Position numbers and translations under genes: made by a program
The notes under the pieces: model-generated
What the model saw: only the letters and a program-made list of their open reading frames with translations
The model's database searches: none
What the model was told of the DNA's origin: nothing
Shown here: positions 1 through 64,000 of the stretch, piece after piece
How positions within the stretch are numbered: position 1 is the stretch's first letter
Layout of the letters: each line of letters begins with the position of its first letter
Source of the DNA: Longimicrobiales bacterium
GTDB taxonomy: Bacteria; Gemmatimonadota; Gemmatimonadetes; Longimicrobiales; Gaopeijiaceae
Assembly: GCA_028278645.1 (NCBI GenBank)
Contig: JANQDZ010000095.1
Span: forward strand, 1-64,000
Reading direction: 5' to 3'
DNA: 64,000 nucleotides

Positions 1-405
<405 letters not shown>

Positions 406-450
406 TCAATGAATGTGTGAAAACCCTCACCTGACGCCCAGGAAGCTCCT

Positions 451-1215
451 CTATCCCCCGAGGGTTTTTGCTGGTCCCCCGGCAGGATCACCCTCTTCCT
501 CTGTTTTCTCACCCTTCAGCGCGGCAATCGCATGCCATGACGCTTTCAGAAGCCGGTTCCGGTCCCGGATCGTGGCTCCCTCCGTCGGAATCGGGGGCCC
601 GATCCTCAGCGTGATAACCCCTTTTCTGACCCGAAAACTCCCCTTGGGCATGATCCCCCGGCTCCCGACAATGGCCACTGGGACCAGAGGGACTTGACCC
701 TGAACGGCGAGAACGAATGCGCCCTTCTTGAAGGGTTGGAGTTTCCCGTCGGGGGACCGTGTCCCCTCCGGAAAGAGAACCATGGTGAGCTTGTCCTCAT
801 GGACCTCTCGCCAGGCTTGGTCCAGAGACGCGATGGCGGCTTCCCGGTTGCCGCGGTCAACCGAGACGTGACCGCATGACTTCCACGCTTTCCCAAAAAT
901 GGGGATCTCCCCGAGCTCCTTTTTGGCAACGAAGCGATACCGGACCGGGAGATGAGCCGCCAAAGCAAACACGTCGAACCAGGACTGGTGGTTGGACACG
1001 ACGATCTGCGGCTCTTCCGTCTGGAGATTTTCCAGACCTTCGATAGTCACGGAGATCCCGGCGGCCTTGAGAAGGACCTCTCCCCAGCGCCGAGCGGCCC
1101 TGTCACAGGCGCAGTGGAGATTCTTCCTCCAGAAGTGGGCCCGGAGGACCGTCGTACCGGCATAGTAGAAAGTCGCGAAGAAGCCGACGAAAAGAACCCA
1201 GAAGGTCCGAATCAA
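451..1215 (-). CDS. plsC: 1-acyl-sn-glycerol-3-phosphate acyltransferase
   Basis: Predicted to transfer an acyl chain to lysophosphatidic acid, giving phosphatidic acid, at the inner face of the cytoplasmic membrane. The 254-residue protein has a hydrophobic N-terminal segment (about residues 5-24). The catalytic HX4D box is HQSWFD (H76 to D81) and the substrate-binding block FPEGTR is at residues 148-153. Length and motif spacing fit the PlsC family. The ATG overlaps the stop of thiL by four bases (ATGA), so translation is probably coupled. The last 20 or so residues, rich in Glu and Gly, are an unconserved-looking tail. The acyl donor and exact acyl preference cannot be read from sequence. 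Confidence 0.93.
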   Translation of the reverse strand: MIRTFWVLFVGFFATFYYAGTTVLRAHFWRKNLHCACDRAARRWGEVLLKAAGISVTIEGLENLQTEEPQIVVSNHQSWFDVFALAAHLPVRYRFVAKKELGEIPIFGKAWKSCGHVSVDRGNREAAIASLDQAWREVHEDKLTMVLFPEGTRSPDGKLQPFKKGAFVLAVQGQVPLVPVAIVGSRGIMPKGSFRVRKGVITLRIGPPIPTEGATIRDRNRLLKASWHAIAALKGEKTEEEGDPAGGPAKTLGG

Positions 1216-2291
1216 ACCCCCTCCTCACCAGAAACATGGTCGAAGCCAGAAAAATGGTCGAAGCCCTTCTTCCGCGGCGCTTCAGCAACCCGGCCGGCCG
1301 ATTCCAGGTGGACTCCCTCTCCCTCCATGGCCCGTCCCACCCTGGTCAAGGGAATCCCGAAAGAATCCTCGAACGACTCCGTCAAATCATCAAGGGCTCC
1401 TGGAGGAGCGGAAAAACAGAGCTCATAGTCCTCTCCACCGGTCAACGCCAGTTGGATCGACTGCTCCCGCGACACCGGAGCCTCCTCCAGGGCAGGATGA
1501 ACGGGCACGTCTTCCACCCGGATTTGGATCGCCACACCTCCTGCAGCGGCCAGGTGGCCGCAATCCCCTATGAGACCATCGGACAGATCTATGAGGCCTC
1601 GGATTCCCCTGCGCTCCGCCAACCACCTCGCCTCCCGGATTCGGGGCCGGGGTCGGGCGAAAGCCTCCCTGATAGGACCGGCGGGAGTACCACCGCGCTC
1701 CCAAACGGACACCGCAGCAGCGCTCGCCCCCAGCCAACCGGTAACCCATACCTCGTCCCGTACCTTCGTCCCGGTCCGCAGCTTCGGAGAATCGGAACGT
1801 CCGATGGCCACGACGCTGAGCATCAACGGGCCGGGCGACCTGGACAGATCCCCTCCAAGGATCCCGACCCCTTCCCTCTCGCTGGCCTCCCTCGCCCCGC
1901 CCTGGAGTAGGACCGCTTCGGTCCCTGCGGTGGCCGGATCGAGGGTCATGGAGAGGAGGATGCCCAGCGGCTCAGCCGCCATGGCGGCCAGGTCGCTCAG
2001 GGCTGCCGAAGCCGCTCGATAGCCAACTTCTGGGAGGGTGATCCAATCCCGTTGGAAATGGACGCCTTCCACCAGCAGGTCGGCGCTGAGGACCACACCC
2101 CCGTCCAGGACGGTACAGTCGTCCCCTGGCCCTACCTGAACACCTTCCGTCAGGTCCTCGCTGGGGCCCAACAACCGGCGGATCAAATCGAACTCTCCAC
2201 CGATCCCCATGGGAACCTTCGCCAACGGATCGTCGGACCCTCCCTTTCTTGCACCGGGGACCCTAGCCGACTCTTCCTTCGACCGTCCCAT
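1212..2291 (-). CDS. thiL: Thiamine-monophosphate kinase
   Basis: ThiL phosphorylates thiamine monophosphate to the cofactor thiamine diphosphate with ATP. The sequence shows the N-terminal GGEFDLIRRL block, the metal-binding GPGDDC motif, LSDGL in the central region and TGGEDYEL near residue 290, all in the expected order for the PurM/SelD/ThiL fold. The start is uncertain. The first ATG gives 359 residues with only a weak AGAAGA ahead of it. An internal ATG at 2210 lies right before GIGGEFDLI, matches the usual family N-terminus and has GAAGG upstream, which would give 332 residues. The nnr gene ends 18 bases upstream. No other thiamine gene is nearby. Confidence 0.93.
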   Translation of the reverse strand: MGRSKEESARVPGARKGGSDDPLAKVPMGIGGEFDLIRRLLGPSEDLTEGVQVGPGDDCTVLDGGVVLSADLLVEGVHFQRDWITLPEVGYRAASAALSDLAAMAAEPLGILLSMTLDPATAGTEAVLLQGGAREASEREGVGILGGDLSRSPGPLMLSVVAIGRSDSPKLRTGTKVRDEVWVTGWLGASAAAVSVWERGGTPAGPIREAFARPRPRIREARWLAERRGIRGLIDLSDGLIGDCGHLAAAGGVAIQIRVEDVPVHPALEEAPVSREQSIQLALTGGEDYELCFSAPPGALDDLTESFEDSFGIPLTRVGRAMEGEGVHLESAGRVAEAPRKKGFDHFSGFDHVSGEEGV

Positions 2292-2309
2292 TCTTCTACG
2301 GGGCCATTC

Positions 2310-3902
2310 TCATCGGGCCGGATCCTGGTCAAAGAGAATGAAGGGAAAACCCAAGTCCGAGTCCCCATCTCCCTCTTCCTGAAGGGCGCCCGGCATGGCT
2401 TCCACGACGTCTTCCGGGGTGAGGCTCACCCCCAACCCCGTCCGAACGGCTGCGCGGCCCGACGTGTGGAGACCCAGGCACGCGGCTTCGTGGGGTGAAG
2501 AGCCCTGGGCCAGGAAAGCGGAGACGACCCCGGACAACACGTCTCCCATCCCAGCGGCGGCCAGGTCGGAGTTCCCCACCGTATCTACGTAGAAGCGGGA
2601 GTCGGGGGTGGCGACCAGGGACGGCATCCCTTTCAGCAACACCGCACACCCGGATTCGGAAGCGAGGGCACCGGCCACCCGGGGACGCTGCCGCGTGACC
2701 TCCTTGGACTCCAGTCGGGTCAGCCGTGCCATCTCCCCGGGGTGGGGCGTGACGATCACGTCCATGGCCTCCCCGCAAGCTTCGAGGGAAGGTCCGATCC
2801 CCGCCGCGACCAGATTCAGGGCGTCCGCGTCCAGAAGGATCGGCATCCCGGCTCCCGACTCCAGCAGCTCCCGCAAGACCCGGCCGGCGTCCTCCCCGGT
2901 GCCCAAGCCGGGTCCTACACCCAGCGCACGGGAAGATTCAACGGCCTCCCTCATTGCCGACGAGTCCGTCGAATCGACGTAGACCGCATCCGGAACCGCT
3001 TCCTGTATGATCCCTCTGTTCTCGGGAGGGGAGGCGATACGGAGGAATCCCACGCCGGTCCTGAGGGCTGCCCGAGCAGCCAGGATCGCCGCACCAGCCA
3101 TTCCGGATCTTCCCGCCACCAGGAGGAGGGCCCCCACGGCGTTCTTATGGGTGTCGGGATCCCGCCGGGGGAGCCTCCTACTGATCCAGCCAGGGGTGAT
3201 GAGCGTCCCCGGGAAGGAGTCATCGGCTACCGGGGGAAACCCGATCTCTACCACCACCAGTCGACCCACCAGACGGCGGCCAGGGTGCATGAGGGTACCC
3301 AGCTTTGCGCCGCCAAAAGCTACTGTCACCTCCGCTACAGCGGCGTCCCCTGTTACAGCACCCGAGTCACCATCTACGCCGGACGGGATGTCCAGGGCAA
3401 AAACGGGAGCCTCCGCACGGTTCATTCCCCTTATGACGAAGGCTTGGCGTTCCCTCGGCGCACCTGTGATGCCCGTCCCCAGCACCCCGTCAACAATCAC
3501 GTCGGCCGCCGCCAGTTCTCCCTCCAGGCGGGTAAACTCCCCTCCAAAATCCGAGTCGTGGAGGGTGCGGATGCCCCAGCCGTGGAGGAGGCCTTCGTCC
3601 TCCGTCCGGTCCCCGACGAGTATCGCCGTCACCCGCCGGCCCCATGCGGCCAGGTTCCTCAGGAGAACCAGCGCATCTCCGCCGTTGTTCCCGGTTCCCA
3701 CAAGGGCCGTCACCTGCCCGAGAGGATAGAGCTTCTGCAGGACCATGGCCGCGGAACGGCCGGCATTTTCCATCAGGGTTGGTTGAGGCACGCCGAGGTC
3801 ATCGATGGCGAATCGGTCGAACTCGGCGCTCTCGGTTCCGGTAGGGGCCCCGACGAGAGCCCGTCCGAACGGACGAATCTTGTGGTTGCTAGACGTAGTC
3901 AT
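2310..3902 (-). CDS. nnr: Bifunctional NAD(P)HX epimerase / ADP-dependent NAD(P)HX dehydratase
   Basis: This metabolite-repair enzyme restores NADH and NADPH damaged by hydration: the N-terminal YjeF domain epimerises R- and S-NAD(P)HX and the C-terminal ribokinase-like domain dehydrates the S form using ADP. The 530-residue protein has both parts. GTGNNGGDALV in the first 80 residues belongs to the YjeF_N nucleotide-binding loop. The second half has the VTPHPGEMARL segment and AAAGMGDVLSG, the anion-hole and catalytic Asp region of the kinase-like domain. The ATG at 3902 follows a GGGGGAACCC stretch. A fused form of this length is usual for bacteria. Confidence 0.95.
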   Translation of the reverse strand: MTTSSNHKIRPFGRALVGAPTGTESAEFDRFAIDDLGVPQPTLMENAGRSAAMVLQKLYPLGQVTALVGTGNNGGDALVLLRNLAAWGRRVTAILVGDRTEDEGLLHGWGIRTLHDSDFGGEFTRLEGELAAADVIVDGVLGTGITGAPRERQAFVIRGMNRAEAPVFALDIPSGVDGDSGAVTGDAAVAEVTVAFGGAKLGTLMHPGRRLVGRLVVVEIGFPPVADDSFPGTLITPGWISRRLPRRDPDTHKNAVGALLLVAGRSGMAGAAILAARAALRTGVGFLRIASPPENRGIIQEAVPDAVYVDSTDSSAMREAVESSRALGVGPGLGTGEDAGRVLRELLESGAGMPILLDADALNLVAAGIGPSLEACGEAMDVIVTPHPGEMARLTRLESKEVTRQRPRVAGALASESGCAVLLKGMPSLVATPDSRFYVDTVGNSDLAAAGMGDVLSGVVSAFLAQGSSPHEAACLGLHTSGRAAVRTGLGVSLTPEDVVEAMPGALQEEGDGDSDLGFPFILFDQDPAR

Positions 3903-3991
3903 CGGGTTCCCCCGAGTGGAGGGAGGATGGGTCCGCTGATCCTGAACGAGCTCCGGAAGTCCCGTGAGGGACCGGGAGCCCAGGAGGGAGA

Positions 3992-4189
3992 TTACTTGTA
4001 GCTCTGACCGATGGTCCGGCCGAACGTGATCTCCCCGTTGTCGATGCGGATGTTAAACCCGCATTCGGGGTTCGAGCACACCCAGGCTTTGTACCGGATT
4101 GGGGCCCCGTCTCGTCCATAATCCGAGAGGGGAATGAGGATCCCGTCTTCACACTTCTTGCACTTTGGATACCCGTTCACTTCCACCAT
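3992..4189 (-). CDS. Small zinc-ribbon-like protein, function unknown
   Basis: A 65-residue protein with two cysteine pairs: CKKC at about residues 9-12 and CSNPEC at about residues 39-44, a treble-clef or zinc-ribbon arrangement. The rest is hydrophilic, without signal peptide or membrane segment, so it is probably cytoplasmic. I chose the ATG at 4189 rather than an in-frame TTG two codons upstream because GGAAGGG lies six bases before it. It sits between nnr and a Minf_1886-family gene on the same strand. I do not recognise a named family. Zinc binding is inferred from the cysteines; a role in nucleic acid binding or as a subunit is only a guess. Confidence 0.7.
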   Translation of the reverse strand: MVEVNGYPKCKKCEDGILIPLSDYGRDGAPIRYKAWVCSNPECGFNIRIDNGEITFGRTIGQSYK

Positions 4190-4271
4190 GATCAACCCTT
4201 CCCAACAGCAGGCAGGTCATTGAGCTCCACCGGGATCGCGGGCGGGGAGCTCCTTTTCGAGTACCCTTGGT

Positions 4272-4652
4272 TCAGAACCTCCCTCCCCAAGGGTAGTCTC
4301 GCTCGAAGGCCTCTTCAAAATCGAAGAGGCCCTGAAAGTCGTCCATCGAATCCTCGTCCCTCTTGATGAGGACCCCGCACTCCACCATGGAGAACACGAT
4401 CTCACCCAGATCTTCGGTGTCGTGAATGCCCCAGTGGGCCAGGACAGTGCGGGCCATGGGCCCATACTGTCTCAGCGCCAGGTCCCGGACCCCATGGGCC
4501 AGTTCCTCCCCCGAGATATGCCGGGGCTGGTCCAGCTCCGCCAGGACAGAATGGAGAGCGGATAACAGGAAGAGGTAAGCCTTCCCGTGAAACCGCGGGT
4601 TTCGATCCCTTAGCTGGGCCAGGATCCCTTCGGCGAGTTGCAGGTCCGTCAT
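4272..4652 (-). CDS. Minf_1886 family protein
   Basis: A 126-residue acidic, soluble protein matching my memory of the Minf_1886 family, an uncharacterised group known from Verrucomicrobia, Planctomycetes and relatives. Seen in the sequence are an N-terminal RNPRFHGKAYLFLLSAL segment, a central HISGEELAHGVRDLALRQYG block, the AHWGIHDTEDLGEIVFSMVE stretch and a C-terminal FDFEEAFERDY end. All are typical of that family, which lacks known catalytic residues. It has no signal peptide and no membrane helix. It lies 43 bases downstream of glyA's stop and 82 bases upstream of the small zinc-ribbon gene, probably in one transcription unit. Function is unknown; the family assignment is fairly firm. 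Confidence 0.8.
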   Translation of the reverse strand: MTDLQLAEGILAQLRDRNPRFHGKAYLFLLSALHSVLAELDQPRHISGEELAHGVRDLALRQYGPMARTVLAHWGIHDTEDLGEIVFSMVECGVLIKRDEDSMDDFQGLFDFEEAFERDYPWGGRF

Positions 4653-4695
4653 GCCTCGAAGATTACCTTCTTCCGTTTAGCACGCCAGCCTCGTA

Positions 4696-5958
4696 TCACA
4701 CCAACGCGGCGAAATCCTCATAGAGCGGATAGGCCTGACAGAGCTCCGTTACCTCTCCCCGGACACCCTGGATTAGATCTGTGTCGGCGGAAGCATCGAG
4801 GACCCGGACGATCCAATCGGCTATCTGAGCCATTTCTGCTTCGGTCATCCCTCGGGACGTCAGGGCCGGTGTACCAATCCGGAGCCCCGAGGTCACGAAG
4901 GGAGACCGAGTCTCCCCGGGAACGGTGTTCTTGTTGACCGTAATCCCAGCCTCCTCCAGGGCGTGCTCTGCGTCCTTCCCTGACAGGTCGGGATGGCTTG
5001 GCCGGAGATCCACGAGCAGAAGGTGGTTGTCGGTCCCGTCGCTCACCAACTTCAGGCCCCGCTCCATCAGACCATCGGCCAGAGCGGCAGCGTTGGCTAC
5101 CACCTCTTGTGTGTAGTTCAGGAAGTCCGGTTTGAGTGCTTCATGGAACGCTACCGCCTTCGCGGCGATGACGTGCATGAGTGGTCCACCCTGGGTCCCG
5201 GGGAAAACGGCTTTATCGATAACCTTGGCGTGCTCTTCCTTACAGAGGATCAGCCCCCCCCGCGGTCCTCGGAGGGTCTTGTGCGTAGTGGTGGTCACCA
5301 CATCCGCGAAAGGTACCGGGGTCGGGTGCACGCCCGTTGCCACCAGGCCGGCGATGTGAGCCATATCCACCAGAAGGATCGCACCAACTTCTTTGGCCAC
5401 ATCTGAGAAGGCTTCGAAGTCGATTATTCTGGGATAGGCGCTCGCGCCGGCAATGATGAGCTTGGGCTTCTCCTCGAGAGCCTGGTCCCTGAGGGCGTCA
5501 TAGTCGATCCGTCCGTCCGAATCCCCCACGCCGTAAGCCCCCACTTCGAACATGGTCCCGCTGAAGTTCACCGGTGAGCCGTGGGTCAGGTGTCCCCCAT
5601 GGCTCAGGTTCATCCCGAGAATCCGGTCTCCGGCGTCGAGGAACGCCAGGAAGGCCGCCATATTCGCCTGGGCTCCAGCGTGGGGTTGCACGTTTGCGTG
5701 ATCAGCTTGGAAGAGTTCCTTCGCCCGTTCCCGGGCCAGGTCCTCGACCACGTCCACGTGCTCGCACCCACCATAGTACCGCTTGCTGGGGAGTCCCTCC
5801 GCGTACTTGTTCGTCAGAACCGTCCCCATGGCCTCCAAAACGGCCGGAGAGACAAAGTTCTCGCTGGCTATGAGCTCCAACTGGGAGGCCTGGCGCCCGG
5901 CCTCGGACTTCACGGCGTTGTAGACGGCTAAATCGGAGTCCTTCAGATATTCCAACAT
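4696..5958 (-). CDS. glyA: Serine hydroxymethyltransferase
   Basis: GlyA interconverts serine and glycine with tetrahydrofolate, the main source of one-carbon units. It is a PLP enzyme of fold type I. With the ATG at 5958 the protein has 420 residues, the usual length. DMAHIAGLV is at residues 198-206 and the PLP lysine is K227 in [18 protein letters not shown] and the SKRYYGG region near residues 33 and 58 are also present. An upstream TTG at 6000 would add 14 unconserved residues and is rejected. A 116-base gap containing a stable hairpin (5989-6026) separates it from the leucine dehydrogenase gene upstream. Confidence 0.97.
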
Positions 5959-5988
5959 GGATTCAACTCGCTTGTCCCGTTTATGCCT

Positions 5989-6026
5989 TCCGGCTGCCAA
6001 GATCCTGGGGGATCCTGACAGCCGGA
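5989..6026 (-). other. Intercistronic hairpin in the glyA leader
   Basis: An outer 8-bp stem (TCCGGCTG with CAGCCGGA) encloses an inner 5-bp stem (GATCC with GGATC, loop TGGG). It lies between the stop of the leucine dehydrogenase gene and the start of glyA. No run of U follows it in the minus-strand transcript, so it is not a classical intrinsic terminator. It could be a processing site, an mRNA stabiliser or a weak terminator. It does not match a riboswitch I recognise. Confidence 0.45.
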
Positions 6027-6074
6027 GGCGTCACGGTGGTAAATGACTTTTCGACTTCCCAGGAAGCCGGTGGT

Positions 6075-7145
6075 TTAGAACTCCAGCGACCCGAGCTCCG
6101 TTCTGTGCAGGTACCCAACCTCGTCCATACGCTGTTCTGCGACCTTATCGGACGCCTCTGCGGTGGTCATCCCCTCGGACTCGGCCAGCTCCAGAATCCG
6201 GAGAAGGGTGTTATAAATCTCTCCGGCTTTTCTCAAGCTCCGCTCGGCGGGCCAGCCCTCGATCTCAGCGTAGACGTTGATGAGGCCACCGGCGTTGACG
6301 AGATAGTCCGGCCCGTAAAGGATCCCCTTGTCCTCGACCTCCTGAGCGTGCCGGGGCTCGGCCAGCTGGTTGTTCGCTCCGCCGACGACGATTTCCACGT
6401 CCAGGACCTTGAGTGTGTCGTCGTTGAGAATCGCTCCCAGGGCGCAAGGCGCGAACACATCCGCTTTCACGGCATAGATCTCTTCGGGACCAACAGCCTT
6501 GGCTCCGAATTCCTTCACTACCACGTCTACCTTCTCTTGATCGATATCTGTGACGGTGAGTTGAGCACCCTCTTCCGCAAGGTCCTGGCAGAGGAAATAA
6601 CCCACGTGGCCGCACCCCTGGACCGTAACGTGCTTCCCGGCAAGGGAGTCGTCCCCGTATTTGTGAAGGGCGGCGGCCTTCATTCCCTGGTAGACGCCAT
6701 AGGCCGTCACGGGGGACGGGTCGCCGGACTTGCCCATGAGCCCGACGACATGGTCGGTTTCCATGTGGACGAAGTCCATGTCGGCGGGGGAGGTCCCAAC
6801 GTCTTCGGCGGTGATATAACGACCGGCCAGCGACTCAACCGCCCTCCCGTGGGCCCGGAAAATCATCTCCCGGTCGCGTGTGTTTGGATCACCGATGATC
6901 ACGGACTTCCCGCCGCCCAGGTTCAATCCTGCCAGAGCCGATTTGTAGGTCATCCCCCGGGCGAGCCGAAGGGCATCCTCGATGGCCTCTCCATCCGACG
7001 CGTAGTTCCAAAAACGGGTTCCGCCCAAAGCAGGGCCCAACGTGGTGTTATGGATTGCGATGATCCCCTTGTAGCCAATGCGGGGCTCGTTCCAGAGCAC
7101 CAGCTGTTCGTGCTCCCGCTGACACATCCTCTCAAAAATCTCCAT
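6075..7145 (-). CDS. ldh: Leucine dehydrogenase (Glu/Leu/Phe/Val dehydrogenase family)
   Basis: Predicted to deaminate leucine and other branched-chain amino acids oxidatively to 2-oxo acids with NAD+. The 356-residue protein carries the GGxR substrate segment (GGTRFW) and both signature lysines, K68 in MTYKSALAGL and K80 in LGGGKSV. Their positions match those of characterised Bacillus leucine dehydrogenases. The Rossmann glycine motif is GCGHVG. Valine or phenylalanine dehydrogenase activity cannot be excluded. The ATG at 7145 has GGAGG eight bases upstream. The neighbours are acyl-CoA dehydrogenase and 3-hydroxyacyl-CoA dehydrogenase genes, which suggests a catabolic operon for branched-chain amino acids. 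Confidence 0.9.
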   Translation of the reverse strand: MEIFERMCQREHEQLVLWNEPRIGYKGIIAIHNTTLGPALGGTRFWNYASDGEAIEDALRLARGMTYKSALAGLNLGGGKSVIIGDPNTRDREMIFRAHGRAVESLAGRYITAEDVGTSPADMDFVHMETDHVVGLMGKSGDPSPVTAYGVYQGMKAAALHKYGDDSLAGKHVTVQGCGHVGYFLCQDLAEEGAQLTVTDIDQEKVDVVVKEFGAKAVGPEEIYAVKADVFAPCALGAILNDDTLKVLDVEIVVGGANNQLAEPRHAQEVEDKGILYGPDYLVNAGGLINVYAEIEGWPAERSLRKAGEIYNTLLRILELAESEGMTTAEASDKVAEQRMDEVGYLHRTELGSLEF

Positions 7146-7186
7146 TCCGCCATCCTCCCGGTCTTGGAATTGGTTTGTCGTTCTTA

Positions 7187-8353
7187 TTAAGCCTTCACGC
7201 TGGTGCTCGCTCCGACTGACTCCCGGGCGATCACAAGCTTCATAATCTCATTGGTTCCTTCATAAATCTCAGTGCCCTTCGCGTCCCGCAAAAGGCGTTC
7301 CACCGGATAATGCCGCATGTATCCATAGCCACCAAAGATCTGTACAGCTTCGTCTGCGGTCCAGACCGCGGCCTCCGAAGCCGTCAGCTTGGCCATGGCC
7401 GCCAAAGACCCGGCAGAGAGGGATTCTGGATCGGCTTTCCCGTCCAGAGCCGCGGCCGCCGAAAAGGTCAGGGCCCTGGCACCTGCAATGCGCGTGGTCA
7501 TCTCCGCCAACTTGAACCTGGTCGCCTGGAACTCGGACAGCTTCCGGCCGAACTGTACCCGCTCCTCCGCGTAATCTCGGGCATGTTCGTAGGCAGCTCG
7601 GGTGATCCCCGTGGCTTGGGCTGCAATCCCCAACCGCCCTACCTCCAGAGCTTCCATGGCATAGGTGAACCCGGCCCCTTCGTCTCCCAGCAGAGCCCCG
7701 TCCTCCAGGGGCATCTCATCAAACAGGAGCTCCACCGTTTCCGAGGCAGAGAGCCCCATGGTAATCTCCCGTTTCCCTACCTGATAGGTGTGAAGGTCGG
7801 GATCCAGGAGAAAGGCGCTGATCCTCCCCTCGGCCCCCTCCCTGGCGAACAGAACGATTAGGCCACTCCTGGCACCGTTTGTGACCCATTTTTTCCTGCC
7901 GCTGAGACTCCTTTCGTCCCCGTTTTGTTGCCAGGACGTGGTCAGGGATCTGGCATCGCTCCCGGCTTCCGGCTCCGAGAGGGCAAAGGCGCCCACGATC
8001 TCCCCGGTGGCCAGGCGGGGGAGGTATCTGTCCTTCTGTTCCGTCGAACCATGCTTGACCAGGAGCCCGGTCACCGGTCCAGAATGGATGGCTACACCGA
8101 GGGCCACGCCAGCGTCCCCCCAAGCCAACTCTTCCAGGACCAGGAGGTAGGTGATCAGATCAAAACCCAGCCCGCCGAACTCCTCGGGGACACGCATCCC
8201 CATGAACCCCAGCTCCCCCAGCTTGAGGAAGATCTCCGGGTCCACGGTCCGCTGGGCGTCCCACTCCGGTGCGTAGGGGCGAAGCTCGCCCTCGGCGAAC
8301 TCCCGGGCCAGAGCCCGAATCTCGACCTGCTCTTCCGTAAGGTGGAACGACAC
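7187..8353 (-). CDS. Acyl-CoA dehydrogenase
   Basis: An FAD enzyme that introduces the 2,3 double bond in acyl-CoA, the first step of beta-oxidation or branched-chain acyl-CoA catabolism. With a GTG start at 8353 the protein has 388 residues, normal for the family, and begins SFHLTEEQVEIRALAREFAE. Conserved parts are FALSEPEAGSDA (FAD/substrate region), the IFGGYGY block and the C-terminal GTEIYEGTNEI segment, whose glutamate is the usual catalytic base. The open frame extends upstream into hbd, but those 54 residues are not family-like. The hbd stop lies 23 bases upstream. Chain-length or branched-chain preference cannot be decided from sequence alone. Confidence 0.93.
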   Translation of the reverse strand: MSFHLTEEQVEIRALAREFAEGELRPYAPEWDAQRTVDPEIFLKLGELGFMGMRVPEEFGGLGFDLITYLLVLEELAWGDAGVALGVAIHSGPVTGLLVKHGSTEQKDRYLPRLATGEIVGAFALSEPEAGSDARSLTTSWQQNGDERSLSGRKKWVTNGARSGLIVLFAREGAEGRISAFLLDPDLHTYQVGKREITMGLSASETVELLFDEMPLEDGALLGDEGAGFTYAMEALEVGRLGIAAQATGITRAAYEHARDYAEERVQFGRKLSEFQATRFKLAEMTTRIAGARALTFSAAAALDGKADPESLSAGSLAAMAKLTASEAAVWTADEAVQIFGGYGYMRHYPVERLLRDAKGTEIYEGTNEIMKLVIARESVGASTSVKA

Positions 8354-8376
8354 CGTGTCAGCCCCCGATCGGGTAA

Positions 8377-9234
8377 TCAGCGAGCGTGGTCGAAGAACCC
8401 CTGGCCGGACTTCCGCCCCAACCACCCGGCCGCCACATACTTCCTGAGGAGGGGACAGGGACGATAACGGTCGTCGCCGATGTCCCGATGGAGCACTTCG
8501 AGAATGCTCAGACACACGTCCAAACCGATCAGGTCGGCCAGGGCCAGGGGACCCATGGGATGGGCCATTCCGAGCTTCATCACCGTATCGATGGCCTCCG
8601 CTTCCGCCACGCCTTCCATGAGGGCGAAGATCGCCTCGTTGATCATCGGCATGAGGACCCGATTTGACACGAAGCCCGGAAAGTCATTGACCTCAACCGG
8701 GGTCTTCCCCAGCTCCACCGAGAGGTCCATCACCGTTTGGGTGGTGGCATCGTCCGTAGCCAAACCCCTGATCACTTCCACCAGCTTCATCATGGGCACC
8801 GGGTTCATGAAGTGCATGCCGATGACCTTCTTCGGCCGGTTGGTGAACGCGGCGATCTCAGTGATGGAGATTGAGGAGGTGTTCGTGGCCAGAATGGCGT
8901 CCTCCGGGGCCTTTTCATCCAGCTCGGAGAAGATGCTCTCCTTCAGTTCCAGCTTTTCCGGCACCGCCTCGACGATCAGCTGGGCCTCACTGACGGCTTC
9001 CTCGATGGACGTGGCGGTGGAGATCCGTCCCAGCGCCTCTTCTTTCTCCCCTGCGCTGATGATCTCCTTCTTTACCTGTCGATCCATGTTCTTGAAGATC
9101 GTGCCTAGGGCCCGCTCCAGCAGGTCCTGGTTCATGTCCACCAGGGTGACGGTCCGGCCGGCTTGAGCGCACACATGAGCGATGCCGTTTCCCATGGTTC
9201 CGCCGCCGAGTACAGTGATTCGCTCTACGGTCAT
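8377..9234 (-). CDS. hbd: 3-hydroxybutyryl-CoA dehydrogenase (3-hydroxyacyl-CoA dehydrogenase)
   Basis: Oxidises or reduces between 3-hydroxyacyl-CoA and 3-oxoacyl-CoA with NAD(H). The 285-residue single-function form has the NAD-binding GGGTMG motif at residues 10-15, the TNTSSISI segment, the catalytic histidine in GMHFMNPVPMMKLVE and the C-terminal dimerisation domain ending in a GRKSGQGFFDH motif. The ATG at 9234 has GGGAG seven bases upstream. It leads a run hbd, acyl-CoA dehydrogenase, leucine dehydrogenase on the minus strand. No enoyl-CoA hydratase is encoded in this window, so the pathway is incomplete here. Confidence 0.94.
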   Translation of the reverse strand: MTVERITVLGGGTMGNGIAHVCAQAGRTVTLVDMNQDLLERALGTIFKNMDRQVKKEIISAGEKEEALGRISTATSIEEAVSEAQLIVEAVPEKLELKESIFSELDEKAPEDAILATNTSSISITEIAAFTNRPKKVIGMHFMNPVPMMKLVEVIRGLATDDATTQTVMDLSVELGKTPVEVNDFPGFVSNRVLMPMINEAIFALMEGVAEAEAIDTVMKLGMAHPMGPLALADLIGLDVCLSILEVLHRDIGDDRYRPCPLLRKYVAAGWLGRKSGQGFFDHAR

Positions 9235-9292
9235 TTTTTTCTCCCGAGTTCCCGACGACCCGGGCCGGGACTTCCAAGCCCGGGATGAGTCT

Positions 9293-9487
9293 TCATCCCT
9301 CTCCCGATAGGTGGAGGGGCCGAGTTTCTATCGCACGTTTTCCGGGCATGAGCCAGGAGGTATTCCACAGAACCAACGCCGCAAGGGCAAGGACCAGAGT
9401 AGACAGAACCGATCCCTCAGGACCAAAAGCTCCCCCGCTCAACCAGTCTGGGCCGGTGAGGACCGGTTCCATGGCTGGCGTGTCCAC
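9293..9487 (-). CDS. Short membrane protein resembling the tail of a CPBP (Abi) protease; possibly a remnant
   Basis: A 64-codon frame from a GTG at 9487 with a good GGGAGG ribosome site about five bases upstream. The protein has one predicted membrane helix (about residues 28-45) preceded by LSGGAFGPEGSVLSTL. In my recollection that segment closely resembles the extreme C-terminus of CPBP intramembrane metalloproteases. The catalytic EExxxR and H motifs of that family are absent, and there is no room for them before the thiolase terminator 48 bases upstream. It could be a deletion remnant, a true small membrane protein, or chance. A perfect 7-bp hairpin overlaps its stop (9282-9299). Confidence 0.4.
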   Translation of the reverse strand: MDTPAMEPVLTGPDWLSGGAFGPEGSVLSTLVLALAALVLWNTSWLMPGKRAIETRPLHLSGEG

Positions 9488-9534
9488 TGTATCCTCCCAG
9501 CCTCCGTGTACAGCACCTTCGATCCCTATGGCCC

Positions 9535-9569
9535 AGAAAAAACCTCGGGCGCGTCGAGCGCCCGAGGTT
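9535..9569 (-). terminator. Intrinsic terminator after the thiolase gene
   Basis: A perfect 12-bp stem (AACCTCGGGCGC, 9541-9552, with its complement at 9558-9569) has a 5-base loop. In the minus-strand transcript it is followed directly by a run of six U. It begins four bases after the thiolase stop codon. This is a classical Rho-independent terminator and separates thiolase from the hbd operon. Confidence 0.92.
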
Positions 9570-9572
9570 CGG

Positions 9573-10784
9573 TCAGGCCAAGTCCACCGACAAGGCCACT
9601 GCGTTTCCGCCGCCTAGGCAGAGGCCGGCTACTCCGGTGGCCTCCCCTCGGTCTTTCATCGCATAAAGGAGCGTAACCAATACCCTTGCGCCCGAAGCTC
9701 CGATGGGATGCCCAAGGGCCACCGCTCCGCCGTTTACGTTCACGAGAGCGGGGTCGATCCCGAGTTCCTTGATGTCCGCGAGGGCCTGGACCGCAAAAGC
9801 CTCGTTCAGCTCATAGAGACCGTAGTCACCAACAGCCTTCCCATCTTTTTCAGCCAGCTTCTGGACAGCATCGATGGGTGCGAAGAACAGATCCTGGGGC
9901 TCGGTCGATCCCACCGCGTAGTTGCTCACCGACGCCATGATCGGTAGGCCATGAGCCTCCGCGAAGGCCTGGGAGGCCACCACGAGGGACGCTGCGCCGT
10001 CGTTCAGGCCGGGAGCGTTTCCAGCCGTGACCACCAGGTTCTCGATTTCCTCGGGCGCGTCCTTAGGGAAAGCCGGACGAAGCTTCGCAAGCGATTCGAG
10101 GTTCGTGTCCTTTCGCGGGCTTTCGTCGGTGTCCACGACATTCACGCCCTTCCGGTGTTTGACCTCAACCGGGAGAATCTCGTCGGTGAACTTCCCTCCT
10201 TCGATGGCCGCCACGGCTTTCATATGGGAGTTGTACGCGAACTCATCGGCTTCTTCCCGCGTAATTCCGGCTTTGTCCGCGGTGTATTCCGCATGGCCGC
10301 CCATGTGACAGTTTCCGAATGAACACCAGAGGCCGTCGTAGATGAGTCCGTCCTGGACCGGTTGGTCCCCGAACTTCACCCCGCCCCGGTAGTTTCTGAG
10401 ATAAAAAGGCACGTTCGACATGGACTCGAACCCGCCCGCAACGGCGACCTGGATATCCCCCGCCTTGATGGCTTGGGATGCCAGCATCACGGCCTTCAAA
10501 CCAGACCCACAGACCTTGTTGATCGTGATGGCAGGAACGGATGCCGGGAGCCCGCCCCGGATTGCTGCCTGCCTGGCAGGAGCCTGGCCACCGCCGGCCC
10601 CCACTACGTTCCCCATGATGACGTCGTCGACCGCCCCGGGCTCGATCCCCGCCCTCTTCACAGCTTCCTGAACCGCCAGAGCTCCCAGCTGCGTAGCCGG
10701 AAGGGTCGAGAGCCCGCCGAGAAACCGCCCGATGGGCGTCCGAACGCCCGAGAGAATTACTGGGGTCCGCTCTTTATCCGTCAT
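9573..10784 (-). CDS. Acetyl-CoA acetyltransferase (thiolase)
   Basis: A class II thiolase that condenses two acetyl-CoA or cleaves 3-oxoacyl-CoA. With the ATG at 10784 the protein has 403 residues. The nucleophilic cysteine is C92 in [11 protein letters not shown], the catalytic histidine is in [13 protein letters not shown] and the second cysteine is in GLCLGGGNA close to the C-terminus. The upstream frame (27 more residues from 10865) is not family-like and is rejected. The gene stands alone between the MBL hydrolase and a strong terminator, yet lies next to hbd and acyl-CoA dehydrogenase. A role in beta-oxidation or acetoacetyl-CoA formation is likely; the direction is not determinable. 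Confidence 0.94.
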
Positions 10785-10913
10785 GGGTCCACACACTCCC
10801 TGTTTCAGGTTATCGCCGACCCTCCGGAAAATACGAGCCGGAGAGGGCGGTAAAGATACGCCCATCTCCGCCCACAGGCACGTCCGGGAAGGACACCAAT
10901 ACGGAGAGGTTAC

Positions 10914-11804
10914 CTAAGGAAGAAGTCGGAGCTTTTCGCTGTCCGGATCCAGGGCTCCCCACGGGGTCCGGGTGTCGTGCTGGAAGATGAGGGTCCACCC
11001 CTCGTCTCGCGCCTTCTGGAGGACCGACCTTTTGGTTTCCAAGGTCACGAGGGGTTCCAGGTCGTACCCCATGATCCACGGGAGGGGCAGGTGGGCTGCG
11101 GTAGGGCAGAGGTCGGCAAGGAAGAGGGCACTCTCCCCCCCGCTCTCGAGGAGTACCGACTGGTGAAAAGGTGTGTGTCCCGGGGTCGGAAGGAGCCGGA
11201 CGCCCTCCAGGAGCTCGGTCGGTCCTTCCACGGTGTCCACCAAATCCGCCTCCACCAGCGGGCCGAAGTTCTTGGCCATATAGGAAGCCCGGACCCTTTC
11301 GCTGGGAGAGGCGGCGAACTCCAACTCCCCTCTTTGCATCACGTACCGGGCCTTGGGGAAAGCCGGGATAGGGACCCCATCCGATCCGAGAACCATGTTC
11401 CCACCGGCATGATCGAAGTGGAGATGGGTACTCACCACCAGGTCAACGTCCTCGACCTCGAACCCTGCGGATCGAAGGGCGTTTTCCAACCGGGTGGGAT
11501 CGCCGTGGTTATCCACTCCGTAGATGTCTCTGAACTTCTCCGATTCTTTGTTTCCGATCCCTGTGTCCACCAATACAAGTGCGTTCGGAGCCTCCACCAA
11601 CAGGCACCGGAGAGCCAGCGGGATCCGGTGCCGACTATCGGGGGGTATCTCCTTCTCCCAGAGAGGACGGGGCACCACCCCGAACATGGCGCCACCATCC
11701 AGCCACTGGATCCCGGCTTCCAGAGCATGGACCCGCATTCCCCCTACCTCGAGGGTCCTGAAAAATGGCAGGTCGGCGGCCACGACCCAATTCGACTTGG
11801 TCAC
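10914..11804 (-). CDS. Metallo-beta-lactamase-fold hydrolase (lactonase-like)
   Basis: A 296-residue metal-dependent hydrolase. The dinuclear zinc motif is THLHFDHAGG (H127, H129, D131, H132), followed by PTPGHTPFHQS and a distal aspartate in LFLADLCP. The long loop between the first strands and the motif resembles YtnP and AHL-lactonase-like members, but substrate cannot be inferred. No signal peptide is seen, so it is probably cytoplasmic. The GTG start overlaps the stop of the exonuclease gene by four bases (GTGA), and GAAGG precedes it, so the two are translationally coupled. Confidence 0.85.
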   Translation of the reverse strand: MTKSNWVVAADLPFFRTLEVGGMRVHALEAGIQWLDGGAMFGVVPRPLWEKEIPPDSRHRIPLALRCLLVEAPNALVLVDTGIGNKESEKFRDIYGVDNHGDPTRLENALRSAGFEVEDVDLVVSTHLHFDHAGGNMVLGSDGVPIPAFPKARYVMQRGELEFAASPSERVRASYMAKNFGPLVEADLVDTVEGPTELLEGVRLLPTPGHTPFHQSVLLESGGESALFLADLCPTAAHLPLPWIMGYDLEPLVTLETKRSVLQKARDEGWTLIFQHDTRTPWGALDPDSEKLRLLP

Positions 11805-12595
11805 GATCTTCCCTTCCGGCTGAGAAAGAGTTGAAGGGTGGTAAGGTCATGGATGCCCAGGGCTCGGGCTTCGTCAAGGAGTCTGAGCAGGATGCGGGCT
11901 GTGGCCAAGGCGTCGCCGTAGGCCCGGTGGCGAAGATGAATGGGAATCCCGAGGTGGGTTGCCAGAGAGTCCAGGTTCCGCCTTCTCAGACCCGGGACAA
12001 GACGGCGGGCCAGCTGCACAGTGCAGAGGCGGGGTCCCTGGGGCACAAAACCGATGGAATCACCCAGTTGGGCACTGACGAAGCTCCAGTCGAAGGCTGC
12101 GTTGTGGGCCACAAAAACCCGACCCTCCAGCGAGTCGAAAAAATCTCCTGCTACGTCCTCGAAATATGGAGCCCCTCGAACCATCTCGTCGGTGATGCCG
12201 GTCAGCTCGGAGATACGAGGCGGGATGCTCCGACCCGGGTTTATGAGAGTTTGGAAGTCCTCCTCGATCACGCCATCCCGGACCTCCACCACCGCGATCT
12301 CCGTAATCCTATGCCCTCTTCCCGGGGATCCTCCGGTGGTCTCAACGTCGACCACCGCGAAGGAGAGCCGGTCCAGCTCGTCATCGAGTGAGGGAGGTTG
12401 GCCAGCAAGGGACCAGCATCCACTCCCATCGACCTGGAACCGGGGATCGGAGCCCAGAAGGGAGAACACGGCCGCCGAAGCCGCACCGGCGTTGCCCGAG
12501 AGGCCTAGAACCTCCCGGGCCAAATCCAGCGTATGGACTTCTCCGGCCTGCAAGAGGGTAACCGCACGCCTGATCAGGGAAGGTTCGTCGCTCAA
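11801..12595 (-). CDS. DnaQ-type 3'-5' exonuclease with N-terminal winged-helix-like domain
   Basis: A 264-residue protein of the DNA polymerase III epsilon family. Exo I is DVETTG (D83, E85), Exo II is AHNAAFDW (D169) and Exo III is HRAYGD (H223, D228), so all DEDDh catalytic residues are present. The first 65 residues, before the nuclease fold, look like a small helix-turn-helix or winged-helix module and are not part of standard DnaQ. It could act in proofreading, repair or nucleotide salvage. No polymerase domain or UvrC-like domain follows. The start is a TTG that overlaps the rsmA stop (TTGA); its ribosome site is weak, which makes coupling to rsmA likely. Confidence 0.85.
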   Translation of the reverse strand: MSDEPSLIRRAVTLLQAGEVHTLDLAREVLGLSGNAGAASAAVFSLLGSDPRFQVDGSGCWSLAGQPPSLDDELDRLSFAVVDVETTGGSPGRGHRITEIAVVEVRDGVIEEDFQTLINPGRSIPPRISELTGITDEMVRGAPYFEDVAGDFFDSLEGRVFVAHNAAFDWSFVSAQLGDSIGFVPQGPRLCTVQLARRLVPGLRRRNLDSLATHLGIPIHLRHRAYGDALATARILLRLLDEARALGIHDLTTLQLFLSRKGRS

Positions 12596-13434
12596 GCTGA
12601 GGGATCCGAAGAAGGGTTAGAGTCCAGGGATGGTAGGCGCCGGAGGGCCCGGGACAAAGTGATAAACTCCTCGGGGGAGAACGTTTCCGGCCTCCGCCGT
12701 AAGTCAAATCCCGTCGTCTCCTCGAGACTCGCGAGTTGGTCCCGAGAAAAGCCTCCCGCCGGCTCCCCACGGAGAATCGTCTGGAACTGTTTCCTCCTTT
12801 GCTGAAACGCCACCCGCGTGAGGTCTCGGAGAGCCTCTTCTTCCTCGGGCCGCAACGGCTCTGGACGTTGAGGCACGATCCGGAGAACCACCGAGTCCAC
12901 CGCGGGCCGGGGCCGAAAGGCTGACGCGGGCACTTTTGCGACCCGGGCAACAGCTGCCACGGATCGGATCCCTACCGTGAGAGCCCCAAAAGCGGAACTC
13001 CCGGGATCGGCCAGAACCCTCTCCCCGACCTCCTTTTGAACCATCAGGACAATCTCACGAGGTCTGGGACGACTGAGGAGATGGAAAATGATCGGAGAGG
13101 TGATGTTGTATGGGATGTTCCCAATGACCTTGAGATCCGAAGGCGTTTCGCAGAGGGAGGAAAGAGGGCACTGCAATATGTTCTGGTTAACAACCCGAAC
13201 CTCCGGCGAATCCCCGTACTCGATCTCCAGGGCCCTAGCCAACTCTCGGTCCAGCTCCACCAGGATCAACGACCGGCATGCCCCGGCCAAATGACGGGTC
13301 AGCGCACCCCGCCCGGGCCCGATCTCCAACACCTCATCGTCCGGAGCAAGGTGGAGGGCTTCAGCGATCTTTCTCTGGAGATTCCCGTCGATCAGGAAGT
13401 TCTGGCCCAGGGACTTTTTTGGCCGTTGATGCAC
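12592..13434 (-). CDS. rsmA: 16S rRNA (adenine-1518/1519) dimethyltransferase
   Basis: RsmA (KsgA) dimethylates two adjacent adenines near the 3' end of 16S rRNA late in small-subunit assembly. The 280-residue protein from the GTG at 13434 begins with the family hallmark KKSLGQNFLID. It has the SAM motif LEIGPGRGALT, the catalytic NIPYNITSPI motif (NxPY) and a C-terminal helical domain. The longer frame to 13713 reads through the phosphatase gene and is rejected because those 93 residues are antifamily in composition. It lies 19 bases after the SpoIIE-type gene and overlaps the exonuclease by four bases. Confidence 0.95.
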   Translation of the reverse strand: MHQRPKKSLGQNFLIDGNLQRKIAEALHLAPDDEVLEIGPGRGALTRHLAGACRSLILVELDRELARALEIEYGDSPEVRVVNQNILQCPLSSLCETPSDLKVIGNIPYNITSPIIFHLLSRPRPREIVLMVQKEVGERVLADPGSSAFGALTVGIRSVAAVARVAKVPASAFRPRPAVDSVVLRIVPQRPEPLRPEEEEALRDLTRVAFQQRRKQFQTILRGEPAGGFSRDQLASLEETTGFDLRRRPETFSPEEFITLSRALRRLPSLDSNPSSDPSA

Positions 13435-13453
13435 GCGACTTCGGCCCTTTCTT

Positions 13454-15049
13454 TCACACCCTGAGAGCGAGGGCGGTGATATCGTCGGCAGGCACGGAGG
13501 GGGTCGCTTCGTCGGCAGCACGGAAGAGGGCCTCGACAAGAGCCGCGGGATCACCTTCCCGCCCTTGGACCGCCAGGTCGAGGACCGCCTTTTCCCCACT
13601 CCCCCGCTCTTCCGAGGAAAGGGTGTCCGATAGGCCGTCCGTAAAAAGGAGCAATAGATCCTCCCCGGTGGCCCAGGACACGGTCTTTTCCGAATAGGAG
13701 TCAGGGCCGGCAATGCCTACGGGAGGGTCGGTGGCCACCAATCGATCGGAGGAGCCGTCGAGGTGAATGGAGAACGCATGGGGGTGCCCTGCATTCGCAT
13801 ACGTCAACGTGCGCTTCTTCGGATCCAGAATCCCATAAAACAGGGAGAGGTACATCTCGGTGGTTTCGAGCTCGTCGCGGAGAGCATCATCCAACTGCCG
13901 GAGGACCCCTGCCGGACGCCCCTTCTCCAGTGCGTAGATCGACGCAGCACTCATGGATAGGGCCATGATGAGGGCAGCGGGAAATCCGTGGGTCGAGACA
14001 TCCCCAATCATGACCCCGATGCGGCCTTTGGTCAGGTGAAGGAGGTGAAAAAAGTCCCCGCCCACCTGCTCAGCCGGTTGAACCCTGGCCCCAACCTCCG
14101 CTCCTTCGAAGTGCTCCGCCACCGGGAGAAGCTTCATCTGGAGGTTATGGGCAAGCTCCATCTCCCTTGCCACCCTCTCCTGCGCCAGGCTTTCCCTGAT
14201 CAGGCGGTGGTTTTCCAGGGCCGATCCGATCTGGCTCGCGATGGCCGCCAGAAGCTTCTGGTCGCTGGCGGTGAAGCGGCCTCCCGGCCGTCTCCCCAGG
14301 AGGTTGATGACACCTACCGTCCTCGGCTCCCCTGCTGGGGGTGTGTACCGGATGGGCACGCAGAGCCTCGATTCCGACGGCTCCTTCCGAGACGCGTGGT
14401 CGCCCGGCGCCGACCTCGGTTGGCCGAGGATCAGGGGTCGGCCTTCGCGGAAGACCTGCGCCACTACCGAGTCGGGATCGGAGACGGCTCGGGATCCCCT
14501 CAAACCCTCCTCTCCGACTGCGGCCACCGGTTCGAGGGTGTCGATGTCGGGCTCAAAAACCCAAAGTGATCCCTTTTTTGCGCCCAGGACGTCACACACC
14601 TCGCTGAGGATCACCTTTGCCGCCTGGTCCAGGCGCAGGAGAGACCCCAGGGTTTCGCTGATCGAGTAGAGAAGGTTGATCTCCTCGTACCGTTCGCTCA
14701 GCTCATAGGTAAAAAACCGGACCTCCTGAGAGAACTCGAAGGCCCGAACCACCAGCTTCGTCACGAGGTCGGCCAGGGAGTCTTCCCGCTCGTAGGGGCA
14801 CCCCGAGAGCTCGAGCTTCAGGGGTGGGCCCTCTCTCGGGTGGAAGGTCCGTTGCACCGCACGTCCGAATCGATCAGCCGAACCTCCCGAGGGATCGGGC
14901 GGCGGCGGGGATTCATAGATCAGGCGCTCGCCCCGGGTGTCGTCGATCCCATACAGGCGGAACGTAATCGACAGTGCTTTTTCGAAGTCTCGGAGGGTCT
15001 GTTGAACGGGATCGGGGAGGGCGCGGAGAGGCGGTACGTCCGGGCTCAT
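13454..15049 (-). CDS. GAF-containing SpoIIE/RsbU-type PP2C serine phosphatase
   Basis: A 531-residue regulatory phosphatase. The N-terminal 130 residues are undefined. A GAF-like sensor region spans roughly residues 130-290 (KGSLWVFEPD to the SQIGSALENHRLI helix). A linker helix follows (AREMELAHNLQMKLLP) and then a PP2C SpoIIE domain with GDFFHLL, GDVSTHGFPAALIMA, NAGHPHAF and FTDGLSDT, which contain the metal-binding aspartates. Such enzymes dephosphorylate STAS anti-anti-sigma proteins. The ATG overlaps the stop of the anti-sigma kinase gene (ATGA), with a STAS gene just upstream, so a partner-switching cascade is very likely. No sigma factor gene is adjacent. Confidence 0.9.
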   Translation of the reverse strand: MSPDVPPLRALPDPVQQTLRDFEKALSITFRLYGIDDTRGERLIYESPPPPDPSGGSADRFGRAVQRTFHPREGPPLKLELSGCPYEREDSLADLVTKLVVRAFEFSQEVRFFTYELSERYEEINLLYSISETLGSLLRLDQAAKVILSEVCDVLGAKKGSLWVFEPDIDTLEPVAAVGEEGLRGSRAVSDPDSVVAQVFREGRPLILGQPRSAPGDHASRKEPSESRLCVPIRYTPPAGEPRTVGVINLLGRRPGGRFTASDQKLLAAIASQIGSALENHRLIRESLAQERVAREMELAHNLQMKLLPVAEHFEGAEVGARVQPAEQVGGDFFHLLHLTKGRIGVMIGDVSTHGFPAALIMALSMSAASIYALEKGRPAGVLRQLDDALRDELETTEMYLSLFYGILDPKKRTLTYANAGHPHAFSIHLDGSSDRLVATDPPVGIAGPDSYSEKTVSWATGEDLLLLFTDGLSDTLSSEERGSGEKAVLDLAVQGREGDPAALVEALFRAADEATPSVPADDITALALRV

Positions 15050-15495
15050 GCCCTGGCCCCACCGTCCACACACCCCTCCTCACGGTCGGGCGGGAGGCGG
15101 AGAACCAGGGTTACGCTGTTTCCGCGATCGTTGAAATACACCTCGTCCAAAAGCTTTCGCATGAGGAAAATCCCACGCCCCTCTGCCTTCAGGAGGTTCC
15201 CCGGCGTCGTTGGATCGGGGACCCGATAAGGATCGAAACCGCTTCCTTCGTCGGTCACCCTGGCCGTGATGGTAGTCCCTTGGAACGCCACTTCCACCTT
15301 TACCCGTTTGGACGGGTCCTGAGCGTTCCCGTAGAGCATGGCGTTGGCCAGCGCCTCGGACAGGCCCACCCGGAGGTTCAGGCGGAGACGCCTCGGGTCA
15401 TCCCCACAACCGGAGCACTGCTCCATAACGAACTCTACTGCCTCCTCGATGGAGGCCAGATCGTTAGGGATATCGAGGATCAGGTCCGGTGCCAT
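15046..15495 (-). CDS. RsbW/SpoIIAB-like serine kinase (anti-sigma factor)
   Basis: A 149-residue GHKL-fold ATP-binding protein. The N box is GLSEALANAMLYGN, the G1 box DEGSGFDP and the G2 box EGRGIFLMRKL, in the order seen in SpoIIAB and RsbW. These proteins bind a sigma factor or other target and phosphorylate a STAS antagonist. The start is the ATG at 15495; a TTG two codons upstream is possible. It lies 44 bases after the STAS gene and overlaps the phosphatase gene by four bases, so the three form one operon. The target of this kinase is not identified here. Confidence 0.88.
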   Translation of the reverse strand: MAPDLILDIPNDLASIEEAVEFVMEQCSGCGDDPRRLRLNLRVGLSEALANAMLYGNAQDPSKRVKVEVAFQGTTITARVTDEGSGFDPYRVPDPTTPGNLLKAEGRGIFLMRKLLDEVYFNDRGNSVTLVLRLPPDREEGCVDGGARA

Positions 15496-15539
15496 AAACA
15501 AAGAGCGATCTCTTCCGTCGAGAGTCTGATTCGGCGGGA

Positions 15540-15872
15540 TCAGAGATCCTTCAGCGCAGCCTCGCGGGAATCAGCAATATGGAAGAGTGTGTCCAGCTTC
15601 GTGAGCTCGAACAGCGTCTTGAGGTCCTCGTTCAAATTCGCCAAACGAAGCTCACCACCCTGCTCCCGAACCTTCTTGGACAGACTCACCAAGACACCCA
15701 GGCCGGAGGAGTCGATGTAGCCGGTTTTTTCAAAGTCCACGACGAACTTCCGTTCGCCATTTTCCAGCTCTTCCAGGACCTTTTGCTTCAACTCCTGGCG
15801 GTTCCCTACGATGAGCTGGCCTTCCACGTCCACTACGAGTACGTCGCTGACCTTCTCGACCTGGAAACCCAT
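15540..15872 (-). CDS. STAS-domain anti-sigma factor antagonist
   Basis: A 110-residue single-domain STAS protein of the SpoIIAA/RsbV type. The phosphorylation loop reads GYIDSSGLGVL; by comparison with SpoIIAA the target is most likely S56 (the second serine). The rest, including FVVDFEKT and LRLANLNEDLKTLFELT, fits the fold. The ATG at 15872 has GGAGG with good spacing. In the model, the kinase encoded downstream phosphorylates it and the SpoIIE-type phosphatase reverses this, freeing or trapping the kinase. It is the first gene of the three. Confidence 0.93.
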   Translation of the reverse strand: MGFQVEKVSDVLVVDVEGQLIVGNRQELKQKVLEELENGERKFVVDFEKTGYIDSSGLGVLVSLSKKVREQGGELRLANLNEDLKTLFELTKLDTLFHIADSREAALKDL

Positions 15873-15958
15873 TCGCCCTCCGTGGATAGGACCGCCCCGT
15901 CAATTTGGGCGGCAAAGCGAGAACAGAAAGACAAAAGACGATACTGGAATATAACCTA

Positions 15959-16462
15959 TCAGGCCAGCAATTTCTCCTTCATGGCCTTCATAACCAACGG
16001 TGATACGAACGACGAAACGTCCCCTCCCAACATCGCGACTTCCCGGACAAGGGAGGCGGAGAGGAAGGACAACGCGGCATCGGGAGTCAGGAACACCGTC
16101 TCGACCTCTGGCCATAACTCCCGGTTCATTTGGGCCATCTGCATCTCGTACTCGAAATCGGACACCGCCCGAAGTCCTCGAATGATGCAGTGGGCACCCC
16201 TCTCCCGGGCGAAATCCATCAGAAGGCCCGAAAAACTCGTGCATTCGACCCGGTCGTTGTCCTTGTAGACCTCCCTAAGGAGTCCAACCCGCTCTTCCAC
16301 CGAAAACATATGCTGCTTTGAATGGGTGGCCGTTTCCGCCACGGCCAGAAGGAGCCTGTCCGCCAGACGAAGCGTCCTTCGCGCTATGTCCTCGTGCCCA
16401 AGAGTCACCGGGTCGAACGACCCGGGATAGATGGCCAGTACTTCGTTGTGAGAGGAAGTCAT
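15959..16462 (-). CDS. coaD: Phosphopantetheine adenylyltransferase
   Basis: CoaD transfers AMP from ATP to 4'-phosphopantetheine, the penultimate step of coenzyme A synthesis. The 167-residue protein has the nucleotidyltransferase motif YPGSFDPVTLGH (TLGH at residues 20-23), the RGLRAVSDFEYE block and SSFVSP near the C-terminus, all as in characterised CoaD. Its ATG overlaps the stop of rsmD (ATGA). The rsmD-coaD pairing is common in bacteria. An 86-base gap separates it from the STAS gene downstream. Confidence 0.97.
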   Translation of the reverse strand: MTSSHNEVLAIYPGSFDPVTLGHEDIARRTLRLADRLLLAVAETATHSKQHMFSVEERVGLLREVYKDNDRVECTSFSGLLMDFARERGAHCIIRGLRAVSDFEYEMQMAQMNRELWPEVETVFLTPDAALSFLSASLVREVAMLGGDVSSFVSPLVMKAMKEKLLA

Positions 16463-16986
16463 TCTTCCCTTTTCAGCGTCGTGAGGGTCGTGTCCCCATA
16501 TTGTCGGTGCCGAAGGCCAGGATTGGGAGGCATAGCCTCCGACGAACGATGCTCAACCCAGAGCTCTCGGGCAAACCCTTTCTCGGAGAAGGCGGCCAAC
16601 AGCTTCGCTGCTGTACCGTGCTCGTACGGTGGATCAGCCAAAGCGACATCAAATTCGTCCGGTTCGAGTCGGCGGACAAAGGACATTGCGTCCCCTTGGA
16701 CCACCCGGCACTCACCCCCTGCACCCAAGATATCGATGTTCGCCCGAAGAGTACCCAGGGCTTTCTTGGAGCGTTCCACGAATACGACCGACTCGGCTCC
16801 ACGGCTCAAGGCCTCCAGCCCAAGGGCTCCGGATCCGGCGAAGAGGTCCAGGATCCTAGCGCCTTCCAGGACAGGTCCCAAGGCCGACATCCAAGCCTCC
16901 CTGACCCGGTCGGTGGTGGGCCGCACCCCCTTCCCGCGGAGGGCCTTTAAACGGTGCCCACGCCAGCGACCTGCAATGATCCTCAT
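16459..16986 (-). CDS. rsmD: 16S rRNA (guanine-966-N2) methyltransferase
   Basis: RsmD methylates G966 of 16S rRNA. The 175-residue protein starts MRIIAGRWRG, the standard N-terminus. It carries the SAM-binding LDLFAGSG at residues 46-53 and the catalytic DPPY at residues 118-121. Overlaps of four bases with recJ upstream and coaD downstream indicate translational coupling of recJ, rsmD and coaD. Length and motif spacing are normal. Confidence 0.95.
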   Translation of the reverse strand: MRIIAGRWRGHRLKALRGKGVRPTTDRVREAWMSALGPVLEGARILDLFAGSGALGLEALSRGAESVVFVERSKKALGTLRANIDILGAGGECRVVQGDAMSFVRRLEPDEFDVALADPPYEHGTAAKLLAAFSEKGFARELWVEHRSSEAMPPNPGLRHRQYGDTTLTTLKREE

Positions 16987-18770
16987 GGATCAACCGCGTC
17001 GTCCGAAGCTGCCGCGTCGGCCGGTCGGACGTCCTTGATATGAGCTTGTAACTTCCGCCGCCCCCTGTATTCGTTGTCCCTCAGCTGGAATACGACATCC
17101 AAGGGCCCGGACCCCAGGCCCTCCGCCGTTACCCTCCTGGCCAGGTGAAATCCGATGGCGTCCAACTGGGTCTGGTCCTGTTGCAGGATCATCTTGAGAT
17201 GGTCGGTCCCCACGACCCAGGGGGACTTTGCCAATGAGACCCCCCTCGCCAAGAACGCCGGGCCCGGATTCCCGATCCCGTGAGGCCCCATATACTGGAG
17301 GTATCGATGCAGATCCCAATTCATCTCCTCCAGTCGGACCTCCACATCAGCGGGCAAGCGAGGGCTTAGATTCCTCCCCGCCAACTGGTTCCGGGCATGG
17401 GCGTTAAAAGCCTCCCGGAAGGCCGGTATTCGGTCCCGATGGACCTCCAATCCGGCTGCCTGGCGATGGCCCCCGTACTTCTCCAGCATCCTGTCACACG
17501 CCTTGATCCCATCCAGGATATGGTAGGTTGGGATCGACCGGGCACTCCCCCTCCCCCGATCTCCATCGAGGGCGATCAGGATCGTGGGCCGGTGGATCCT
17601 CTCGACCACCCTGGAGGCCACGATCCCCACCACACCGGGATGCCACCCGTCCCCCTCCAAGACAATGCCATAATCCCTCTCCGCCACGAACTCCCTCGAG
17701 AGGCGATCAAGCACTTCCTCCAAAGTCCGGCGGTCGGCTTCCTGCCGCTCCCGGTTGACCTCCTCCGCCAAACGAGCCAGACGCCGGGCCTCTTCCCAAT
17801 CGTCCGTCACAAGGAGGTCCAAGCCGTCCCGCGGCTCCCCTAAACGGCCGAGAGCATTCAGCCGGGGAGCAACCCCAAACCCCACGTTCCCCGCCGAGAT
17901 TGCCTCCTGCCGGAACCCGGCCTGATCCAGGAGCGCCCTCAACCCCGGAGTTCCTGTCTGCCCGAGGGCCCTGAGGCCGAACCTGGCCAGGATTCGGTTT
18001 TCCCCCTTCAGAGGAACCAGGTCGGCCACCGTGGCCATCCCCACCAGGGCCAGATAGGGGTGGAGCTCCCGTTCATCTATCCCCAGGGCCGCCGCCAAAC
18101 CCTGGCAGAGTTTGAAGGCCACCCCGGTTCCACAGAGGTGACGGTTGGGATACTCACTGTCGGCCCTTGCAGGATTCAGGACAGCAAGAGCATCGGGGAG
18201 CGTTTCCCCCGGGGCGTGATGGTCGGTCACGATCACATCGAGACCCAACTCTTTCGCCCGGCTCACCGCGTCGTGCGCCAGGATGCCGCAGTCCACCGTC
18301 ACCAAGAGTGAAGCACTGCGGTCCCGGGCCACGGCCAATCCCGCCGGGCCCAGGTCATACCCGTCACGCTGTCGGTGGGGCACAAACGGAACGGGTATCC
18401 CGCCAACGGCTTTGAGCCACCGTGTGAGGAGTGCCACACCTGCCATCCCGTCCACGTCGTAGTCACCGTGAATGAGAATGGTCTCTCGACCGCGGATGGC
18501 TGAGACCAGACGCTCGACGGCTTTTTCGAGGTCGGGGAGGGCCTCAGGTGGGTGGAGGTCGGATAGGGAGGGTCGGAGGAATGCTTTGGCTTTTTCCGGA
18601 ATCTCGTGGCCTCGGGCCACCAGGAGGGCACATAGAGGCCTTGGGAGGCTCAGGGCCTCCATCAAGCCACCTACCTCTGCTGGGTCAAAAGGGGTCGGGG
18701 CTTCCCAAACAGGTGCCGGCTGCGCCGGCAATTCTGCCGGACCCGTCCGATCCGCCGATCGAGGAGACAC
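16983..18770 (-). CDS. recJ: Single-stranded-DNA-specific exonuclease RecJ
   Basis: RecJ is a 5'-3' exonuclease acting in recombination and base-excision and mismatch repair. The protein has HGDYDVDGMAGVALL, the VTDHH motif of the DHH domain, and a DHHA1 region with GGHRQAAGLEV (about residues 430-450), followed by the OB-fold C-terminal part. The start is uncertain. I place it at a GTG at 18770 (595 residues), after the stop of the zinc-ribbon gene and with GAAGG upstream. A TTG at 18833 would overlap that gene and add 21 residues. RecJ overlaps rsmD by four bases. Confidence 0.93.
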   Translation of the reverse strand: MSPRSADRTGPAELPAQPAPVWEAPTPFDPAEVGGLMEALSLPRPLCALLVARGHEIPEKAKAFLRPSLSDLHPPEALPDLEKAVERLVSAIRGRETILIHGDYDVDGMAGVALLTRWLKAVGGIPVPFVPHRQRDGYDLGPAGLAVARDRSASLLVTVDCGILAHDAVSRAKELGLDVIVTDHHAPGETLPDALAVLNPARADSEYPNRHLCGTGVAFKLCQGLAAALGIDERELHPYLALVGMATVADLVPLKGENRILARFGLRALGQTGTPGLRALLDQAGFRQEAISAGNVGFGVAPRLNALGRLGEPRDGLDLLVTDDWEEARRLARLAEEVNRERQEADRRTLEEVLDRLSREFVAERDYGIVLEGDGWHPGVVGIVASRVVERIHRPTILIALDGDRGRGSARSIPTYHILDGIKACDRMLEKYGGHRQAAGLEVHRDRIPAFREAFNAHARNQLAGRNLSPRLPADVEVRLEEMNWDLHRYLQYMGPHGIGNPGPAFLARGVSLAKSPWVVGTDHLKMILQQDQTQLDAIGFHLARRVTAEGLGSGPLDVVFQLRDNEYRGRRKLQAHIKDVRPADAAASDDAVDP

Positions 18771-18793
18771 TGGGCCGTGTCCTTCGCAGACCG

Positions 18794-19513
18794 TCAGCCT
18801 AGGTCGTCGCCGACGCTTAGGAGGACTCCGCAAGCTTCACAGGCGATGCCCGACGCACCCTTCCTGACCTCGTTTTGAACCTGAAGCGGAATCATTCCGA
18901 AACAGTGACCGCAGGCGCCGTCAGGGGTCAATGAAGCTACCGCCACCGACCTCCCACCACCTCGGATGCGTTCATAGTCCAACCGCTCCCTATCCGGAAC
19001 CAACTCGGCGTACTCCTCTCTTTTCTCCTTTAGCGCCCCATACTTTTCCAGGACGTTTTTCTGCTCCTCGAGGAGTTGAAGCCTCCGGGGTTCAACGTCG
19101 GCCCGGGCCTGATCCAAAGCGGCCTGCTGTTCGTCGAGGCGGTCTTCCATCCTCCGGATCTGGTCCAGAAGGGTCAGAGCCTCCTGCTCATCTGCTTCCA
19201 GAGCCTGCCGCAGGAGATCCATCTCTGCCCGGACTGCCGCCTCCTCTCGGAGATTCCGCACCGACTTGAGCCGCTCCTCGAGCTTCTTCGATCGAGCCCG
19301 CCGGTCATCTGCAGAGTGTTCCAGACGCCGTTCCTCGACCTTCATCTCCTGCAACCGGTTCTTGAGCGTCCCGACTTCCTGCTCGAGAGCCAGGGACGGC
19401 TCCTCCACCTCGTCCAGGAGAGGATCAAACTCCGCAGCGCGGCTCCTCAGGTTTTCCAGTTGGAGATCGATGTCTTGTAGGTCCTTCAATGACCCCGTCG
19501 TGTCTTCCTTCAT
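18794..19513 (-). CDS. Coiled-coil protein with C-terminal C4 zinc ribbon
   Basis: A 239-residue protein. About residues 10-180 are a long charged coiled coil rich in Glu, Arg and Leu. The C-terminal zinc ribbon has two CxxC pairs (CGHC and CEAC). This is the architecture of the zf-RING_7 (PF02591) family, sometimes annotated as a nucleic-acid-binding or secretion-chaperone-like protein; the true function is unclear. The ATG at 19513 follows GGAAGG. The frame continues upstream into dnaG but is not conserved there. It lies 11 bases after the dnaG stop, so it is probably translated from the same mRNA. Confidence 0.85.
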   Translation of the reverse strand: MKEDTTGSLKDLQDIDLQLENLRSRAAEFDPLLDEVEEPSLALEQEVGTLKNRLQEMKVEERRLEHSADDRRARSKKLEERLKSVRNLREEAAVRAEMDLLRQALEADEQEALTLLDQIRRMEDRLDEQQAALDQARADVEPRRLQLLEEQKNVLEKYGALKEKREEYAELVPDRERLDYERIRGGGRSVAVASLTPDGACGHCFGMIPLQVQNEVRKGASGIACEACGVLLSVGDDLG

Positions 19514-19524
19514 GTGCCTTCCCG

Positions 19525-21333
19525 CTATGGGTTTGGTTCGAATGGATCTTGGCGTCGCCTGATGGCCGGACGCCAATCCGTTTTTAGCTCTCTTCTAAGC
19601 CGGGCAATCTCTTCAAGCTCCCTCACCAGGGATTCCTGCCTCCCCGGATCGGTTTCCCTTGCCATGGCCTCCCGCAGGCTTTCTGCCTTGGTCGCCAGCT
19701 GACCCTCTTTGATCTGCCCGATGGAGTCTTCGAACACCCGGTTTGCCTCGGACATATGCTCCGAACTCGCCAGGAGACTCTCGAGCTTGGCCGCCGCCGC
19801 CGTGTCCATTCCTTCAGGGGGGTGAGTCAACTCCGGATCCGCGATCAGGGCCTCGTACACCGCCCGGAGAGTGGGATCGGAGAACTCATCGGGGCCGAGC
19901 CGCTCGGCAGCCAGGTCCACATAGTCCCTGAATTGCACCAGAAGAAGGAGGAGCTTCCGCTCCGCCCCCAAGGCAACTGGCCGCTTCGGAGTGATGGGCG
20001 GTGGGGAAACCCTGGGCCTGGATCGGGACCGGGGGGCATACCCTCCCCCACCTTTCCTCATCTCCGCATCGAGTGTTTCCCGTCGGACCCCGGTTCTTTC
20101 CGCGACTTTGGCCACATAGATGTCTCTGAGTGTGGGATCCTTGGCCGCACGAAGGGTGGGGAGAAGCCGGTCCACAGCGCCCCGGGTCCTCTCGATGGAG
20201 GAGAAATAGTCCTTCTCCTCCAGGATCTGGAGCTTTCGGTCCAGCACGTCCACGGCTTGGCTCAAATACTCCCGGATCCCTTCGGGACCCTCTTTTTGCA
20301 TCACCGTATCCGGGTCCTCGCCGGGAGGGAGAGTGACCACAGATGGATGAAGACCTGCGGCCAGGAGGACATCCCCGGCTCGGAAGGTGGCTTTGAGGCC
20401 TGCCGGGTCGCTGTCGAAGAGGATGAAGACTCTGGTGCTATAACGGGCCAGGAGGCGGGCCTGGCCCTCAGTCATGGAGGTCCCGAGGGGCGCCACCACG
20501 TTCTCGATTCCGCCGGCGGCCAGGGACACCGCGTCCATATAACCTTCCACCATGAGGGCCCCCTCTTCCCTCCGGATGGCATTCTTCCCCCACGAAAGGC
20601 CGTAAAGGACCTCCCCTTTGTGGTAGACCGGGGTTTCCGGGGAATTGAGGTACTTAGGCGCCCCCTTCCCGCTGGGTCCCAGAATCCGCCCACCAAAGGC
20701 CAAGGTGCGCCCCGATGCCGACTGGATGGGGAAGATGATCCGGTTGCGGAACCTGTCGTAGGGTTCTTTCCCGATCTCTCTTTGGATGAGGAGGCCAACT
20801 TCGAGGAGGACCGGATCTTCGATCCCGTGGACCGCGGCCCCTTCTCGGAGTGAACGCCACTCGTCGGGAGCGAATCCGAGATCAAACCTCTCCGCGGAGT
20901 CTTTGCCGATACCGCGTTTCTTCAGATAGGCTCGAGCGGACCTTCCGGCATCCTTGTCCCGGAGGGCCTTCTTGAAGAACTCCTGAGCGAAGGCATTGGC
21001 CTCGTGGAGATGCCGGTGGGGATCCTCCCCACCCTGGCGTGACACCTCCCGAACCTCGACACCGGCCCGAGCCGCCACGGCCTTGACGGCATCCACAAAA
21101 CTCAGCCCGAGGCGTTTCATCAGGAAGGTGAAGACGTCTCCGGACTCGTTACAGCCAAAGCACTTGTAGAAACCCTTGGAGGGAACCACGTAGAAGCTGG
21201 GTGTACGTTCCTCGTGGAAAGGACACCTGGCCTTAAAATCCTTACCGGCCCGCTTCAAGGCCACGTGGTCCCCGATAATATCGACGATGTCAGCCCGGGC
21301 CCGGACCTCGTCTACCACATCGTCCGGGATCAT
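19525..21333 (-). CDS. dnaG: DNA primase
   Basis: DnaG makes RNA primers at the replication fork. The 602-residue protein has the N-terminal zinc-binding residues C37, H40, C58 and C61 (CPFH and CFGC), the RNA polymerase core with EGYMDAV, the TOPRIM acidic cluster in FDSDPAGLKA and a C-terminal helical region for helicase binding. All parts are present in the expected order and length. The ATG overlaps the mutS2 stop by four bases. A dnaG gene followed by sigma factor rpoD is frequent in bacteria; here the downstream gene is instead the zinc-ribbon coiled-coil protein. Confidence 0.97.
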   Translation of the reverse strand: MIPDDVVDEVRARADIVDIIGDHVALKRAGKDFKARCPFHEERTPSFYVVPSKGFYKCFGCNESGDVFTFLMKRLGLSFVDAVKAVAARAGVEVREVSRQGGEDPHRHLHEANAFAQEFFKKALRDKDAGRSARAYLKKRGIGKDSAERFDLGFAPDEWRSLREGAAVHGIEDPVLLEVGLLIQREIGKEPYDRFRNRIIFPIQSASGRTLAFGGRILGPSGKGAPKYLNSPETPVYHKGEVLYGLSWGKNAIRREEGALMVEGYMDAVSLAAGGIENVVAPLGTSMTEGQARLLARYSTRVFILFDSDPAGLKATFRAGDVLLAAGLHPSVVTLPPGEDPDTVMQKEGPEGIREYLSQAVDVLDRKLQILEEKDYFSSIERTRGAVDRLLPTLRAAKDPTLRDIYVAKVAERTGVRRETLDAEMRKGGGGYAPRSRSRPRVSPPPITPKRPVALGAERKLLLLLVQFRDYVDLAAERLGPDEFSDPTLRAVYEALIADPELTHPPEGMDTAAAAKLESLLASSEHMSEANRVFEDSIGQIKEGQLATKAESLREAMARETDPGRQESLVRELEEIARLRRELKTDWRPAIRRRQDPFEPNP

Positions 21334-23744
21334 CGAAGCCTCACGACCGTCACCCCAGCGCCACCTTCACTCGGTCCTCCCATTCGGAATTCACTTACTC
21401 GTCCGTCAGCTTTGAGGAGTTCGGAAACGGCCTCCCGCAAAGCGCCTGTCCCTTTCCCGTGGATGATGCGAAGCTCGCCGAGGCCACCCAGGACTGCCTG
21501 ATCCAAGGCTCTGTCCACTTCGATCCCGATGTCGTGGACCCGGAAACCTCTCACGTCCACCTCTGGTTCCGGATCCGGATCCGGCCCCTGCCAAGACGAA
21601 GCCTGGGACCGAACTGGGGAGGTTCCGGACCCCGGCCTTCCCGCCCCCTCCCCCTCCCCCTCCTGCCTGGAAAGGAACTCCAGGTCGGACGGGTTGACCT
21701 GAAGTCGCACTCCCGCTGTCTCAACCAGAACCCGGTCTTCCCGGACCTCCACGACGGTGCCCTTGGATCCGGTCCCACTCAACCGCACCCGGTCTCCCGC
21801 CTGGACCGCCTCACTTCCCAAGGGGCGAACGGACCGGCCCTTGGCCTTTGCAGGTCGGTGTCTCCGGGCAGCCTCCTCCACCCTCTGTCGGGCTTTTCGG
21901 TGGACCTCCTCGAGAGATCCATCGTGGTCCCGAGCCCGCTCCCACGCTCCCCTTACCTCACGTATGGCCTCCTCCACTTCACGCCTCGCGTCCAAAAGAA
22001 GCTGCCGCGCTTCTTCCTGGGCACGGTCCCGGGCCGTGCGTTCCTGGTCCTTCAAGACGGCCTCACGTTCCCGGAGGCCCTCTCGGAGCCGTTCGTTCTG
22101 AGCTTTTACGGCGGCGAGGGAGTCCACCAGCCGCCCGGCGTCCTTCTCTTTCCTTTCCAAGGCGGCCAGGAGGTCCTCCATACGGGCCTCCTCTTTCGGC
22201 ATGTGATCCTCGGCACGGTCCAGGACCATCGCCGGAAACCCCAACCGTCGAGCGATGGCCAGGCCGTAGCTCCGCCCAGGCCGACCTTTAAGCAGATGGT
22301 AGGTGGGCTCGATGCGATCGGGATCAAACTGGAGCGATGCGTTGACCACGCCACTCCCGGGGGTATCCAGTCGCTTCAGAGCCCCCAGGTGAGAGGTCGC
22401 TACCGTCAGGGTGCCTCGGGATACCAACTCCTCCAGGATGGCCCTGGATAGGGCGGCCCCCTCTTGAGGGTCGGTCCCCGTCCCCATCTCGTCGATGAGA
22501 ACCAGAGATTCCCCGTCAGCTGCTGCCAGGAGCTCCTTGAGGTTCGCCAAGTGGGCGGAGAAGGTGGAAAGGCTTTCCACAATGGATTGTTCGTCTCCGA
22601 TATCGGCGAACACCCCCGAGAAGACCGGGATACTGGTGCCCTCTCCCACCGGCGGGACGATCCCGGATTGAGCCAAGACTGCGATGAGGCCCAAGGCCTT
22701 CAGGAAAACGCTTTTTCCGCCGGTGTTCGGGCCGGAAACGACTATCACACGCTCCCCTTCATCGAGCCGTAGGTCGAACGGAACAACCTCACCGGGAGCC
22801 CTGGAAAGGAGTAGGGGATGTCTCCCCTGGACGATCTCGAACTCTTGGGTGCCGGGCGGAAGCAGGGTCGGAGCGGCCGCCTCCCAGGCCAACGCGGCCA
22901 GGGCACGGGCATAGAGCGTATCAAAGACCACCAGTGATTCCTGAGCGCCTCCCAGGAGAGGGGCCACTGGCCGAAGGGCGTCCGTCTGTTCTCGGAGGAT
23001 CCGTTGGATCTCCCGGGTCTCTTCCCGTTGGAGCTCCCGAAGTTCGCCCATCATCGTCAGGGACACGGGCGGTTCGATAAAGAGGGTGGCGCCGGTAGCC
23101 GATTCGTCCATCACCACACCCCCTACCTCACCCTTCCCTTCCCTCCTCACCGGGATCACGTACCGCCCGTCCCGGATGGTCACGGACGCATCGGGTACAA
23201 CAATCCTCTCCGGCAGCGTGGAAAGGAGTTTCTCCAAAGCCCGTACGATCTTCCCGTGGACCCGCCGCAGGCGGCCACGAATCCTTCCCAACTCCTTGCT
23301 GGCTGAATCCAGGAATGTGCCGTCCCGATCCACGATCTTTTCGATCGTCTTCTCGGCCGATCGGTCCACGTACAGTCCCTCGGAGAGGAACTCCAGGTCC
23401 GGTAGATCGCCGGAGGCCCGGGAAAGGCCATTCTTCAAATCCCGGCTGGATCCAAGAAGGGCTCCCAGGGAGAAAAGCTCCTTGGGCTCCAGGACCGCCC
23501 CCTCCAGCTCCAGCCGGTCCAGGGCGGCTCTGGCGTCAGGAATCCCAGGTACGGTCCAATCCCGGTGTCGATCCAGGAACTGGGCCGTCGCTTGGACCCT
23601 TTCCAATTCGATCCGAATCAGGCCGAGGCTCACCCCGGGTACCATGGCCAGGATCCGTTCCCGGCCCATGTCGCTGATTGATCGGGCGGCGATGCTTTCT
23701 AGGACCCGGGGGTACTCGAGGACGTCCAGAGCGTGGGAATTCAA
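21330..23744 (-). CDS. mutS2: Endonuclease MutS2
   Basis: MutS2 is a MutS-like ATPase with a nuclease domain, implicated in suppressing recombination and in ribosome rescue. The 804-residue protein has the Walker A GPNTGGKS, the Walker B region LVLIDEMGTGTDP, a long coiled coil (about residues 500-650) and a C-terminal SMR domain with VDVRG and the HGKGTGALR nuclease-type motif. I choose a TTG at 23744: it gives LNSHALDVLEY, the usual N-terminus, and has GGGGAGG six bases upstream. The GTG at 23783 has no good ribosome site. It overlaps dnaG by four bases. Confidence 0.95.
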   Translation of the reverse strand: MNSHALDVLEYPRVLESIAARSISDMGRERILAMVPGVSLGLIRIELERVQATAQFLDRHRDWTVPGIPDARAALDRLELEGAVLEPKELFSLGALLGSSRDLKNGLSRASGDLPDLEFLSEGLYVDRSAEKTIEKIVDRDGTFLDSASKELGRIRGRLRRVHGKIVRALEKLLSTLPERIVVPDASVTIRDGRYVIPVRREGKGEVGGVVMDESATGATLFIEPPVSLTMMGELRELQREETREIQRILREQTDALRPVAPLLGGAQESLVVFDTLYARALAALAWEAAAPTLLPPGTQEFEIVQGRHPLLLSRAPGEVVPFDLRLDEGERVIVVSGPNTGGKSVFLKALGLIAVLAQSGIVPPVGEGTSIPVFSGVFADIGDEQSIVESLSTFSAHLANLKELLAAADGESLVLIDEMGTGTDPQEGAALSRAILEELVSRGTLTVATSHLGALKRLDTPGSGVVNASLQFDPDRIEPTYHLLKGRPGRSYGLAIARRLGFPAMVLDRAEDHMPKEEARMEDLLAALERKEKDAGRLVDSLAAVKAQNERLREGLREREAVLKDQERTARDRAQEEARQLLLDARREVEEAIREVRGAWERARDHDGSLEEVHRKARQRVEEAARRHRPAKAKGRSVRPLGSEAVQAGDRVRLSGTGSKGTVVEVREDRVLVETAGVRLQVNPSDLEFLSRQEGEGEGAGRPGSGTSPVRSQASSWQGPDPDPEPEVDVRGFRVHDIGIEVDRALDQAVLGGLGELRIIHGKGTGALREAVSELLKADGRVSEFRMGGPSEGGAGVTVVRLR

Positions 23745-23800
23745 ACGGTTCCTCCCCACGCGTTTCCAGGATGATTCAAACACCTACCCCCGAACGGAGG

Positions 23801-23830
23801 ACGGGCGCCGGCCAAGCGGCCAGCGCCCGT
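23801..23830 (-). other. Stable intercistronic hairpin before mutS2
   Basis: Eight outer base pairs (ACGGGCGC with GCGCCCGT) and four inner ones (GGCC with GGCC, loop AAGC) are separated by a single mismatch. It lies 35 bases after the YqeY-type gene stop and 56 bases before the mutS2 start. No U run follows, so termination would need Rho or be partial. It may mark an operon boundary. Confidence 0.45.
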
Positions 23831-23865
23831 TCCAGGACGTGCGAAAGGAGGGGGGAATACACCCA

Positions 23866-24306
23866 TCACTCAGACAACACCTCCCGAACGATCCGATTGG
23901 CCTCTTTGCCATCGAAACGTCCCTTGATTCTAGGCATCAGCTGCCCCATGACGGGTCCCATGTCCTGCAATCCTTTCCCGACGATCTCCCTCACGATCGT
24001 TCGGACTTCCTCCTCAGACATTCCCTCTGGGAGGTACTCAGACAGCATCTTCGCCTCTGCCTCCTCCTTCAGGGCCAGTTCCTCCCGGCCCCCGGCCCGC
24101 ATCTGATCGGCCGCGTCTTTTCGTCGCTTAACCGCTTTACCGATGACGGAAAGAGCCTCCTCGTCACCCACCTCTTCCCCAACCTCGATTTCGTGGTTCC
24201 GGATATCAGAAAGGGTCGTGGAAAGGACCAGGGTTCGCAACTTATCCCTACCTTTCCTGGCACCTTTCAAATCATCCTGAAGCCGGCTTTTGATCGAGCT
24301 GGCCAA
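23866..24306 (-). CDS. GatB/YqeY domain-containing protein
   Basis: A 146-residue YqeY-family protein, related to the tRNA-binding C-terminal domain of the GatB amidotransferase subunit. Family features are the N-terminal SIKSRLQDDLKGARKGRDK segment, the SEYLPEGMSEEEV block and a C-terminal MGQLMPRIKGRFDG with a final helix. The start is a TTG at 24306 with an excellent GGAAGGAGGG seven bases upstream. An ATG-initiated longer frame would read through the HIT gene. The role of stand-alone YqeY proteins is unsettled; links to tRNA or aminoacylation are inferred from the domain. Confidence 0.9.
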   Translation of the reverse strand: MASSIKSRLQDDLKGARKGRDKLRTLVLSTTLSDIRNHEIEVGEEVGDEEALSVIGKAVKRRKDAADQMRAGGREELALKEEAEAKMLSEYLPEGMSEEEVRTIVREIVGKGLQDMGPVMGQLMPRIKGRFDGKEANRIVREVLSE

Positions 24307-24386
24307 CCGAAAACCCTCCTTCCGAAGTAGGTGGAAGCTACCGGCAGCGAATGGGGCGGTCAACGCGCTCCGGGGATGCCTCGAGG

Positions 24387-24737
24387 CTATCCCGGAGGCC
24401 ATCCCATTCTTCGGCCTCCGAGGAGATGGAGGTGGATGTGAAACACCGTCTGCCCGGCATCCGCTCCGGCGTTCACGACCATTCTGTATCCGCCTTCGGT
24501 GAGCCCCTCCTCTTCGGCCAGGTCCCTCGCCATGAGAAACAACCTCCCCATGACCTCCGAGTCTTCCTCCGACAGATCGGTGACGGAAGAGATGTGCTTT
24601 CGCGGGATGATCAGGATGTGGGTGGGTGCTTGGGGGCTGATATCCCGGAAAGACACCACGTCGTCGTCGGATCGAACGATGTCCGCAGGGATCTCCCCTG
24701 AGGCTATGCGGCAAAAGAGGCAATCAGAGTTGGCCAT
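24387..24737 (-). CDS. HIT family protein (HINT-like nucleotide hydrolase)
   Basis: A 116-residue histidine-triad protein, most like bacterial HinT, which cleaves adenosine phosphoramidates and similar nucleotides. The triad HIHLHLL is near residue 100. The N-terminal CLFCRIASGEIPADIV is typical, with two cysteines (CxxC) often seen in this subgroup. The ATG at 24737 follows GGGGG with normal spacing. It is the first gene before a 174-base divergent gap, so its promoter probably lies there. The YqeY gene lies 80 bases downstream. Confidence 0.94.
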   Translation of the reverse strand: MANSDCLFCRIASGEIPADIVRSDDDVVSFRDISPQAPTHILIIPRKHISSVTDLSEEDSEVMGRLFLMARDLAEEEGLTEGGYRMVVNAGADAGQTVFHIHLHLLGGRRMGWPPG

Positions 24738-24911
24738 TACGCACCCCCTTGTTTGCGACCGCTTCTGCAACCGGTGAAAGGACCCTACTACCCTATGGCG
24801 AATAGGACGTTTCCAGTCCCGCGGAGCCATGTTCAGGCCCCCTCGGGCATCGGATATTCACCTCCACTTCCCTGGAGCGCCAGAGAATAGGTTCAACCGA
24901 AGGAGGGAGAG

Positions 24912-25373
24912 TTGGAGGCCTGGAACGAGCACCTTAAGACGATACTGGACCGGGCGCCGACCCGTGCCATGCCCCTCTCCACTCTGGTCCAGTCCCTAAA
25001 CCGGCTCGGTGGATCTCAGGAAAGCAGAAAGGACCTGGTAATCAAGGCTGCGGGATCTCAACAAGAATCCTACAGAATCATCCCTAACCGTCTCGGACCC
25101 TGGGCTCAACATCCGAAGAGAAGGCGATCCCTTAGCCCCGTCCAACCGGAAAACGGTTGGGAACCCGACCCGTGGGTCCTGACCTGGTCCGGACCGCGCG
25201 GGTTGGATGGACCTCAGGGGCGAATGATCGAACAGCTCACAGACAGCCTCGGGGCGTGGGGCAAGGAAGTGGACGTCGGATCACCAAGCTCGGTGGCCCG
25301 TTGGATCGGGGCGAATCGGGAAGCCGAGCGGGCCCTGAAGTGCCTGACTACCTCCGGTCGGAATCCGGCCTGA
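24912..25373 (+). CDS. Hypothetical protein with winged-helix-like N-terminus
   Basis: One of only two plus-strand genes. The frame opens with a TTG at 24912 preceded by AGGAGG with five bases of spacing, a strong ribosome site. The 153-residue protein begins with a helix-rich HLKTILDRAPTRAMPLSTLV segment and a following basic stretch that resemble a winged-helix fold. A Pro/Arg-rich middle follows, then a C-terminal helical part (SVARWIGANREAERALK). I recognise no named family. It shares the divergent gap with the HIT gene and its last 26 bases overlap the 3' end of prmA convergently. Gene reality rests on the ribosome site, length and protein-like composition. Confidence 0.6.
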   Translation: MEAWNEHLKTILDRAPTRAMPLSTLVQSLNRLGGSQESRKDLVIKAAGSQQESYRIIPNRLGPWAQHPKRRRSLSPVQPENGWEPDPWVLTWSGPRGLDGPQGRMIEQLTDSLGAWGKEVDVGSPSSVARWIGANREAERALKCLTTSGRNPA

Positions 25374-26217
25374 ACAAACCGGTCCACCATCCCTCCTCCT
25401 CGTCGGTCTCCACCAGCCGGAAGCCCGCCTCGGACGCACCAAAAATGACTTGACCCCGCTCCTCTCCCAGGATCCCGGAGAGGATCAGCCACCCACGTGG
25501 CTTCAGGCTCGAGATGAACGCCTGGAGAAGCGGGAGAATCAGGTGGCTCTGAAGGTTCGCCATGATCCCTTCAAAAGGAGCGCCAGAGAGGGGGCCTCCC
25601 CCCTCCACCAAGGCGCGACGGATCTCCACCCGGTCTGCCACTCGGTTCCGTGCCAGGTTCCCAATGGCGGTCTCACAGGACATCTCGTCCATTTCCAGGG
25701 CCAGTACTTCGTCGGCCCCCAACAAAGCCGCCGCGATGGCCAGGATCCCCGACCCGGAGCCGACGTCGGCCAGCCGTTCCCCCGGTTTAATCGTACGATC
25801 CAGAATCCTGAGGCATCCCCGGGTCGTAGCATGCTCTGCGGTCCCGAAAGCCATCCCCGGGTCCAGGACCACCCGGATCTCTCCAGGACCAACCGGGAAA
25901 TCCTCCCAGGAAGGAGAGACGATCAGGCGTGGTGTGATCCGTCTGGGGCCCAGACCACTCCGCCATAGGGTTTCCCACTCCTCTTGAGGTTGCCACTCCC
26001 AGGACAGTTGGGGATCGGAGGTTCGTGAGTAGCCTGCCAAACGATCCCGGACCAGTGATAGGAGGGAATCCAGGTCATCAGGAGGCGGGAGATAGGTCAC
26101 AAGGGCGCCGCCGGCTTCTTCAACCGCCGATCCTCCGAGGGCGAGGAGGGTCTCAGTAGCTTCCTCCTCGGCCCCGGAAAACCGAACCGTAAGCTTCAAC
26201 CACCGGTCGGGGGGCAT
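25348..26217 (-). CDS. prmA: Ribosomal protein L11 methyltransferase
   Basis: PrmA trimethylates lysines and the N-terminus of ribosomal protein L11. The 289-residue protein has an N-terminal L11-recognition domain (about residues 1-100), a linker with WEDFPVGPGEIRVVLDPGMAFGTAEHATT and the SAM motif DVGSGSGILAIAA. The family NLQSHLI segment follows in the expected place of the catalytic NPP-like motif, reading ANLQSH. The ATG at 26217 follows GGAG at short distance. It lies 16 bases after dnaJ, so it is probably the last gene of the hrcA-dnaJ-prmA operon. A gene order dnaJ-prmA is common in bacteria. Confidence 0.94.
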   Translation of the reverse strand: MPPDRWLKLTVRFSGAEEEATETLLALGGSAVEEAGGALVTYLPPPDDLDSLLSLVRDRLAGYSRTSDPQLSWEWQPQEEWETLWRSGLGPRRITPRLIVSPSWEDFPVGPGEIRVVLDPGMAFGTAEHATTRGCLRILDRTIKPGERLADVGSGSGILAIAAALLGADEVLALEMDEMSCETAIGNLARNRVADRVEIRRALVEGGGPLSGAPFEGIMANLQSHLILPLLQAFISSLKPRGWLILSGILGEERGQVIFGASEAGFRLVETDEEEGWWTGLFRPDSDRR

Positions 26218-26233
26218 ATCTCCGATCAGGTTT

Positions 26234-27388
26234 CTACGAAAAGGCGTCCTTCACACGGGACCAGAATCCGCGGTCTTCACCCCGCACGGCATCCTCTGGG
26301 GGAGGCTCTTCCTGTTCTCTGAGCTCCTTCAGGATCCTCTCCTGGTCCTTTGAGAGTTTCTGAGGGGTCCAGATTCTGAGCCGGACCATCTGGTCTCCCC
26401 TGCCACGTCCGTGTAATCCAGGCAAGCCTTGCCCCCTCATCCGGAGGACTTCTCCGGATTGGATTCCCGCCGGAATGGTCAGACGAACGGTCCCGTCCAC
26501 CGTGGGAACCTCCACCTGGTCGCCCAATGCTGCTTGAGTAAACGTGATGGGGAGTTCGAACAGGAGGTTCTCGCCGTCCCGTTTGAACCGGGGATCATCC
26601 TGAACCTCCAGAAGGACGATTATGTCTCCCCTCGGCCCCCCACGAGGTCCCGCATTCCCCTGACCCCGAAGGGTGAGGAAGTTCTCTGAACTCACACCCG
26701 GCGGGACCTCCACGTCCAACTCTTTCTCCTCCCTGACCCGGCCCTCTCCTCGGCAGGAGTCACATGGCGCTTCGACGATGCGGCCTTCGCCACCACAAAC
26801 TCGGCACGGGGCGACGGAAACGAACTGCCCAAAGACCGACCGTTGAACTTGGCGTTCCTCCCCCGAGCCCCCACAGTTCCTGCACGGGACGGGACTGCTT
26901 CCGGGAGCTGCTCCGGATCCCCCACAGGTACCACAAGAGTCGAGGAGGGCCACTCTGATTTTTTTGGTGACGCCCGTGGAGACTTCTCTCAGGGTGAGGG
27001 GCAGCCGAACACGGAGGGTTTGGCCCTTCCCAGCATCCCGTCCACCTCGCTGGCCTCGCCGACCGCCGAAGATTTCTTCGAACCCGGCGAAGCCACCAAA
27101 ATCCCGCATGAAGACCTCGATGGCATCGGCGAAGTCGAAGCCGCCGAAGCCGGGGGATCCGGGACCACCCCGGAGGCCTTGCTCCCCGAAACGGTCGTAC
27201 GTGGTCCTTTTCTCGGAATCCCTCAGGACCTCGTAGGCCTCCGTGACTTCTTTGAAGCGTGCTTCTGCTTCCTTCGAGCCCTCGTTCCGATCGGGGTGGT
27301 ACTTCAGGGCAAGCTTCCGGTAGGCTTTTTTGATGTCCTCCGTGCTTGCATCCCGGCCAACACCCAAGCGGTCGTAGTAGTCTGCCAT
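26234..27388 (-). CDS. dnaJ: Chaperone DnaJ
   Basis: DnaJ is the Hsp40 co-chaperone that stimulates DnaK ATPase and delivers substrates. The 384-residue protein has a J domain with the HPD triad (KYHPDRNEG, about residues 30-38), a Gly/Phe-rich stretch (residues 75-115) and four CxxCxGxG zinc repeats ([32 protein letters not shown]). The C-terminal substrate domains follow. Its ATG directly abuts the hrcA stop codon. No dnaK or grpE is present in the window. Confidence 0.97.
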
Positions 27389-28468
27389 TTAAGATCCCAG
27401 GATCCGATTCACCAGGGAAGAGGTCGAGTCAACGATGGCGATGACCTTTTCGTAGGGCATCCGTGTGGGTCCGATGATCCCGATCACACCCTTCAACCCT
27501 CCGATATGGTATTCGGAGGTCACGAGTGTGAAGTCCGTCAACTCGGCCTGCTCGTTTTCGGACCCGATGGTGATCTGAAGACCTCCTTGGTGATTCCTCC
27601 CCGAGAGGGCGTCGATGAGAACCTCTCTTCGCTCAGTGAGCTCGATGAGGCCCTTGAGGCTCTCTCCGGACGTGAACTCTGGTTGGGCCGCCAGAATGCT
27701 GGTTTTCCCAAGAAGGATCTCCCCCTCCTCCAGATCAGACCAGTTGAAGAGGTCCGAACCCGACTCAATAAAGATGTTCAGGAGCTCCTCCGCCGCCGCG
27801 GAATCATCGGCGCGAAAATCCCGAAGCCGGTCCGGCAGAGTCTCACGTATCTCCCTGAGAGTCAGTCCGGCAAGTCGCTCGTTCAGAAGGACGGCCAGTG
27901 TTGCCAGGGTATCTTCCGGAATCTCGCCCTCGAAGTCCACGTACAGGGTCCTGGCGAGGCCGCTCCGTATGGTCGCGACCAGAAGGACCTTGTTCGACGA
28001 CACCCTCAAGAGCTCCAATTTTTCCAGGACCGCCCGCTCGAGCCGGGGCGCCAAGGCCACACCCAGCTCCAACGAAAGGAGGCTCAGGGCCCTGGCCGCC
28101 CTCTGGATCAGGCGTTCCACGGCGGTTGGTCCACCGGAGCCCAGTTCCCGGACCAAAGTGTTCTGGTCTTCGGCGCTGAGATCCGGGAGTCGAATCAGCT
28201 GGTCTACATGGAAGCGGTAGGCAAGGTCCGTCGGGACACGTCCCGCCGAGGTATGGGGATGGGAAAGGTACCCCTTCTCTTCCAGGTCACTCATGGTGTT
28301 TCGGATGGTCGCTGGCGATACGCCCAAACCACTTTCGCGGGCGACAGAACGGCTCCCGGCAGGTTCCGCGGTCTCCACATATGCCCTGACCACGGCCTCC
28401 AGGACGCGGATTTCCCGCTCTGTGAGGTCTTGTCCGACAGATCTCAAATTGCCAGTCGGTTCCATCAT
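27389..28468 (-). CDS. hrcA: Heat-inducible transcription repressor HrcA
   Basis: HrcA represses heat-shock operons through CIRCE operators and depends on GroEL. The 359-residue protein starts at an ATG (28468) followed by a second ATG. It has the N-terminal winged helix (LTEREIRVLEAVVRAYVE, then GVSPATIRNTMSDLEEKGYL and SAGRVPTDLAYRFHVD) and the C-terminal HrcA domain ending in a GVIGIIGPTRMPYEK motif. The upstream extension to 28564 is not conserved. hrcA heads an operon with dnaJ and prmA. No CIRCE inverted repeat is visible near it. A TTGACG / GATCTT pair (28477-28506) could be a promoter very close to the start codon. Confidence 0.95.
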   Translation of the reverse strand: MMEPTGNLRSVGQDLTEREIRVLEAVVRAYVETAEPAGSRSVARESGLGVSPATIRNTMSDLEEKGYLSHPHTSAGRVPTDLAYRFHVDQLIRLPDLSAEDQNTLVRELGSGGPTAVERLIQRAARALSLLSLELGVALAPRLERAVLEKLELLRVSSNKVLLVATIRSGLARTLYVDFEGEIPEDTLATLAVLLNERLAGLTLREIRETLPDRLRDFRADDSAAAEELLNIFIESGSDLFNWSDLEEGEILLGKTSILAAQPEFTSGESLKGLIELTERREVLIDALSGRNHQGGLQITIGSENEQAELTDFTLVTSEYHIGGLKGVIGIIGPTRMPYEKVIAIVDSTSSLVNRILGS

Positions 28469-28476
28469 GATCCCGA

Positions 28477-28506
28477 AAGATCGAAAAGGCCGGGAGGGAG
28501 CGTCAA
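28477..28506 (-). promoter_or_regulatory. Possible promoter of hrcA
   Basis: The minus strand reads TTGACG (28501-28506), 18 bases, then GATCTT (28477-28482). The first hexamer matches the sigma-70 -35 consensus at five of six positions, the second the -10 at three of six. Transcription would begin within about ten bases of the hrcA ATG, so the transcript would be nearly leaderless. The match is modest. Confidence 0.3.
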
Positions 28507-28564
28507 CCCATGCCCCTTCCAGCCCGCAGGCAGAGGCGCCCCCGCCATGAGCCCGAAGGGCCAC

Positions 28565-29716
28565 CTACGACAAGGCCAACTCCATGTCCACCACCAGTTC
28601 GTCAAGCAAAAGCCATCCGGCCGGCTTCAGCCGGACCGCTCCCCCATCGGTGGACCCTAATCCCCTGGAGACCCACTCCTCCGCCAAAGCCCGTGCCCTG
28701 GAGTTCAAATCGGCAAGGGGCACTCCGTTCGATGTCCGCAGGCCCAGCCAGATTCGCTCCAACCGAGCTTCCGATGTGCCCACGGGTTCCTCCCCGCTCC
28801 AGGGCGGTCTCCCCTCCGCACAGGCAGCCTGATAATCACCCCAGTCCTTCAGATTCCATCGCCGTTTCCCTCCCCGGAAGGAGTGGGCGCTGTTTCCCAA
28901 ACCGACGTAGGGCCGGAGCTCCCAGTAGGTCAGGTTATGCTGGGACTCAGCCCCGGGAAGAGCGAAGTTCGACACCTCATAGTGCACATACCCAGCTTCG
29001 ATCAGTCGTTCAGCCGCTCGTAAATACTCGGTCCGGTACGTCTCTTCTGAGGGGGTGGAGACGACACCTTGGTCCACCCGCTCGGCCAGGGCTGTCCCGG
29101 ACTCCACGGTCAAGCCGTAGAGGCTGACGTGGGGTACCCCCAGGCTCAAGGCCACGTCGAGGTCTCTGTCCCAGTCCCTGTCGAACTCAGAGGGTAGGCC
29201 GAAGATGAGGTCGATGGTGAGGTTGGTGAGTCCTGCCTCCCGGGCGATCCCCACTGCGGCCACGGCCTCCTGGGGCGTGTGCCGCCTGCTCAGCCGTCGA
29301 AGAACTTCGGAGTGGAAACTCTGGACACCCAGACTCAGCCTGTTCACCCCGGCTTGAGCCCATGCCGATGCAAGCGAAGGTGAGAAGGAGTCGGGGTTGG
29401 CTTCCGCCGTCCACTCCAGCCCGGGATGGCTCATGCGCTCCTGGCCGAGGAGGCTTCTCACGGCGGCCATGGCTCCCGGCCCCAGGAGGGACGGGGTCCC
29501 TCCACCGACATAGACGGTCTCCAGCACGGGAGCCAGGCGAAATAGAGGGTCCGTTTCCAGCCAGCCCAACTCGACCTGGATGGACTCCGTCCAGGCTTGG
29601 AGATCCACGTCGGTCACGCTTACAGCGAAGTCACAATAGGGGCACCTACTGGCACAGAACGGAGCGTGGAGGTAAACCGAGCGGATTCCTGATGGAGGAG
29701 TAACGGGGAACGTCAT
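28565..29716 (-). CDS. hemW: Radical SAM heme chaperone HemW
   Basis: HemW is a radical SAM protein related to oxygen-independent coproporphyrinogen oxidase that binds heme and delivers it to target proteins. The 383-residue protein starts SVYLHAPFCASRCPYCDF early; C21, C25 and C28 form the CxxxCxxC iron-sulfur motif followed by DF, the HemW rather than HemN signature. The GGGTPSLL segment and the C-terminal winged-helix-like HemN_C region follow. The ATG at 29716 has GAGGG upstream. The gene order hemW-hrcA-dnaJ is typical of many bacteria. It lies 14 bases after dprA. Confidence 0.93.
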   Translation of the reverse strand: MTFPVTPPSGIRSVYLHAPFCASRCPYCDFAVSVTDVDLQAWTESIQVELGWLETDPLFRLAPVLETVYVGGGTPSLLGPGAMAAVRSLLGQERMSHPGLEWTAEANPDSFSPSLASAWAQAGVNRLSLGVQSFHSEVLRRLSRRHTPQEAVAAVGIAREAGLTNLTIDLIFGLPSEFDRDWDRDLDVALSLGVPHVSLYGLTVESGTALAERVDQGVVSTPSEETYRTEYLRAAERLIEAGYVHYEVSNFALPGAESQHNLTYWELRPYVGLGNSAHSFRGGKRRWNLKDWGDYQAACAEGRPPWSGEEPVGTSEARLERIWLGLRTSNGVPLADLNSRARALAEEWVSRGLGSTDGGAVRLKPAGWLLLDELVVDMELALS

Positions 29717-29730
29717 TTACTTACCCTCGA

Positions 29731-30825
29731 TCAGCCACGTTGGAAGCGCAGGCCGGGACGTTGTAGCGCCCAGCCACCGAGCTCCAGCGCGGAGAGGCCC
29801 GCTAACGCATCCGGCAGCCGAATCACGGCCGCCCGAGCGACCTCTTCAGCGCTTTTCGGAGTGTCATCCAGGACCGTCCAGATCCTCCTGAGGTCAGCCG
29901 GAACGTCTTCAGAAGGTGATGTTGACCCTGCAGGATGCAAATCGGCCGGATCGAACGTCCAACCAAGCCCTGTCAGCTCGTCCAGGATTTGTACCGGGTC
30001 GGGGATGACCCGGGCTCCCTCCCTCAGGAGAGCGTTAGTGCCTTCGGCCTGGGGGTTTTCTACAGAACCGGGCAGTGCGAGGACATCCCGCCCCAAATCG
30101 AGGCCGTGGTCCACGGTAATGAGCGCACCGCTTTTTTTCCCTGCCTCCACCACGATAACAGCCTGGGAAAGGGCCGCGATGATCCGGTTCCGTTTGGGAA
30201 AGTGGTGAGGGAGTGCCGGTTCATCGGGGAGGAACTCGGACACCAACAGACCTTTTCCGGCGATCTCATGAGAAAGGGCTTTGTGTGCACGGGGGTAAGA
30301 AACTCCGAACCCGGAACCCAGGACCGCCACGGTGGCCCCACCTGCCCCCAGGGCCCCCCGGTGGGCCGCCCCGTCGATCCCAAGAGCCATTCCGCTCACC
30401 ACCGTTACACCCGCGCCACCCAGGAGGCCCGCCAATGTCTCGGCGGCCCGCCGTCCCACCACCGTGGCCCGGCGGGACCCAACGATGGCTACAGCCCTCC
30501 CATCCAGGAGGCCCAGGTCTCCCTTCAGGAAGATCAGCGGTGGTGGATCCGTCAACTCCAGGAGGGCCTGCGGGTACCGAGGGGAGGTCATGGGGAGGAC
30601 GGTGACCCCGTTTTCCCGAAGGGCGTCACGAAGATCGGCGGGGGGGTCAATTTCCAGGAGATCCGTCTGGGTTCCCGTCACCTCCAGGGCCTCCACCCCC
30701 GAGCCGTGGGCTTCCACCAGTTCCCTGATGCCGCGGTCTCCGAGCCTTGGCACTCCTTTCAAGCGGAGAAAAGCCCGGACCTCCCCAGCCTCCCGGTCGG
30801 TGAGAGTCACTCCGGAACCCACCAC
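29731..30825 (-). CDS. dprA: DNA processing protein DprA (Smf)
   Basis: DprA binds incoming single-stranded DNA in natural transformation and loads RecA. The 364-residue protein has an N-terminal helix-hairpin-helix-like region, the Rossmann-type DprA core with VAIVGSRRAT, VVSGMALGIDGAAHRGAL, FPKRNRIIAALS and KKSGALITVDH, and a C-terminal winged-helix-like DML1 domain. Two tandem GTG codons at 30825 and 30822 follow AGGAGGA, so one of them is the start. The beginning overlaps the 3' end of obgE by 19 bases. DprA also occurs in bacteria not known to be competent. Confidence 0.93.
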   Translation of the reverse strand: MVGSGVTLTDREAGEVRAFLRLKGVPRLGDRGIRELVEAHGSGVEALEVTGTQTDLLEIDPPADLRDALRENGVTVLPMTSPRYPQALLELTDPPPLIFLKGDLGLLDGRAVAIVGSRRATVVGRRAAETLAGLLGGAGVTVVSGMALGIDGAAHRGALGAGGATVAVLGSGFGVSYPRAHKALSHEIAGKGLLVSEFLPDEPALPHHFPKRNRIIAALSQAVIVVEAGKKSGALITVDHGLDLGRDVLALPGSVENPQAEGTNALLREGARVIPDPVQILDELTGLGWTFDPADLHPAGSTSPSEDVPADLRRIWTVLDDTPKSAEEVARAAVIRLPDALAGLSALELGGWALQRPGLRFQRG

Positions 30826-31835
30826 TCCTCCTCTTCGTCATCCCCTTCCGCCTCCACCTGGGACCGAGTGCGATCGAAGAGACTCTCCAGGAGGGGCTCC
30901 AGGTTCATCCTGGCCACCGCGCTGATGGAGAAAACGCCCCACGCATCCGGTGCATGAACCGACGGAGTTTCCGCATCCGGTGGGAGGAGGTCGAGTTTTG
31001 TCAAAACGAGGCAGTGGGGAGTCTGGGCCAGCTCGGAAGAGTGCTGCTCCACTTCCGTCCTTAGCTGGTCGTATTCGGCCTGGAGGTCGCCTGCGTCAAG
31101 GGGAACCAGGAAGGCCAAGGTCCTCGTCCGTTCGATATGCCGCAGGAATTGCAACCCCAGCCCCCGGCCTTCATGAGCCCCCTCGATGATGCCCGGGATA
31201 TCGGCCACCACAAAGGACCGGTAGTCAGGCAACTGAACCACGCCGAGGTTCGGGGTAAGGGTCGTGAACGGGTAGTCGGCAACCTTCGGATGGGCTTTGG
31301 AGATGGCTGAGAGGAGGGTGGATTTTCCGGCGTTGGGTTGACCGACGAGGCCCACATCGGCAATGAGTTTTAGTTCAAGCTCGATCCGGCGTTCCTCCCC
31401 TTCCTCCCCCGGCTCCCAGCGCCGCGGAGCCTGGTGGGTGGAGGTGGCAAACCGGGCGTTTCCCCGCCCCCCTCGCCCCCCATGAGCCACCACGAGGCGT
31501 TGCCCTCTCCCCAGCAATTCCCCAAGGAACTCGCCGGTTTCCGCATCTTTTGCGATGGTCCCTGGTGGGACGTGGATCTCCACGGACTCCCCGGCTCGCC
31601 CTGTCTTGTTGCTTCCCTCACCGTGCTGGCCCCGCTCAGCCTTGTAGTTCATGCGCCGGGTGAGGTCCAGCAGGGTGGTCAATTGGGGGTCTGCCACCAG
31701 AACCACGTCCCCACCCTTGCCCCCGTCTCCCCCTGCCGGCCCTCCCCGAGGGACTCCCTTCTCCCTCCGAAAAGCCTCGGCTCCGGAGCCGCCTGTACCA
31801 GCCTGAACCTGGATGACCGCTCGGTCCACGAACAC
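30807..31835 (-). CDS. obgE: GTPase ObgE/CgtA
   Basis: Obg is an essential GTPase linked to 50S assembly, stringent response and cell cycle. With the GTG at 31835 (AGGAGG eight bases upstream) the protein has 342 residues. The glycine-rich Obg fold occupies residues 1-158 (GGSGAEAFRREK, GGDGGKGGD). The G domain has G1 GQPNAGKS at residues 165-172, DIPGIIEGA as G3 and LTKLDLL as G4. The C-terminal OCT domain of some Obg proteins is absent; instead there is a short acidic tail. The longer frame to 31985 is not family-like. It overlaps dprA by 19 bases. Confidence 0.95.
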   Translation of the reverse strand: MFVDRAVIQVQAGTGGSGAEAFRREKGVPRGGPAGGDGGKGGDVVLVADPQLTTLLDLTRRMNYKAERGQHGEGSNKTGRAGESVEIHVPPGTIAKDAETGEFLGELLGRGQRLVVAHGGRGGRGNARFATSTHQAPRRWEPGEEGEERRIELELKLIADVGLVGQPNAGKSTLLSAISKAHPKVADYPFTTLTPNLGVVQLPDYRSFVVADIPGIIEGAHEGRGLGLQFLRHIERTRTLAFLVPLDAGDLQAEYDQLRTEVEQHSSELAQTPHCLVLTKLDLLPPDAETPSVHAPDAWGVFSISAVARMNLEPLLESLFDRTRSQVEAEGDDEEEEWWVPE

Positions 31836-31851
31836 GCTGGACTCCTCCTTC

Positions 31852-32499
31852 CTACCGGGAGAACCCCGGGACGTTTGGGGCCAACTCGACCGGCCGGCTC
31901 TGGACCCGCTCCCACACCATCTGGGCAGCTTCCGCTCCCCCCGAGTCCATGAGGGAGGACGCCACGACCAGTGCCGCTTCCACATCCTCTGGAGAAGCTC
32001 CCGCGTTCAACGCCCCCCGGAGGTGAGAATAGAGTTGCCGCGGGGCCTGGAGGACCGCCAGCAGGGCGGCGATACACAACTCCCGGGTAGGGAGATCGAG
32101 CCCGGGACGCCCGAGGACCTTCCCATAGCCTTCCACCACCATCCATCGCTCCATGTCGGGATGAAGTTCCCTGACGTTGCGTCGGAGTCCCGCATACTGC
32201 CCCGCATATACCGCCCGACATACCTCTTTCCCGCGGTCGCTCCAAGCGGCCCAATCGTCCTGGACGCCTTCTCCCGCCTCCTGCCCACTGATCTCCCTCC
32301 ATCTCCCGAAAGCGTCTAATGCGGCAGGATAACCCAGGAAGAGGTAGGCTTGAAGGATGACCTCTTCCACCTCCCCGGCTATCCCGGTCTCCGCTCCCTC
32401 CCGCAAGGCTCCCTCCAACCCATCAGGATCCCTTGATGCCAAAGCCGCAGAGATCCTTACCAGAGTCTCTCTCCGTTTGTCCAACGCGCCGCCGGTCAT
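31852..32499 (-). CDS. Carboxymuconolactone decarboxylase family protein
   Basis: A 215-residue, all-helical protein with a CMD/AhpD-like core in the second half: TRELCIAALLAVLQAPRQLY followed by HLRGALNAGASPEDVE. The CxxC of AhpD-type peroxidases is absent; only a single cysteine lies in ELCIAA. This suggests it is neither a canonical disulfide reductase nor, on its own, the muconolactone enzyme. The first half repeats a similar helical pattern (GEVEEVILQAYLFLGYPAAL), so the protein may be a fused pair of CMD repeats. The ATG overlaps the asparaginase stop by one base (TGATG). Biochemical role unknown. Confidence 0.75.
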   Translation of the reverse strand: MTGGALDKRRETLVRISAALASRDPDGLEGALREGAETGIAGEVEEVILQAYLFLGYPAALDAFGRWREISGQEAGEGVQDDWAAWSDRGKEVCRAVYAGQYAGLRRNVRELHPDMERWMVVEGYGKVLGRPGLDLPTRELCIAALLAVLQAPRQLYSHLRGALNAGASPEDVEAALVVASSLMDSGGAEAAQMVWERVQSRPVELAPNVPGFSR

Positions 32500-33551
32500 C
32501 AGTTCGTCCCAGCTCCTGGAGATAGATCAAAATTCCCGGAGATTTCCCCCACTTTTTCCCCCAATGTGTTCCGGAGGGGCGACCTCCGAAATCCCTCCAA
32601 CGCCTCCCCTTCTGCCTCACTCAATACGCCCAGGAGGTCCAGTACCCTCATGGCGGCCGCATCTCCCGCCCTCATTCCCCCGTCCTGTACCTTTACCGCA
32701 ACACCAAGCCCCTCCGATGGAATCATGACCCCATAAACCCCTTCTGCTCCCAACTTTCCGATCAGACGCCCGCCAGTGGCCCGTATTAGAGCCGTACAGA
32801 ACCGGTCCGTGCCGCCCAGCATGAAGGGATGGGACGCCATAGAGCCCACCACTCGGCCGGCACCCTCATCGGTAAGACTGGCATTCCCGAGCTTGGCGAA
32901 GGAGAGGGCCATGTTCCGGAGGGGGACCCCGAAGGCCACCATCCCACAACCGTCAGGCATGGTCTGGATCGCCCCGGCCGGGATTTCGGTGAACCGGGTC
33001 ATTTCCTCCAACATCCGGCCCTGAAGGGGATGCTGAGGGTTCAGGTAAGTTTCCACCGGCCAATCATGGACTTTTGTCAGGCCTAGCATGGCGGCATGTT
33101 GCCCTGAGCAGTTGTTATGGGCAGGTGTGACCGATTCTCCGGCTCGATACAGCTCCTCGGCGGTCTTTGAACGGAGCGGGGCCAATGGGCCTAATCCCAG
33201 GGCCTCGGGAGGAAACCCCACTTTCTCCAGGATGGAGGTCACCGTTTCCAGGTGTTCCCGCTCGCCATTATGGGAAGCCGCAGTGAGGGCGAGCTCCTTT
33301 TCGGAAAGGCCGAACTGATCCGCCACGCCGTCGTCCACCAGAGGTAAGGCCTGGAAAGGCTTGGCAGCGGACCGGTACACCGTCACCCACTCCGTATCCC
33401 CCTGGCCGGCCAGAACTGCCCCGTCGTGGTCCACGACGACGGCATTCACGAGATGGAGAGACTCTACCACCCCGTGACGGGTGCACCAGACCCCTTTCGG
33501 CACGGTATGCTGAGGTAGAGCCACCGACGGTACCTCCCTGAGGACCTCCAC
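32499..33551 (-). CDS. Asparaginase of the zinc-dependent Asparaginase_II family
   Basis: A 350-residue protein of the PF06089 family, of which Rhizobium etli ReAV is the studied enzyme. The serine-lysine pair S61 and K64 in RSAAKPF has the same spacing as S48 and K51 of ReAV. C148 in NNCSGQH and C202 in DGCGMV sit exactly 87 and 141 residues after S61, as C135 and C189 do after S48 in ReAV. ReAV's zinc-ligand Lys138 corresponds to Q151 here, a notable change. The predicted activity is asparagine hydrolysis, with that reservation. The GTG start at 33551 has a weak ribosome site. The gene overlaps the CMD gene by one base. Confidence 0.85.
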   Translation of the reverse strand: MEVLREVPSVALPQHTVPKGVWCTRHGVVESLHLVNAVVVDHDGAVLAGQGDTEWVTVYRSAAKPFQALPLVDDGVADQFGLSEKELALTAASHNGEREHLETVTSILEKVGFPPEALGLGPLAPLRSKTAEELYRAGESVTPAHNNCSGQHAAMLGLTKVHDWPVETYLNPQHPLQGRMLEEMTRFTEIPAGAIQTMPDGCGMVAFGVPLRNMALSFAKLGNASLTDEGAGRVVGSMASHPFMLGGTDRFCTALIRATGGRLIGKLGAEGVYGVMIPSEGLGVAVKVQDGGMRAGDAAAMRVLDLLGVLSEAEGEALEGFRRSPLRNTLGEKVGEISGNFDLSPGAGTN

Positions 33552-33641
33552 CCTATGAGGATGACTGCCCTCGGCTTGAAGATCCCAGGCTCCGGGGGCC
33601 GAAGAATGCGACGTTGGGCCTCACCGGGGGCCGAGCTCGGA

Positions 33642-33677
33642 CCCTGGTCAGAGGGACGTGTCCCCTGACCCCCAGGG
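33642..33677 (-). other. Hairpin after the S41 protease gene
   Basis: An 11-bp stem with one bulge (GGTCAGAGGGAC, 33646-33657, pairing with GTCCCCTGACC at 33660-33670) is flanked by a further CCCT/AGGG pairing. It begins six bases after the protease stop codon on the minus strand. No U tract follows, so it may act as a Rho-assisted terminator or mRNA end. The rest of this 131-base gap shows nothing else. Confidence 0.4.
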
Positions 33678-33682
33678 CCTGG

Positions 33683-35368
33683 TTACGACCCCGAGTCGGT
33701 TACAGCCATCGGCTCCTCCGGGGTCTGCATTTCGCCTGGGATCGGGACCCAGTCGGAATACTCCGGATCTGCCGATATTTCAAGGAGGGTCGGAGTGGAT
33801 GCGGAAGCAGCCAGGAGCTGGAGAGCCCGCTGGATCGCGTTGTCCTGGGGTAGCATCTTCCTGAATTCCCCCACGTCCCCCCAGGCCTGGAGAGCGATCT
33901 CCCGCTCGACATGGAACCGGATGAACCGCCGAGCTGCCCGGAAGGCTGAGTCGCCCAATTCCACGCCGGATTCGGAGAGGTGTCGATGGACTCCCTCGAG
34001 CTCCACATTGCTAAGGGAGAATCCAGGCTCCAATCCCGGATGGTCCTGAAGGTACCGGACGGCGTAATTGAACACCGATGTCGGGAAATTCCCCCCACTG
34101 CGATCCAGCTCCCTCAGCGCATTCTGTTCCGCCAGTGTCAGCGTGTCGGCGATGACAAGCACATCGGGCACGATCCCGCCTCCGCCAAGAACCGTCCGCC
34201 CACCTTCCGTCCGGAACACCGGTTTTCCTACCGTATCCGGCCGGGTGGCAAAAACTCCCGTTAACGTGATGGCACTCCGCTCCAGCGCCCTGATCTGATC
34301 CTCCCGGTCCTTGTGGATGGACCGGCCGAGGGGAGTATACCATCTGGCCGTGGTCAACTTCAGGATGTTCCCACCGGTGAGGGGAAACAGGGTTTGGACC
34401 GATCCTTTCCCGAAGGTGGGAGCTCCCACGACCAAGGCCCGATCATTGTCCTGAAGGGCGCCGGCAATGATCTCCGAGGCGCTGGCGCTCCGTTCGTCCA
34501 CAAGGACGACCATCCTGAGGTCGGGGTAGGGTTGGCCCTGATGCGAGCTGTAGGTCTGTGTCTGGTTGAACCCACGACCCCGGGTCCCAACCACGACCTG
34601 TTCAGGGTCCAAGAAATGATCGGTGATGGCGATCCCTTGGTCCAAAGGCCCACCTCCGTTCCCCCTGAGATCCAGGATCAATTCCTGAACTCCTGCAGCT
34701 CGGAGTGAGTCCACAGCTCTTTTGATCTCGGCGAAGGACGTTTCCGTCACCGACTCGAGCGGAATGTACCCGACACCGTCCCCAATCTCAGTGACAAAAG
34801 GAACGGACCGAAGCTGGATCGTCTCTCTGGTTATCTCGAACGGAAGGCCCCCGTCCACCCCCGGGCGCCTCACTTTCACCGAAACAGCCGTACCGGGGCG
34901 ACCACGAAGGGCTTCGACCACATCGTCCGGGTCCCACCCTTCGGTCGACAGGCCCCCGACCTCGATGATCTGGTCCCCCGCCCTCACACCGGCCCTGGTC
35001 CCTGGTGTCCCGGGAAGCGGGTTGATTACGGTTACCCACCCGTCCCGTGGGATCACTTCCAGTCCCACTCCACCGTATTCGCCCTCCATGCGGATGCGGA
35101 AATCATCCACGTCGGAGACAGGCATGAAGGACGTGTTCGGATCCCCCAGCTCCTGCAGGACTCCTTGGATCGCGGAGGAATAGAGCTCTTCCCGATCGAC
35201 AGGATCAACGAAGCTATTGAGGACGTGGCCCATGACCTCTTCGAAAAGGCGGACCTGGAAATAGACGTTCTTCTCCTGACCGACCCCTTTTTGAAGGAGC
35301 CAGCCCCCACACAGGACCGCCGTAAGGAGGACCATTCCGGGAGCGAAGATCGTGGAAAACCGTTTCAT
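33683..35368 (-). CDS. S41 family carboxy-terminal processing protease
   Basis: A 561-residue periplasmic or membrane-anchored protease of the CtpA/Tsp family. Residues 6-26 are hydrophobic (signal or anchor). A PDZ domain spans about residues 95-175. The S41 core has LRGNGGGPLDQ, the catalytic serine S296 within SASASE, and K321 in TFGKGSVQT; the 25-residue spacing equals that of S430 and K455 in E. coli Tsp. The last 180 residues, after IVPDVLV, are helical and not part of the core. The ATG at 35368 has no strong ribosome site. It lies 44 bases after tmk. Substrates unknown. Confidence 0.93.
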   Translation of the reverse strand: MKRFSTIFAPGMVLLTAVLCGGWLLQKGVGQEKNVYFQVRLFEEVMGHVLNSFVDPVDREELYSSAIQGVLQELGDPNTSFMPVSDVDDFRIRMEGEYGGVGLEVIPRDGWVTVINPLPGTPGTRAGVRAGDQIIEVGGLSTEGWDPDDVVEALRGRPGTAVSVKVRRPGVDGGLPFEITRETIQLRSVPFVTEIGDGVGYIPLESVTETSFAEIKRAVDSLRAAGVQELILDLRGNGGGPLDQGIAITDHFLDPEQVVVGTRGRGFNQTQTYSSHQGQPYPDLRMVVLVDERSASASEIIAGALQDNDRALVVGAPTFGKGSVQTLFPLTGGNILKLTTARWYTPLGRSIHKDREDQIRALERSAITLTGVFATRPDTVGKPVFRTEGGRTVLGGGGIVPDVLVIADTLTLAEQNALRELDRSGGNFPTSVFNYAVRYLQDHPGLEPGFSLSNVELEGVHRHLSESGVELGDSAFRAARRFIRFHVEREIALQAWGDVGEFRKMLPQDNAIQRALQLLAASASTPTLLEISADPEYSDWVPIPGEMQTPEEPMAVTDSGS

Positions 35369-35412
35369 GACATCCAGTGTTCAATAAGAACCGCTTTAGA
35401 CTCCTCTTCTTG

Positions 35413-36057
35413 CTAAACCCGGTGTGTGGAAAAGGTTTCTGGGAACGCCCCGACCAGGATGTCCCTGAGGACCCCATGGATCTCCCCAGGATCGTCCTGG
35501 GCAGGGACCATCCGAGCGTTGTCCATCGTACCGGTCAGGGCTCGGTACCCCTCCCGAACCCGTTCGAGGAATTCCGGTCCTTCCTTTTCAATCCGGTCTC
35601 TACCGTCAGGTCCACCCTTCCGGGCCATTCCCTGGTCCACGGGAACATCGAGGACCAGGTACAGGTCCGGCACCAACCCGCCGGTAGCGACGGCGTTGGC
35701 CTGGCTCACCTTTTGGAGATCCAGGCCCCGGCCATAGCCCTGGTATGCGAAGGTCGACAGGTCGAATCGATCCGCCAAGACGATCTGCCCCTCCTCCAGA
35801 GCTGGACGGACGATGTCCCGGACGAAGGCCGCCCGGGCCCCCAGCATCAGGAAAAGCTCCGTCTCCGGGGGCATGGTGAGGCCGCCTCGGTCCAGCACTA
35901 CCGCCCGGATCGCCTCGCCCACCGGGGTACCCCCGGGCTCTCGCACGACAAGGTGTTCGAGGCCAAGGCTTTCGAACCATTCCGAGAGTAGGCGGACCTG
36001 GGTGCTCTTCCCAGCACCCTCTACCCCCTCCAGGACGATGAAGAGACTACGGCTCAA
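35413..36057 (-). CDS. tmk: Thymidylate kinase
   Basis: Tmk phosphorylates dTMP to dTDP. The 214-residue protein from a TTG at 36057 begins SLFIVLEGVEGAGKST, with the P-loop at residues 11-18. The dTMP-binding REPGGTP and the LID/DR segments (VLADRFDLSTFAYQG) follow. The start overlaps the stop of the inositol-phosphate synthase gene (TTGA), with GGGGA just upstream. A longer frame to 36219 runs through that gene and is not conserved. Confidence 0.94.
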   Translation of the reverse strand: MSRSLFIVLEGVEGAGKSTQVRLLSEWFESLGLEHLVVREPGGTPVGEAIRAVVLDRGGLTMPPETELFLMLGARAAFVRDIVRPALEEGQIVLADRFDLSTFAYQGYGRGLDLQKVSQANAVATGGLVPDLYLVLDVPVDQGMARKGGPDGRDRIEKEGPEFLERVREGYRALTGTMDNARMVPAQDDPGEIHGVLRDILVGAFPETFSTHRV

Positions 36058-37391
36058 TCCGATCCCCGGTCGTAGTAATCCATGCCGAGATGCGTGATAA
36101 GATCCTCGCCCATCAACCAACGAAGCGTGTTCTTGAGCTTCCGATGCTGGATGAATAGGTCGTGCTCGGGATACAGGCCCTCTGCGGTTTGGGGGCTCTT
36201 GAAGTAGAACGACAGCCATTCCTGGATCCCGGACATGCCTGCTCGGGCCGCCAGGTCAAGGAATAGAACCAGATCCAGTACAATGGGAGCCGCCAGGATA
36301 GAGTCCCTGCAAAGGAAATCGACCTTGATCTGCATGGGGTACCCACACCAGCCGAAGATGTCGAGGTTGTCCCAACCCTCTTTGTTGTCTCCCCGGGGCG
36401 GGTAGTAGTTGATCCGTACCTTGTGGTACATCTCCCCGTACAACTCGGGATAAACCTTCGGCTGGAGGATATGCTCCAGGACCCCGAGCTTCGACTCTTC
36501 TTTGGTTTTAAAGGACTCGGGATCATCCAGGACCTCGCCGTCCCGGTTCCCCAGGATGTTAGTGCTGAACCACCCATCCAAACCCAGCATCCGGGTTTTC
36601 AGACCCGGGGCCAGGATGGTCTTCATGAGGGTCTGTCCGGTCTTGAAGTCCTTCCCGCCGATGGGGACACCATTCTCCTCGGCAAGCGCCTCAAGGGCCG
36701 GGAAATCGGCTGAGAGGTTGGGAGCCCCGTTCGCGTAGGGAACGCCCTCCTTAAGGGACGCATAGGCGTAGAGCATGCTCGGGGCGATGGACGGATCGTC
36801 GGCTTCCATGGCCTGTTCGAAGGCTTCGATCGTCTGATGAGCGGGTCCCGGCCGGAGGAAAACCTCCGTGGAACCGCACCAGACCATGACCATCCGGTCG
36901 CATCCGTGCTCGGCTTTGAACCGGCGGATATCCTCGCGCAATGCCTCGGCCAGTTCTTTCTTGTTCGTGGCGGACTTCTTGTTCGGTCCGTCGAGCTTTT
37001 TCACGTAGGCCGGGTCAAAAGCCGCAGGCATCGGCTTGATTTCGCTCAAAAACCCCTTGATGGGTTCGAGGTGGTTGCCCTCTAGAACGCCGGCCTTCCT
37101 GGTGCTCTCATACGCATCGTCGGGGATCGGGTCCCACCCGCCGAATACCAGTTGGTCGAGGCCCGCGATGGGAACAAAATCTTTGATCAATGGACGACGA
37201 TCCTCAGTGCGTTTTCCCAACCGGATGGTGTTCATCTGGGTGAGGCTCCCGATGGGCTTGGCTAAGCCTTGCCGAATTGCCTCGACACCCGCAACAAAGG
37301 TTGTGGCCACCGCACCCATGCCCGGGAGGAGGACCCCGAGTTTCCCTTCCGCACCTTTGATCTCAGGACGTTCCATTGTTGTTGTCTCCAT
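36054..37391 (-). CDS. ino1: Inositol-3-phosphate synthase
   Basis: Converts glucose 6-phosphate to inositol 3-phosphate using NAD+, the only de novo route to inositol. The 445-residue protein has the NAD-binding segment VLLPGMGAVATTFVAG, a GGWDPIPDDAYE block, the GSTEVF and GGKDFKTGQT segments, STNILGNRDG and a lysine-rich KVDFLCRDS near the catalytic site, all characteristic of MIPS (PF07994/PF01658). The start is the ATG at 37391, or the ATG five codons further in, which has GGAG upstream. The next gene upstream encodes a CDP-alcohol phosphatidyltransferase, 31 bases away, which points to inositol-lipid synthesis. The downstream overlap with tmk is four bases. Confidence 0.95.
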   Translation of the reverse strand: METTTMERPEIKGAEGKLGVLLPGMGAVATTFVAGVEAIRQGLAKPIGSLTQMNTIRLGKRTEDRRPLIKDFVPIAGLDQLVFGGWDPIPDDAYESTRKAGVLEGNHLEPIKGFLSEIKPMPAAFDPAYVKKLDGPNKKSATNKKELAEALREDIRRFKAEHGCDRMVMVWCGSTEVFLRPGPAHQTIEAFEQAMEADDPSIAPSMLYAYASLKEGVPYANGAPNLSADFPALEALAEENGVPIGGKDFKTGQTLMKTILAPGLKTRMLGLDGWFSTNILGNRDGEVLDDPESFKTKEESKLGVLEHILQPKVYPELYGEMYHKVRINYYPPRGDNKEGWDNLDIFGWCGYPMQIKVDFLCRDSILAAPIVLDLVLFLDLAARAGMSGIQEWLSFYFKSPQTAEGLYPEHDLFIQHRKLKNTLRWLMGEDLITHLGMDYYDRGSD

Positions 37392-37422
37392 TTCACGAAC
37401 CGGAAAGAAATCCGGCAGGGGC

Positions 37423-38055
37423 CTAATCCAACGGCACGCCCTTGGCGTGCCTGTAGACCCAGACGATTCGTTGTATGGCGGTAAGGTTCGTCAGTACCGC
37501 CACGGTGATAATGATGATGTCCAGCGCCAGTCCGCTCCAAGCAAGCCCGAAAAGGGCCGAACCAAGTCCCAACAGTACTACCCTTTCAGCCCTTTGCATC
37601 AGCCCCACCTTACAATCCAAGCCCAAACCTTCCGCCCGAGCCCGTGTGTAGCTGACCACGAGGGATCCACCCAAAGCGAACAGGATGACGTAGACCATGG
37701 CCACATCATCCATGCCCCCCCTGATCGTGTTGTAAAGGGAGGCCAGGCCGACAAAAACCACCACTTCGCTGATACGGTCCAGCGTGGAATCGTAGAACGC
37801 ACCGAACTTCGATTCCAGCCCACTCTCCCTGGCTACCCGGCCGTCAAAGATATCGACGATCCCGCCAAGGAGGACCATGAGCCCGGCTGAGCGAACATGA
37901 TCCGTATGGTACAGGACCCCGGCGAGGAGCGTGACGGCAAAACCAAAGGTGGAGATGGCGTTCGGATGGATCTTCCAGCGAATAAGCCACCGGACCACGG
38001 GGTCGATGAGCCTATAAACCGGTTCCCTCAGGATTTTGAGACCCTTCTCCGCCAT
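37423..38055 (-). CDS. CDP-alcohol phosphatidyltransferase (probable inositol-phosphate acceptor)
   Basis: An integral membrane enzyme that moves a phosphatidyl group from CDP-diacylglycerol to an alcohol. The 210-residue protein has the complete signature with D68, D71, G72, A75, R76, G85, D89 and D93. About five hydrophobic helices follow. Because its neighbour, 31 bases downstream, is inositol-3-phosphate synthase, the likely acceptor is inositol 3-phosphate, giving phosphatidylinositol phosphate. The sequence alone cannot exclude glycerophosphate (PgsA). A YlbF-family gene ends just upstream. No phosphatase for the product is nearby. Confidence 0.85.
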   Translation of the reverse strand: MAEKGLKILREPVYRLIDPVVRWLIRWKIHPNAISTFGFAVTLLAGVLYHTDHVRSAGLMVLLGGIVDIFDGRVARESGLESKFGAFYDSTLDRISEVVVFVGLASLYNTIRGGMDDVAMVYVILFALGGSLVVSYTRARAEGLGLDCKVGLMQRAERVVLLGLGSALFGLAWSGLALDIIIITVAVLTNLTAIQRIVWVYRHAKGVPLD

Positions 38056-38065
38056 CGAACGACCT

Positions 38066-38425
38066 TCAGTTCAGGATGATACGGCTTTCCGCCCCCTTCT
38101 GGATCCCCTGATGGATCGTCTCGTTCACCTTGGCCACGATTTTGTCGAAGTTGGCTTGGGCCGATACCAAACGCTGGTAGGAAACGTTGGCCTGGAGACT
38201 GGAGAAGAACCCCTCGTATTCCTTGGCCTGCTCTGCCGTGGGCTCCTCCCCCTTCTCGAGCTGCCCCTGCATGGCTTTCTCCAACTCCTGGATCTGGGTT
38301 TGGAGCTCAGCCAATTCCCGGTCGTCTCCCGAGGCTGAAATGGCCCTACGGAGATGTTGGTATTCGTCGGTTCGGGCCAAGGACTGTCCCAGCCGTTCAG
38401 CCATCTCCAAGATCTCTTGCATCAT
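38066..38425 (-). CDS. YlbF/YmcA family protein
   Basis: A 119-residue soluble, wholly helical protein of the Com_YlbF type. The N-terminus (EILEMAERLGQSLARTDEY) and the long middle helix pair with a C-terminal segment (NVSYQRLVSAQANFDKIVAKV) match that fold. In Bacillus, YlbF with YmcA and YaaT forms a complex affecting RNase Y and development; no partner is encoded here. The ATG at 38425 follows AAAGGG. It lies between prmC (40 bases upstream) and the CDP-alcohol transferase gene (10 bases downstream). Confidence 0.82.
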   Translation of the reverse strand: MMQEILEMAERLGQSLARTDEYQHLRRAISASGDDRELAELQTQIQELEKAMQGQLEKGEEPTAEQAKEYEGFFSSLQANVSYQRLVSAQANFDKIVAKVNETIHQGIQKGAESRIILN

Positions 38426-38465
38426 ATCCCTTTCGTGAAAAACGCCTTCTAAGATCCCTCAATTC

Positions 38466-39380
38466 CTACCCAGAAGCCACCCCCAACACGACTCTTTCAC
38501 GCCCTGCCAGATCGGTGTGCACGGCAACCTCACAAAACCCCCCATCCCGCTCCATGGCCTCGGCCACCTCTCTGGCCTGCCCATCGCCTACCTCGGTGGC
38601 CAACAGGCCCCCCGGGAGGAGGTGGCCCCGGGCTCCTTGAACCAGGGGAGAAAGAACGGCCAAGCCGTCCGCCCCCGCGAAAAGCGCCCCCGGCGGTTCC
38701 CATTCACGGATCTCCGGCTGGAGGGAAGACCGGTCGCCCTCCGGTATGTATGGGGGGTTGGACACGATCACGTGGAAACGCTCTCCGGACCCCAGAGGCT
38801 CCAAGCCGAATCCTATCCTGAAGTCCACTCGCTCCTCCAGCCCATGGTCCAGGGCGTTCTCTGCCGCCAACTCCAGGGCCTCATGGGACGGGTCGGTGCC
38901 TACGGCATTTTGGAAGGGCCCTTCCTTGAGAAGAGAAAGGACGATGGCCCCGGTGCCGGTCCCGATATCCGCTGCTGAAAGAGGGCCTTCTTTTCCCCGG
39001 GCCCACCGCAGAACCTCCCCCACCAGGACTTCCGTTTCCGGCCGGGGTATCAGAGCTCTGGTATCCGTTCGCAGATCCAGTTCCCTGAAGGGAGTTTTCC
39101 CAAGGATGTATTGGAGAGGCTCCCGGGACGCTCTTCGTCGTAGGAGGGTCTTGAAAGAATCCAACTCCATGGGTTGGAGGGGCCGATCGAACTGCAGGTA
39201 AAGATCCAGGCGGGCAACGTCCAAAACGCTGGCCAAGAGAAGCTCAGCCTCCAACCGCCCGTTTTCCACACCTTTTTCCAGCAGGTACTCTCCGCTCCAT
39301 CGGGTCAGACGGATGGGAGTCCATGCCTCACCCGGCGCCGGGAGATGAGCATCGGTACGTCCCCCTTTGTCACGGGTCAC
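38466..39380 (-). CDS. prmC: Peptide chain release factor N5-glutamine methyltransferase
   Basis: PrmC methylates the glutamine of the GGQ motif of release factors. The 304-residue protein has an N-terminal helical domain with YILGKTPF, the SAM motif [14 protein letters not shown] and the catalytic NPPY at residues 208-211, followed by a C-terminal family block. The GTG start overlaps the prfA stop by four bases (GTGA), so it is translated together with its substrate RF1, the usual arrangement. Confidence 0.95.
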
Positions 39381-40474
39381 GCCTCGGCCGCCTCCATCCG
39401 TTCCTCCTCCTGAGCGAGGCGGAGGGCCGATATGAGCTCGTCCAGATCTCCGTCCAGGATCTCTTCTAGACGATGAAGGGTGAGGCCGATTCGATGATCG
39501 GTCACCCGGTTTTGGGGGAAGTTATAGGTACGGATCTTGGCCGACCGATCACCTGTTCCGACCTGCATTCGCCGCTCCCGAGCCCGATCCGCTTCCTGCT
39601 CGGCAATCTTCAGGTCCAGGAGACGGCTCCTAAGGACCTTCAAAGCCTTTGCTTTGTTCTTGTGCTGTGACTTCTCGTCTTGGCAGCTCACCACAAGGCC
39701 GGACGGAGTATGGGTAATCCGGACGGCCGAATCGGTGGTATTCACGGACTGGCCGCCAGGGCCGGAGGAGCGGAAAACGTCGATTCGGAGGTCCGCGGGA
39801 TCGATCTCGAGGTCCACCTCCTCCGCTTCAGGAAGAACCGCCACGGTTGCCGCAGAGGTATGGATTCGACCCGAACTTTCTGTCTGAGGTACCCGTTGGA
39901 CCCGGTGCACCCCCGATTCGAACCGCATTTGCCCGTAGACCCTTCGGCCCTGGACCGAGAAGATCACCTCTTTTACCGATCCGGGGATCCCTTCAGAGAG
40001 TGCGATCAGCTCGATGGTCCACCCCTTCCGCTCAGCCAGACGCCGGTACATGCGAAGGATGTCGCCCGCGAAAAGGCCCGCCTCGTCCCCGCCGGTCCCA
40101 GCTCGGACTTCCACCACGGCGGGCCGGTCTTCCAGGGGATCATCCGGGACGAGGAGCTCTTTTGCTTTCTGGGTGGCCGCGGACAGCTGCTCCTCCAAAC
40201 CCGCCAGCTCCTCCTCTGCCAGGTCCCGCATTTCCGGGTCGTCGGACTCTTCTGCGAGGCTCTGGGCCGAAAGGTACTCCTCCGAGAGCCGGCGTATCTC
40301 CTGAGCGGTCCTGGCGATCGGTTCGAGCTCGGATCGTTCGATTCCCAACGTGCGGAGTTTGTCCGGGTCCCCGGCGACCGCTGGATCGGAAAGCTCCGCA
40401 TCCACCTCGGACAGACGGTCCTCGGCTTCGGTCAGTCGCTGGACCAGCCGGGGATCGACAATGGGGTTCTTCAT
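39377..40474 (-). CDS. prfA: Peptide chain release factor 1
   Basis: RF1 terminates translation at UAA and UAG. The 365-residue protein has the recognition tripeptide region PQT at residues 196-198 ([10 protein letters not shown]) and the catalytic GGQ at residues 240-242 (SGPGGQSVN), with the [14 protein letters not shown] segment between. The start is the ATG at 40474, which gives the usual N-terminus; the frame continues upstream for 12 unconserved codons. PrmC, encoded next, methylates its glutamine. rpmE lies 101 bases upstream. Confidence 0.96.
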
Positions 40475-40575
40475 GGGTAGCGGGGCTTCACCGGATCCGG
40501 TCGAAGCCACATGTCAGGCAGGGAGGCCGACGGGGGAGAAAGCGGCTACCGGCCGGGAGGGCCCGGCCAGCAGGC

Positions 40576-40782
40576 TCACTTGGACGCCTTCTCGTACTTC
40601 TTCTTGAAGCGGTCAACCCGGCCGGCCGTATCGACCAGCTTCTGTTTGCCGGTATAAAAAGGGTGGCAAACGGAACAGATCTCCACGTGGATCTCGTCCT
40701 GGGTGGACATCGTGTCGACGCGGTTCCCGCAGGCGCAGATAATGGTTGCCGGCTTATAGTCCGGGTGGATTCCGTCCTTCAT
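40576..40782 (-). CDS. rpmE: 50S ribosomal protein L31 (zinc-binding form)
   Basis: L31 bridges the two ribosomal subunits. The 68-residue protein has the C+ set of cysteines (C16, C18, C36 and C39), expected to hold zinc, and the HPDYKP and HPFYTGKQK family blocks. The ATG at 40782 has GGAG seven bases upstream. A promoter (40841-40869) and a hairpin (40809-40830) lie directly ahead, so rpmE starts a transcription unit that probably continues into prfA and prmC. A zinc-independent paralog, if any, is not in this window. Confidence 0.97.
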
Positions 40783-40808
40783 TTCATTACTCCGGGTCCT
40801 CAAGTAGG

Positions 40809-40830
40809 AACGGGCCCACTGGGGCCCGTT
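40809..40830 (-). promoter_or_regulatory. 5'-terminal hairpin of the rpmE leader
   Basis: A perfect 9-bp stem (AACGGGCCC, 40809-40817, with GGGCCCGTT at 40822-40830) has a 4-base loop. It begins about eleven bases downstream of the predicted -10 box, so it would sit at the very 5' end of the rpmE transcript. L31-binding leader RNAs are described in several bacterial groups, but I cannot match this one to them. It could equally end the lnt transcript or stabilise the mRNA end. Confidence 0.55.
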
Positions 40831-40840
40831 TAACCTGGAA

Positions 40841-40869
40841 AATATAGAAAAGGGGGAAATCCAGTTCAA
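40841..40869 (-). promoter_or_regulatory. Predicted sigma-70-type promoter of rpmE
   Basis: The minus strand reads TTGAAC (40864-40869), 17 bases, then TATATT (40841-40846). This gives four of six and five of six matches to the -35 and -10 consensus with ideal spacing. It lies in the gap after the lnt stop and before rpmE. Confidence 0.65.
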
Positions 40870-40884
40870 CCCGAGGCAGGCGAA

Positions 40885-42438
40885 TCAGAACCTCCCCGTG
40901 CCGACCCTCCTCCTGTACCCCATTCCAACAAGGAAAAGAACCGAAGCGGACAGGAGGGCACATACCGGGCCTACCCAATCCCCGGTCCGTATAAAGAGGG
41001 TCTTTCCCTCGTAGACGGTGAGCTCGTTTCGGACCACGTCGCCCTCCCCGGATACCGTCTCCGACGCTTTGTGGCCCCGGGGATCCAAGAGGAAGGAAAA
41101 TCCTCCGTTCGCCGCTCGGACGACGGGCGATCGTGTCTCGATGGCCCGGAGAACGAGGTGAGCCGGGTGCTGAGTCAGGAAGAGGGAGCCCACCAGGGAC
41201 CCTTCGTGCCCAAACCAGATGTCGCTGGAGAGGTTTATCAGAACCTCGGCGCCCGTGGTCTTCGCCCGCCGAGCCGATCCTCCGAACAGGGACTCGTAGC
41301 AAACGAGAGGACCATAAGTCCAATCTCCGGCCACAAATACAGACTGACGCCCGCCCCTCCGGTATGATCCGGATTCCATACCCGGGACGAGGCGGGCTTT
41401 GTCGTACACTTGGATCGCCGCCCGGCTTTCATCACTGGGCGGGTACGAAAGAAGGAAGGCTGAGTTGGTTAAGCCTGCGCCTACCTGCCCCGGTCCGTCC
41501 CCACCCAGACCCCCAAAAACCACAGGAGCCTCCACCGCACCAGAAAAAAAAATGAGGTCCTCCAGAAGGCCAGCGGCTTGCTCGGCCTGAATGGAAACCG
41601 GAATGGTCCCTTCGGGAATAACAACGAGGTCCGCCGCCCCTGGAACCAGAGACCCAACAGATCCCAGGACCTGGCTGATGGCTTCGGCTCCGGCCAGGTC
41701 CGGCCGCACCCGAAGCTCGGCGGGAACTCGGGTCCCCACCACCGCCACGGTGGGGCCAGGGGAAAGGGGAAGGGTACGGGCTCTGGACAGGCCCAGGACG
41801 GCCGGGATGAACAGAGCCAGGGCCGCCCCTGCCCAAGCCCGTCGGCCTTTACCGACACGCGTCTTCATGACCGCCATGGCGATCATCCCGTTCACCCCTG
41901 CCAGCCAGAAGGAAACCCCGGACTCCCCGATCCATTCCGCCACTCCCAGGAGGTCAGGTTGGCTGGAAAACCCCAGGCTCAGGCCCATCCACGGAAATGC
42001 CAAACCAAAGGGAAAATGGGCCTTTGCCCATTCCACTCCCACCCACGCCAGCGGAAGGGCAAGCCCCAGGGTCAGGCCGAAGGCTCCGTGGAACGCGTGA
42101 ATCAGCCGCCCGCAGAGGGCTGAGAGGAGCACGAGGATGGACAAGAGGAGGAGATAACCCGGGTAAGCCCAGGAAAAGTGGGGAGCCACCACCGCGGGTA
42201 TCCAAACCAAGGTCCATCCCCAATAAGCGCTGCCGAACGCCCCACCCAGAACCGTGGCCGTCCAGGCTCCGCTCGGGTTGTCGGGTAAAGAACCAACTGC
42301 GATAGCAAGGGGAACAAGGGCGACGACCGCCAGCGGGAACAAGTCGAAGGGCGGCTGGGCGAGTACGAGCAAAACCGCAGCCGACAAAACTCCGCCTAGC
42401 CGTGAGAAACCGAGGCTGGACCAGGCCTCGGAAGGCAT
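40885..42438 (-). CDS. lnt: Apolipoprotein N-acyltransferase
   Basis: Lnt adds the third acyl chain to the N-terminal cysteine of lipoproteins at the periplasmic face of the inner membrane. The 517-residue protein has about six or seven membrane helices in residues 15-210. A nitrilase-like domain follows with the catalytic triad E276 (VIPEGTIP), K347 (YDKARLVPG) and C380 (LVCYESL). E355 aligns with the second essential glutamate (LVPxxE). A C-terminal helix (about residues 488-507) completes it. The triad is intact, so activity is expected. Its ATG overlaps the stop of the DUF4105 gene by one base, linking it to a second candidate lipoprotein N-acyltransferase. Confidence 0.94.
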   Translation of the reverse strand: MPSEAWSSLGFSRLGGVLSAAVLLVLAQPPFDLFPLAVVALVPLAIAVGSLPDNPSGAWTATVLGGAFGSAYWGWTLVWIPAVVAPHFSWAYPGYLLLLSILVLLSALCGRLIHAFHGAFGLTLGLALPLAWVGVEWAKAHFPFGLAFPWMGLSLGFSSQPDLLGVAEWIGESGVSFWLAGVNGMIAMAVMKTRVGKGRRAWAGAALALFIPAVLGLSRARTLPLSPGPTVAVVGTRVPAELRVRPDLAGAEAISQVLGSVGSLVPGAADLVVIPEGTIPVSIQAEQAAGLLEDLIFFSGAVEAPVVFGGLGGDGPGQVGAGLTNSAFLLSYPPSDESRAAIQVYDKARLVPGMESGSYRRGGRQSVFVAGDWTYGPLVCYESLFGGSARRAKTTGAEVLINLSSDIWFGHEGSLVGSLFLTQHPAHLVLRAIETRSPVVRAANGGFSFLLDPRGHKASETVSGEGDVVRNELTVYEGKTLFIRTGDWVGPVCALLSASVLFLVGMGYRRRVGTGRF

Positions 42439-43682
42439 CAGTCGGACTTCAACCGAGCGACCGCAATCCAGAGACAGAGGTTCACAGGGAGGGTCAGGGC
42501 CAAAACCTCCAGGTGTTTCTGTCCGACACCCGGGATAACTTCCAGGAGGACTCCCAGGACGGAGAAGCCCGCCAGGACCGCAGCGGTGGCTCGTCCCCAG
42601 TCAGAGAACCGACCACTGAAGAAGAAGACCACAAAAGCCACCAAAAGCGGAAGGAAAAGCGGGTTCACCTGAAAAAGGTTGAAGTTGGCGTACCAGAACT
42701 GGTGATCAGTGAAGAGCCACGCCCCCAGGAGGAGTGTCCCGCCCAAAGCAGCAAGAGCCGCCCAACCCCCGCCTAACGCAAGAACGCCCGCCCGCCTCAA
42801 GATCCCCATCTGGATTCCGGGTTTGGCGATCCACAGGAGGGACCCACCCCAAAAGAGTCCGACCAGCAGGAAAATGGGAAGCGCGAAAGGAGCCGAGGAC
42901 GGAGGCGCGGACCGAGTGGACTTCAGGAGCTGCCCTTCCCGCAGCACCAAGGGCCTTGTGCCACCGGACCCATCTGGGACCTGCACCTCCCGGATGCTCT
43001 CTTGTAGAATACGGGGCAAGAACATCTCTTCCCAAACGGTAATCGGGCGATCGGCACTGGGGCCCAACACGAACTGGATACCCAGGTAGTACAGGGGCAT
43101 CTCCTTCAGAATTCGACGTGTGTGCCAACGGAAAGAGTGGTCGGTGGTATCGCTGGCGAACCCGGCCTCGATCCTCCCTCCGATGACCCGGTCCAGGGCG
43201 TCACGGAGACGTGTGGAGCAGTTGTCCCGATAGTAGTCGTATCGGTAATCCCGATTCTCCGGCCGGTAGTTCTCCTCCACCAGAGCCAGCAACTCATTCC
43301 TCTGCGGGGGCGTGAGGGCCAACTCCTGGATCCACACCGGGCGGCCAGCCCGCCCATACGCCGAAAGGGCTTCGGAGAAGTCCGACGGCCCCATGGAGTA
43401 GAGCATGGTGCCCCGGATCAGCCGAGGCACGAAGTCCTCTGAGAAGAAGTTGAAGATTCCCCAATGATAGACTACGGCCGCCCCGTTTTCCCGATTCTCG
43501 AAGAGCAGGGCGTTGTGGCCGAACCGTTCCCAAACCGGGTCTCCCTGCCCAATGGTGATCAGAGAGACCGAGAGCTCGGACCCAGGGTCGGGAGTGGGGC
43601 CAAGCGGCGCTTCCTGGGCCCCCAGCGGGAGGGTCCCCAGGAAGATCGCCACCCAAAGCAGACGACCGCCGGTTCCGATCAA
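42438..43682 (-). CDS. DUF4105 / Lnb-like protein (candidate second lipoprotein N-acyltransferase)
   Basis: A 414-residue membrane protein: signal or anchor at residues 8-22, a periplasmic domain (about residues 25-255), then five predicted membrane helices (about 266-286, 299-323, 342-356, 366-383, 391-411). The periplasmic part has FGHNALLF with H56 and DNCSTRLRDALDR with C155, a thiol-type His/Cys pair. The DUF4105-plus-five-helix layout and the NFNLFQVNPLFL segment match the Lnb family; a Bacteroides Lnb is reported to N-acylate lipoproteins in place of Lnt. I recall this from the literature and cannot check it. Here the gene overlaps lnt by one base and the outer-membrane protein gene by four. 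Whether it acylates lipoproteins in this organism is inference. Confidence 0.8.
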   Translation of the reverse strand: MIGTGGRLLWVAIFLGTLPLGAQEAPLGPTPDPGSELSVSLITIGQGDPVWERFGHNALLFENRENGAAVVYHWGIFNFFSEDFVPRLIRGTMLYSMGPSDFSEALSAYGRAGRPVWIQELALTPPQRNELLALVEENYRPENRDYRYDYYRDNCSTRLRDALDRVIGGRIEAGFASDTTDHSFRWHTRRILKEMPLYYLGIQFVLGPSADRPITVWEEMFLPRILQESIREVQVPDGSGGTRPLVLREGQLLKSTRSAPPSSAPFALPIFLLVGLFWGGSLLWIAKPGIQMGILRRAGVLALGGGWAALAALGGTLLLGAWLFTDHQFWYANFNLFQVNPLFLPLLVAFVVFFFSGRFSDWGRATAAVLAGFSVLGVLLEVIPGVGQKHLEVLALTLPVNLCLWIAVARLKSD

Positions 43683-44359
43683 CGGGTCCTTTCCTCACCA
43701 GCGGCGGGTCCGGTCAGCATGATCTGAAGCCCGAACCGAGCTTCGAAATACCGGAGGTCCTCCATGAGCTCATACCGGCCCTCACCATAGACCCGGAAGG
43801 CGTCGGACAGAGGATACTCCAGCCCCCCATGGAGGTTAAAACCGGGCTTTACGGAGTCCAGGAGGTCTTCCACAAAGGTCCGTTTGATGAACTCACCATC
43901 ACCATCCATGATGTGGAGACTCATCCCACCGCCGGCAAACGTCAGGAGATCCAACGGGATCGACCAGACGAAATGGGCGTCCATGGACAGGATGAGGTCG
44001 GAGTAGTTTATGGTTCCCAAGTCTACCCCGGTGAAGTCGGGAATGGGTTCCTGCGGATCATCCACCAGGTCGTTGATATTCCGCTCCAACCGCTGGACCT
44101 CTCTTTCCTTCATGTCGGAGGACCAGTATGCAACGCCGGGAATCAACCGGAGCCCAGGTCCGAGGTAGCCAAGGTCCACCCTCAAACCGAGGGTGTTGGT
44201 GGCTACCGCTTTGGTGGGCCAGATGTACCCGGTCTCGAGGGCAAACCCGCGGAAGGAGAGGTTCTCATAGTCGTAGTCGGCTAGGCTCGACTGTCCGTTG
44301 GCCTCACCTGCAAAAAAGACCAGGCCTAGGAAGACAGCCAGGGCTGAGGTTCGTCTCAT
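43679..44359 (-). CDS. Predicted outer-membrane beta-barrel protein
   Basis: A 226-residue exported protein. The N-terminus is a signal peptide (MRRTSALAVFLGLVFFAG, cleavage probably after AEANG near residue 22). The mature part alternates polar and aromatic-hydrophobic strands (FRGFALETGYIWPT, GLRVDLGYLGPGLRL, FNLHGGLEYPL, RYELMEDLRYFEARFGLQI), as expected of a small OmpW- or OmpA-like barrel of about eight strands. I do not recognise a named family. It lies between rimO and the DUF4105 gene with four-base overlaps on both sides, so it is co-translated with the lipoprotein-maturation genes. Confidence 0.75.
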   Translation of the reverse strand: MRRTSALAVFLGLVFFAGEANGQSSLADYDYENLSFRGFALETGYIWPTKAVATNTLGLRVDLGYLGPGLRLIPGVAYWSSDMKEREVQRLERNINDLVDDPQEPIPDFTGVDLGTINYSDLILSMDAHFVWSIPLDLLTFAGGGMSLHIMDGDGEFIKRTFVEDLLDSVKPGFNLHGGLEYPLSDAFRVYGEGRYELMEDLRYFEARFGLQIMLTGPAAGEERTR

Positions 44360-45813
44360 GCTTTTCTCCTCACGGCACCAATCAAATCATAATCCAAGGC
44401 ATCCAAGACCTCGATCTCCACAAAATCCCCCGGAAGGACATTCTCGGCTGGATGGAGGTTCGTGACCCCGTCCACATCGAGAGCTTGGGTTTCTATCCGG
44501 GCCTGAAATGCAAACTCCGGATCATCATCTAGTACCCGGTCGACAAGGGCGATGGTCCGCCTCCCTACCTGATCGAGGTTCAGCTCGAAGGAGATCTCTC
44601 GCTGCAGATCCAGGAGGGTTTCAAGCCGTTCCGATTTCTCTTCCTCAGGGATCTGGTCAGGCATCTCCGCTGCAGCGGTTCCCTCCTCGTGGGAGTAGGA
44701 AAAAGCTCCCACCCGGTCGAACCGAATCTCCTCCAGGAGGTCCAGGAGCTCCCGGAAGTCGTCGTCTGTCTCGCCGGGAAACCCGACGATGACCGTGGTC
44801 CTGAGGGTCAGATCCGGGATCGCATCCCGGAGCCACCTCACCTTTTCCAGAATTGTGGCCCGCCTCTCGGGCCGTCGCATGGCTTTCAGAATCCGGTCGC
44901 TCCCGTGTTGGAGCGGCATATCCAAGTAGGAGAGGAGTCTGGAGTCGGAGGCAAGCAGCTCCACCAGCTCTCTCGTGATTCCTGAAGGATACATGTAGAA
45001 AAGCCGGAACCACGGCACGTCGGTCTTGTCGAGCAGCGCTCTCAGAAGCCCCGGAAGCAGGTCGGCGTTCGGATCGATGCGCTTCCTGTCCCGTCCGTAC
45101 CACGTGGTGTCCTGAGAGATGATGTTCAACTCTTTTACGCCCTGGTCCCGCAGTGCCTGAGCCTCCCGGACCAGGTCGGATGCGGGGGAGGACCGGTGAA
45201 AGCCCCGCATGAGGGGGATCGCGCAGAAGGCACAGGAGTGGTCACACCCCTCGCTGATCTTCAGGAAGGAGGTGTGTGGGGTTTCGCTGGCCAGCACCCG
45301 GAGGGGTCGTTCCATGGTAGGAACCAGGTCGTCGGCCTCCGGAAGCAACCCCCGGTTCCTCAGAGAGGGGATCAGGTCAGCCAGCTCGGTGAGACCCAAA
45401 AAGAGATCGACCTCGGGAATCTCCGCGGCCAGTTCCTTCTTGTATCGCTGTACCATACAACCCACGGCCACCACCGCCTTCACATCCCCCGTGTCCTTCA
45501 GGTCGCAGGCTTCGAGGATCGTCTCGATGGATTGTTCCTTCGCCGCCTCGATGAACCCACAGGTATTGACGATCACGACCTCTGAGGTACTCACGTCACT
45601 GGTGACCCGAGCCCCCTGCCCCACCAGGGCAGCCATCATGTGCTCCGAATCGACGGTGTTCTTGTCGCAGCCGAGGGTGACCAGCCCGATCCTTGGTCCG
45701 GCTTCGGGACCCACCGGGTCCAGTTGATGCTGGACGGATGAGGTGGCGGGGTTCACCTCCGGCCGGATGGGTTCGGCGGAAAGGGGGATAACCGGTAAAT
45801 CCCTACGTTTCAC
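44356..45813 (-). CDS. rimO: Ribosomal protein S12 methylthiotransferase RimO
   Basis: RimO methylthiolates an aspartate of ribosomal protein S12 with two iron-sulfur clusters. The 485-residue protein has the UPF0004 domain cysteines C49, C85 and C119, the radical SAM C190, C194 and C197 (EGCDHSCAFC), the GFPGETDDDF segment and a C-terminal TRAM domain. The first 40 residues are an unconserved N-terminal extension from a GTG at 45813; a later internal start is possible. The ribosome site is weak. It overlaps the outer-membrane protein gene downstream. lolA lies 66 bases upstream, with a GC-rich hairpin between them. Confidence 0.93.
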   Translation of the reverse strand: MKRRDLPVIPLSAEPIRPEVNPATSSVQHQLDPVGPEAGPRIGLVTLGCDKNTVDSEHMMAALVGQGARVTSDVSTSEVVIVNTCGFIEAAKEQSIETILEACDLKDTGDVKAVVAVGCMVQRYKKELAAEIPEVDLFLGLTELADLIPSLRNRGLLPEADDLVPTMERPLRVLASETPHTSFLKISEGCDHSCAFCAIPLMRGFHRSSPASDLVREAQALRDQGVKELNIISQDTTWYGRDRKRIDPNADLLPGLLRALLDKTDVPWFRLFYMYPSGITRELVELLASDSRLLSYLDMPLQHGSDRILKAMRRPERRATILEKVRWLRDAIPDLTLRTTVIVGFPGETDDDFRELLDLLEEIRFDRVGAFSYSHEEGTAAAEMPDQIPEEEKSERLETLLDLQREISFELNLDQVGRRTIALVDRVLDDDPEFAFQARIETQALDVDGVTNLHPAENVLPGDFVEIEVLDALDYDLIGAVRRKA

Positions 45814-45840
45814 GCTGGAGTCCCGTGCAAAGGTGAGGGC

Positions 45841-45880
45841 ACCGCCCGGCGGCCGCCGTGGGACGGCGGGTGGGGGCGGT
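45841..45880 (-). other. GC-rich hairpin after lolA
   Basis: The outer 7-bp arms ACCGCCC (45841-45847) and GGGCGGT (45874-45880) enclose a nested 6-bp stem CCGCCG/CGGCGG around a 5-base loop. The hairpin starts at the lolA stop codon. No U run follows on the minus strand, so it is a weak or Rho-dependent terminator candidate at most. Confidence 0.35.
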
Positions 45881-46563
45881 TAATCTCGGCGAATGACCTG
45901 TGCTCCCTCCGGGGGCACAAATCGGTAACGGGCCGGATCCGGCGGGGGGTTCAGAACAATCTCCGAAAGGGACACCGTCCGGACGGACCCATTCTCCATC
46001 TCGATCCGGGCTTGAACGATGAGAGACCGTTCCGGATCGAGCCAGATCCTGGCCCCCTCGAACCCCGCGGGCCCGGTGGGGACCAGGGAGACCACGTGGC
46101 TGGACACCCCATTGACCGGCTCTGTCCCTAGGTACTCCATCGTGTATTTGCTTTCCGGAGACTCCAAGAACTCACGATGGAAATCCAAACCCCCGGGGCG
46201 AGCTTCCATCTCGAACCGGAGGACTTGCCGGGGATCGGTGCTGGGGTAGTAAACCCAGAAGGCCTCACCGTCGGCCACCAACAGGTCCCCCTCGGGTTCG
46301 GAGAACCGCATGGCGAATAAATTCGGCGCCTCCTGACAGAGAGATCCCCTTGACCGGGTTGTATCACTCAGGAGCGGGACCTCGAGCACCTGCCGGAAAT
46401 CGGCGCAAAAGCCTCGGAGGTCGCTGTACCTTGCGCCCGCTTCCTCCATCAGGGAGAGGGCCTCGGTATCCTGGGCGCTCAAACCCTTAGAGGAGAGGGG
46501 GAGGACCACCCCGAGAAGGGCGAATCCACCAATGGCTCTGTACGATGCTCGGCCCGGCCTCAT
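45880..46563 (-). CDS. lolA: LolA-like outer-membrane lipoprotein carrier protein
   Basis: LolA carries lipoproteins across the periplasm from LolCDE to the outer membrane. The 227-residue protein has a signal peptide (about residues 8-30, cleavage after GLSA) and the LolA fold: RYSDLRGFCADFRQV, a GSLCQEAPNLFAMRFSEPEG segment, VADGEAFWVYYP and a C-terminal LSEIVLNPPPDPARYRF typical of the family. Two cysteines (near residues 53 and 76) could form a disulfide. The ATG overlaps the ftsK stop (ATGA). ftsK-lolA adjacency is common in bacteria. Confidence 0.88.
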   Translation of the reverse strand: MRPGRASYRAIGGFALLGVVLPLSSKGLSAQDTEALSLMEEAGARYSDLRGFCADFRQVLEVPLLSDTTRSRGSLCQEAPNLFAMRFSEPEGDLLVADGEAFWVYYPSTDPRQVLRFEMEARPGGLDFHREFLESPESKYTMEYLGTEPVNGVSSHVVSLVPTGPAGFEGARIWLDPERSLIVQARIEMENGSVRTVSLSEIVLNPPPDPARYRFVPPEGAQVIRRD

Positions 46564-48941
46564 AACTCCTCCTCTTCTCCCCGTCTCAGGAACTCGAGGT
46601 CGGAAAGGGTCATCAGCACCTCCCTTGCTTTTGACCCGTCCGGAGGCCCAAGGATCCCCGCGTCATGAAGTTGGTCTACCACCCGGGCAGCCCGTCCATA
46701 GCCGATTTTGAGACGTCTTTGCAGAAGTGAGGTCGATCCCTGGTTTTGCTGGATGCAGACCTCAGCCGCATCCCAAAAACGGTCATCCCGGTCATCGTCC
46801 GGCGACAAACCACCCTCTTCCATCCCAACCTCCGCCTCCATGCTCCGAACCACCTCCAGGATATCCTCCTCCTCGGGCCACCGTTCCTCTTTCGACACCG
46901 GGTCCGACCGAAGGGTAGCCTGCTCTCGGTACCAGGAGGTCAGGCGTTCAGTTTCCTCGGTCCCGATATAGGCTCCCTGTATTCGCACCGGCTCGGAGGT
47001 GCCCGGCGGGAGAAAGAGCATGTCTCCGTTACCCAGGAGTGCATCGGCACCGTTTTGATCGATGATGGTTCGGGAATCGACTTTGGACGCCACCCGGAAG
47101 GCCACGCGGGTGGGGAAATTTGCCTTGATGAGCCCTGTGATGACGTTCACGCTCGGCCGCTGGGTGGCGACGAGGAGGTGGATCCCGATGGCGCGGGCCT
47201 TCTGGGCTAGCAGCGTCAGGGGTTTTTCAACCTCGCTTTGTACGGTCATCATCAGGTCCGCCAGCTCGTCCACGACCAGGACCACGTACGGCACGGGCCC
47301 ATCCTTCCAGAGCCACCGGTCCGGGTCCCCGTCGGGGCCTTTGGGATGGACCCTCTTCAGGGGCACCCCCTGGCGGAGTTTCTTGTTGAACTCGCCGATG
47401 GATCTGACGGTGTTGGCGTGGAGAAGCTCATACCTCCGCTCCATCTCGAACACCGCCCACTTGAGCACACCGGCAGCCTCCCGAGGATCGGTGACCACGG
47501 GGTGCCTGAGGTGAGGCAGGTCCACGTAGGCACTCAGCTCCACCATCTTCGGGTCGATGAGTAGAAATCGGAGGGTTTCCGGAGTGTGACGGTATACGAG
47601 ACTGGTGATGAAGGCGTTCAAACAGACCGATTTTCCCGATCCCGTCGCACCAGCGATAAGGGCATGGGGCATCCGGGCCAAGTCGGCCACGAAGGGACGT
47701 CCCGTCAGATCTCTTCCCAGGGCCAAGGGGAGCTCCGCCTTGGTCCGACCGAACTGACGGGATTCCAGGATCTCCCTCAAGAAGACCATCTCGGCCTTGG
47801 GGTTGGGAATCTCAACCCCCACCGCCCCCTTCCCGGGGATGGGCGCGACGATCCTGATGCTCCTGGCCTTCATGGCCAGGGCCAGGTCGGCGTCGAGGTT
47901 GGCAATGCGATTGACCTTTACCCCTGGCGCCGGGACCACCTCGAACTGGGTGACCACCGGACCGGTGGTGCGCCCCCCTATGCTGCACTCCACGTTGAAC
48001 GTCTGAAGCTTCTGGACAAGGACCTCACCAAGGCGATCCAACTCTCGTTCCATCCCCTCCCGATCGGAAAGGTCCGGTTCATCCAGGTGGTCGAGGGATG
48101 GGAGCTCGTGAGGAATCTCGTCCTGCCGGGGATTCGGGTCCTCCAGGTCGGAGATCCCCTCCTCCTCCAACGGATCGGCCTCCTCCGCTTCGAGGAGGTC
48201 GGGGATCACCACTTCCTCGACCGGATCTTCCTCCTCCTCCAACTCGTCGATGAAAGAAAAGAGGTCCGATGCCTCTGGGGCCTGCATCTCCTGTTTTTGA
48301 GCGGAAAGCTTCGCCCGGCGATGTTCAGCCAACTCTTCGAGCCAGCCCTTCAACCCGGTTCCGGCCCGCTGCGCACCCTTTCCAAGCAGGCCGGCGCCCT
48401 GGACGGCGCCGCGTCCCACAGGCAGGAGGGGATTCCAGCCCAACGTCCCCACAAGGAGAAGGAGAGTCAGAGCTCCCAGGAGAAAGAGCGTCCCGAAGCC
48501 TCCCAGACCGGACAACAACACCCCTCCGAACCAGGAGCCCAGCGCCCCTGAGGCGGCCGAGCCAGGCGAAAGCACCTGGAGCCCCGGCGGCAGCAGGATC
48601 AGAAGGCCAGCGAAGAGAATGGCAAGGCGGAGGGCCCAATTCGGGGAGATCCACCATCCCAACCTGAGTCCACCAACGGTCAACAGGGCTGGCAGGAGTA
48701 CCGCCGAGAGCCCGAATGTGTAGGCGAGAACAGCCTGGATGGCTGCCCCCACACTTCCCATGAGGTTACCCGACGGGAACCAGGTCTCCCCGAGTTCTCC
48801 AAGGATCCAAGTCGGAAACAGCACCAGGAAGAGAAACACGGCCAACGCCAGGACCCCGAGAGCCAGGATCTCCTGCTGCTGGTCTTGGCTGAGGAAAGCC
48901 TTGTTTCCCTTCTTTTTCCTCTTGCGTTTGGAAGCGGTCAC
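46560..48941 (-). CDS. ftsK: DNA translocase FtsK/SpoIIIE
   Basis: FtsK pumps chromosome termini through the division septum and aids dimer resolution. The 793-residue protein has four or five N-terminal membrane helices (residues 27-170) and an acidic linker (about residues 225-310). The motor domain follows with Walker A AGATGSGKS, the LLIDPKMVELS block, the Walker B VLVVDELADLMM and QRPSVNVITG. A C-terminal winged-helix gamma domain ends it. All essential motifs are present. The GTG start at 48941 has GAAGGG at a long distance. It overlaps lolA by four bases and lies 39 bases after comB. Confidence 0.96.
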   Translation of the reverse strand: MTASKRKRKKKGNKAFLSQDQQQEILALGVLALAVFLFLVLFPTWILGELGETWFPSGNLMGSVGAAIQAVLAYTFGLSAVLLPALLTVGGLRLGWWISPNWALRLAILFAGLLILLPPGLQVLSPGSAASGALGSWFGGVLLSGLGGFGTLFLLGALTLLLLVGTLGWNPLLPVGRGAVQGAGLLGKGAQRAGTGLKGWLEELAEHRRAKLSAQKQEMQAPEASDLFSFIDELEEEEDPVEEVVIPDLLEAEEADPLEEEGISDLEDPNPRQDEIPHELPSLDHLDEPDLSDREGMERELDRLGEVLVQKLQTFNVECSIGGRTTGPVVTQFEVVPAPGVKVNRIANLDADLALAMKARSIRIVAPIPGKGAVGVEIPNPKAEMVFLREILESRQFGRTKAELPLALGRDLTGRPFVADLARMPHALIAGATGSGKSVCLNAFITSLVYRHTPETLRFLLIDPKMVELSAYVDLPHLRHPVVTDPREAAGVLKWAVFEMERRYELLHANTVRSIGEFNKKLRQGVPLKRVHPKGPDGDPDRWLWKDGPVPYVVLVVDELADLMMTVQSEVEKPLTLLAQKARAIGIHLLVATQRPSVNVITGLIKANFPTRVAFRVASKVDSRTIIDQNGADALLGNGDMLFLPPGTSEPVRIQGAYIGTEETERLTSWYREQATLRSDPVSKEERWPEEEDILEVVRSMEAEVGMEEGGLSPDDDRDDRFWDAAEVCIQQNQGSTSLLQRRLKIGYGRAARVVDQLHDAGILGPPDGSKAREVLMTLSDLEFLRRGEEEEL

Positions 48942-48980
48942 GGCGTTTCAAATCCCTTCAGTGCCACGATCTGATTGGGA

Positions 48981-49718
48981 TCAACTGTCCAGGCCTTCCT
49001 GAGGAGGAACGCTGATACTCTTCTCCCTCATCTCCGGGACGAGAGAATGCCGGTCCAGGGAGGCGCAGAGCTCCAGGTCACCCTCGAGGCCAATACCCAG
49101 GAGGTTCTTCCCCGCTGCTGTCGTCCCGAGAAAGTCGGCGCTCACCGTGTAGTTCGAAGCGAGGCCAACAGCCACCCTGGCAGCGTCGTTCAGCACCGCA
49201 TCTCCGTCTTCGCCCACACCCAGCCGCTGGAGAAGGAGCCCGGCGCAGAGCGCATCGTCGAGAGAAAACCGGTTCTGTCGGCCGGAACAGACAATCACCA
49301 GGTCGGACACCCCTTCCAGTGCTTCAACCACCGCCGACAGGTTCATGAAGGAGGCCGCCAGGACCCTTTCCGCGCTCTCCGCCGCCGCAAAGGCCCGGGT
49401 TCCATTCGTGGTGGTCATCACCAGCTGCTTTCCGCCTACCACCTCTGCCGTAAACTCGGCCGGGGAATTCCCCAGGTCGAACCCTTCGACCTTCAGTCCC
49501 TTTCGCTCACCACACAGGAGGGTGTCTTCCCTACCGAGGGAGGATGCCAGCTTCACCGCCTCCTCGGTAGAGACCGTCGGAAAAATGGCCTTCGCTCCAT
49601 TTGCCAAGGCCTCCACAAGCGTTGAAGTAGCACGGATTACGTCAATGACGACGGCCGTTTTACCCTCTACCGAGGCCTCATCGACCACAGCCGGGGAAAA
49701 GAACACGTCGATGGTCAT
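48981..49718 (-). CDS. comB: 2-phosphosulfolactate phosphatase-family protein (ComB)
   Basis: ComB removes phosphate from 2-phosphosulfolactate in coenzyme M biosynthesis in methanogens. The family also occurs in many bacteria that make no coenzyme M, where its role is unknown. The 245-residue protein has [11 protein letters not shown], the [20 protein letters not shown] segment, MTTTNGTRA and [19 protein letters not shown], all typical of PF04029. The ATG overlaps the accC stop (ATGA). No other coenzyme M or sulfolactate gene is near, so the assigned reaction may not be its task here. Confidence 0.88.
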
Positions 49719-51073
49719 GAGGACTCCTTGTTGACCGCCAAAAACCGAGCCACGAACCCGGTGTCTACATCTCCTGATACGAATTGTGAGTCCCTGGTGA
49801 TTCGGGCGAGGATACCGATGGTTGTGGAGATCCCTTCGATGACAAAACTGTCCAGGGCGTGCTGAGCCCTGACGATAGCCTCTTCCCGGGTATTCCCACT
49901 GACAATGAGCTTCCCGAGGAGTGAGTCATAGAAGGGCGGTATGTGGTATCCGGTGTACACGTGCGTGTCCATGCGGATGCCGGGGCCCCCAGGGGGGTGA
50001 AAGGTTGTGATCTGGCCCGGAGAGGGTGCGAAGTTCCTCTCCGGGTCTTCAGCGTTGATACGGAACTCGATGGCGTGTCTCCGGTGGGTCACCTGCTCCT
50101 CAGGGAAGGACAGGGGCTCCCCAGCCGCAACACGTATTTGCTCCTTCAAAAGGTCAAATCCCGTGGTGACTTCGGTCACCGGGTGTTCGACCTGGATCCG
50201 AGTATTCATCTCGATGAAGTAGAACCGATTATCCTGATCCAACAAGAACTCCACCGTCCCGGCCCCTACGTACCCGATGGCCTTGGCCGCTTTCACGGCA
50301 GCCTCACCCATCTCCTCCCGGAGCCCTTCCGTGAGGGCCGGAGAGGGAGCTTCTTCGATCAATTTCTGGTGCCGCCGCTGGATGGTACAATCCCGCTCAC
50401 CGAGGTGGACCACTCGGCCGAATTGATCACCGAAGACTTGGAACTCCACGTGCCTCGGGTGGGATACAAAACGCTCCAGATAAACCCCTGAATCCCCGAA
50501 GGCCGCCTCCGCCTCGTTTTTGGCTTGCCTGAAGAGCTTCTCGAAGCTCCCGGCGTCGGTCGCCACCCGCATGCCTTTTCCACCACCCCCCGCTGACGCC
50601 TTGATCATGACGGGAAAGCCGATCTCCTCCGCTACCCTCTGAGCCTCCTCCACGTCCTCGATTTCGCCTTCAGTTCCCGGCACCGTCGGTACACCGACGG
50701 ACATCATCGTCTTTCGGGCTGTTGCCTTGTCCCCCATGGCCCTGATCTGGTCAGGGGTGGGGCCAATGAACACCAGGTCGGACCGCTGGCAGATCTCGGA
50801 AAACTCGGCATTTTCGGCCAAAAACCCATATCCGGGGTGGATAGCTTCCGCACCCGTGATTTCGGCGGCCGATAGAATTCTGGTGATGTCCAGGTAGGAA
50901 GCCGACGCGGGAGCAGGACCGATGCAGACGTCTTCATCGGCGAACCGAACATGGAGCGACTCGCGATCCGCCTCCGAATACACGGCTACGGTCCGGATCC
51001 CGAGCTCATTGCAGGCCCGAATGACCCGGAGCGCGATCTCCCCTCTATTCGCTATCAGGAGCTTTTTGAACAC
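49715..51073 (-). CDS. accC: Acetyl-CoA carboxylase, biotin carboxylase subunit
   Basis: AccC carboxylates biotin on AccB with bicarbonate and ATP, the first half of malonyl-CoA formation. The 452-residue protein has [17 protein letters not shown], the ATP-grasp [12 protein letters not shown] loop, the [19 protein letters not shown] block ([15 protein letters not shown]) and [14 protein letters not shown]. The GTG at 51073 has GGAGG seven bases upstream. accB lies 184 bases upstream on the same strand, an unusually large gap for this pair in so compact a window. It overlaps comB by four bases. Confidence 0.97.
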
Positions 51074-51257
51074 CCTCTTTCCTCCGATAGGGATTCGGCC
51101 GGCCGCCTTCGGTACCTGCTTTTCTAGGCCGCTACATGACGCGCCCGAGCCCTCGTCGAGGGGTCGGACGCTGCCAAATCGTGGTTGTGAGCCGGAGCCC
51201 TTGCCGATCCGGCCAGAGGATCGACCGGGTGGTCCAGCCGACTCCTGCCGTGGGCTC

Positions 51258-51767
51258 TCAGGAGGGATCGATTAGGAACAAGACCTGCCCGTATTCCACG
51301 GGCTGCGCGTTCTCGACCATGACCTTCGCTACGGTTCCTTCCACCTCCGACTCGAGCTCGTTCATGAGCTTCATCGCTTCGATGATGCAAAGAACCGAGC
51401 CGACGCCCACTCTTTGTCCTACCTCAACATATGGATCGGCGTCCGGGGAAGGCGCGGCGTAGAACGTTCCCACCATGGGAGAGGTGACCTCCAAAAGGCC
51501 CTCGGAGGCCTCACCCGCTGCCACCACGTCGTCCGTCTCCTCTACCGACTGGACTGCCGGGATCGATGTGTCGGCGGCAGGAATCGGGGCAGGCTCGGAG
51601 AACCCGTTGGCCGGTGGGACGAACTGTTGCGCCGAAGCGGCCGATGTCACCACCGGCGGGCTCTTGGAGAGCCGTACACGAGTCCCGCCACGCTCCAGCT
51701 CGAGGGAATCGAGGCTGCTCTCATCCAGAGCCCGAATCAGACTTTCAACGAATGCTAGATCGATCAT
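51258..51767 (-). CDS. accB: Acetyl-CoA carboxylase, biotin carboxyl carrier protein
   Basis: AccB carries the biotin prosthetic group between the two carboxylase activities. The 169-residue protein has the N-terminal family helix, a Pro/Ala-rich flexible linker (residues 38-90) and the C-terminal biotinyl domain with EAMKLMN; K133 is the biotinylated lysine. It overlaps efp by four bases (ATGA). The 184-base gap to accC downstream shows no gene that I can support. Confidence 0.97.
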
Positions 51768-52330
51768 CCGGTCACCCGCGTGAGATATTTGTCTTCCCGC
51801 CTGTCCACCTTGACTACGTCCCCGATCTCCACGAACAGGGGCACTTGAATGACCGCGCCGGTCTCGAGCTTCGCCGGCTTTGTGCCCCCCTGGGCGGTAT
51901 CGCCCTTCAACCCCGGATCGGTCTCCGTGACCTCCAGCTCCACAAAGAACGGGAGCTCCACGCTCAAGACCGATCCCTCATGGACCAGCCCCTCACACTC
52001 CATGTTCTCTTTTAGGTACTGGAGCTGGTCTTCCCCGATGATCTCTCCGGAGAGGGGGATCATTTCGAAGGTATCCTGGTCCATGAAGTGGTACAGGTGG
52101 CCATCGGTATAGGAATACGACACCGGCCTCCGCTCGAGGCGTACGTCCGTGACTTTTTCCCCTGCCCTGAACGTCTTCTCGAGAACAGCTCCACTGAGGA
52201 CGTTCTTGAGCTTCGTACGGACGAATGCACCACCCTTTCCGGGCTTCACGTGCTGGAAATAGATGATAGTCATGAGCTGGCCATCCATTTCAATGACCAG
52301 GCCGTTTCTAAAATCAGCAGTTGTCGCCAT
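51764..52330 (-). CDS. efp: Elongation factor P
   Basis: EF-P relieves ribosome stalling at polyproline motifs. The 188-residue protein has the three-domain length and the loop KPGKGGAFVRTKL with K32 at its tip, the residue lysylated or otherwise modified in many EF-Ps. The lysine fits either EpmA-modified or unmodified members; the modifying genes are not in this window. The C-terminal block ETGAVIQVPLFVEIGD is typical. It overlaps accB, the common efp-accB-accC arrangement, and lies 6 bases after aroQ. Confidence 0.96.
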   Translation of the reverse strand: MATTADFRNGLVIEMDGQLMTIIYFQHVKPGKGGAFVRTKLKNVLSGAVLEKTFRAGEKVTDVRLERRPVSYSYTDGHLYHFMDQDTFEMIPLSGEIIGEDQLQYLKENMECEGLVHEGSVLSVELPFFVELEVTETDPGLKGDTAQGGTKPAKLETGAVIQVPLFVEIGDVVKVDRREDKYLTRVTG

Positions 52331-52336
52331 ACACCG

Positions 52337-52786
52337 TCAGTTTTCTTCTGTTGTACGTTGGAGGTGGGCCACGAGGCCCCGCAGCCCAAAAAGATAGCTA
52401 TTCTTGGCGAAACCAGCGACTGTGCCCACGGCTACCGGGGCTACGAATGACCTATGCCGGAATGGCTCCCGAGCCGGGGGGTTGGAGAGATGGACTTCCA
52501 CAACCGGGAGTCCGGTCCCTGCCAACCCGTCTCGAAGGGACACGCTGGTATGGGTTAGTCCGGCCGGGTTGATCAAGATACCCTGCACCCGGGGAATAAC
52601 CTCCTCCAGGTAGTCGAGCAGCTCTCCCTCGTGATTGGATTGGAAGGTCTCCAACTCAACACCCAGCCCAACCGCCTCGGTTTGGAGGTCGGCGTTGATG
52701 TCCTCCAGCGTCGAGGTTCCGTAGATGTCCGGCTCCCTATGGCCGAGAAGCCGTAGGTTCGGGCCGTGAATCACAGCGATCTTCAT
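52337..52786 (-). CDS. aroQ: 3-dehydroquinate dehydratase, type II
   Basis: AroQ dehydrates 3-dehydroquinate to 3-dehydroshikimate in the shikimate pathway. The 149-residue protein has IHGPNLRLLGHREPDIYG with the catalytic tyrosine Y22, the QSNHEGELLD segment, NPAGLTHTSVSLRD and EVHLSNPPAREPFR, as in type II enzymes, which form dodecamers. The ATG overlaps the stop of the TPR gene. Grouping with efp and acc genes is common. Confidence 0.96.
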   Translation of the reverse strand: MKIAVIHGPNLRLLGHREPDIYGTSTLEDINADLQTEAVGLGVELETFQSNHEGELLDYLEEVIPRVQGILINPAGLTHTSVSLRDGLAGTGLPVVEVHLSNPPAREPFRHRSFVAPVAVGTVAGFAKNSYLFGLRGLVAHLQRTTEEN

Positions 52787-53856
52787 TGCAGGTTTTCCAG
52801 CCAGCGCTCAAAGGCGTCAATAGTGGGATCGTCCTCGGCCTCCCTCCCGCCCGCGTCTTCTGAGTCGCCCGCTTCAGGTTCGGGATCCGGGGCCAACGCG
52901 TCGATGCCTACTGGCTTATCCGGAGCAAGAGCGTCGATGCCCACAACTTCGTCCGGAGCCAACGTATCAATGGCCATCACCTCGTCGGGGGCCAGTGCGT
53001 CAATGGCCACCACCTCGTCGGGAGCCAACGCGTCGATGGCCACCACCTCGTCCGGGGCCAGGGCATCAAGCTCCACGACCTCTTCAACCTCCCCCCGGGC
53101 CACGTCGGTTTCACTGGGGGATTCGAGGAGGTTCCTGGCTTCCTTCAACCTGTGCTGAAGGTGTTCGTTCCCTGGATCCTCCTCCAATAGGGCGAGGAAT
53201 ACCTCTTCCGCCCGATCGAAGAGCCCCTGGCGGAGGTAGATCTCTCCGAGGGTGGGGGTGACGAGTACTTCCTCCAGGTCCTCGGGGGAAGGTACGGGCT
53301 CTCCCTCGTCCACCGCATCCACAGAGACATCTTCTTGGAGGGCAGCCGAGTCCCAATCCAACTCCTCCTCAATCCCGACTGGATCGTCCCAGACCGGAGG
53401 GGGCTCCGAAGCTTCAGAGGGCTCCGCATCGGCGTGTTGGGCTAGGACCTTGATATCCTCTATCTGACCCGGGAGGTCCAGGTCGAGGGGGTCCTCCCCC
53501 CGGAGGGTGTCCAGGACCCCCAAAGCCTCTTCGGATTCCCCACGCTCCAGAAGAACATCCGCCAGGCCCCGTAGCGCGGCGACATTTCTGGGATCCAGCT
53601 CCAGCGCCCGCCGGAACCGAGCCTCGGCCTCTTCCGGCTCCCCCTGATCCACGCTGAGCCAGGCTGCAACGACATGCCCCGAGAGATAGTCCGGGTGTCG
53701 AGCCAAGCCGTCTCGGAGCAGTCGATGAGCCTCCCGGAGATCCCCGGCCTTTCGAAGGGCATCCGCCAAGGCCACAAAACCCCGGCCGTCCGGATCTTCA
53801 TCCGACCAGTAGAACTCCTGCATTTTTCGGATGTGGACTTCCAGGGGTTCTCCCAC
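52783..53856 (-). CDS. Tetratricopeptide repeat protein with an acidic tandem-repeat region
   Basis: A 357-residue soluble protein. Residues 20-140 contain about three TPR units (SVDQGEPEEAEARFRRALEL, NVAALRGLADVLLERGESEE). An acidic linker follows, then another TPR pair (residues 205-245, LGEIYLRQGLFDRAEEVFLA). Residues 263-328 are six tandem 11-residue units close to IDALAPDEVVA, and the protein ends in a short helix (TIDAFERWLENL). It has no signal peptide, so it is probably cytoplasmic and works as a scaffold. The GTG start follows AGGA. It heads the operon reading into aroQ, efp, accB and accC, with a promoter at 53916-53945. Confidence 0.8.
   Translation of the reverse strand: MGEPLEVHIRKMQEFYWSDEDPDGRGFVALADALRKAGDLREAHRLLRDGLARHPDYLSGHVVAAWLSVDQGEPEEAEARFRRALELDPRNVAALRGLADVLLERGESEEALGVLDTLRGEDPLDLDLPGQIEDIKVLAQHADAEPSEASEPPPVWDDPVGIEEELDWDSAALQEDVSVDAVDEGEPVPSPEDLEEVLVTPTLGEIYLRQGLFDRAEEVFLALLEEDPGNEHLQHRLKEARNLLESPSETDVARGEVEEVVELDALAPDEVVAIDALAPDEVVAIDALAPDEVMAIDTLAPDEVVGIDALAPDKPVGIDALAPDPEPEAGDSEDAGGREAEDDPTIDAFERWLENLQ
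52873..53070 (-). repeat. Six tandem copies of a 33-base coding repeat
   Basis: Six consecutive 33-base units encode IDALAPDEVVA with variants (LDALAPDEVVA, IDALAPDEVMA, IDTLAPDEVVG, IDALAPDKPVG, IDALAPDPEPE). The first two or three copies are nearly identical at DNA level and the last two diverge, as expected for a repeat that grows at one end. Confidence 0.9.
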
Positions 53857-53915
53857 CGATCAGTCCTCGAAGAAGCGTGAGAAAAGGCGGAAATGGGGGC
53901 GGACCAACACGCCGG

Positions 53916-53945
53916 AAGATAGTCTTTTTTTTCCGAAGGTGTCAA
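53916..53945 (-). promoter_or_regulatory. Predicted sigma-70-type promoter of the TPR-aroQ-efp-acc operon
   Basis: The minus strand has a perfect TTGACA (53940-53945), an 18-base spacer with a run of eight A, and TATCTT (53916-53921), a four of six match to the -10 consensus. A start about seven bases further would leave a leader of roughly 50 bases before the GTG at 53856. It lies in the divergent gap with the plus-strand foldase gene. Confidence 0.7.
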
Positions 53946-54085
53946 CGCAAATCTGGAGCTCCTTCGGCCCCAAATAGCCATGGGAGAAGGGGTTTCTGCC
54001 TTGAGGGGACTTCCGTGCACCGTTAGTTTTCCAGGTCTATTTTGGATTGCCGAATGCAGCCGCACGAGTGGGGAGTCGCGGACCT

Positions 54086-55915
54086 ATGATGCGTCAAATG
54101 AGGGAGAACACGAAGTGGATCATGCTGGTGACGGCGATCGCTTTTGTGGCTCTCATGGTGTTCGAATGGGGAATGGATGTCACCGGCCAATCCGGCGCCG
54201 GATTCGGGGAGATCGGTCGCGTCAACGGCACCCCGGTGATGTACGAACAATATCAGATGACGTACCGGAACCTGTACGAACAGGTTTCCAGGAGCCAGGT
54301 GGAACCGGTCTCCTCGGCCCAGAACAGGGAGATCGAGGAAGCAGCCTGGAATGAGCTGGTCAACCAGATCTTGATTCAGCAGGAACTCGGCCGGCGAGGA
54401 ATTCGGGTCACTGACCAGGAGGTCAGGGACATGGCCCGGTTCATGCCTCCTCAGGAACTGGCCCTCGACCCCCTCTTCCAGACCGATGGCCAATTCGATA
54501 TCCAGAAGTACCAGGACTTCCTGGCCAACTCCGCTGACGAGCTTTTCCTCCTTCAGTTGGAAGCGTACTACCGGGACATGATCCCGAGGAACAAGCTGCT
54601 CCGGCAGGTTTCGTCGGGGATCTATTTCACTGATGCCGAGCTCTGGGAGCAGTACCGGTTCGACAACGAGCGAGCCCAGGTCCGCTTCGTTGCCTTTAAC
54701 CCCGGCGAGCGGATCCTGGACGGGGCGGTTCAGGTCTCCGAAGAGGAGATCGAGGACTGGTACGACGAACACCAGGACGACTTCCAGGTCCCAACACAGG
54801 TCGATGTGAAGTATGTGGCCTTGACCAAAGCGCCGCTCCGGGAGGATTCCTTGTCCGCCGGTGAGCGGGCCGGAGGCATCTACGATGAGTTGATCGGTGG
54901 GGCTGACTTCGCCGAGGTGGCCCAACGGGAGTCGTCAGACGAAGTCTCAGCCGCCAACGGTGGGGACCTGGGAACCTTCGGGCGCGGCCAGATGGTCCCT
55001 GCATTCGACTCGGTCGTGTTCAACGCCCCCCTGAACCGGGTCCAGGAACCCATCGAAACCAGCTTCGGTTTCCACATCGTCGAGGTTCTGAGCCGGGCTG
55101 GCGACAGCGCCCAGGCGAGGCATGTGCTGATCCCCGTCGAGAGAACGAACGAGTCTGAGATCAGGCTTCTGACGCTTGCCGATTCCCTGGAAGTCTTAGG
55201 TGAGTCCATGACCCTCGAAGAGGCAGCCAGTGCCCTGGACGTGCCTACCAGCCAGCAGGTGATGACGGAGCTGTTCCCGTTCCTGGCTGGCGTCGGACAA
55301 GTCTCTGACGGGCTTGATTGGGCTTTCCGCGAGGCCTCTCCGGAAGAGGTCAGCCCGGTATTCGAAGACCAGCAGGCATTCTACATGATGGAGTTGGTGA
55401 GCTCCAGTCCCGAGGGAGTTCAACCCTTGGAAAGTGCGCGGCAGACGATCCGGGAGTACCTGCAGTTGGAAAAGAAGATCGAAATGGCCCGGGTCGAGGC
55501 CGAGGAGCTGGTCCTGACGGCCCGTGAGGCCGGAACTCTGGAAGAACTGGATGGGGTGGATGGTCTGTCCGTCGAGACTTCGGGACCCAACTCCCGAATC
55601 GAGTTTTTCCCCGGGCTCGGCTATCAGACCCAAGCTGTCGGCGCCGCTTTCGGTCTTGGGATAAACGAGATCAGCGATCCGGTAGTCACGGAGTCGAACG
55701 TGTTCCTTGTCCAACTCCTGGAAAAGACTACAGCTGACAGCCTCGCTTGGGAGGAGCAAAAGATCGACCAACGGGCCCAAAGCGTGTTTGCCGTTCAACA
55801 GCAGAGGTTGGATCAGTGGATCGCGGCCATGAGAGATGCGGCAGATATCATCGACCGTCGTGAGGAGGTCTTCCAGCCGCAGGAGCAAACCGCCCCAATG
55901 GGAGGGATCTTCTAG
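54086..55915 (+). CDS. PpiD/SurA-like peptidyl-prolyl isomerase (foldase)
   Basis: A 609-residue envelope chaperone anchored in the inner membrane. The short cytoplasmic N-terminus (MMRQMRENTK) leads into one membrane helix (about residues 11-28), then a SurA_N-like chaperone region (GRVNGTPVMYEQYQMTYRNL). A parvulin-type PpiC domain spans roughly residues 230-345 (VDVKYVALTKAPL to SFGFHIVEVLSRAGD). A second, weaker domain and a C-terminal chaperone part follow. The start is one of two adjacent ATGs at 54086, with GGGAG at a long distance. It is transcribed alone on the plus strand, divergent from the TPR operon, and ends at a strong terminator. It probably assists folding of outer-membrane proteins. 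Confidence 0.9.
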   Translation: MMRQMRENTKWIMLVTAIAFVALMVFEWGMDVTGQSGAGFGEIGRVNGTPVMYEQYQMTYRNLYEQVSRSQVEPVSSAQNREIEEAAWNELVNQILIQQELGRRGIRVTDQEVRDMARFMPPQELALDPLFQTDGQFDIQKYQDFLANSADELFLLQLEAYYRDMIPRNKLLRQVSSGIYFTDAELWEQYRFDNERAQVRFVAFNPGERILDGAVQVSEEEIEDWYDEHQDDFQVPTQVDVKYVALTKAPLREDSLSAGERAGGIYDELIGGADFAEVAQRESSDEVSAANGGDLGTFGRGQMVPAFDSVVFNAPLNRVQEPIETSFGFHIVEVLSRAGDSAQARHVLIPVERTNESEIRLLTLADSLEVLGESMTLEEAASALDVPTSQQVMTELFPFLAGVGQVSDGLDWAFREASPEEVSPVFEDQQAFYMMELVSSSPEGVQPLESARQTIREYLQLEKKIEMARVEAEELVLTAREAGTLEELDGVDGLSVETSGPNSRIEFFPGLGYQTQAVGAAFGLGINEISDPVVTESNVFLVQLLEKTTADSLAWEEQKIDQRAQSVFAVQQQRLDQWIAAMRDAADIIDRREEVFQPQEQTAPMGGIF

Positions 55916-55938
55916 GGATTGGAGAATCTGACAGAAGA

Positions 55939-55976
55939 AGAGCCCCGGGAACCTCGCTTCCCGGGGCTCTTTTTTT
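55939..55976 (+). terminator. Intrinsic terminator of the foldase gene
   Basis: A perfect 13-bp stem (AGAGCCCCGGGAA, 55939-55951, with its complement at 55958-55970) and a 6-base loop are followed by seven T on the plus strand. It starts 23 bases after the stop codon. Classical Rho-independent terminator. Confidence 0.95.
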
Positions 55977-56021
55977 CGGCTCGTGGTGTCGGGCCAAGGG
56001 GAATTTTTTTGGGGCGGGCCG

Positions 56022-56288
56022 TTACTCAGCCTGTTCCTCATCTGTAACAGTGAGGCGTTTCGGCCCCTCTTCCGATTCGCTCTCCGGAGGCGTTTTGGGC
56101 GACATCGATTTGACGTCGTTGAGTGGAGCTTTCAACTCACCCTCGATCTCCCTAACCGAACCTTTGAATTCCCTAATGCCTTTCCCGAGCGCAGATCCGA
56201 TCTCCGGGAGGCGTTTCGCGCCGAAGAGAAGGAGCACCACCAGAAAGATCAGGATGATCTCACCCATCCCTAGGCCACCTAAAGGCAT
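56022..56288 (-). CDS. tatA: Sec-independent protein translocase TatA/TatE
   Basis: TatA forms the pore-like part of the twin-arginine translocon that exports folded proteins. The 88-residue protein has a short N-terminal membrane helix (about residues 9-22), the hinge FGAKRLPEIG, an amphipathic helix and a charged tail. The ATG at 56288 follows AGGAGGGG. tatB and tatC are not in the window. It is the last gene of the run that starts with the TPR gene at 59792. A TatB role cannot be fully excluded but the length and hinge favour TatA. Confidence 0.92.
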   Translation of the reverse strand: MPLGGLGMGEIILIFLVVLLLFGAKRLPEIGSALGKGIREFKGSVREIEGELKAPLNDVKSMSPKTPPESESEEGPKRLTVTDEEQAE

Positions 56289-56302
56289 TTTCCCCTCCTA
56301 AC

Positions 56303-56599
56303 TTAGATCCAGGATCGAGCCACAAAGGCCACGATTCCGATGCCCACCAGGGTCAGGACGTTCAACGTCACCACCAGAGGGCCAACCGTAAGGGCCACGG
56401 CAACCAGATCGACCGAGAATGGGCCAACCGAGGCCTTCACGGAAGTGATGAGGAACTCCCTCGCCGTGCTGTCCGGCAAAAAGAGCTCCGATAGTCTTGT
56501 AAGCAGCCCGCCGAGGAACAGGCCAAGGACCAGAGTCCAGATCAGGCGCTGAACGTTCCTGCGCCGGCTGTCGCCAATCAGCTCACGGTCTGGAGACAC
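56303..56599 (-). CDS. Small membrane protein, DUF4321-like
   Basis: A 98-residue protein with two hydrophobic helices (about residues 19-35 and 64-93) separated by a short charged loop. The end NVLTLVGIGIVAFVA and the GLFLGGLLTRLSELF segment match my recollection of the DUF4321 family of small membrane proteins, whose function is unknown. The GTG start directly abuts the stop of the polyprenyl synthase gene, and tatA follows after 14 bases. Assignment to the family is moderate; gene reality is strong from position and composition. Confidence 0.68.
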   Translation of the reverse strand: MSPDRELIGDSRRRNVQRLIWTLVLGLFLGGLLTRLSELFLPDSTAREFLITSVKASVGPFSVDLVAVALTVGPLVVTLNVLTLVGIGIVAFVARSWI

Positions 56600-57604
56600 T
56601 CACCGATTCCGATCTACCACGTAGGTTATGGAGTCCCGAAGGGCTTCGACCGCCTCCCCTTCCGGTAAACCACTCAAAGCCTCCTCCGCTTTTTCCGCAT
56701 ACTCGAAGGCTTGCTTCTTCGCATAATCCACCCCGCCAAGCTCCCTCACAAGCTCTACTACACGAAAGATCTCTTCGTCGGTGTGTTCAACGCCATCAAA
56801 AAACTTCCGGATCTCCTGTTCAGCCGCCGGCGAAGCAGCCTTCAGTGCCCCGATGAGCGGGAGAGTGACCTTTTGTTCCCTGAGATCCTGACCGGCCGGT
56901 TTCCCCGTTTCCTCTTGGGAGCCAACGTAGTCCAGGATGTCGTCGGCCACCTGGAACGCCATCCCGAGGTTCGTTCCGAACCGTTTGAGCGGCTCCCTGA
57001 ATTGCTCTACCCCGACGAGAGCTCCCATGTCGCATGCCGCACCCATGAGGGAAGCTGTCTTCGCGGCGATAAGCCGGTGGTAGTCGGCTTCCGAGAAGTC
57101 CAATCCGTCAAAAGCGGTCAGCTGCCTCATTTCGCCGACGCTCATGAGGTTTGCCGCATCGCCCAAGGTCCTCACCGCCTCCAGATGGCCGACCTTGGCC
57201 AGTTCCGTGACGGCCCGGCTATAGAGGTAGTCACCCATAATGATGGCGATCTGGTGAGTCCAGATCGCATTCACCGTGGGTTGGCCCCTTCTGAGCACGG
57301 AATGATCCACGGCGTCGTCATGAACGAGAGTGGCAAGGTGGACCAACTCCAGGACCGCCCCAAAGGTCACTGCATCCCTGTGGGGTGACCCGCCCACCTC
57401 GTTGGATAAAAGGACGAGGGTGGGCCTGAAAAGTTTCCCCGGCAGAAGAAGGAGATAATCGTTGACCTCTTCGATCATCTCAAAATCCGCTATAACGATC
57501 CGGCGGATCTCGTTCAGTATCTGATCAAGCCGATCCCTGACCGGCTCTTGAATTTGGGCCAGGCCTGGGGGGGCTTCGTTGACCAGAGGTTTGTGGTCGG
57601 TCAT
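56600..57604 (-). CDS. Polyprenyl diphosphate synthase
   Basis: A trans-prenyltransferase that elongates isoprenoid diphosphates, probably for the quinone side chain or carrier lipid. The 334-residue protein from the ATG at 57604 has the first aspartate-rich motif DDAVD in LVHDDAVDHS and the second, DDILD, in FQVADDILDY. The lysine and arginine of the GKLFRP region are also present. The product length cannot be read reliably from the residues before the first motif. The start codon follows GGTGAG. It lies 22 bases after the TPR gene and abuts the DUF4321-like gene. Confidence 0.93.
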   Translation of the reverse strand: MTDHKPLVNEAPPGLAQIQEPVRDRLDQILNEIRRIVIADFEMIEEVNDYLLLLPGKLFRPTLVLLSNEVGGSPHRDAVTFGAVLELVHLATLVHDDAVDHSVLRRGQPTVNAIWTHQIAIIMGDYLYSRAVTELAKVGHLEAVRTLGDAANLMSVGEMRQLTAFDGLDFSEADYHRLIAAKTASLMGAACDMGALVGVEQFREPLKRFGTNLGMAFQVADDILDYVGSQEETGKPAGQDLREQKVTLPLIGALKAASPAAEQEIRKFFDGVEHTDEEIFRVVELVRELGGVDYAKKQAFEYAEKAEEALSGLPEGEAVEALRDSITYVVDRNR

Positions 57605-57626
57605 CTCACCGGGTGGGCTGCTAGCA

Positions 57627-59792
57627 TCACCGAAGGGCACGGAGCCGGTCGGTTACGTCCTCGAAGTTGATGTCCAGGGAAAAGACCTTCTCGTAGAATT
57701 CCAGGGCCTCCGTCCTGTTCCCCTGCTCTTCCTGGGCTCTGCCCATGAGATAGTAGATCCCGATCAGTTCATCCTCGATCTCATAGTCAACCGAAAGGGC
57801 CCTGGAGAGCGCCCGAACGGCCATATCCGGCTTCCCCATTTCCATCCAACATCGGCCCATGACCTCGTGGGTGGGCAGATGGTTCGGGGAGGCCCGGAGT
57901 GCCATTTGGAATTCTCCGATCGCTTCGTCGAGAAGGCCCATCTCCATGTAGGCCGTTCCCAGATCATGGTGAGCGCCTACATCGTCGGCAGCTACATGCT
58001 CGGAGACCTTTTCCTTGAACTGGCCGAGCATTTTCGCGAAGTCCGCCTCCTCGTCGCCTGACGGAGCTTCGGCCGGGACCGTCCAGCGAGTGGACTCCTC
58101 GGCATCGTCGCCGAGGATCATTGCCCCGAGGTCCACGTATTCCTCAGAGGACGATACCTGCGAGGGGGGAGCAGCCAGGGGAACCCCGTCCATCTCGGCC
58201 AGAGCCGCCGTCGCACCCTCATGGCCTGGGGAGAGAGAGAGAACCTGTTGGTAGACCGCTCTGGCTTTGGTGGAAGCCCCCGTTCGATCCAGGCACCCTG
58301 CTAACCCCATGTAGGCCGAGACGAGGACCTCTTGGTCGTTCTTCCTGAAGGCATATTCCACAAATCGCTGGAAGAGGTCCACATTCTCCGGGTCGGCCTC
58401 GATATGGCTCTTCACCCTTTCGATGGCGAGGTCCATATCACCTTGGTCGGCCGCCTCCTGGTGATCCGCAAGGGGCGCAACCTCGGGAGCTTCAGCCTCC
58501 GGAGCTTCGACCTCCAAGCCCTCCGGCTCGGTGATGGCCTCCGCTTCCTCCGCAACGGCTTCCCCAGCGATCCTCGCCTCGAACGCGCCGTCCTCGAACG
58601 CTTCCTCCAGCGCATCCTCAACGGCTCCCTCGAGGCTCATATCCACCGACGGCTCGTCTTCCGCCTCGTCCTCCAGGTTCAGAAGGGGAAGCTCGTCCTC
58701 TGAGCCACCCGCCGCTTCCCCCTCTTCCGAACCCTCGATTCCGAGAAACGGGAGGTGGTCCAGGCCCTGAGCGCCAGCCTCCTCCGCATCCGACTCGTCT
58801 TCGAGACCCACCATGGAGAGGAAGTCCCCGGGGTCTTCTGATTCCACCAAATCCGAGGCCGCAGCGTCTTCTTCCGCATCTTCCGATACCGTGGACCCAA
58901 AGCTGGGGAGCACCTCGACGTCCTCCGCCAGCTCCTCGGCGTCGAAGTCGAACGTGGGGAGCTCATCCTCCTCATCGTGCTCATCCGGGTCCGATCCTCC
59001 CTCATAAGAACCGGCGGCGGCCTCGGCCGTGGGATCGGCGAATTCCTGCAGCTCAATCCCGCCCAGAGACTCGTCGTCTCCCTGCCAACCGGGATCGATT
59101 CCCCCGAGATTGGTGGCTTCCAAGACCAGATCCTCGGTCTCCGACTCAGCGGTACCCGCAGGGATGGCGGAAGGATCGGGTAGAGCCGCGCCTGGATCCA
59201 AGTCCGCCAATTTCTCGGAGATCTCCCCGGCCTCTTCATCCCTTCCCATCATGACCAGCTGACGGTAGGCCTCTCTGTACTGTTCAATGGCCTCATCGGT
59301 TCGATCGTGGGTCTCCAGCTGGGAGGCGAGGCTTTGGCGGATCTCCACATCCTCGGGAGAGAGGTCCACAAACTCCACCAGCGCGTTGAGAGCGCCCTCC
59401 ACATCACCCATGGCCGTCTGGCGCTCGGCATAGGTCAGGAAGTTCTGTCTCGCATCCGTAAGGAAACCCTGAGAGGCTCTGATCTGTCCTATCCTCAGGA
59501 AGAACACGGTCCGGTCTGGCAAATTCCTAAGGACCTTCTTGCATATCGCGATAGCGTTGTTGGGAAGCTCAGCCTCCAAATAGAGCCGAATGGCCCTCTC
59601 ATACTGCTCAACGGCCCCGTTGATCTGGCCAAGGCGGGTTTGAATATCACCTACCCGGTTCAGGAGGGTGATATCGGGTGCCTCCTCCTGCTCCTGGACG
59701 CCGATTGCAGCCGTGTACAGGTCGAAGGCCTTTTGCCACTCCTCGCGCTGCTCGTGACGTCGGGCCTGCTCTTTAAGCTCTTCGACTTTCAT
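57627..59792 (-). CDS. Large acidic tetratricopeptide repeat protein
   Basis: A 721-residue soluble protein. Residues 1-200 contain about five TPR-like units (AFDLYTAAIGVQ, INGAVEQYERAIRLYLEAEL, NAIAICKKVLRNL). The middle (about residues 205-455) is a strongly acidic, low-complexity region rich in Glu, Asp and Ala. The C-terminal 250 residues carry further TPR units (LGTAYMEMGLLDEAIGEFQM, VMGRCWMEMGKPDMAVRALS). This is a scaffold-like layout with no enzyme domain. The ATG at 59792 has a weak GGTG upstream. It heads the operon TPR, polyprenyl synthase, DUF4321, tatA. Function unknown; a regulatory or assembly role is only inferred. Confidence 0.8.
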   Translation of the reverse strand: MKVEELKEQARRHEQREEWQKAFDLYTAAIGVQEQEEAPDITLLNRVGDIQTRLGQINGAVEQYERAIRLYLEAELPNNAIAICKKVLRNLPDRTVFFLRIGQIRASQGFLTDARQNFLTYAERQTAMGDVEGALNALVEFVDLSPEDVEIRQSLASQLETHDRTDEAIEQYREAYRQLVMMGRDEEAGEISEKLADLDPGAALPDPSAIPAGTAESETEDLVLEATNLGGIDPGWQGDDESLGGIELQEFADPTAEAAAGSYEGGSDPDEHDEEDELPTFDFDAEELAEDVEVLPSFGSTVSEDAEEDAAASDLVESEDPGDFLSMVGLEDESDAEEAGAQGLDHLPFLGIEGSEEGEAAGGSEDELPLLNLEDEAEDEPSVDMSLEGAVEDALEEAFEDGAFEARIAGEAVAEEAEAITEPEGLEVEAPEAEAPEVAPLADHQEAADQGDMDLAIERVKSHIEADPENVDLFQRFVEYAFRKNDQEVLVSAYMGLAGCLDRTGASTKARAVYQQVLSLSPGHEGATAALAEMDGVPLAAPPSQVSSSEEYVDLGAMILGDDAEESTRWTVPAEAPSGDEEADFAKMLGQFKEKVSEHVAADDVGAHHDLGTAYMEMGLLDEAIGEFQMALRASPNHLPTHEVMGRCWMEMGKPDMAVRALSRALSVDYEIEDELIGIYYLMGRAQEEQGNRTEALEFYEKVFSLDINFEDVTDRLRALR

Positions 59793-59941
59793 GGCTTTTC
59801 ACCGGATATGGCGTTTGCTCCGACCGGGACCCGACCGAACATCCCGGGTGGAGCCCGAGGAGAGGCGGGAAAAATGAAGGACGTCCATGCCCTTTTTGCA
59901 AGGATGGACGTCAATTCGGGCTGACATACCCGAAGTGTCGC

Positions 59942-59970
59942 AAAATAAACCTGCGTAGAAACCTACACAA
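59942..59970 (-). promoter_or_regulatory. Possible promoter of the TPR-tatA operon
   Basis: The minus strand reads TTGTGT (59965-59970), 17 bases, then TATTTT (59942-59947). The hexamers match the consensus at three and four of six positions with ideal spacing. It lies in the 284-base gap upstream of the TPR gene, just after the terminator at 59994-60030. The rest of that gap shows nothing else. Confidence 0.35.
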
Positions 59971-59993
59971 GCGAATGACCCGCCACCGGCAGG

Positions 59994-60030
59994 CAAAACC
60001 CCGGTCTCGACCTACTGTCGAGACCGGGGT
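59994..60030 (-). terminator. Terminator after the fibronectin-type lipoprotein gene
   Basis: A perfect 14-bp stem (ACCCCGGTCTCGAC, 59998-60011, with its complement at 60017-60030) has a 5-base loop. On the minus strand it is followed by four U. It lies about 47 bases after the stop of the gene at 60077. The U run is short but the stem is very stable. Confidence 0.8.
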
Positions 60031-60076
60031 GATGACCAGCTTTCCGGGACCGGCTCGGCGGGCCTTCCAGCCCAGT

Positions 60077-61219
60077 CTATCTCCGGTTGGCTCTCTTCGG
60101 AGCCAGGTTCGGATTCCCTGCTTGGAGCTGGTAAGCCCAATCGAAGATCATGATTGCCGCGCCGTCCTGGTCGAACCCCAGCAGGGTGACCCGGATTGCG
60201 CCGTAGTGGTCCAAACCGTCGTCACCGACCACTCTCAACGCATAGGTGGTTTGTGGATACAGGGCCATGTCCAGGTTCGTGTATCCGGAAACGGGCGCCT
60301 GGTCCAGCGACACACAGTCCGCATCCGAGTCTACGCCGCACTTCAGGGCCGTTGTCTCAAAGAGACCGTCGTATATCTGGGTCCCGGCACCTGGCACCAG
60401 CCACCATCCATCGGCGTCCACCTCAACCCGGAAATGGCGGCTGGGCGAGTCACCGTCCAGGATCGGGTAGGTCATCTCGTCTTGTGAGAACCTGAACCCG
60501 GCATGGGTGGGGACGTCCTCGTAGGCATAGATCCACTCCCCGTGGTAGTCGGGTCGAGGCGTCCCGGCAGCGAGTTGGCTCCCGGCGCTTTCGTGGCCCT
60601 GGTCATCCACGGCCGTGACGAAGTACTCGTACGTGTCCCCATTTGCAGCCAGGAGATCCAAGAAACCTTCTGAGTCCGTCTCACCCAGGATGAAGTCCTC
60701 CCCGCCAGCACCAGCCAGATACACCCGGTAGAACGAGAAGTCGGGCGTATTCCTCGGGTCATTGCTCCACCGAATAAAGTTGGCATTGTCCAGGGCGACA
60801 ATCTCAACGGCCCCGGGAGCCGGCGGGGCGTCGGGGAATGGTACGAACACCTCCACCGACCAGTCCGATGCGGTCTCCAGGCCGCTGGCGCTCACCGAAG
60901 CCACGTAATACTCGTAGGTGACCTCCGGCACAATGTTCACGTCCGTGTAGGAACAAAGGGCGTCGGCGCAGTTGGTGACCTCGGCGATCAGGAAGTAGTT
61001 GGGGTCTGACCGCCGCTTCCCGTATACGCGGAACGGGTCATTGTTCCAACCAGCTCCCAGTTCCCAGCTGAGGTATACGGCCCGGTTGTAATACCAACCG
61101 GAGAGGTTCTCCGGCGGGGCCGCATAGTCGTCGTCGTAGTATATGAGGTCGTCGCTGTCACAAGCCGAAAAACCGATGACCAAGGGCAGGAGAAGGAGCC
61201 CCAATATGGCGCGTTTCAT
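60077..61219 (-). CDS. Lipoprotein with fibronectin type III-like repeats
   Basis: A 380-residue exported protein. The signal peptide ends in GFSAC, so C20 is probably the lipidated cysteine, though Phe at -3 is unusual. The mature part begins with an acidic stretch (DSDDLIYYDDDY). At least two fibronectin type III-like domains follow (NLSGWYYNRAVYLSWE, YEYYVASVSASGLE; VEIVALDNANFIRWS, YEYFVTAVDDQGHES). A C-terminal domain of about 150 residues has one Cys pair (KCGVDSDADC). The ATG at 61219 has GGAGGAAAG upstream. It lies 169 bases downstream of lptD and ends at a terminator. Function unknown; possibly surface or periplasmic. Confidence 0.8.
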   Translation of the reverse strand: MKRAILGLLLLPLVIGFSACDSDDLIYYDDDYAAPPENLSGWYYNRAVYLSWELGAGWNNDPFRVYGKRRSDPNYFLIAEVTNCADALCSYTDVNIVPEVTYEYYVASVSASGLETASDWSVEVFVPFPDAPPAPGAVEIVALDNANFIRWSNDPRNTPDFSFYRVYLAGAGGEDFILGETDSEGFLDLLAANGDTYEYFVTAVDDQGHESAGSQLAAGTPRPDYHGEWIYAYEDVPTHAGFRFSQDEMTYPILDGDSPSRHFRVEVDADGWWLVPGAGTQIYDGLFETTALKCGVDSDADCVSLDQAPVSGYTNLDMALYPQTTYALRVVGDDGLDHYGAIRVTLLGFDQDGAAIMIFDWAYQLQAGNPNLAPKRANRR

Positions 61220-61388
61220 TCTTTCCTCCGGCTGAGGAGTTTACCTGATTCTTGCTAAGGCAGGACCCGTGCCGCGGAAAAGACCCTTGGTTTTACTGGC
61301 GTTTCTGGGGAGTTACCTGGAAGAGTGTCCCCCTGAGAGGACAGGGCCGAAGGGGGTAGTGACACGACCCTCGGCTGTGGATGGTCTC

Positions 61389-64000
61389 CTAATACCGCCT
61401 GGTTCCCAACCGATCCTGGTAGCTGCGCTGTGAGTAGTCGAAGTGCAGGTCTTCCTGGTCCGTGAGGGCGACCTCGAACCGAAAACTCCAGTTCCCCGTC
61501 GCCGTTTTCCGGAAGTCGAAATGGGCTTCCCAGCGGTGGAGGTTCCGGACGAGCTGGACGTAGTGGTCGTTGAAAGACCCGGTCAGTAGGTCATAGGAGG
61601 TCCGCCAGCTGACATCCCAGTTATCGGTAAGCGCGAATCGGAGATCGCCCTGAAGCATCTGGTTCCCTCCGGGCGCCCCATCCCGCGGGCGTTGCATGGA
61701 GAAGCTGAGGTTCGCCCTCCAGTTGCTGGCGCCGGAAGGACCTTGAGGGGGGCGGGCCTGGCTGGCTTGATTAGGATCGGCCCCGCCGGGGATGACACTC
61801 CCCTCGTCTGTGAGGGAAGGTGCAAAAGGGTTCGCCTGGGGGTCGGTGGCCGCCGCAGGAGTCGGAGGCGCCGTGGCGGCAATCTCTTCCTCTCCGCCAC
61901 CCAGGAGGCGCCCGAGGACCCTGAATGGCAGCGATTGCCCGTCCAGGGAGAACCCGAAGTTCATCGACGAAAGGTGGGGCGAGAACTTTCGGGACGACTC
62001 CCCGCCGGGGTCTCCGGCACCTCCTCCCGGCGGAGGGTCTTCGAACAGGTCATGGGTGAAGGTCAGGTTCAGCCCACGAAGGTAGTCGGAGGAGATGGTG
62101 TTGGTGAGGCGGGTGGTCTCGATCCCCCAGAGCCAATCATCGGCCTCCTTCGCCTTCTCGAAATCGTACGTGACTGCCGTGGTCCGGAGAGCCAGGATCG
62201 TCACCTTCTGCCCTGGCTCAGACGACGTAGGCCCCAAAAGTGAGTCGGCCAGGGTGGACAAGGAGTCCGCCGCAATGGAGTCCGCCAGGAGGGAATCTAT
62301 GGCGGTTTGATCGTAGAGCACCCCGGCGGAATCGAGTTTGGCCAAAAGAAGTGAGTCCTGAGAAGCCCCTGGGAACTCGTACCGGGCCGCCTCATCGGCC
62401 TGGGCCTGGAGGGCGGCCTCCTCCTTCAGCTTTGCCTCAAAGGTCTGGTTCAGCGTGATGCGGAGGGTCCTTTGAGCGCCCACCTCCGACGCCCCGAAGA
62501 CCTCCCGCTGGAGGTCCGTCGGGGAAACCTCCGGCGAGTAGGAGTAGTCGAAGCTGGGGCTCATCTTATGCCGAATCGCCTCGAAAGACCCGAACCCGGG
62601 GAAAAAACCGTAGATGTCCCCCCGCAAGGTCACTCCCAGTGATAGGCGGGAGGGGCCTGACACAAAGGACGAAGAGAGGGAATCCCGATCCGACCGTACC
62701 ATCCGCCCGGACATGCTCAAGCTGGGGGTCAGGGTGGAGGAGCCGACCAGGCGTTGTTGGTAACCCAACGACGCGTTCCACCCAGCCTCCGCTCTTGCCG
62801 AGTCCTCCAGGAAATACGGTACCTCTGGCCCGAGGGTCCCGATGAGGGGCATCCCCACGGGTACGTCTTTGACGAGGTTCTCCGTGAAGTCCAGCCCGCC
62901 CCCCAGTGAAAGGTTCCCGATGCTGAGGCTGGAGGACATCTTCGCGGAGGTCCGCACCTGGTCCGCCAAGGATGCCTTGAATGGCAGAGAGTCAGGTTGT
63001 GGGGACTTGTCGGAGGTGCTTCGGCGGAAGCTGGTCGATCCGGACCAGGTGATGTTGTTATAGAATCGCGCTCGACCGGTAGGAGCCCTCAAGAACGTCA
63101 TCGGGGAGAGGGAGAAGCTGAGGTTCGGCAGGGTCATCTCCACCCGGTCGTCCGACAGGTACTGCTTCCGGTTTGCGCTAAGGGTGAGGTTCCCGAAGCC
63201 GAACCGGTGGGTCACCCCTCCTTCGGAGTCGATGGACTGGACAACCTCACGGGGATCGAAGGAGGTCCGGCGAATCATGGAAGTGGAAGAAGCATAACTT
63301 CCCCTGAAGCGGAGCCGGGTCCGCTCGCTCATCTGCCACTGGGTGCTTCCGTTGATGGCCCTCTGCTGATCACCCCCTTCCCGCCAGAACTGGCGATAGC
63401 TGAGGTTCCCCGTGAGGAACTGCTTGGCCCAGTTGAACCGGGCGCTCCCGGTTAGAGAGAGGTGCTCCCCGCTCCACCAATCCAGGAAAACCGTGGCATC
63501 GTAGTATTCCGACATGGCCCAATAAAAGCCCAGGTTCGAGACCCTTCTGGAGTATCCCTCCGAGGTTCGAACGATGTCGTTGATGCTGAACGAGGGCGTA
63601 AGAAGCCCTGAGGACCGGCCCTGCTCCAGGTTCTGCACCATGAAAGGGAGCCAAGCAACGGGAACATCGGCGAAATAGAGCTTGACCGGCCGAGCCACCA
63701 GGAGGTTCCCCCTGACGATCTTGACGTTGTTGGACGCGAAGTGGTAATGGGGTTCCTCCAGCTCACAGGATGTGAACTGGAGATGATTCCCGAACGAAGC
63801 CGTGTCTGTGACCGACGTCAGGTCCCCGTGGACAATCCACTCACCTCCCCCCGAATACTTTGTTGTGGCGTCCAGGGCCGTACCCCGCTCTTCGGCCAGG
63901 TCAAAAACGATGATCCGGCTGTCTACCGGCTCTCCCTCCGCCGGCTGGAAGGAGGCGGCAGAACCCGACGACCACACTTTCCCTTTCTCATCGTCGTAGA
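61389..64000 (-). CDS. lptD: LPS-assembly protein LptD, C-terminal part (cut by window edge)
   Basis: LptD is the outer-membrane barrel that inserts lipopolysaccharide with LptE. About 870 codons are present and the frame is open to the right edge, so the N-terminus is missing. Recognisable are the end of the OstA jellyroll (NVKIVRGNLLVARPVKLYF), FADVPVAWLPFMVQN, GLLTPSFSINDIV and many alternating beta-strands down to the final aromatic residue. Two insertions interrupt the barrel: a helical, Asp-Ser-Leu-rich stretch (about 62210-62430) and a Pro/Ala-rich stretch (about 61740-61890). Homology to LptD is judged from the domain order; strand count and cysteines for the usual disulfides are not evident. 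Confidence 0.82.
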   Translation of the reverse strand, partial: YDDEKGKVWSSGSAASFQPAEGEPVDSRIIVFDLAEERGTALDATTKYSGGGEWIVHGDLTSVTDTASFGNHLQFTSCELEEPHYHFASNNVKIVRGNLLVARPVKLYFADVPVAWLPFMVQNLEQGRSSGLLTPSFSINDIVRTSEGYSRRVSNLGFYWAMSEYYDATVFLDWWSGEHLSLTGSARFNWAKQFLTGNLSYRQFWREGGDQQRAINGSTQWQMSERTRLRFRGSYASSTSMIRRTSFDPREVVQSIDSEGGVTHRFGFGNLTLSANRKQYLSDDRVEMTLPNLSFSLSPMTFLRAPTGRARFYNNITWSGSTSFRRSTSDKSPQPDSLPFKASLADQVRTSAKMSSSLSIGNLSLGGGLDFTENLVKDVPVGMPLIGTLGPEVPYFLEDSARAEAGWNASLGYQQRLVGSSTLTPSLSMSGRMVRSDRDSLSSSFVSGPSRLSLGVTLRGDIYGFFPGFGSFEAIRHKMSPSFDYSYSPEVSPTDLQREVFGASEVGAQRTLRITLNQTFEAKLKEEAALQAQADEAARYEFPGASQDSLLLAKLDSAGVLYDQTAIDSLLADSIAADSLSTLADSLLGPTSSEPGQKVTILALRTTAVTYDFEKAKEADDWLWGIETTRLTNTISSDYLRGLNLTFTHDLFEDPPPGGGAGDPGGESSRKFSPHLSSMNFGFSLDGQSLPFRVLGRLLGGGEEEIAATAPPTPAAATDPQANPFAPSLTDEGSVIPGGADPNQASQARPPQGPSGASNWRANLSFSMQRPRDGAPGGNQMLQGDLRFALTDNWDVSWRTSYDLLTGSFNDHYVQLVRNLHRWEAHFDFRKTATGNWSFRFEVALTDQEDLHFDYSQRSYQDRLGTRRY

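Follow-up and report, generated by a model that had tools for sequence, protein, structure and literature searches.

Why should a bacterium encode two unrelated families of lipoprotein N-acyltransferase as an overlapping gene pair? N-acylation of lipoproteins is essential in Escherichia coli and a target for drugs. That there is a second N-acyltransferase, unrelated to Lnt, has become known only recently: Lnb is reportedly, according to 2024 work by Armbruster et al. in PNAS, the lipoprotein N-acyltransferase of Bacteroides. The window considered here, a stretch of 64,000 nucleotides from a Longimicrobiales bacterium of the Gemmatimonadota, carries a gene of the Lnb type (DUF4105) directly upstream of an lnt gene. 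That DUF4105 was 'repeatedly displaced' by Lnt, in three genomic contexts, is already known from a 2026 paper, which also refers to the experiments that identified Lnb in Bacteroides; its accessible part does not describe the paired locus, the decay remnant or the phylum-wide counts presented below (PMC12994826; PLoS Biol 2026). A literature search, with most subscription papers outside its reach, likewise found no report of Lnb and Lnt in one locus or of an lnt decay remnant.

On the minus strand the genes run in the order ftsK, lolA, rimO, a barrel gene, lnb, lnt, rpmE, prfA and prmC (Table 1), lolA being the third gene before lnb, from which rimO and the barrel gene separate it. The lnb-lnt junction reads ...GACTGATGCC, where the TGA of the first gene and the ATG of the second have one base in common, and there is likewise an overlap between the barrel-gene stop and the TTG start of lnb. 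On re-reading the sequence, the coordinates, the gene order and the one-base lnb/lnt overlap reported in an earlier note on this DNA all proved correct. The TGATG overlap makes translational coupling of lnb and lnt likely. The barrel protein is without a Pfam match and is predicted to fold into a barrel of 8 strands in the outer membrane, of the OmpA/OmpX/OmpW kind; its family recurs beside the N-acyltransferase slot across Gemmatimonadota.

Table 1. Features of the lnb-lnt locus, in coordinates of the window
Feature	Coordinates	Strand	Basis and remarks
lnb, DUF4105/Lnb-type N-acyltransferase (putative), 414 aa	42438..43682	(-)	TTG start, signal peptide, periplasmic permuted-papain-like domain (H56, C155), five membrane helices at the C-terminus; profiles and model
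lnt, apolipoprotein N-acyltransferase (predicted), 517 aa	40885..42438	(-)	E276/K347/C380 triad; profiles, relatives, alignment with solved Lnt
TGATG junction, lnb stop/lnt start	42436..42440	(-)	one base in common, read from sequence
barrel gene, predicted 8-stranded outer-membrane beta-barrel	43679..44359	(-)	stop overlaps lnb start; recurs beside the slot
rimO	44356..45813	(-)	left flank of the N-acyltransferase slot
lolA, periplasmic lipoprotein carrier	45880..46563	(-)	same gene string, upstream
ftsK	46560..48941	(-)	most upstream gene of the conserved string
rpmE (ORF as listed)	40576..40869	(-)	right flank of the slot
prfA	39377..40510	(-)	right flank of the slot

The Lnt of the window passes the equivalog cut-off of TIGR00546 (176.7 bits against 132.9) and carries the LNT_N (PF20154) and CN_hydrolase (PF00795) domains. 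A profile of the protein can be aligned over the full length with the solved Lnt structures (PDB 5n6h, 5vrg, 6nwr), the E, K and C motifs falling at corresponding positions, in agreement with its earlier description as a canonical Lnt with E276, K347 and C380. The Glu and the Lys are retained in 79 of 79 covered relatives and the Cys in 78 of them, the sole exception being a contig-end fragment. While the protein thus resembles E. coli Lnt in score, alignment and triad, it differs from it in that its gene overlaps an upstream lnb and that its genome encodes another candidate N-acyltransferase as well.

The Lnb-type protein matches both PF13387 (Lnb_N; E 4.1e-21, 75.7 bits, cut-off 22.2) and PF25221 (5TMH_Lnb; E 6.5e-6, 26.7 bits, cut-off 25.2), so that the Lnb-type architecture claimed for it previously held when checked against the Pfam profiles; PF25221 is also matched by 13 of 15 relatives. 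Against the NCBI profile NF051878 ('lipoprotein N-acyltransferase Lnb') the protein scores 187 bits over residues 37-408. This falls short of the profile's cut-off of 550, which is passed by a Bacteroides control and by none of the 79 Gemmatimonadota genomes searched. Given this score, the protein is best described as an Lnb-family homologue rather than filed as the Bacteroides equivalog, its likeness to Bacteroides Lnb appearing to be one of family and not of close orthology. An AlphaFold2 model built from a 15-sequence alignment (mean pLDDT 89) places five long helices, spanning 268-410, after a mixed periplasmic domain in which a strand starts at H56 and a helix at C155. This His-before-Cys order is that of the permuted NlpC/P60 domains, and the top PDB match of the model in Foldseek is one of them, TseH (6v98; prob 1.00, E only 0.018); phmmer and profile searches of the PDB sequences with the window Lnb found no relative. 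In this structure prediction, which the earlier note had proposed as a check on a His56-Cys155 pair, the periplasmic part is compatible with a permuted papain-like domain of the His-Cys kind. Both residues are retained in 161 of 161 relatives which, together with the five modelled helices, upholds the His/Cys domain and C-terminal membrane helices originally read from the letters. In sum, the paired Pfam domains, the full-length NF051878 match, the His and Cys, the five helices and the predicted permuted papain-like fold are shared with Bacteroides Lnb, whereas the low score, the Gemmatimonadota host and the adjoining canonical Lnt set the window protein, known here from sequence and a model, apart.

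A second DUF4105 paralogue, shorter than Lnb but scoring very well against PF13387, is present in G032, G250, G272, G285 and other genomes (L005-L025), mostly as open frames of ~290-320 aa that are likely to be without the Lnb membrane domain. The DUF4105 match of G190 was rejected as an Lnb because it is a short paralogue, and was dropped from the counts.

With these identities in hand, one might ask whether only Lnt N-acylates lipoproteins, the DUF4105 protein having some other job, for instance the remodelling of lipoproteins or the transfer of acyl groups to another target. The superfamily is broad enough to allow this, the accessible part of PMC12994826 giving the permuted NlpC/P60 fold as common to the effectors TseH and Tox-Act1 and to LRAT and YiiX, and the NF051878 score lies far below the equivalog cut-off. 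Yet the protein has the full Lnb architecture, and ~141 Gemmatimonadota genomes have a DUF4105 protein with no detected Lnt, often in Lnt's own slot; moreover, in one genome (G122, below) the decay of lnt was tolerated beside the DUF4105 gene. We therefore hold a separate job for this protein to be very improbable.

Across the Gemmatimonadota the two enzymes are strongly complementary. Among 298 surveyed genomes, for which profile counts were refined with custom profiles, both enzymes are present in 62, Lnb without Lnt in 141, Lnt without Lnb in 92 and neither of them in 3, the last against 45.9 expected under independence (Fisher 1e-30, a P value that ignores kinship and is hence inflated). 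At the genus level at most one of 119 genera has neither enzyme against 17.4 expected, with kinship again ignored. Most of these genomes are metagenome-assembled, and each individual absence is accordingly uncertain. In the family of the window (f1), 50 of the 73 genomes have both enzymes; outside it the two are almost mutually exclusive, with 12 of 225 genomes counted as having both, some of the Lnb matches there being counted without a full-length check. Single-enzyme genomes of both kinds also occur within f1: G122, G070 and G161 have only Lnb, the latter two being complete or near-complete assemblies, and G098 and G085 have only Lnt. G132 is a further Lnt-only genome, with the reservation that gaps in metagenome assemblies leave single absences uncertain. 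The genes could be located in 46 of the dual f1 genomes, where they are adjacent in 11 and far apart in 35. Three records labelled as Gammaproteobacteria with Lnb (L218, L225, L226) were rejected, as their Lnt matches equal those of the f1 genomes G279, G086 and G224 in contig coordinates and scores; they are probably mislabelled metagenome assemblies and were left out of the count for other phyla. The genomes of the Nitrospirota records L152, L161 and L197 have an Lnb-type gene and an Lnt, none of them near the Lnb.

These patterns also bear on the notion that Lnb and Lnt form one obligate complex. In the LnsA/LnsB system of staphylococci and monoderms both proteins are needed, and one of the two, we presume, plausibly has a papain-like fold. 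The tight overlap and the fixed gene order in the window and its relatives would suit an arrangement of this kind, but many genomes have just one of the enzymes and in the 35 f1 genomes mentioned above the genes lie far apart, making it hardly credible. Thus, while N-acylation involves two proteins in both cases, Lnb and Lnt each stand alone in many genomes, unlike the LnsA/LnsB pair (mentioned in PMC13251419).

The complementarity extends to chromosomal position. Lnt and Lnb have a common address, rimO-(spoIID)-(barrel)-mocA-[X]-rpmE-prfA, where mocA encodes a Gfo/Idh/MocA oxidoreductase and the occupant X is Lnt, or Lnb, or Lnb then Lnt. Genera of families f4 and f5 differ in X, some having Lnb there and some Lnt. 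Within f1 the slot holds Lnt (Lnb then being missing or encoded at another locus), the Lnb-Lnt pair, or a lone Lnb. Mapped on a tree of the flanking genes, the occupant changed at least 9 times. Double-occupied slots are found in the window genome (G000) and in G034, G069, G075, G096, G110, G167, G188, G240, G264, G288 and G159, with named records including L147, L156, L173, L205 and L221. The recurrence check suggested by the earlier note for the lnt-DUF4105 adjacency thus recovers it in at least six f1 genera (g1, g3, g6, g12, g18, g23) and in one other family (f5, G159). In every case the order is Lnb-Lnt, and nearly all show a small gap or overlap, mostly between -41 and +48 bases. In its main groups the tree of Lnb agrees with that of the flanking genes. 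The Lnb and the Lnt of G159 each group with their f5 relatives, in keeping with a double slot of old standing followed by reciprocal losses; repeated re-entry into the slot is a possible alternative history.

The strongest hint that one enzyme can stand in for the other comes from G122, a congener of the dual genome G110. Here a 417-base gap between an intact lnb and rpmE (L058:3990-4407) holds pieces of lnt: a C-terminal one with a blastn match to G110 of 72% over 210 bases (E 7e-24) and a short N-terminal one, with stops present and the catalytic core gone. A search of this genome for another Lnt found none. From this debris beside an intact lnb, we read that lnt was lost while lnb stayed. 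Remnants of lnb or lnt were sought in 88 single-occupied slots, and G122 was the only convincing case; other weak matches were rejected, as they fell in over-extended, out-of-frame ORF ends common to mocA. For the loss of lnb, an empty-site comparison in the g2 genomes G098, G128 and G197 met a donor locus around which gene order is disrupted and a dispersed repeat obscures the comparison. A dispersed repeat of ~240 bases occurs in dozens of copies in genus g2 genomes (L059 around 8723-8964).

The scarcity of genomes with neither enzyme, the single-enzyme relatives of both kinds and the decayed lnt beside an intact lnb lead to the proposal that the two are redundant within a repeated swap, and suggest that Lnb and Lnt are interchangeable. 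We consider it likely that both do the same job, lipoprotein N-acylation, and that the window presents the double-occupied, co-transcribed state of a repeated non-orthologous displacement, which became long-lived in f1. Each enzyme would N-acylate the S-diacylglyceryl cysteine after the action of Lgt and LspA, for both of which the window genome has genes, and before Lol export. Lnt would do so with a nitrilase-like domain bearing the Glu-Lys-Cys triad, of a fold unrelated to that of Lnb, and Lnb with a permuted NlpC/P60 (papain-like) domain and its His-Cys pair; both are expected to proceed via a thioester acyl-enzyme at the periplasmic face. One slot in the Gemmatimonadota would thus house the N-acyltransferase, its occupant flipping repeatedly between Lnt and Lnb; in the window Lnb and then Lnt are probably translated from a single message. 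The double state would be a displacement step turned long-lived, from which either enzyme could then be lost. None of the four options raised in the earlier note (cooperation, substrate division, condition-dependent use or a different job) is the best fit, and the data above speak against both obligate cooperation and an unrelated job. Enzymes that trade one slot, with double and decaying intermediates, make interchangeability, i.e. the presumed functional equivalence in vivo, directly testable in the Gemmatimonadota. Finding lnt in a genome is therefore no guarantee that Lnt is the sole or the needed N-acyltransferase of the organism.

Plain redundancy alone does not predict that dual possession should be so common and old in f1, with both active sites kept at ~40% identity, and some division of labour may exist. 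The catalytic residues are retained even though dual genomes differ at more than half of the residues, a mark of purifying selection on both genes in these genomes. In its full form, division of labour would mean that both are N-acyltransferases for different lipoproteins, donor lipids or growth conditions, the pair being kept by selection as a two-enzyme module. The retention of both, linked or not, in over two-thirds of the f1 genomes, the double slots in several deep f1 clades and the two types of Lgt in the window genome and G188, a hint of two lipidation streams, speak for it. Against this stand the single-enzyme f1 relatives of both kinds, the decay of lnt next to lnb in G122 and the single Lgt of most dual genomes. 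In addition, Lnt tends to diverge faster relative to flanking genes in dual-genome pairs (median ratio 2.64) than in pairs having just Lnt (1.86). Partial redundancy would have such an effect, and the difference, the pairs being non-independent, is weakly suggestive of relaxed constraint on Lnt; the corresponding Lnb ratio is flat at ~1.9 (pairs likewise non-independent). On balance we consider division of labour possible but unlikely, and redundancy within the repeated swap remains our preferred reading.

A bolder version, which we rate as quite unlikely, would have f1 turn the transitional swap into a stable two-enzyme lipidation module, the N-acyltransferases serving different lipoproteins or membrane lipids in two parallel maturation streams within a diderm. 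The window genome has one Lnb, one Lnt, one LspA and two Lgt. The latter, encoded at C41:93508-94248 (L275) and C102:74415-75176 (L276), are full-length, of different types and 25% identical to each other. Most f1 genomes have one Lgt type or the other, with both also in G188 and probably in G117. In the window genome, a kinase-like gene lies beside one of the two Lgt genes and tsaD beside the other.
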